Made by a program: the position numbers and the translations under genes. The notes beneath the pieces were generated by a model that searched no databases, was not told the origin of the DNA, and saw only the letters and a program-made list of their open reading frames with translations. From positions 1 through 23,640 of the IMG/VR virus record IMGVR_UViG_3300036791_000138: a stretch of 23,640 nucleotides of DNA; one strand, written 5' to 3'. Shown here piece after piece: positions 1 to 23,640 of this stretch (position 1 is its first letter; the number at the start of each line of letters is the position of its first letter). The DNA comes from a virus.

Positions 1-763
1 CGTTCACGAGGTTGAGCATGTTGCCCTGGACATCGAAACTGGCGGTGTCGAGTGGCACCTTGGTCCAGCTTGCGGTTGTGGTGAACGCTGCCTGGCGGTA
101 CGCCCGCGCAGCGAGGACTGTCGCTGGCGGTCCCGCTGGACCAGTGGGACCGGTCGGCCCCGCCGGTCCTCCTGCGGGTCCTGCGGGTCCGGTTGGTCCG
201 CCACCGCTTGCGAGCGACACGGACAGAAAGTTGCAGGCCCCGTTGATAAGCAACGCCTGGGGTGCGGACGAGATGAACGCCGCCAGTTGCAGGTGGTCGC
301 CCGCGTTGCACTTGATCTTGTCGGAATGACTTAGCCCGCCGTACGAACTCATCGCCACGTCGATGTTGAACATGCTGACTACAGAGCCGTTCAGGAAGAT
401 GCCGACCGCCTGGTTGACGTAGGTCGTGCCAGGAGTGTTGATGTATAGGTTTACGGCCACGTCGTAGACCCCTGCTACCGGGCACGTGTACCAGCCGTTG
501 TTGGTAGCAATGCAGCCACTAGCGTCGTGGCTGATGGTGTCCACCGGAATAGCGGTCCAGGCGCTGCCTGTGCTCACTGTGAACGCCCCCGCGCGGTACG
601 CCCTGGCCGCATAGGACAGCCCCAGGCTCGACGGACCGACCGGTCCCGTCGGCCCCGTCGGACCCGTCGGTCCCGGTCCGCCTTCGATCAGCCCGGCCTC
701 CTGCCAGGTGCCACCCTCTCGGATGTAGAGATCCCCCACGTACAGACCGGTGCCGGTGCTCAT
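1..763 (-). CDS. Collagen-like / C1q-like tail fibre protein (third of the fibre array), 3' end cut by the window edge
   Basis: Reading from ATG at 763, the frame stays open to the left edge, giving 254 visible residues. The short N-terminus (residues 1-28, with GLYVGDLYIREGGTW) is followed by a collagen-like Gly-Pro-Thr run at 29-44. A C1q/TNF-like beta-sandwich module spans about 50-185 and shows [12 protein letters not shown] and KCNAGDHLQL. A second Gly-X-Y run lies at 187-213, and a second C1q-like module starts at about 217 and is cut off. The first C1q module closely matches the first one in the fibre gene at 4370..7834, including the Cys pair in the two motifs above. The start lies 4 nt after the stop of the upstream fibre gene (TGA at 768-770). 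The expected role is a trimeric fibre or receptor-binding component of the baseplate; this rests on domain type and position. The full length is not visible. Confidence 0.85.
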   Translation of the reverse strand, partial: MSTGTGLYVGDLYIREGGTWQEAGLIEGGPGPTGPTGPTGPVGPSSLGLSYAARAYRAGAFTVSTGSAWTAIPVDTISHDASGCIATNNGWYTCPVAGVYDVAVNLYINTPGTTYVNQAVGIFLNGSVVSMFNIDVAMSSYGGLSHSDKIKCNAGDHLQLAAFISSAPQALLINGACNFLSVSLASGGGPTGPAGPAGGPAGPTGPTGPAGPPATVLAARAYRQAAFTTTASWTKVPLDTASFDVQGNMLNLVN

Positions 764-767
764 CAGC

Positions 768-3700
768 TCATCTCAGGATTCGGAGGCTGGCCCTGCCATT
801 GGCGGACGCGCCGGACTGGCTTGACCCGGACGGTAGCCAACACCCGAGCCGCAGCGACGTGATGTTGGTGGCCCCGTCCCACCAGGTCGTGCCACCTCGC
901 CAGTTCATCACGTAGCTCCCGGTGGAGTTCGGCACATACGAGCCGCTGTGGCTGCTGCTGCGGCCCATCGGCTGCGGCGGGTTGATCAGCAGCGCTGAGA
1001 TGCGAGTCACGGCGTGCAGCCGCCCGCCCGTGTTGAAACTGGTATGGCCGCACGGGAATCCATACGGCACGCAGAGGCTGTTGCCGATTGCGTCGTTGCT
1101 GTTGGTCACGCCGTCTGTGGTATACGACCGGTTCTCGACCCAGTTAGTGAAGCCCGTGTACACCCCATTCGGCTGGATGAAGCAGTACAGGTCGGCTGGC
1201 ACGTTGAGCAACAGCAGGTCCAGGACGATCTCGTACTCCACGTCCTGGTTGCCGTTGAGCCCGGAGAAGGTGCAGAGAGTCGCATTCGCCGCCAAAAGGT
1301 CCGAGATCGAGAACGTCTGCACCTGGGAAGCGGCTCCTCCTGCCTGCCACTTGAGCCCATCCCACAGGTTGAGCACCGGCGCGGGCGGAGTCGGCGGCGG
1401 CGCAACCAGAATCTCGATGGTTTCGGCCTGCCACGCAGCATTCGACCCGCCCGTCACCAGGTCGGCGGTCGGGTTGGTGGTGAGCCCTGATGCTTCCCAC
1501 AGTCCCAAGAGAGCGCTTGAACCGTAGGGCTGCGTCCACACGTTCAGCCACGGTGCAGGCGGATCGACCATCGTGTTGCCAGTCCCGGCCCGGTTGTGGA
1601 TACGCAAACCCCACGACGTGCCGTCGGCTCTTTGCAACGTCAGCGCCGGGAAGGTGACGGCGGAGGTCGCGCCCGAGCCCGAGGCGCTCGCCCCGATGCT
1701 CAGCGCACGGTTGCCTCGAAGCACCATCATCCCGACGTTCGCCGCGTTCGTCCACGTGCCCGACGTGTGGTTGCTGGCTGTCGCAATCGTGTAGGCGACG
1801 ACGTGGCTCAGCGTGTTCACGCCGGTAGCCCCGAAAATCTGCGTCCACGGTGGCACAGTGCCACCAGCGGCTGGGATCGTTGGCGGCGTGTTGCTGGGCC
1901 GTCGCGCGACCATGATGATCATGTCCCCCGGCTGGTGGGTGCCCAACGATACGGACGTACCGCTGGCCGAGTTCGCACCAATGGTCTGGATCGCCGACAG
2001 AGCGGTTGGCTGCCCTTGCACCCAGATCGTGGACCCGTTCCGGGGGTTGGGTGCGGTCATACCGAACGACACGGGCGGCTGTGATTGCCTCACGACCTGC
2101 CAGCGACCCCAGCCAGCAGCACACTGGAAGGTCGCGCTCGTACCCATCGGCACCGTGTACGCCGCGCCCGCAGGCAAGATGGTGCCGTCGAGCAGGACCA
2201 GCGGGTCGTTGGATCGCGCGGGCGTGACAGGCACGTTGTCCGCGAGCGCAACGACTTCGACCACCGAGCCCGTGTACGCCGTCGTGTAGCCAGCGACCGT
2301 CCCGCCCGACGGCAGCGTCACAGTCGCACCCGTGCCACGAGGCATCACCAAGTCGCCGACGCGAGCCTGCACGGCCGCTCCCGTTCCTGCCGGGGATTGC
2401 ACCTGCGCGACACCCATCGCGGGCACGGTGGTGTCGAGCACCATCCACATCGCGTCACTGAGGGAATACAGGAACGTGTAGCTCTGCGACCACCGGCCTT
2501 GCAGGTAGCTGATCGGCGCACTGTCGGGGCCGTAGATCCCGCTGTAGCCCTCGACCGCCAGCGAGATCCACTGCCCGTAGTCGGAGTTGCCCGCGACCTG
2601 GATGATCGCTCCGTCCGACACAGCTCCCGACCCGCCGTTGCTGGTGTCGTCGGGCAGCGTGACGGTGATGCTGCTGTTCGGGATGACGAGGTCGCTAGGT
2701 CGCGCCAGGTAGTTGTTGCTTGGCCGAACGAGCGTCAACTTGCCGCTCGCTCCTGGAGGGCCTGTCGGTCCGCCAGGCAGCCCAGCCGGACCAGTAGCTC
2801 CGGTGGGGCCAGTAGCACCTGTCGCGCCTGTCGGTCCTGCGCCCGCTGTGACTAGCGCTACCGCCAGGTAGTTGACGAACGAGTAGCCATACTGGAGGCT
2901 GGCACCCCCGCCACTGTCGTATGCCCACAGTTCCAGGTAGTCGCCTGCGTTGCACTGGATGACATCCGCTGCGACCGCGTACTCCTGCGACGCTGCCGTT
3001 AGCGGGTATTGCCCGCCGCCTCCTTGTGCGATCTGGGTGCCATTTTTGTAGAGCCCGATTGCAACGAAGTGAGCGCCGGGGAGCTGGAAGCCCAGTTGCC
3101 CCTTGACCGCGTAGTAGCCAGTCACCGGGCACACATATCGACCGTTCGTGAGGTCGAGGTTAGTGGCCGTATCGAACACCTTGGTGTCCATCGGGACCTT
3201 GTTCCATCCTGATACCAACGTCAGCGCCGAGTTGCGGTACGCCCTTGCGGCGGTCGTTGCGCCTGGCGGGCCGGTTGGTCCGACTGGTCCGGTCAGCCAT
3301 TGCGTGACGGTCCCGGTATCGAAGTCAACCTGGTCGAGCGAGACGGTCATGCCGTCGTTGTTCGAGACGGTGTAGGGGATGATCGTGCCGTCGGTACCGA
3401 CGTTGACCTGCCCGATTCCGGCAGCGGCACCGCCGCCGCTCGTGTCCATGATGACGTTGCGGACGCGCGCTATGGGCGGCCGGTAGCCGGTCGGCAGCGT
3501 CCATGCGGTCGTCGCCATCGTTCCCAGTCGCATCTGCCCGCGCAGCTTCACCGTGCCGTCGGGGAACTTCCGGAACGCGGGCGGCGTCTCCCCGGCTACC
3601 GCCGTCCAACCGTTCGCGAACGCGGGCTCACCGGCAGCACCGACGACATGCCAGGTATCGAGCGTGATTGTCGCCGGGGGAGAGCCGACTCCTTGCGGTC

Positions 3701-4373
3701 CGGTCGGTCCGGTCGGTCCTGGTAGCCCCGCGCCTGCGGTAATCAGTGTCGCCGCCAGGTAGTTGCCCCCAGCGACACCCGTTAGAGCTACCGCAGCGCC
3801 TTGGTTGTAACAGGACAGCTCCAGGTAGTCCCCAACGGCGAGGTACACCACATCAGCAGCGGTCGAGGACACCTGCCCCGGCGAGTTCACGCCAACCGTC
3901 ATCTGTTGGACGTGGTTCTTCTCGATGGTGACGACACAGCCGCTGGCAGCAGCGGCGAAGTAGAGGTTCGCTTCAACCGCGTAGTAGCCTGCGACCTTCG
4001 CGACGATCCGCCCGTTCACCAGGTCCAGCATCCCGCCCGTATCGAAGTCCGCAGCGTCCAGCAGCACGTACGTGTTGCCGCTCGCCACCAACGTGAGCGC
4101 AGAGTTTCGATGGCCCCGCGCGGCCATTACCGCAACGGTCGCAGGAGGTCCTGTTGGTCCGGTCGGTCCCGTAGGTCCTGGGCCGCCCGGAGCGGTGCGG
4201 AGCACCACGTAGGCGTCACCAGTGTTGCCGTTCGCCGGAAGCTGCGACGGGTCGGTCAGCACCCCCTGGATGTTCGGAGGTCCAATCGGCCCGGTCGGTC
4301 CGGGTGGTCCCGCGATGCTGACCGGCAGGTACGCCGCGCTCGCCGCGTCCCAGTATTTGAGGACGGGGCTCAT
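768..4373 (-). CDS. Large modular collagen-like / C1q-like tail fibre protein (1201 aa)
   Basis: The ATG at 4373 overlaps the preceding stop as ATGA. The frame is open further upstream, but that stretch lies over the preceding gene and reads as low-complexity Arg/His sequence, so I reject it. Collagen-like runs lie at about 21-33, 63-77, 217-226, 361-371 and 512-543. A short [20 protein letters not shown] module is at 38-57. C1q-like modules are at about 83-212 and 374-510, and a PDGTV-type module is at 238-361. Two related ~100-aa beta modules follow at 545-648 and 657-762; both contain DLV(I/M)P, TVTLP and an aromatic end. A beta-rich domain of unknown type spans 768-990, and a Cys/Trp-containing C-terminal domain spans about 1000-1201. 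The last two are candidates for receptor contact. This is a virion fibre by composition and by its place after the baseplate genes. The receptor cannot be predicted. Confidence 0.88.
2745..2837 (-). repeat. Collagen-like Gly-X-Y coding repeat in the second fibre gene
   Basis: Encodes residues 513-543 (Gly-Pro-Thr, Gly-Ala-Thr and Gly-Pro-Ala triplets). It divides the C1q-like half of the protein from the C-terminal half made of other beta modules. Confidence 0.85.
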
Positions 4374-7300
4374 TGCGCCCACGCCTTCGCTTCGAGCGCG
4401 AGCCGCGACGAGTCGGGATAGTTCTGCCAGGTGCCACCGTCGCCACCCCACGTCATCTTTGCCGAGTACGTCGTTCCGGCCGCCAGCCGGAACAGCCGCT
4501 TGGCGGTGTAGCCCATGTAGGTCTGCACCTGTGAGTGTTGCTCCTGGTAGTGCATTGCCGACTGCACGTTGTCTTGGTCGGGGATCGACAGAACCATTTG
4601 CAGCAGGCCGTAGTTGTACGCGGCGTCCGTCTTCTGCACCAGGCCCATTGAGGCCGTCACCTCCCACCAGACGGGGACAGTTGGCGTGATGCTGAGCCGC
4701 ATCACTTGCCCAGCGCCGTTCGTGATGTCGCCAGCAGGAAGTGTCGCGTAGCCGCTGTACGCCCCGACCATGCGTTGCACGCTGAGCATGATGGAACCGG
4801 GCAGCCCCTGCGGTCCCTGCGGCCCCGCTCCCGCCGTAACCAGCGTTACCGACATGAACGTCTGGGTCGCCCCAGTGACGATGTTGCCCACGTGATCGAG
4901 GTAGACGTACAGCTCGATGTAGTCGCCAGCGTTGAGTTGCACCGTATCCGCGAACGGCACAGCGCCGTAGTTCGTGGCCGTGGGGCAAATCTGTGGATCG
5001 CTGTACGTCGCGCCGTTCTTCCAGATCGAGGCGATCATGTAGGTAGGCGTCGCCGTCGCACTAAGGCTGAAGGTGGCAGCACCGCTGACCTGATACGTGC
5101 CAGTTACGGGGGCGACGAAGCGTCCGTTCGCGAGATTGAACAGGTTGCTGCCAGCGTCAAAGTTCTGCGTGTCCAGCGCCACCTTGGTCCACGTGGTGAC
5201 AGGGATCGCCAGCGCGGTGTTGCGATACGCCCGCGCCGCCGTCGTCGGCGCTGTCGTGCGGTTGGTGAACCCCTGGTCCACCCACACGCCGCCGACGCGC
5301 TCGAAGTTCTCCCCGTCCGTCTTGCGGATGCACCAATCCCCGTCAAGTTCCCCCGCGAACGTGCCAGCAGACGGAGTGCCGGTGCCGTTGTACATGTACC
5401 AGATCGCCCCGCGCTTCCCCGTCGCTCCAACGAGCGCGGAGCCCGAGTCGAGCTGCACCCCGGTGGCCTTGATGATCTGCGCCATCAACACGTACGGCGG
5501 CAGGTTGTTGTGCGCCGCGCCGCCGCCCTGAGTCACCCCATTAGCAGCGGGCACCAACGGGTACCAGTAGGTCGATCCCGCTGGGGGCGCTGCCCCTGAT
5601 ATGGCGTTCCAAACTGACTGCGCGCTGGAAGCGAAGTTCGAGGGCACCTCACTCGCCAACAGCGTGTGCGTCGTCTCGCCGCCCACCCCGCCTGCTGCGC
5701 TCGGAGTGTTCGCTCCGTAGATGAACCGGTTGCGGAGGTCCGGCAGGTTGAAGTGCGTCGAGTCGGCCGACCCGTAGGTGGTGCCTATCGCGGTGAACAG
5801 GTCTGGGTAGCTGCCGCGCGGCAGCGAGCTTCCGTCCGCGAGCAGCCAGTTGACCGGGATCGTCTGGCCACTGAACGACTTGACGGTCCCGATCTGGTCG
5901 GTGTCGTACACCGGCCGGGTCGCGGCAACGTCGGACGTGTCGAGCCACAGATACCCCTCTGGCGGGGCGGGCTTCGGGTTGTTCGCGTCCGGCGGTACAG
6001 CGACCACCTCGACGTACGCACCCGAGATGCCCGTGGTGCCTGTGCCCGCCGGTCCGGTCGGTCCGGGTGGTCCGGTGGGTCCGGTGGGCCCCCCACCGCT
6101 TGTGAGCGACACGGCCATGTAGTTGACAGTCGCATCGCCGCTGTAGAGCGTCCCTCCCGCTGCGTTGTACGCCCCGATCTGAATGTGGTCGCCCGCGTTG
6201 CACTTGACCTTGTCCGAACACGTCAGCCCAGAGACAGCGCTCACCGCCGACTGCGTGTTCGTCATGGTGATCTGCGCACCGTTCACGAAAATGGCAGCAG
6301 CCTGGTTGACGTACGTCTGAGAAGGCATGTTCATCGTGACCTCGACGGTCACGTCGTAGACCCCGGCGACCGGGCATGTGTACCACCCGTTGGCTGTGTC
6401 GAGACACCCATTAGCGTCGTGGGTGATCGTGTCCACGGGGACGACCGTCCAGGTAGCTGCGGTCATCGTGAACGCTGCCGCTCGCCTCGCACGTGCCGCG
6501 TAGGACGTACCGATTGTCCCCGTTGGACCCGTTGGTCCTGTGGGTCCGGCAGGTCCCGTCCCCCCTGGCGGGCCTGTCGGGCCTCCCGCTGGCCCCGCTG
6601 GTCCGATATCGCCTGTCGGTCCGGGGTTGCCGGTTGGTCCGGCGGGACCGGGGATTGTCGAGTCGTTACCGGTCGGACCGACCGGACCCATCGGTCCCGT
6701 GGCTCCGGTCGGCCCGGTCGGTCCCGTTGGACCAGGCACGGTCGAGGCTGCGCCGGTTGGTCCGGCGGGTCCGGTCGCCCCCGTCAGCCCTGGGGGTCCG
6801 GTCAGCCACGAGGTCACCGACTCGGTGTCGAAGTAGGCGTTGATCGCCACGTAGGCATTGGTGCCGCCGAACATCCACGTCACCGCACCGGTCACGTCCA
6901 CATCGACACGGGCGTGCACGTCCGAGTTGGCGTCGTTGACGAAAATCTGCCGTCCCAGCGGCCGGTAGCCGGTCGGCAGGGTGAAGATCAGCGACGGTGC
7001 TGCCGTGCCGCTCTGTACGAGCCCTCGCACCAGGACCGTGCCGTCCGGGTACTTGCGGAACGATGCTGACTGGAAGCCGCTGTAGTTCGTCCAGCCGTTC
7101 TGGAACGTCGGCTCGCCCGTCCCGCCGACGTAATGCCACTTGTCCATCAGCACCGCCGTGCCCGGCGTCCCCGGAGGACCCGTTGGCCCAGTTGGTCCTG
7201 TGGGCCCGGTGTCGCCCATCTGGACGGCCTCGGCGGAGTCAACCCACAGGTACCCCATCGGTGGGTCGGGGTTCGGCGTGTTGGGGTTCGGTGGAGTGCC

Positions 7301-7834
7301 GCTGACCTCTGCCCAGCCTCCACCGATGTTGCCCTGCGGTCCCGTGCCGCCGGTCGGTCCGGTAGGGCCCGTGGGACCAGGGACCGTCGAGCCAGGACCT
7401 GTCGGTCCGGTGGGACCTGGAACGTTCGAGGCGGGTCCAGTCGGTCCCGTTGCTCCCTGGTACCCCTGAATCCCCTGGTCGCCGGTCGGTCCGCGTGGGC
7501 CCGCTGGCCCTGTCGGTCCGGTCTTGCCGTTGCCGCTACCGCCGATGGTGCCGATGTCCTTGTCGGACACGATGTCGAGCAGCACCCAGTCGTGCTCCTC
7601 CATGTGCAGCAGCACCACGTCGCCGACATCGAGCTTCACGGAGGTCTGGTACGCCTCGGCCCACTGCGACAGCTCGAAGTCCTCGCCTTCGATCAGCGGC
7701 ACGTCGTGGTCCTGAAGCTCCACCGTCAGCGGGTTGATCCCGGTGACGTTCGCGCGGCGGACGGACTTGTGGCGGCGGGTGATCTGCTCGCCGTGGGACT
7801 TCAGGGCGTCTTTGAGTTGCAGCCGTCCGCTCAC
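4370..7834 (-). CDS. Baseplate-anchored collagen-like fibre with OB-fold-like N-terminus, C1q-like modules and tail-collar domain (1154 aa)
   Basis: Starts with GTG at 7834, overlapping the previous stop by 4 nt (GTGA). Residues 1-95 look like the N-terminal OB-fold of baseplate spike/wedge proteins (gpV/XkdR-like): NPLTVELQD, then VGDVVLLHM and WVLLDIV. Collagen-like repeats lie at 104-171, 208-226, 346-440 and 581-600. A PDGTV-type module is at 228-345. C1q-like modules are at about 444-578 and 864-1001. A phage tail-collar-type domain spans about 645-790: [20 protein letters not shown], then [13 protein letters not shown], and the closing [16 protein letters not shown] 140-residue unrecognised domain ends the protein and may be the tip. 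A short PP-GYLW(V/L)D linker occurs at 191-199 and 624-632. The layout suggests one polypeptide that both docks on the baseplate and forms a trimeric fibre; the docking role is inference. Confidence 0.87.
6101..6505 (-). repeat. C1q-like module, copy shared with 209..616
   Basis: This segment of the first fibre gene (residues 444-578) and 209..616 in the third fibre gene encode closely related C1q-like modules. Both share [25 protein letters not shown] and a closing VSL-SGGG. The two are similar at the DNA level as well, by eye, around the GTGTACCA and GCGTCGTGG stretches. Further, more distant C1q-like modules lie at 4832..5245, 3738..4127, 2844..3254 and 1..115 (cut). Confidence 0.8.
6512..6802 (-). 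repeat. Longest collagen-like Gly-X-Y coding repeat
   Basis: This stretch encodes about 95 residues of Gly-Pro-Thr, Gly-Pro-Ala and Gly-Pro-Val triplets (residues 346-440 of the fibre gene). The run is broken by short interruptions such as ASTVPG and NDSTIPG. At the DNA level it is a chain of variants of GGTCCGGTCGGTCCC. Such repeats can recombine or slip and change fibre length. Confidence 0.9.
6800..7153 (-). repeat. PDGTV-type module, copy shared with 3291..3662
   Basis: Residues 228-345 of the first fibre gene and 238-361 of the second share the order W-H-VG--GEP-F-NGW, FRK(Y/F)PDGTV, LPTGYRP, and an ending FDT-(S/T)VT-WLTGP that leads straight into collagen repeat. The module is thus present once in each of the two largest fibre genes, each time just before a collagen run. 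Confidence 0.82.
7322..7522 (-). repeat. Collagen-like Gly-X-Y coding repeat after the OB-fold-like domain
   Basis: Encodes residues 105-171 of the same fibre gene: Gly-Pro-Thr triplets with interruptions ASNVPG and GSTVPG, and one non-proline segment (DQGIQGYQG). It joins the predicted baseplate domain to the first globular module. Confidence 0.88.
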
Positions 7835-8199
7835 TGCACGATCCCGACGCTCGCGTTGATCGGGTCGAGCGCGAGCCGCTCCAGCTCCAGGTAGCAGCGC
7901 CGGGTGATCGAGAGGTCCGTGCCGAGGTTCTGTTCGGAGCCGATCACGTACACCCGCACGGTCTTCTGGCCCTGGCGGACGAACAGCGACGAGTACGTCA
8001 CCTCCACGACCTCGCCCACACAGTCAGCGAGCCCCATCACCGGGTCAACGATTCCGAAGCTCCCGCGTTCGTCGGAGGTCGCGGTGCCGTACCAGCTCAC
8101 GGCGAAGAACCCGCGCGGCACCGCCGACCCCGCGAACAGTGCTTGGGCGTCGAGCAGCGCCTGGCGTGCGTCGAGCACGAACGGTTCTGGTGGAAGCAT
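7831..8199 (-). CDS. Baseplate-region protein, possible RlpA-like double-psi beta-barrel (122 aa)
   Basis: The chosen ATG at 8199 overlaps the hub gene stop by one base (TGATG), with AGGAG and AAGGGCGG upstream in the hub gene's end. Longer in-frame readings run only over the hub gene. The order SWYGTAT (about residues 40-46), [18 protein letters not shown] and LELERLA, ending in a beta strand, follows the layout of RlpA/barwin-type double-psi beta-barrels (ASWYG, then VRVT, then VxVxDRGP, then DLS). The catalytic Asp of the DRGP element is not present; the corresponding stretch reads IGSEQN. If the fold is right, the protein may be a non-catalytic or diverged glycan-binding barrel. The next gene begins inside its stop (GTGA). 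Alternatively, it is simply an unrecognised baseplate wedge protein. Confidence 0.8.
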
Positions 8200-9851
8200 C
8201 AGCCGCCCTTCTTCTCCTGGGCTTTCTTCTTGGCTGCCGCCGCCGCTTTCTGCTTCGCGGTCCACGCCGCGTTCTTCTGACCGGCCTTGTACCGGCGGAC
8301 GGCCTGGTCAACCTGCGCGCGGATCTCGGCGGGGTCGAGCACGTCGATGAACCCCATCTGAAGGTCCATCGTGTAGGACCCTGCTGAGGCGCTGTGGACG
8401 GCGGAGGTGACGAACGCGATTCCCTGGTCGGCGACGGGCAGCCGGGCGGGCACGTTGGCGTCCAGGAGCTTCTGGGAGGTGTTTGGAGCGAGCGCGCCGA
8501 CGCTTGCGGTGGCCAAGTCAAACAGCGACGGGTCGAGCTTCTCGGCCTGGCGAAGCGCCGGGCTGATCTTGGCCTGCACTTCGGCGTACGGCAGCAGCTT
8601 GACGCTGGTGTAGCCCTCCTCCGGCAGGTTGATCCGCACCGCGTCGCCGCGCCGGATCGTCGCGATCCCAGGGTTCGTCAGCTCGGCTGTGCGCACCGGC
8701 GTCAGCCGCACCGCGAGCATCCGGGTCGCGAGGATTTTCAGCTCCGCCTCGGACTCGACCTTCCCGAAGTTGATCGTCTTGCGCACCCACCCGTTGCGCC
8801 GGATCGCGCGCTTGTTCAAAGCGGTGTAGGTGACCTTCTTCGTCTTCTTCTTCTTGGTGCCGGTGACGATCTGGCCGCGCGCTTCGATCACGGTCGCGAA
8901 GTCCGGGCTCTGGCTGCGACCGAGGGTCGCTTCGAGAAGCTGTTCGCGCAGCGCGTACAGCAACCGGTTGCGGCGCATCGGGACGATCTCCAGAGCACCG
9001 ACGGGGAACTGTTTGTTCGGAGCGCCCCAGCGGATGATGAACGTCCGGCCCGTGCGTTTCGTCTCCTCGTGGTACGCCTCGGTGATCACGTGGATCGGGG
9101 AGGTCAGCGTCGTCTGCGCGTGCGTCAGCCCGAAGTACGCGGTGCCTTGGGCGAGGAAACGCACGGGGATGCGGTAGCGGCGGCACAGGTCGTGGGCGAT
9201 CTCGTCGCAGCGCCACCCGTTCGGGCGGATCTTCTTGCCCTTCGTGTACTTGTAGTCCGCGACGTTCTGGGCGATGTTCCATAGCTCGTCGGCGAGCGTC
9301 AGCGTCCACGACCCGTCCGACAGGGTGACCTGCTCGGCCGTGTTGGCGTTGTAGCCCGGCACGACCCGCATCACCCACAGGTTCGTATACGTGTTGCCGT
9401 ACCCCACCTGGCAGATGATCTGCGAGCCCATCGCACCGGGTTTGAGGTAGGTGCGGTCCTTCGTGATCCGGGCGGAGAACGACTCGCCGGGGAAGATCAA
9501 CGGCGCGAGCCGGTCGTACTCCCGCAACGCCGGTTTGTGCAGCGTCAGCGACCCGGTCATCGCCGCCTGCGTGTTGATGTTCCGCAGGTCGTCGGAGGAC
9601 TGGTCCTGCCACGTCAGCGTGTCGCACAGCCGGGAGATGTCGATGGTGTGCCCCTCCCATCTGACCAGCGTCCGCAGCCTGGTCTTCCAGAAGTCCGGGG
9701 CTCGAAGCTCATCCTGGAGGTGGCTCGTCGCGCGCTTCTGGTTGCGGTGAACCCTGGCGGCGTCCTCGTCGGTCAACCCCACGTCAGCGGCGGTCACCTT
9801 CTTGTGGCGCTGGACCTCCTTGTGACGATCCTTGGCTTTGACCGCAGGCAC
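8199..9851 (-). CDS. Baseplate hub protein, gpD/XkdQ-like (550 aa)
   Basis: Begins GTG at 9851, three bases after the LysM gene stop, with AAGGGGTGAG as ribosome-binding site. The protein has a charged N-terminus (1-60). A beta-rich middle starts LRTLVRWEGHTIDISRLCDT and includes the stretch from WTLTLADELWNIAQN to the DEIAHDLCRRYRIP helix, which resembles the central domain of T4 gp27/P2 gpD/PBSX XkdQ hub proteins. Near the C-terminus, SAVHSASAGSYTMDLQMGF is the type of strand pair that closes this family. An unusual Lys/Ala-rich tail occupies residues ~515-550. Its position after tape measure and LysM protein and before the fibre array fits the central hub of a contractile baseplate. The family call rests on order and motif pattern, not on a search. 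Confidence 0.8.
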   Translation of the reverse strand: MPAVKAKDRHKEVQRHKKVTAADVGLTDEDAARVHRNQKRATSHLQDELRAPDFWKTRLRTLVRWEGHTIDISRLCDTLTWQDQSSDDLRNINTQAAMTGSLTLHKPALREYDRLAPLIFPGESFSARITKDRTYLKPGAMGSQIICQVGYGNTYTNLWVMRVVPGYNANTAEQVTLSDGSWTLTLADELWNIAQNVADYKYTKGKKIRPNGWRCDEIAHDLCRRYRIPVRFLAQGTAYFGLTHAQTTLTSPIHVITEAYHEETKRTGRTFIIRWGAPNKQFPVGALEIVPMRRNRLLYALREQLLEATLGRSQSPDFATVIEARGQIVTGTKKKKTKKVTYTALNKRAIRRNGWVRKTINFGKVESEAELKILATRMLAVRLTPVRTAELTNPGIATIRRGDAVRINLPEEGYTSVKLLPYAEVQAKISPALRQAEKLDPSLFDLATASVGALAPNTSQKLLDANVPARLPVADQGIAFVTSAVHSASAGSYTMDLQMGFIDVLDPAEIRAQVDQAVRRYKAGQKNAAWTAKQKAAAAAKKKAQEKKGG

Positions 9852-9854
9852 CGC

Positions 9855-11045
9855 TCACCCCTTCTTCTGCGCCGTCCGGCGCTCAGCGGGTTTGCGGGTC
9901 GGGCTGGTCGGCACGACGACGGTGACGTTCGGTTTGCCCTTCGCCAGGCGGTGCGGGAACCACTGCTTGAAAATCGGGAGGCTTCCCGAGCCGCCGTGGC
10001 ACTTGTTCGCCTTCGCGATGGTGCGCCAGTCTCCCGCATCGCCGTAGAAGTCGCGGGCGAGATCCATGAACGTCGTGCCGTTCGTCTTCGAGCGGGTCTT
10101 GACCATCCGGTTCGTTTTCACGTCGTAGGCGAGGTAGCGCCCGCCCGTCTCACGGAAGCGGATGTGCGCCGGGAGCCTCGCGCCGTGGCGCGGCGGGGTG
10201 CCCCTGGGGTCGCGCCACTCCATGAAGCTGACGGCGGACAGGTAGATCGCGTCGCCCTCACCGTGGCGGTAGTCCTCGTTGAAGGCGGTCAGCACCGCGT
10301 ACGTGCGGTGGATCGTGGTCGAGCCCTTGAACGTCGCGACGTAGCGGAACGGTGCTCCGGCGACGAACAGGTTGCGAAGCTGATCGACATACCACTCGGG
10401 GCGTTGCATCTGCTGCCCGCCCGGTTCTTTGATCGGATACGGCACCCAGCCCGGCAGGTAGTGCTTGTCGTGTGCGGTCGCGCCGAGGTACATCACCATC
10501 GTGTCGAACTGCCAGGTGGTGAGCTGCCGGGAGCCGCGCCGCGCGAACTGGTCGTCGTCCACGGTGTCGTAGGTCCCGAAGTTGAACGTGTGCGCGAGCG
10601 TGTACTGCTCCAGCGGGGAGCACTGGAACACGAACGCTTGGGGGAGCAGCGCCCGGCCGTTCTGATCGACCGTCAGCCCGTTGCCGATCCCCGTCAGGAT
10701 GACCTTCAACCCGTCCGCTGGCGCTGGCGGCGGGTCGCGGCGGCTCAGCTTCTTGCCTTCCCTGACCTCGCGCTCGTAGCGCTTCGCGGCGGAGGACTTC
10801 TTGCCCTTCGTGATCTGGTTGAAGTAATACTGGTCCGACGCGATGCCCGCCTTGTAGCGGGCCCCCCAGGTGTACTGGTTGTAACGCCCGGCGATCTGCC
10901 AAGCAGCGCCCTCCCACACCCACATCACGTTGTGGGTCGTGACGTACCACTGTCCGGTCTTGGCCGTGTCCGGCAGCGCGTTGTAGTTCTCGACCACCCC
11001 CATGTAGTGCAGCCCCGCGCCGGTCCCGAGGTCGTAGTCGGCCAT
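9855..11045 (-). CDS. LysM-containing baseplate/tail protein (396 aa)
   Basis: The ATG at 11045 overlaps the tape measure stop by one base (TGATG). Residues ~12-55 (VVENYNALPDTAKTGQWYV, then MWVWEGAAWQ) form a small module seen at the N-terminus of many phage tail proteins. A variant also occurs in the fibre gene at 768..4373 (residues 38-57). The middle of the protein is unrecognised and beta-rich. A LysM-like repeat lies at about 320-380: GTTFMDLARDFYGDAGDW followed by RTIAKANK and a late VTVVVP strand. The very C-terminus is basic. In contractile phages such as PBSX, a LysM protein (XkdP type) follows the tape measure and helps assemble the tube-baseplate junction. By position and the LysM motif this is the equivalent, though it is longer and carries an extra N-terminal part. 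Confidence 0.82.
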   Translation of the reverse strand: MADYDLGTGAGLHYMGVVENYNALPDTAKTGQWYVTTHNVMWVWEGAAWQIAGRYNQYTWGARYKAGIASDQYYFNQITKGKKSSAAKRYEREVREGKKLSRRDPPPAPADGLKVILTGIGNGLTVDQNGRALLPQAFVFQCSPLEQYTLAHTFNFGTYDTVDDDQFARRGSRQLTTWQFDTMVMYLGATAHDKHYLPGWVPYPIKEPGGQQMQRPEWYVDQLRNLFVAGAPFRYVATFKGSTTIHRTYAVLTAFNEDYRHGEGDAIYLSAVSFMEWRDPRGTPPRHGARLPAHIRFRETGGRYLAYDVKTNRMVKTRSKTNGTTFMDLARDFYGDAGDWRTIAKANKCHGGSGSLPIFKQWFPHRLAKGKPNVTVVVPTSPTRKPAERRTAQKKG

Positions 11046-14000
11046 CAGACCTCACCTCCGAGGCTTTGCGCGAGCAGCCGCATCTCCTCGTCCACGATCT
11101 TCTTCACGTCACCCTTGCGGTTCACGACGATGCTCTGGATCGTGATGCTGACCGGACGGCCCGTCGTGGGGTTTTGGTTCTGCGGCGTGACCTGAACCCG
11201 CTCGCCGCTGGGATGGTCCCCCACCCCGATCAGTTGCGGACGCCGGGCGATGAAGTCCGCGCCTGACGCGAACCACGGGATGCGACCACCGCCCGCGAAC
11301 CCCTTGTCGGGCAGGATCGCGTACGGGTTGCGCTTCTGGCGCATCTGTTCGACGGGGTCAAGCCCGGCCCACCGGTCGCTGACCCGTCCGCCCGTCGCGA
11401 GCCCCGGCGGGTGGCGAACGGCGGGCATCGACTCGGGGAACTGTCCGATCCACCCAGCGCCACCGCCTTGGTTCGAGCCGCTGGTGCCGAAGTAGTGGCC
11501 GTTCATCGCCATGAACGTGTGGACTGGCGACGCCCAGATCGTGACGTGCTTGCCAGGTCCGGGAGCACCCCAGCTCATCAGCGGCCCGGAGGTCAGCGGC
11601 GTGTTCAGCAACCCCGCTGCGTGCAGCACCGCCGAGACGGTGCCTGAGCAGTCAAACCCAACGCCGGGTCCTGAGCCGTGGCCGGTGCCGTGGCCGGGTA
11701 CACCGATGGCACCATGCCCGCCACCCCACTCGTAGTTGTACCTACGGCTGGCGATCTTGTCGGCCTCGCGGACCATCGCCTGCACCGCCTTCGGCCCGGT
11801 CATCGGTGCCGCGCCCGCGCCACCCATGCCACCGCCCGCCCGGAGTCCCGCTGCCTGGATCGTTGAGTTCGCGGCAGCGGCGACCAGGTTGATCCCCTGC
11901 TGGCCCAACTGCGCAATCTCGCCTGGCAGCAATCCGCCGATCTTCGGGGCTCTGATCGTTGGGACGGAGCCTGCGAACGACCCGCTGCCGCCGGTCAGTC
12001 CCGCGCCGAGCTTCCCCGCGAACGCCTCCTGCGCGTAGCGGATGCGGTTCGACAGCGCTGGTATCCCGGCCCGCTCGAACTGCGACTCGAAGATCGTTGC
12101 CGCTCCGGCCGGGGTCGCGGAGTTCATCGACCCGCGCAGGCTCGCGATCTGCGGGTACATCGTCTCCATCTGGTGTTCCAGTGAGCCGCCGGTTCCACTG
12201 CCGAAGTTGGAGATTTGTTGCCACATTCCGCCACCGGCCGTGTTCGGGTTGCCGGTGGACTCCTGCCAGGCGTTGCCGAGGATGCCCGCGATGGCCGCTT
12301 TGCTCCACCCACGTTTGCTGAAGAACTGGTTCACCTGGCCAACGACCCCGCCGGTCGCGTAGCCGGGGATGCGCCCGCCCTCCGCGAAGTGCGGCCTGGT
12401 TTCTCCGGCGACCTCGCGGCCGAGGGTGGTGCCGTACGCCGCGAGCTTCGAGTCCACGCGCTTCTCGGTGTGGCGGTTGACGACCAGCTCGCCACCGTCG
12501 GCGATCCCGAGCAGAGTCCCGCCGCGCCCGAGCAGCGGCAGGTGGTCACCCTGGGGCTCGCCGGGGAGGCGTCCTCCGGTCGCGTTCTTCTTCGCCTTGC
12601 CACCAAACCCGGCTTTCGAGAGACGCTTCGACGCGCTGGTGCTGACACCAAGCGTTTGGAACGCCTTCGCCATCGCCTCGAAGATTTTGTTGACCCCGGC
12701 TTCGGTGGCGTTGACCCCGTTGTTCATCGCCTTCTGGATGTTCGAGACGAGCGTGTCGTAGCTCTTGGAGAGCGTGTCGTTGGCTGTCGTGAGCTGCCCG
12801 GAGATGTTGTCCAGCGCAGTCTTGGTCGCCGTCTCGATGGCCTGCCAGTCGTTCTGGGCGCTCTGGCTGGTGTCATCGAACGCGGTCCCCACGTCTTGCA
12901 GCGCGCTTTGCAAGCTGTTGCGGCCCGTCAGCGCATCCGTCAGCGTGTTGATGGATCTGACAAGCTGCCCGATTCCCTGCGGCGACAGGTCAACCCCGAG
13001 GACTCCTCCCAGACCTCCACCAAGTCCACCGCCGCCAGGGGTTGGGCCTGGTTGCGGCAGTCGCACCGGCATCCCGGTCTGCATCCCGAACATTGGCCAC
13101 GACCCACCCGCGTGCGGGCCGCTCAGCGGCGTCACCCGCGAGCCGGTCGGCAGGTGCAGCACCTCGGGTCCGGCCTCGCCGACCAGGACCGGCGCGGAGA
13201 ACGGCACCCTGCCGCCGTCCGCCCCGAAGAAGCTAGAGATGGCATGGAGCCCACCGCTGACAGCCCCACCGACCGCGTGGGTGGCCGCGTGGAAGCCGCC
13301 GCTAGCGGCGTGCGCGACCGTTTGCGCACCGGACTTGATCCCACCCCAGGCTGCCTTGCCGATGTTCTTCGCGACCCCGCCGATCTTGCTCGGCAGCCCT
13401 GACAGGAACCCGAACGCCGCCTTGAACGGCGCGGTGATGATCCCCGCGAGCCCGCCGAAGATGTGGCTGAAGAAGCTGGGGATGCCCGACGCGAACTTCT
13501 TGATCGCCCCGAAGTGCTTGATCCCCTCGGTGACACCAAGCCCGATGGGTCCGGCGAGTGCCCCGGCGATCTCCCAGTGCTTCTTGACGAACCCGGCAGC
13601 GGTACCGGCGACGCTGGTGATCCCCGACCACGCGGCACCCGCGCCCTTCTTGATCCCGCCCCACATGGTGCCCATGTCCTTGACGAACTTGCCGCGCCCC
13701 TTCGCGGAGAACGGGTTCCACCCGAGCGCCTGAGCCCCGCCGAGCGCCGCACCGATGCCAGCGCCGGGGAGCCCGCCCATCGCCGCACCAGCCAGCGCGT
13801 CGGTACCCACCGTTGTGAGCCCCCTGCCGACCCCGCTGTTCAGCACGTTCTTGACGCCCTTGGGAAGCAGCGACTCGGCCAGCGGAATCCCAGCCGTCAG
13901 CGCAAGCCCGGTGGCCCCACCGCGAAGACCGCGCATCAACGCGCCGCCGCCGAGCAGTCCCTTGGCTCCGCCAAGCAGCTTGGAGAAGAACCCGCCTTTC

Positions 14001-15889
14001 GTCACGGCTCCCTCCACGGTGGGGAGAGCCAACTGCTCCGCTTCGCCGACCGCCGTCGCCTCCGCGCCGCCTCCGAACAGCTTGCCCCTCCAACCACTCG
14101 CCCGGCTGCGCATACGACTGAGGAACCCGCCTTTGCCTTCCTCCGCTTTTGCTTCCTCGGTGGTGCTGAACAGCCCGCTGCCGCCCGAGCCCCCGCCGAT
14201 GATCCTGACCCACATCGGGTCTGTTGGGGTGCCCTTCCCCGCGAACCCGGACAGCGCGCCCCTCACGCCGCTGTACCCCGCCTTCGCGCCAATCGCCGCT
14301 TTTGAAGCTAAGAACACCGTCGCCAGGCCGGTGATCAGGGCTGGCGGGAACTTGCCGAGGATGCTGACCAGCACGTTCCCGAACGGCTTGTAGATCGTGT
14401 ACATCTGAGCGAGCGACTTGGCGATGTTCTCCAGCGGCTTGACGAGCTTCCCAGCGTTCTTCATCGCCTCCTGGAAGAAGTTCTGGACACCCTTGGTGCC
14501 GCCCTTGCCACCCAGCGCGTTGGCGAACTTCTGGATCGAGTCCGCCCAGTTCTTGATGGTTCCCTGGCTCGCGCGGGCTCCGGCTCCGAGCACGTCGCCG
14601 AGGATGCGCGCGACCCCACCGAGGATGCGCCCCCACTGCTTGAACTCCTCGCCCATCAGCTTGATTGACGACCGGCCCTTGGCTGAGCTGGTCCACTCAT
14701 CGAACCGTTTCGTCATGCGGTCAAAGCCGCCACCGAACGTTTTGAGCTGCGGCTCCAGGACCTTCAGGATGTTCGAGAGCCCCCTGAAGATGTTCGTGAC
14801 CCCGGCCATGAAGCCGGGCAGGTTTGTGCGGAAGATGCTCCCGAGCATCGTGACCATCGGCTTGAGCGTGTCCACGAGCGGCCCGAGGTTCTTCTTGAAA
14901 GCGTCCGCGACCGCCTTGGTGTTCTTGTCCGCCTCGGTCGCGAAGAACCCCATGTTCTTGCGCAACGTGCCGATAGCGGTGTTCGCCAGGTCGAAGAACG
15001 CGGCGCGGCCGGGCGCGGTCGCTTTCTTCCACGCCGCTTCCATTCCGCTCAGGTTCTGGGAGAGCTGCTGGACGCCGGGGTTCAGCTTGCTGATCGCATC
15101 GAGCCGCGTCTGGGCGGTCTTGATCGCCGTCACGTTCCCCGTCTGCTCCGCCGTCTGGAGCTGCGTCACAGCCTTGCGGTAGTTCGTTAGCTGCGTAATC
15201 GCGGGTTTCGCGACAGCCACGACGGAGCCGAGCCCCACCGCGAAGCTGCCGAGCAGCCCGCCACCGAGTAGCGCCCCGCCGCCAGCCGCGAAGCTGAGCG
15301 ACCCCGCGAGCGCACCAATCGCACCGCCGAGCGCGACTATCGCCGGTGCCGCCGCAATCGCAGCGGTCGCCAGCAGCGGCAGCGCGGTGACGAGTCCCTT
15401 CACCCCCCCGGCGACCCCGCCGAGGCTCGATGCGAAGTTGACCAGCGCCGGGTGGTTCTTCAGCATGTTCCGCGCGGCGTTGTCGATCCCCTTGCCGAAG
15501 TTCGTGACGTGCCCTATGAGCGTTTTGAAGATGCCCGACAGCCGCCCGGACTCGTCGCGGTGTTTTCGGAACTGGGACGTGAGGTTGCTGAGCAGCCCTC
15601 TCGTGCGGTCGAAGTTCATGCCCAGCACCCGCACCGTTTTGCTGGTGTCGTCCGCCGTCTTCTGCGTGTCCTTGGTCGCGGCGTTCAGGTCCTCGGTGGC
15701 CGAAGTGATCTTGCCGATGCCCTGAGTCACAGGCGCGAACGTTCGCTGGTACCCAGCCATGCCGGTGCTGCCGCCGCCGCCCATGTCCCGCAGCGCCTTG
15801 TCGGTCAGCTTCGCCTGCGCCGCGATCTCCTTCAGCTTTGACGACGCCTTGTCAACGAGGATGAACGTCGCTTCGAGGCTGACGGCCAC
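11045..15889 (-). CDS. Tape measure protein with tail-lysozyme-like and NlpC/P60-like domains (1614 aa)
   Basis: Starts GTG at 15889, three bases after the chaperone extension's stop, with GGGGAGGGG upstream. The N-terminal helical part is followed by a long hydrophobic stretch (~165-232), typical of tape measures that insert in the membrane. Tape-measure signature strands appear at about 890-915 (VGEAGPEVLHLPTGSRVTP) and again near the C-terminus (LIGVGDHPSGERVQVTP). From about 1186, VNQFFSKRGWSKAAIAGIL followed by NAWQES fits the phage tail-lysozyme family, with Glu1210 the likely acid. From about 1385, YNYEWGGGHG, then FDCSG (Cys1414) and PVHTFMAMNGHYFGTS (His1457), fit an NlpC/P60-like cysteine peptidase. 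The protein sets tail length and probably cuts peptidoglycan glycan and peptide links during DNA entry. The hydrolase functions are inferred from motifs. Confidence 0.93.
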   Translation of the reverse strand: MAVSLEATFILVDKASSKLKEIAAQAKLTDKALRDMGGGGSTGMAGYQRTFAPVTQGIGKITSATEDLNAATKDTQKTADDTSKTVRVLGMNFDRTRGLLSNLTSQFRKHRDESGRLSGIFKTLIGHVTNFGKGIDNAARNMLKNHPALVNFASSLGGVAGGVKGLVTALPLLATAAIAAAPAIVALGGAIGALAGSLSFAAGGGALLGGGLLGSFAVGLGSVVAVAKPAITQLTNYRKAVTQLQTAEQTGNVTAIKTAQTRLDAISKLNPGVQQLSQNLSGMEAAWKKATAPGRAAFFDLANTAIGTLRKNMGFFATEADKNTKAVADAFKKNLGPLVDTLKPMVTMLGSIFRTNLPGFMAGVTNIFRGLSNILKVLEPQLKTFGGGFDRMTKRFDEWTSSAKGRSSIKLMGEEFKQWGRILGGVARILGDVLGAGARASQGTIKNWADSIQKFANALGGKGGTKGVQNFFQEAMKNAGKLVKPLENIAKSLAQMYTIYKPFGNVLVSILGKFPPALITGLATVFLASKAAIGAKAGYSGVRGALSGFAGKGTPTDPMWVRIIGGGSGGSGLFSTTEEAKAEEGKGGFLSRMRSRASGWRGKLFGGGAEATAVGEAEQLALPTVEGAVTKGGFFSKLLGGAKGLLGGGALMRGLRGGATGLALTAGIPLAESLLPKGVKNVLNSGVGRGLTTVGTDALAGAAMGGLPGAGIGAALGGAQALGWNPFSAKGRGKFVKDMGTMWGGIKKGAGAAWSGITSVAGTAAGFVKKHWEIAGALAGPIGLGVTEGIKHFGAIKKFASGIPSFFSHIFGGLAGIITAPFKAAFGFLSGLPSKIGGVAKNIGKAAWGGIKSGAQTVAHAASGGFHAATHAVGGAVSGGLHAISSFFGADGGRVPFSAPVLVGEAGPEVLHLPTGSRVTPLSGPHAGGSWPMFGMQTGMPVRLPQPGPTPGGGGLGGGLGGVLGVDLSPQGIGQLVRSINTLTDALTGRNSLQSALQDVGTAFDDTSQSAQNDWQAIETATKTALDNISGQLTTANDTLSKSYDTLVSNIQKAMNNGVNATEAGVNKIFEAMAKAFQTLGVSTSASKRLSKAGFGGKAKKNATGGRLPGEPQGDHLPLLGRGGTLLGIADGGELVVNRHTEKRVDSKLAAYGTTLGREVAGETRPHFAEGGRIPGYATGGVVGQVNQFFSKRGWSKAAIAGILGNAWQESTGNPNTAGGGMWQQISNFGSGTGGSLEHQMETMYPQIASLRGSMNSATPAGAATIFESQFERAGIPALSNRIRYAQEAFAGKLGAGLTGGSGSFAGSVPTIRAPKIGGLLPGEIAQLGQQGINLVAAAANSTIQAAGLRAGGGMGGAGAAPMTGPKAVQAMVREADKIASRRYNYEWGGGHGAIGVPGHGTGHGSGPGVGFDCSGTVSAVLHAAGLLNTPLTSGPLMSWGAPGPGKHVTIWASPVHTFMAMNGHYFGTSGSNQGGGAGWIGQFPESMPAVRHPPGLATGGRVSDRWAGLDPVEQMRQKRNPYAILPDKGFAGGGRIPWFASGADFIARRPQLIGVGDHPSGERVQVTPQNQNPTTGRPVSITIQSIVVNRKGDVKKIVDEEMRLLAQSLGGEV

Positions 15890-15892
15890 TAG

Positions 15893-16153
15893 CTAGCCCC
15901 TCCCCATCGCCTTCGCGACCCTCGCGGTCTGGCCACCGGCAGCGAGCTTCGCTTCGATCTCGGAGGCGTACAGCCCAGCGCCGTACAGGAAGTGCCGCAG
16001 CCGCGATGGGTAGCGCGGCAAACGCGGCTCCTGGTCTGGATGGCCGAGCGGGCGGTAGTCCACGTCAAGGCCGTTGTACGTCCTATAGGGGTCCTCACCG
16101 CCGTACCTCCAGGCCAGGAACAGCATCTGTGCTTCGCCCCCGGCCTTGATCAG
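15893..16153 (-). CDS. Tail assembly chaperone C-terminal extension, reached by -1 frameshift
   Basis: This is the -1 frame portion of the chaperone. After slippage on A_AAA_AAC, base 16153 is read again and the frame continues Leu-Ile-Lys-Ala-Gly-Gly-Glu-Ala-Gln, then MLFLAWRYGGEDPYRTYNG, for 86 residues to TAG at 15893-15895. The fusion product would be 295 aa (209 + 86). An in-frame ATG at 16126 could start a 77-aa stand-alone protein, but it lacks a clear ribosome-binding site, so I favour frameshift expression. In the lambda G/GT paradigm the fusion links the tape measure to tail tube subunits. The tape measure gene begins three bases after this stop. An overlapping 69-codon frame at 15889..16098 is a shadow. 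Confidence 0.85.
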   Translation of the reverse strand: MIKAGGEAQMLFLAWRYGGEDPYRTYNGLDVDYRPLGHPDQEPRLPRYPSRLRHFLYGAGLYASEIEAKLAAGGQTARVAKAMGRG

Positions 16154-16779
16154 TTTTTTGCGCTCAGCGCGTCCCGCACGTCCTCGTCATCGAACCCGGA
16201 CAGAGCCATGATCTGGTTCGCGAGCTGGGCGATCAGCCCAGGCTTGCGGCGGAACTGCGTCTGGAGCAGCGCCTCCGGTGAGACGCCGCGACTCCGCGCG
16301 AGCGCTTCCACGTCAGGATCGACAGACCCGGCCATGATCACCTTCAGGTTCCCGAGCTGGTCGATAGCGAGATCGTCCTGACGGCCACGACGACGCAGCG
16401 CTGACGTGGTGCGCTGAATCCGGCGCAGCTCGTCGGAGTCCACGGGCCGCACGATCCACTGCACCCACTTCGGGTTGTCACCAACCCCGACGTTGATCTC
16501 GATGACGTGCGTCGGCTCGGCTTCCTCGTCGGGCTCCTCCGACAGGAACCACTCCAGCGCGGAGGTCACCTCGCTCTCGGACACCTGCTTGTCGGCGGCG
16601 AGTTCCGCCAGCACCTCCGACGTGGTGCGCTCCTCGTCCTGTGAGCGCTCCTCCCGCCCCCTAAGGGCGGTCGGTGGCGGCAGCGCCTGCTCCTGCTCCT
16701 GCTGCCGTTGACGGCCTGCTACGGGCCGCTGGGGCGGCTCAGGAGGCTCTTGGACGCGAACGTCCTCAGTGTCTGGCAT
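16150..16779 (-). CDS. Tail assembly chaperone, XkdN-like (209 aa, zero-frame product)
   Basis: ATG at 16779 with GAAGGAG nine bases upstream. Residues 1-55 are a Pro/Gln/Glu-rich disordered leader. The folded part begins at about residue 90 with THVIEINVGVGDNPKWVQW and continues through DSDELRRIQRTTSALRRRG to a helical end with GVSPEALL and KPGLIAQLANQIMALSGF. The final residues AKN match the way XkdN-type chaperones of contractile phages end, because these codons form the slippery site. Its place between tube and tape measure genes is where this family always sits. It is expected to coat the tape measure during tube assembly and not be part of the mature virion. The disordered leader is unusual. 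Confidence 0.88.
   Translation of the reverse strand: MPDTEDVRVQEPPEPPQRPVAGRQRQQEQEQALPPPTALRGREERSQDEERTTSEVLAELAADKQVSESEVTSALEWFLSEEPDEEAEPTHVIEINVGVGDNPKWVQWIVRPVDSDELRRIQRTTSALRRRGRQDDLAIDQLGNLKVIMAGSVDPDVEALARSRGVSPEALLQTQFRRKPGLIAQLANQIMALSGFDDEDVRDALSAKN
16153..16159 (-). promoter_or_regulatory. Programmed -1 ribosomal frameshift site, A_AAA_AAC
   Basis: On the minus strand the last codons of the zero frame read GCA AAA AAC TGA. The seven bases A AAA AAC form the canonical X_XXY_YYZ heptamer, and the zero-frame stop follows at once. Slipping back one base puts ribosomes exactly into the 86-codon extension that ends just before the tape measure. I did not find an obvious strong hairpin downstream by eye; the immediate stop codon may itself favour slippage. 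Confidence 0.85.
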
Positions 16780-16824
16780 GGGACTGCTCCTTCGGGGCGC
16801 ATGGCCTCGCGACGGTTTGACAGA

Positions 16825-17031
16825 TCAGCCATGCCGCGTCACCTCGCGGAGTGCTCGTGCAGAGGGCCGTTGTTCCAGGGGGGTCGGGTCGAAGTTGCGC
16901 TCGCCTTCAGGCAGGCGGCACTGCACCTCGATGCGGCTCATCTTTGAGAGAAGGTCCCGTTGACCGTGCGAGTTCTTCTCCACGACATAGGCTTTCAACT
17001 CCAGCCAGGCCCTTTCATAGTCCACGATCAT
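16825..17031 (-). CDS. Small tail-region protein of unknown function (68 aa)
   Basis: Begins MIVDYERAWLELKAYVVEKN; its ATG overlaps the stop of the homing endonuclease gene by one base (TGATG). The sequence is helical and charged, continuing GQRDLLSKMSRIEVQCRLPEG and ending with a short Arg-rich tail. Small proteins with a similar YERAWLELK opening are, as far as I recall, common in actinobacterial phage structural regions, but I know of no assigned function. No good ribosome-binding site precedes the ATG (GAGGG lies about 15 nt away), so translation probably depends on ribosomes finishing the upstream gene. Before the endonuclease gene arrived, this gene would probably have followed the tail tube gene directly. 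Confidence 0.75.
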   Translation of the reverse strand: MIVDYERAWLELKAYVVEKNSHGQRDLLSKMSRIEVQCRLPEGERNFDPTPLEQRPSARALREVTRHG

Positions 17032-17504
17032 CAGGCTGCTCGCAGACCCTCGAAGACACGGCCTTCCATCAGGCTTTGGCGCAGCGACAGCAAGCGCTCA
17101 TCACGAGCACCGTGGTCGCAGTAGATCAGGACCGCCTCGCGCCAGACCTCGTAATCGCGGGCCTTCTTGCTACGCAGCGGGAACCGGTCGAAATACGCAA
17201 CGAGCCCGCGCATGTCCGTCTTCGCGCAGACCACCCAGACGTATCGGTCCTGTCGGTTCGCGCCGTCTTTGCGGGCAGACTTGGCATGCCTCACGGTGCC
17301 ACCGAAGGACTTCGCCAGGCCATCGAGTACGGCACGGTCGTCCTCCCGTAGCCCAAGCTGGAACCACGGCTGCACACCGATCACGTCATACCGGACGATC
17401 TTGCCTCCGCGCTGAACATCCTGGCGCTTCTGCACCAGCATGAAACAGCCCTCGCCAGCAGCAAAGCCAGCGAGCCAAGCGTCGCGTTCGTAATCAACGA
17501 TCAC
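17031..17504 (-). CDS. LAGLIDADG homing endonuclease, single-motif, free-standing (157 aa)
   Basis: GTG at 17504, seven bases after the tail tube stop, with a weak TAGGT as ribosome-binding site. The motif WLAGFAAGEGCFML (residues 10-23) is a clear LAGLIDADG helix with Glu18 as the metal-binding acid. Further family features are FQLGLREDDRAVLDGLAKSF, a YVWVV strand, and a C-terminal GLVAYFDRFPLRSKKARDYE followed by VWREAV. With one motif it should act as a homodimer, cutting a near-palindromic site of about 20 bp and copying itself into phages lacking it. It lies between genes, in an otherwise unbroken tail operon. Its first seven residues are identical to those of the next gene. No intron or intein boundaries are visible, because both neighbours appear intact. 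Confidence 0.9.
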   Translation of the reverse strand: MIVDYERDAWLAGFAAGEGCFMLVQKRQDVQRGGKIVRYDVIGVQPWFQLGLREDDRAVLDGLAKSFGGTVRHAKSARKDGANRQDRYVWVVCAKTDMRGLVAYFDRFPLRSKKARDYEVWREAVLIYCDHGARDERLLSLRQSLMEGRVFEGLRAA

Positions 17505-17511
17505 GACGGAC

Positions 17512-18060
17512 CTAGCCGCTCAGCGTGTCGAGGTACCGGATCGCGGGCTGGCCGGTGATCGGGTTTGTCTGCCCCTCGATGATCTCGAAGCTCTGCAACG
17601 GCTTCTCTGTCTCCCAGCCGAAGCTGAGCGAACGGTCGATCACGTCAACGGTGATGTCGAACCCCAACGGCAGGTCCCACAGCATGCACCCGTTGAGTTG
17701 CCACACCTCGGCCCCGAGCGCATCCGGGTCGTCCAACCACACCTGCATCGAGAACGACCGCATCGAGCCCGCCTGCGTCCCGCGCAGCGCCCGGCGTTGC
17801 GCAAGGCTCTGGGACATGTAGCTGTGGATGTACTTCTCCCAGTGCGTGTCGATCTTCTGGATGTTGAACGTGCCGTCGCGCGTCTCCCGGCCCGGCTTGA
17901 TGCCCATGCGGGTCGCGCCAACGAGCGGGATCTCGACCTTCGCAATCGTGATCGTCGCTACCACGTTCGTTATCTCCGCTCTCACGAAACCGTCCATGAT
18001 CGCGTAGCCGTACATCCCTGAGATGCGATATAGGCCCTCACTTGATCCAACCTCAGCCAT
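17512..18060 (-). CDS. Tail tube protein, XkdM-like (182 aa)
   Basis: ATG at 18060 preceded by AAGGAGGTGA, the strongest ribosome-binding site in the window. The protein shows the order expected for the XkdM/gp19-type tube fold: an N-terminal loop (GLYRISGMYGYAIMDG), strands NVVATITIAKVEIPL, the element GTFNIQKIDTHWEKYI, and SFSMQVWLDDPDALGAEVW, then the closing LPLGFDITVDVI. Its size (~180 aa) is normal for a tube subunit. It follows the sheath and precedes the chaperone and tape measure, as in other contractile tails. Many copies polymerise as hexameric rings to form the inner tube. Confidence 0.9.
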   Translation of the reverse strand: MAEVGSSEGLYRISGMYGYAIMDGFVRAEITNVVATITIAKVEIPLVGATRMGIKPGRETRDGTFNIQKIDTHWEKYIHSYMSQSLAQRRALRGTQAGSMRSFSMQVWLDDPDALGAEVWQLNGCMLWDLPLGFDITVDVIDRSLSFGWETEKPLQSFEIIEGQTNPITGQPAIRYLDTLSG

Positions 18061-18066
18061 AGAAGC

Positions 18067-18076
18067 TCACCTCCTT
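18067..18076 (-). promoter_or_regulatory. Strong ribosome-binding site of the tail tube gene
   Basis: The minus-strand sequence AAGGAGGTGA, nine bases from GGAGG to the ATG at 18060, is an almost complete match to the 3' end of 16S rRNA. It lies in the 22-nt gap after the sheath gene stop. This fits the need for many tube subunits per virion. Confidence 0.85.
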
Positions 18077-18082
18077 CTTAGC

Positions 18083-19567
18083 TCACGTTATGTACACGGT
18101 GTTGTAAATCTGCTCGACCGAGCGGCCGAACGCGATCCCGTACACCACCGCGATGAACTCGTCGTCGTCAGTCGGCGGCGGGATCGGGTCAACACCGACG
18201 GTGAACCCGTCCTGGATGACGCCGAGCCCGGCGCGAGCGTCCATCACCTGGTGCCCGTAGCCGACAACCATCGCTCTGGTCTGGTCGTTGACCTGCAACA
18301 GGCCGATGGCCGAAGCGGTCGCCCAGTCGGTGATGTCCGTCTCGATCCCCTGCATCGTGCGCACGAACTTCGGGTTGCGGTAGATCAGGTACGGCTTGGA
18401 GTCATCGCCGCCAACGTAGGTCGTCAGGCCCTTCTCGACACGGATCGGGGAGGCGGCGTTGGAGTCCATCCCGAACACGACCACGCCACCGTCGAAGCAC
18501 AGCGACACGTCGGAGTCCGAAGGCAGCACCCCGGCGGTCGTGCCCTGCATGCGGGCGAACGTGAGGCTCATCGACTCGCCGCGAGCAGCGAGGATTCCAG
18601 CGATGCGCGGCGCGAGCTGCGAGGTTGAAAGCTCGCCGAGCTGGTCGTCTACCAACGACCCGACGCCCAGGTTGACGATGTTCTCCCCGCCGCCGTCGCC
18701 CGGCAGCCCCGACATTGCGGTGGAGCGGTCGATGGCGGAGGTTGCGGTGTCGGTCAGGTCGCCGCCGACCACGGTCATAAACCGCTTGCCGGTGGTGTTC
18801 AGCGACTGGCTCCACGTCTGCACTGACGCCAGGATCGAGGAGTCCGTCAGGTCGAACGGGGCGAACAGCGAGAAGCGCGCGGCGCTCAGCGCGTCGAGCG
18901 TGTCCATCCAGTCGGCGGGCAGCAGCGTCGCGCCGTCGTCACCACCGGCGAACGGCTGGATCTGGCTAGGGGTCGTGGTGTCCAGCGCGGTGCCGTCTGT
19001 CGTCACCTCGGCCGTGACCCACTTCGAGGTCTGGTTGATCTGATCGACCATCGTCTGGATCGGCGTGGTGCCCGAAGCGTCGGCGGTGTGCTGTTCGATG
19101 ATCGTGCCGTTCAGGGTGATCAGCACGTCGGTGCTCGTGATCACGCTGGAGACGCGCACCCGCACCCCGAGGTTGTCGCTGTAGGACCCGTCGTACAGCG
19201 CCGTCAGCTTCATCGCAGCAGCCGAAGACGAGTTGTCGAGGTCGATGGTGCCCGCTGCGGCAGACGCCCCGATCATCCGGTAGGCGAGAACCTCGCCAGC
19301 GCCACCGCGACCGCCGACACCCTCACCCTTGAAGCACTGCATCACCGCCGCGTAGCCGGGGGTATCGGTGGACGGCCCGAACTTCGATTGGAAGTCCCCG
19401 AGCGACAGGCACGGAACGATCTGCTCGGTCGGACCCCAGTCGTGGATGATGGCCAGCGCCACGACCGAGCCGATGTTCGGCGGGATCGTGGTGGTCGGCT
19501 GCGCCTCCCAGTTGAAGTACGCGCCTGGCCTGACCGGCCGCGCGTCCTTGGAGAACGAACCAGGCAT
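18083..19567 (-). CDS. Contractile tail sheath protein (494 aa)
   Basis: ATG at 19567, three bases after the stop of the small upstream gene, with GGGGGAG as ribosome-binding site. The opening MPGSFSKDARPVRPGAYFN and the PTTTIPPNIGSVVALAI strand are typical of sheath N-termini. IVPCLSLGDFQSKFG follows. The protease-resistant middle contains PFAGGDDGA and LFAPFDLTDSSILAS. The C-terminal polymerising domain runs from YRNPKFVRTMQGIETDITDW through to DDDEFIAVVYGIAFGRSVEQ. Length is within the normal sheath range. The gene marks the virus as having a contractile (myovirus-type) tail. A phage-tail-like bacteriocin is less likely because capsid and head connector genes lie in the same operon. Confidence 0.95.
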   Translation of the reverse strand: MPGSFSKDARPVRPGAYFNWEAQPTTTIPPNIGSVVALAIIHDWGPTEQIVPCLSLGDFQSKFGPSTDTPGYAAVMQCFKGEGVGGRGGAGEVLAYRMIGASAAAGTIDLDNSSSAAAMKLTALYDGSYSDNLGVRVRVSSVITSTDVLITLNGTIIEQHTADASGTTPIQTMVDQINQTSKWVTAEVTTDGTALDTTTPSQIQPFAGGDDGATLLPADWMDTLDALSAARFSLFAPFDLTDSSILASVQTWSQSLNTTGKRFMTVVGGDLTDTATSAIDRSTAMSGLPGDGGGENIVNLGVGSLVDDQLGELSTSQLAPRIAGILAARGESMSLTFARMQGTTAGVLPSDSDVSLCFDGGVVVFGMDSNAASPIRVEKGLTTYVGGDDSKPYLIYRNPKFVRTMQGIETDITDWATASAIGLLQVNDQTRAMVVGYGHQVMDARAGLGVIQDGFTVGVDPIPPPTDDDEFIAVVYGIAFGRSVEQIYNTVYIT

Positions 19568-19570
19568 CCG

Positions 19571-19852
19571 TTACTCCCCCTTATCCAGTGGCGTCGTGCG
19601 CCACTTCTCGATCTCGGCCTTGGCCGCGTCCACGCTCATCATCTCGTCGGGCTCGTGCTCGCGTAGCGCGCCCTTTGCTGTCCACGACGAGCACCCGAGG
19701 TACGCGGTCGCGCCCTCGATCAACTGGCTGACCGGCATGTCAGGCAGGCTCGGTGCGTCCGTCTCAGCCGCCTTGGTGGTCTGCTCCTGCTTGCTCTTGC
19801 TACTGCGCGCTGACGTGTGCGCAGCTTCCGGCTCTGGTGATTCCGTTGACAC
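19571..19852 (-). CDS. Small protein of unknown function upstream of the sheath (93 aa)
   Basis: GTG at 19852 with a good AGAGAGGAG site eight bases upstream. Residues 1-35 are disordered and rich in Ser, Glu, Lys and Thr. A compact part follows: MPVSQLIEGATAYLGCSSWT, then REHEPDEMMSVDAAKAEIEKW, which looks like a small helical domain. It lies between the probable tail terminator gene and the sheath gene. I do not recognise the family. The 59-nt gap before it holds a small hairpin (CTGTG-GGGTT-CACAG) just upstream of its ribosome-binding site. Confidence 0.8.
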   Translation of the reverse strand: MSTESPEPEAAHTSARSSKSKQEQTTKAAETDAPSLPDMPVSQLIEGATAYLGCSSWTAKGALREHEPDEMMSVDAAKAEIEKWRTTPLDKGE

Positions 19853-19911
19853 CTCGTGTGCTCCTCTCTGTGAACCCCACAGGGCGGGCTGGAGCCGATA
19901 CTAAGCCGCGC

Positions 19912-20496
19912 TCAGTCGCCGCTCACAGATGAATCTTCACGGACTCGCACGCTCTCCAGGATCGGGGAGTCGGGGATCGTCTCAGCGACCCGCCGCCACG
20001 CCAGCCGCACGTCGCACATCACAGCCCACAGCGTGTCCTCGTCCGGGTCCACGAACGGCTGGGTGGAGAGGTCATTGACGCGCATGAACGCCCTCGGGTA
20101 CCACACGCCCTGGTCCCAGTTCTTCGTGTGGTAGTAGTTGTACAGCGGCACGCGCATCGCCCGGCCGTTCTCGACGCCGACGCGGAACGCGCGGTACAGG
20201 CAGTTCTCGACCCGCTGCGCTTTCAGCAGCGCCTCGTCCGGGTTACGCCCCTGCTCCGGGTAGGCGGCGACCACGAACGGCTGCACCATGTCCGCGACCC
20301 ACCGCCCGCCGGTCAGCGGGTACGTTGTCCCGGCAACCTGCCAGACGCGAGCGAACGGCCTCGCGAACGCTCCCTCCTCGCGGGAGATCCGCACTTCCCA
20401 GTCGTCGCCGAGCGCGACGGCGACGTAGCGCTTGACGCTACGCAGCGCGTCCTGGTGCGCCCGGCCCGAGTCAAGCGGTGGTGTCGTGGTGCTCAA
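19912..20496 (-). CDS. Probable tail terminator / tail completion protein (194 aa)
   Basis: The frame opens further upstream, but that part overlaps the gp10-like gene and reads as shadow. I place the start at TTG 20496, overlapping the previous stop as TTGA, giving MSTTTPPLDSGRAHQDALRS. No clear ribosome-binding site is seen, so coupling is likely. The rest has mixed strands: VAVALGDDWEVRISREEGAF, ARPFARVWQVAG, VADMVQPFVVAAYP, and a C-terminal LWAVMCDVRLAWRR strand. This N-helix followed by a beta-sheet of two or three strands is compatible with lambda gpU/T4 gp15-like terminators, and the position just before the sheath gene supports that role. The function is inferred mainly from gene order. 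Confidence 0.7.
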   Translation of the reverse strand: MSTTTPPLDSGRAHQDALRSVKRYVAVALGDDWEVRISREEGAFARPFARVWQVAGTTYPLTGGRWVADMVQPFVVAAYPEQGRNPDEALLKAQRVENCLYRAFRVGVENGRAMRVPLYNYYHTKNWDQGVWYPRAFMRVNDLSTQPFVDPDEDTLWAVMCDVRLAWRRVAETIPDSPILESVRVREDSSVSGD

Positions 20497-21074
20497 TGCG
20501 AGCGTGCTTGCGCGCTGACCGCAAGCGCCTCCATCTCGGTCTTGAACAGTTGCAGGTCGCCGTCCATGATCGTGCCCAGCTCCGATTCGGTCTTCGCTGC
20601 GCCGTACTCGATCATGTGCGCCGGGGGGCTGCCGGGATGCCACACGTAGCGTGCGTATGCTCTGCGCCCGCTCACTGGGTCACGCCATGAGAGAAGCTGA
20701 TTCGGGGGGATCGGTTCGATCAGGTACTTGCGGTGCTCGGGCCCCCACAGGCCGGTGCCGTAGTTGACGTACGGCGCGTAGTCCACCTCGGTGCGCACGT
20801 GGGTTTCGTAGCGGTTGCCGATGTTCTCGGTCGGGGTGCGAAGCCAGCTTTCGCGCAGCACCCCGGTGCGAACCGGCGTGTTCTCTCTGATCCGTTCGTG
20901 CAGCCTGTTGCCGCCGGTGTTGGCCATCCGCTTGGCGGCGCGCTCCGCCGGAGTGGAGTCGAACAGGTCCGAGAGGTTCGGCCCGATGTACTTCGTGATG
21001 AACCTGACCTGGTCGGCTACGGCTCGGCCCTCTCGAACTGGTGCTCCTCGACTCTGGTGACGTTCGCCATCCAC
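20493..21074 (-). CDS. HK97-gp10-like head-tail connector protein (193 aa; start uncertain)
   Basis: The conserved body includes NLSDLFDSTPAERAAKRMAN, TPVRTGVLRESWLRTP, TEVDYAPYVNYGTG and a C-terminal helix. The pattern tPvrTG-L--S followed by Y-APYVNYGTG is the hallmark of the HK97 gp10/minor head-tail family, which sits at the neck. The start is not clear. The body lacks an ATG before the middle of the protein. The nearest acceptable start is GTG at 21074, inside the upstream gene (58-nt overlap), preceded by a purine-rich AAGAAGAAG run. An ATC or other rare start nearer 21005 cannot be excluded. The gene after it begins in its stop codon. Confidence 0.78.
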   Translation of the reverse strand: MDGERHQSRGAPVREGRAVADQVRFITKYIGPNLSDLFDSTPAERAAKRMANTGGNRLHERIRENTPVRTGVLRESWLRTPTENIGNRYETHVRTEVDYAPYVNYGTGLWGPEHRKYLIEPIPPNQLLSWRDPVSGRRAYARYVWHPGSPPAHMIEYGAAKTESELGTIMDGDLQLFKTEMEALAVSAQARSH

Positions 21075-21415
21075 CCGAGCATCTTCTTCTTCTTGCGGAT
21101 CGGTTCGCCGTCGGACGTGATCTCGAAGATCGCGCGGCCCAGCTCGCTGGAGTTGACCTCCAGCCGGTCGCTGCCGTTGATCGCGAGCGTGTTGCCGTCC
21201 TGGTCGCGCAGCCCGCACATGATCGTGCCGGTGCGCGGCACCCGGCGGCGACCGCCCTGCGTGTCGTCAGCTTCCGGCGCGGCGTTGTAGACGAAGCGGC
21301 ATTTGAACCACGGGTCGTGCAACGTCTCGAACTGGGTGGTGCCCTCCACCCGCACTGGTGTTGGGGTTCGCACGACCCGCCGCGCACGGTCCACGAGACA
21401 CCCCTGGAACGACAC
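21017..21415 (-). CDS. Probable head closure / head-tail connector protein (132 aa)
   Basis: GTG at 21415, two bases after the adaptor gene's stop. The protein opens MSFQGCLVDRARRVVR and is beta-rich: FETLHDPWFKCRFVYN, PRTGTIMCGLRDQDGNTLAI, then RLEVNSSELGRAIFEI. A Lys-rich turn (IRKKKKML) precedes a final strand. Size and place (after the adaptor, before the gp10-like protein) match head-closure or stopper proteins of the SPP1 gp16/HK97 class, which are small barrels. I do not see a decisive motif, so the role rests on gene order. Its 3' end overlaps the next gene if that gene starts at 21074. Confidence 0.75.
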   Translation of the reverse strand: MSFQGCLVDRARRVVRTPTPVRVEGTTQFETLHDPWFKCRFVYNAAPEADDTQGGRRRVPRTGTIMCGLRDQDGNTLAINGSDRLEVNSSELGRAIFEITSDGEPIRKKKKMLGWMANVTRVEEHQFERAEP

Positions 21416-21417
21416 AG

Positions 21418-22002
21418 CTACGCGCCCCAGGTGTTCGCGTCATAGGCTCCTCTGGCCATGCCGACCCCGAAGCTGTACGGGTACAGCCCGTCGTAGTTCG
21501 CCCAGTCCGCCTCGGTGACCTCGAACGCGACAGCCCCGGTGCCCTGGATGACGTAGCGCCAGTATTCCTGCATGTCGGGCGTCATCAGCAGCCACATGTC
21601 CATGTTCAGCGCGGCGTTCGGGTTGATGTCCGGGATGCCGGTCGTCGCGCCCGTGTAGCGCAGACGGCCGGGCTCCTTGCGCGTCTCGGAGTAGTTGCCT
21701 GCGGTGAAGCTCTGGATCGCGTCGTCGTTGAGCGTGTCCACGTAGTCCTCTTGGGACTGCATCGCTTCCTGCTCGACTCGTAGCTGCACCGCGTCCTGGG
21801 CGATGGTCACCAGGTTCGGCGGCATCGTGTCGTCAATCGGCCGTCCCGTGATCGCCTGGAGGTAGCCGCACGCACGGGCAATCATCCGCCCCAGATCAAC
21901 GTCGGTGTACGGGTTGTCGAGCCCGGCGAAGTTCACCCGGCTCCACGACGTGATGTCCGCCACCGTGGGCGGCAACACCGAGGGAGGCGCTATGACGCCC
22001 AA
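21418..22002 (-). CDS. Head-tail adaptor protein (connector, gp6-like), 194 aa
   Basis: Begins TTG at 22002, six bases after the previous gene's TAG and in the same frame, with GAGTAGGG upstream. The N-terminal half is helical: DVDLGRMIARACGYLQAITG, then NLVTIAQDAVQLRVEQEAMQ, the layout of HK97 gp6/SPP1 gp15-type adaptors (an early DIxxR-like helix pair with a middle long helix). The C-terminal half, with NPNAALNMDMWLLMTP and a final YPYSFGVGMARGAY, is unusually long for that family. It is the first connector gene after the capsid region, which is where adaptors are found. Suggested role: the ring under the portal. Confidence 0.75.
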   Translation of the reverse strand: MGVIAPPSVLPPTVADITSWSRVNFAGLDNPYTDVDLGRMIARACGYLQAITGRPIDDTMPPNLVTIAQDAVQLRVEQEAMQSQEDYVDTLNDDAIQSFTAGNYSETRKEPGRLRYTGATTGIPDINPNAALNMDMWLLMTPDMQEYWRYVIQGTGAVAFEVTEADWANYDGLYPYSFGVGMARGAYDANTWGA

Positions 22003-22008
22003 CGGGCC

Positions 22009-22449
22009 CTACTCGCTGCTGGAAGAAGCCGCTGCGGTGGTGCGCCGCGACGAGCTGCGCGAGGTCGTCTTCTCGGCTTCCTCGTCCGTCTCGTCCTGGC
22101 CCCGGCCCGCTGTGCGAGTCAGGCGCTCGGCAGCCTTCTCCTTGCCCTTCACCACATGAGCGGTCTTGTGGATCTCGCCGTCCTCGTCCTCGGACACGAC
22201 GACCACGAACGGGCCACGAACGGCGTAGTCAAGGACCGTCGCCTCCGCGTCATCGAGGTAGCTCTGCGCCTCGTCCTCGTCCATCTCGTCGGTCGCTTCC
22301 TGGTTCAGCGGCCGGTTGCTCGCAGCGCGAAGCTCCTGGGTGAAGCGCTCCTGGTTGTCCGCGATCATCTGCTCCGCGTTCGGCGCGAATCCGGTGCGGG
22401 CCTCAAGCTCCTGACCCGCTGCTTCTGCGTCTGACCCTCTGGGACTCAT
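22009..22449 (-). CDS. Small acidic protein downstream of the capsid gene (146 aa)
   Basis: Two in-frame ATGs exist. The one at 22449 has GGAGG five bases upstream, while the one at 22461 has none, so I use 22449 (MSPRGSDAEAAGQELEARTG). The middle is Asp/Glu-rich (ATDEMDEDEAQSYLDDAEA). A short beta stretch, YAVRGPFVVVVSEDEDGEIH, follows, and the C-terminus is a Ser/Arg/Thr run (SRSSSRRTTAAASSSS). I do not recognise the family. Its place between major capsid protein and adaptor suits a minor head or decoration-type protein, but that is only positional. It is separated from the capsid gene by a structured gap. Confidence 0.8.
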   Translation of the reverse strand: MSPRGSDAEAAGQELEARTGFAPNAEQMIADNQERFTQELRAASNRPLNQEATDEMDEDEAQSYLDDAEATVLDYAVRGPFVVVVSEDEDGEIHKTAHVVKGKEKAAERLTRTAGRGQDETDEEAEKTTSRSSSRRTTAAASSSSE

Positions 22450-22465
22450 TGCCGCCTCCATTTCG

Positions 22466-22573
22466 GGGATACCGCCTGAAGGCTACCCTCGGCCGATGCC
22501 AAGATCACAAACGAGCCATCGTGCCCTGCAAGCGGCAGCTCGCCGCCTGCTAGGGCACTCCAGCCGGTATCCG
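22466..22573 (-). repeat. Inverted repeat enclosing the hairpin
   Basis: The gap has matching arms at 22466-22478 (GGGATACCGCCTG on the plus strand) and 22561-22573 (CAGCCGGTATCCG). The arms complement at 11 of 13 positions with an 8-bp perfect core, GGATACCG/CGGTATCC. They sit on either side of the central hairpin, so the whole capsid-downstream gap could fold as one structure. The ribosome-binding site of the next gene (GGAGG at 22454-22458) lies just outside it. Confidence 0.6.
22521..22558 (-). terminator. Strong hairpin after the capsid gene (partial terminator or RNA-processing/stability element)
   Basis: On the minus strand GTGCCCT-A-GCAGGCGGC pairs with GCCGCTTGC-AGGGCAC around the loop GAGCT. 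That makes a 16-bp stem with one bulged A and one G-U pair. It lies 25 nt past the capsid stop codon. No clean U-run follows (next bases GATGGCTCGTTTGTG), so full intrinsic termination is doubtful. It may instead reduce read-through or protect the capsid mRNA's 3' end. Confidence 0.7.
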
Positions 22574-22583
22574 TTGCGTGCGC

Positions 22584-23639
22584 TTAGGGAACGATTGAGC
22601 GGTACGCGCCGCGCGGGTCGATCACCCCGACGCCATAGTCCGACCGGACCTTGAAGTCCACCGAATCCAGCTCGAACTGGTAAGGGTCGGTTCCTGAACC
22701 GAGCGCCATCCTGACCATCGGATCGCGCAACATCACCTGAGGCTCTGCTTGACCGTTCAGGAAGCCCACAGCGAACCCTGGCACATCGTTCGGGTCAGCG
22801 AACAGATACCAGTCATTGGCGTCGTGGAACCACGGGTCACGCAGCACCCCGTCGGCCGGGAGGATGCCCGCGAGCGGGTTGATCGTGCCCTTGTCCATCA
22901 CTGCCGAGCCCACGCCGGGCGCTCCCGCCCATTGGACGTTCGTGCCGGTCTGGGTGGAGTTCAGGATGCGCTGGGCGATCATCTGCATCCGCGCGTTCTT
23001 GACGACCAGCACCGACGGGGTGACGACAATCTGGTTGCCGTCGTCGTCAATCTGGCCTTCCATGAACGCGAGCGCGTCCGCGAGCGAGTCTTCCGCGAGC
23101 GGGGTGACGACCTGGTTGCCACGGGTCGTTGAGTAGAACGGCTGGCCGTCCGGCGCGTTGCCGGGGTTCTCGATCATCGCGATCACGGTCTGGAGAATGA
23201 ACACCCCGGCGGCGTAGCCCATGTCGGCCGGGTTGCGGTTCAGTAGCTCGTTCGAGTCGTCGTTGATGATTGCCTGGCGGGTGATCTGGTAGACGCCGCC
23301 GTACGTGTCCACCGACAGGGTGGCCGGTGGGCGCTCGGTGCGCTTCATCCCTGGGTAGTTGCCGTGGTCACCCACGTACCCGATCCCGAGCAGGCCGTTC
23401 AGGCCACGCAGCCGCCGCTGGCGGAAGTCGGGGGCGTTCTCCTGCCGGGTGTACCGCTGGTACTGCGCCTGCGCGCGGCTGTAGCCAGTCCACATCGACT
23501 GGCGTACCGGCCCGAACAGGAACGACGCGAAGTCAGCCTTCGAGTCCGCCTCCTGCAAGATCCGCTCGTCGCGCCACTCCTTGTACGCCTCCAGCAGGCG
23601 GATCGGCCTGCCGAACTCACCGTATGGGTTGCCGTTCAT
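22584..23639 (-). CDS. Major capsid protein, Mu gpT-like / HK97-fold (351 aa visible; start may lie beyond the window)
   Basis: The frame reaches the right edge; ATG at 23639 (MNGNPYGEFGRPIRLLEAY) is possible, but an upstream start cannot be excluded. Capsid features run in order: an N-terminal helical arm, a central YGGVYQITRQAIINDDSNEL, a loop DGQPFYSTTRGNQVV, and the long spine helix (LADALAFMEGQIDDDGN). VVTPSVLVVKNARMQMIAQ follows, then NDWYLFADPNDVPGFAVGFL. The end is DFKVRSDYGVGVIDPRGAYR. The pairing of a Pxx-FSTxxGN loop, VxPxxLVV and a final D-G-xxIDxRG strand is typical of gpT-like major head subunits. It would be the most abundant virion protein, and TAA at 22584 is followed by a strong hairpin. 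Confidence 0.9.
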   Translation of the reverse strand: MNGNPYGEFGRPIRLLEAYKEWRDERILQEADSKADFASFLFGPVRQSMWTGYSRAQAQYQRYTRQENAPDFRQRRLRGLNGLLGIGYVGDHGNYPGMKRTERPPATLSVDTYGGVYQITRQAIINDDSNELLNRNPADMGYAAGVFILQTVIAMIENPGNAPDGQPFYSTTRGNQVVTPLAEDSLADALAFMEGQIDDDGNQIVVTPSVLVVKNARMQMIAQRILNSTQTGTNVQWAGAPGVGSAVMDKGTINPLAGILPADGVLRDPWFHDANDWYLFADPNDVPGFAVGFLNGQAEPQVMLRDPMVRMALGSGTDPYQFELDSVDFKVRSDYGVGVIDPRGAYRSIVP

Positions 23640-23640
23640 C

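Follow-up and report, generated by a model that had tools for sequence, protein, structure and literature searches.

Homing elements that replace an end of the gene they occupy are known from fungi. Each homing event of the WHO element replaces the 3′ end of FBA1 and leaves a chimera that is resistant to the element's own endonuclease (Coughlan et al. 2020, PMC7282813), and the mORFs of fungal mitochondria (Allomyces atp6; Glomus atp6, atp9, cox2, and nad3) come with replacement carboxy-terminals whose differences are mostly synonymous (PMC3630166). Tremella fuciformis mitochondrial DNA has mobile insertions bearing a duplicate of a portion of the host gene that replaces it, including N-terminal duplications (PMC7315562). 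Among phages, mycobacteriophage methylases have been noted, without explanation, to contain a lone LAGLIDADG insertion (PMC11855218), and the free-standing seg and mob endonucleases of T4 are homing genes without an intron or intein (PMC2988022). The present study describes a phage locus with likenesses to each of these, at which we consider it probable (roughly 0.8), on the strength of sequence comparison, that a LAGLIDADG gene inserted in codons 6-7 of a small gene, captured that gene's native start, and re-supplied the small gene with a re-coded leader; cleavage, homing, and protection would be the activities underlying this arrangement.

The locus lies on the minus strand of a 23,640-nt stretch of viral DNA, in its entirety a virus record of IMG/VR, the whole of which is referred to as the window, where the genes stand in the contractile-tail order sheath, tube, LAGLIDADG endonuclease, 68-aa gene, and XkdN-like chaperone. 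Junctions were sampled by querying IMG/VR with the small and tube proteins and with alignments of them, resulting in 19 close contigs, 17 of which had no endonuclease at the tube/small-gene junction (empty junctions). The sample of occupied sites was three (the window, L009, and L018), with the window and L009 being sister phages, and among 14 contigs (13 relatives and the window) the endonuclease was present in these three only, besides two weak matches elsewhere. The features of the window are listed below, where L010, L011, and L012 denote the three nearest endonuclease-free phages.

19567-18083, minus strand: sheath gene.
17512-18060, minus strand: tail tube gene, the left neighbor (Pfam DUF2001 phage tail tube, E 4.7e-13; phrog_365 tail protein, E 7e-18).
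17484-17504, minus strand: native small-gene leader GTGATCGTTGATTACGAACGC, which forms endonuclease codons 1-7 (20/21 to the L010 empty junction).
17031-17504, minus strand: LAGLIDADG endonuclease ORF (Pfam), 157 aa, single motif, an in-frame fusion to the native leader.
17484-17488, minus strand: putative insertion/cleavage region, native small-gene codons 6-7 (from the L009 divergence and the L018 right flank).
17011-17031, minus strand: re-supplied, synonymously different small-gene leader ATGATCGTGGACTATGAAAGG (15/21 to L010 and L011; 14/21 to L012).
16825-17031, minus strand: small conserved gene between the tube and the tail assembly chaperone, 68 aa, found in all sampled phages of the group.
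16150-16779, minus strand: XkdN-like tail assembly chaperone, the right neighbor (Pfam Phage_TAC_5, E 7.8e-9; phrog_389).

The small gene's product had 0 Pfam hits and no significant PHROG hit, and it had no match in 84,980 bacterial and archaeal genomes that were searched with the phages' host in mind. Among named phages there was no significant match to the small gene (best E 0.2), and the tube gene gave two remote matches only.

The endonuclease ORF (17504-17031) opens with GTGATCGTTGATTACGAACGC (M/V-IVDYER) and the small ORF (17031-16825) with ATGATCGTGGACTATGAAAGG (MIVDYER), and the endonuclease stop and the small-gene ATG share 1 nt (TGATG). The initial annotation had reported that both ORFs begin MIVDYER, share about 15 of 21 bases, and differ only synonymously beyond the start codon, and our recount agreed exactly: 15/21 bases were identical, the first base separated GTG from ATG, and the remaining differences (GTT/GTG, GAT/GAC, TAC/TAT, and CGC/AGG) were all synonymous. 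This likeness is far beyond chance, which was discarded as an explanation because the native small-gene start of L010 stands at the same position after the tube gene and matches the endonuclease start at 20/21 bases. Two proposed extensions of the repeat fell away. The (D)AWL that follows the heptapeptide belongs, in the endonuclease, to the LAGLIDADG domain, because Pfam homology begins at residue 11 and PDB homology at residues 8-12, and because an endonuclease relative with another leader also has DAW. The likeness of GAGCGGCT to GAGCAGCC ahead of the two starts, a shared GAGC(G/A)GC(T/C) context, was dropped and is probably a product of chance, since it is not conserved in L009 (GGTAGCTGCC) and the two copies stand at different distances from their start codons.

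The endonuclease bears the domain, fold, and catalytic acid of a LAGLIDADG homing endonuclease. It matched Pfam PF00961 (LAGLIDADG_1) over residues 11-125 (E 2.1e-12, 48.3 bits against a cut-off of 23.1), its AlphaFold model (pLDDT 79) retrieved I-TnaI and I-OnuI in Foldseek (E about 3e-8), and the catalytic-position acid E18, at position 8 of the single motif LAGFAAGEG, was invariant in the three elements. As judged from homology and the model, the MIVDYER tag is foreign to this enzyme, since domain homology starts later, residues 1-6 have a pLDDT below 50 (the first helix begins at residue 9), and kin in other contexts, namely the mycobacteriophage and Rhodobacter phage methylases, L033, and L034, are without MIVDYER. 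The concern that relatives elsewhere might already carry the heptapeptide was thus not borne out, the only other bearer being the same-site endonuclease of L009.

Homing LAGLIDADG genes often reside in introns or inteins, which would favor a spliced element here as well, with the endonuclease concealed in a group I intron or an intein. We attach almost no probability to this, as the insertion is filled by the endonuclease, both ORFs have starts and stops of their own, and the locus had neither an Rfam intron match nor a Pfam splicing domain.

The nearest other kin of the endonuclease have the same domain embedded in a methylase; Mova gp70 is the nearest named one found, and its methylase location fits the published description (PMC11855218). 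The domains most like the window's, those of L029 (Mycobacterium phage Mova gp70) and L030 (Rhodobacter phage RcMrWorf gp52), come from phage groups that are unrelated to each other. Both lie in frame in a DNA methylase, a short way past the DPPY motif; inspection by eye showed no splicing domain, and a re-supplied end is absent. The 359-aa ORF at 2716-3795 of L033 has a central LAGLIDADG domain (PF00961, E 1.6e-20) between unrelated N- and C-terminal parts, and is a further candidate for in-frame insertion without splicing.

In all 17 empty junctions, the small gene directly follows the tube gene, with its start 8-19 nt from the tube stop, and the small protein opens M-[IVL]-[VI]-D-[YH]-E-[RK]-A-[WF]. 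On this comparison a MIVDYER-type leader is both old and native to the small gene, since the small gene of the distant L058, whose tube protein is 26% identical, starts MVVDYERAW. A more distant empty junction, L078, has another start (MLTDAERVLIELK). The L010 junction, from a phage whose small protein is 96% identical to the window's, reads ...AGCTAGGCACGTC GTGATCGTTGATTACGAACGT GCCTGG, an empty junction of this type consisting of the tube end and GTGATCGTTGATTACGAACGTGCCTGG; the window's junction reads ...GGCTAGGTCCGTC GTGATCGTTGATTACGAACGC GACGCTTGG, which is the endonuclease start. The first 21 nt of the L010 small gene match the endonuclease start at 20/21 positions and the window's small-gene start at 15/21, the native leaders of all three nearest phages (L010-L012) are nearer the endonuclease copy than the small-gene copy, and the endonuclease copy is contiguous with the native left flank in the window. 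The 20/21 versus 15/21 match and this contiguity therefore point to the endonuclease start as the original and to the small-gene start as the re-supplied one. When the window's left flank is joined to small-gene codon 8 onward with the insert left out, the result is VIVDYERAWLELKAYVVEKNS with the frame intact, and the left flank through codon 7 followed by the small gene from codon 8 is VIVDYERAWLELKAYVVEKNSHGQRDL, the expected empty gene, an insertion within a conserved gene being mapped both by the 17 empty junctions and by flanks that join in frame. As read from these aligned junctions, in which the insertion point, the start capture, and the intact flanking frame are all legible, the endonuclease is inserted at small-gene codons 6-7 and has captured the native start, which now forms an N-terminal tag in frame with it.

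The initial annotation had seen an insertion at the start of the small gene with the leader kept and rebuilt and the copies coded differently, all of which stands, but it had the direction of copying reversed: the re-coded copy was placed on the endonuclease and the original start was left to the small gene, whereas the empty-site relatives indicate that the endonuclease holds the original leader and the small gene the re-coded one. The two copies do differ by synonymous codons, as that version has it. Every close empty relative, however, has its native leader contiguous with the tube gene, like the window's endonuclease start, and the leaders of L010-L012 are closer to the endonuclease copy, with L010 contradicting the version outright, and we therefore find it very improbable. 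The alignment of endonuclease-free phages that had been suggested as a check bore out the insertion itself, the endonuclease start proving to be the insertion's left flank and not an unrelated sequence.

The small gene downstream of the endonuclease keeps its protein sequence behind a leader that is divergent in its codons. Against L012, the window's small gene has 7/21 differences in the leader and 2/129 in codons 8-50 (Fisher 1.2e-5), a contrast that is weaker against L010 (P 0.016) and L011 (P 0.002); a divergent substitute for the displaced gene end is found in this comparison and also in L018, whose leader is likewise rewritten. When synonymous codons are drawn at random according to the codon usage of the window, as many differences as observed, or more, arise at P 0.15 for L010 and 0.02 for L011, and the same synonymous-drift calculation against the upstream copy gives P 0.11. 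Leaders vary among the endonuclease-free phages as well, by up to 29% between close pairs. Re-coding is a fact, and the divergence of the leader is not clearly above synonymous drift. A plain target duplication, arising through a staggered break or short homology (for example, GCx-TGG) and followed by synonymous drift of the downstream copy with no protective role, would fit both the P of 0.15 against L010 and the variability of leaders in empty phages. We nonetheless regard it as unlikely, given that the 7/21 differences from L012 are followed by only 2 in the next 129 nt (Fisher 1e-5), that L018 has its own rewritten leader in the same place, and that the downstream leaders of the window and L009 are the same except for the last base, though the 3′ halves of their endonucleases are only about 60% identical.

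Two further observations concern individual leaders. The endonuclease-free L012 has an odd leader at 4557-4580 (VVVDYEK, with GAGAAA) and a small gene that is otherwise near-identical to the window's; this leader is possibly the scar of an earlier conversion at the same site. In the re-supplied leaders of the window (17011-17031) and L018 (4976-4999), the Val before Asp is encoded by GTG in both, a codon that none of the 15 distinct close empty junctions has at that position (theirs are GTT, GTC, or Ile codons) and that is present in the distant L058; the shared GTG could be a mark of common ancestry or of escape from cutting.

The sister phage L009 allows the limits of the element to be compared at close range. 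The left flanks of L009 and the window are 99.6% identical over 1,456 nt (BLAST), and most 60-nt blocks on both sides near the endonuclease are identical at 58-60 of 60 positions; the endonucleases share 71% protein identity. The native leader is the same in both phages through nt 17 of the endonuclease ORF, and mismatches start at 17487, the third base of endonuclease codon 6, and continue to 17037, after which come 25 identical bases, spanning the stop and almost the entire new leader, and a last mismatch at 17011, in small-gene codon 7. The divergence begins and ends at the two leaders. Because it is confined between them in near-identical flanks, the endonuclease allele was probably exchanged locally between the sister phages with breakpoints at the two leaders, and the pattern, as aligned, is what homing or gene conversion would be expected to leave behind. 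L009 also has an extra insertion of about 690 nt (1457-2147, corresponding to about 19913-19942 of the window, where it is absent). Its coding sequence, which runs on the opposite strand, specifies 201 aa and includes a homing-endonuclease-associated repeat (PF18780, E 1.1e-8); not far from the sheath gene, this may be another homing gene of the presence/absence kind.

L018 carries at the same site a LAGLIDADG protein with 45% identity to the window's endonuclease. Relative to the empty L021, its insertion falls exactly between the tube end and small-gene codon 6, with codons 1-5 replaced and the right flank picking up at codon 6. Its small gene opens ATGACCGTGGTGGATTGGGAGCGG (MTVVDWER, not MIVDYER), and a GGAGG stands 7 nt upstream of this rewritten start, inside the 3′ end of the endonuclease. 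By these alignments, two diverged members of one endonuclease family interrupt the small gene near codons 6-7, and each is then followed by a rewritten start. Start capture is clear only in the element of the window and L009, because the L018 endonuclease begins MLKD with no clear native leader, and the other LAGLIDADG genes in related contigs (L081 and L082) had no obvious leader capture.

The downstream leader might instead be the native start of an unsampled donor phage that was carried in with the endonuclease during homing, the same outcome having been proposed for the Allomyces and Glomus mORFs, whose inserted gene ends look foreign (PMC3630166). That this leader was found in 0 sampled empty phages agrees with such a donor. 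The boundary is sharp, however, with codon 8 onward native-like (127/129 to L012), and the nearest sampled empty leader is still at least 4/21 differences away, which makes a donor origin a doubtful account in our estimation.

Under the reading that we prefer, in which the start was captured and a re-coded one returned, a single-motif LAGLIDADG gene would insert within codons 6-7 of the small gene after the tube and, having no start region of its own, would take over the native start codon and first codons. Translation of the endonuclease would begin at the initiation site of the small gene itself, which would give the enzyme MIVDYER as an additional tag. The element's 3′ end would bring a substitute 5′ end (the TG-ATG overlap and seven re-coded codons) that keeps the small protein sequence, and the small gene would restart at the TGATG overlap or, in L018, after the GGAGG. 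In co-infecting phages that have no endonuclease, the enzyme may then cut the intact leader around codons 6-7, and repair from the element-bearing genome, with the captured leader and tube gene as the left homology and codon 8 onward as the right, would bring in the endonuclease together with the new leader. Neither the native site, now split, nor the mismatched re-coded leader would be cut any longer, and recombination that deletes the element would find poor substrates in the two imperfect 21-nt copies; evasion of self-cleavage and a block to deletion are both plausible. Presence or absence at one site agrees with sister-allele exchange in being consistent with site-specific cleavage and homing into endonuclease-free alleles.

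Such an arrangement would show how a free-standing homing endonuclease can occupy a gene without an intron or intein, by using the victim's start signal and returning a re-coded one, and it warns annotators that the N-terminus of an endonuclease may be a stolen piece of the neighboring gene. The empty sites, together with the alleles of the two sister phages and the second, diverged element, make target recognition, recoding immunity, and start hijack directly testable on small DNA substrates.

The closest named sequence relatives, the LAGLIDADG domains of the mycobacteriophage methylases Mova gp70, Wee gp78, and Taj gp79 (about 36% identity), likewise lie within a coding sequence without splicing elements; they differ in being inserted in frame inside the methylase, with no re-supplied end seen and apparently vertical inheritance reported (PMC11855218). 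The T4 seg and mob endonucleases are not LAGLIDADG enzymes, a word absent from the review, and the parts of that review available to us describe no replacement leader for the target gene (PMC2988022). Our coverage of the phage literature, which was partial and took in few subscription journals, yielded no description of a re-supplied or captured gene start. The Tremella elements are described as introns or intron-like insertions in mitochondrial DNA, and start capture by the endonuclease does not figure in the available parts of that account (PMC7315562). Like the mORFs, the locus combines an endonuclease ORF inserted in a gene with a replacement gene end whose differences are largely synonymous; the mORFs differ in acting at 3′ ends in fungal mitochondrial DNA and in leaving the native end stranded, not captured as a start (PMC3630166).

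With the WHO element of Torulaspora and Lachancea, it shares a LAGLIDADG-type homing element inside a conserved gene with no splicing required, a displaced gene end re-supplied as a divergent copy (which in WHO makes the gene resistant), and a fragment of the native end left beyond the endonuclease (PMC7282813). WHO, a nuclear element of yeasts that is related to inteins and zinc-finger proteins, replaces the 3′ end of FBA1, whereas the phage element acts at a 5′ end, and the leftover native fragment is here reused as the endonuclease's own start (PMC7282813). The intein-like domain, zinc finger, and HO kinship of WHO proper were not found in the phage protein, in which Pfam identified a single LAGLIDADG_1 domain in 157 aa. 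We tentatively suggest, at somewhat less than even odds, a dedicated phage family of 5′-end-replacing homing cassettes that would recognize the start region, capture the initiation site, and return a cleavage-proof, re-coded start, with serial invasions rewriting the N-terminus of a structural-region gene as WHO does the 3′ end of FBA1. The phage element works as the mirror image of WHO and the mORFs, while not being WHO by family, and it would extend the gene-end replacement strategy of these yeast and fungal elements to phages and to 5′ ends.
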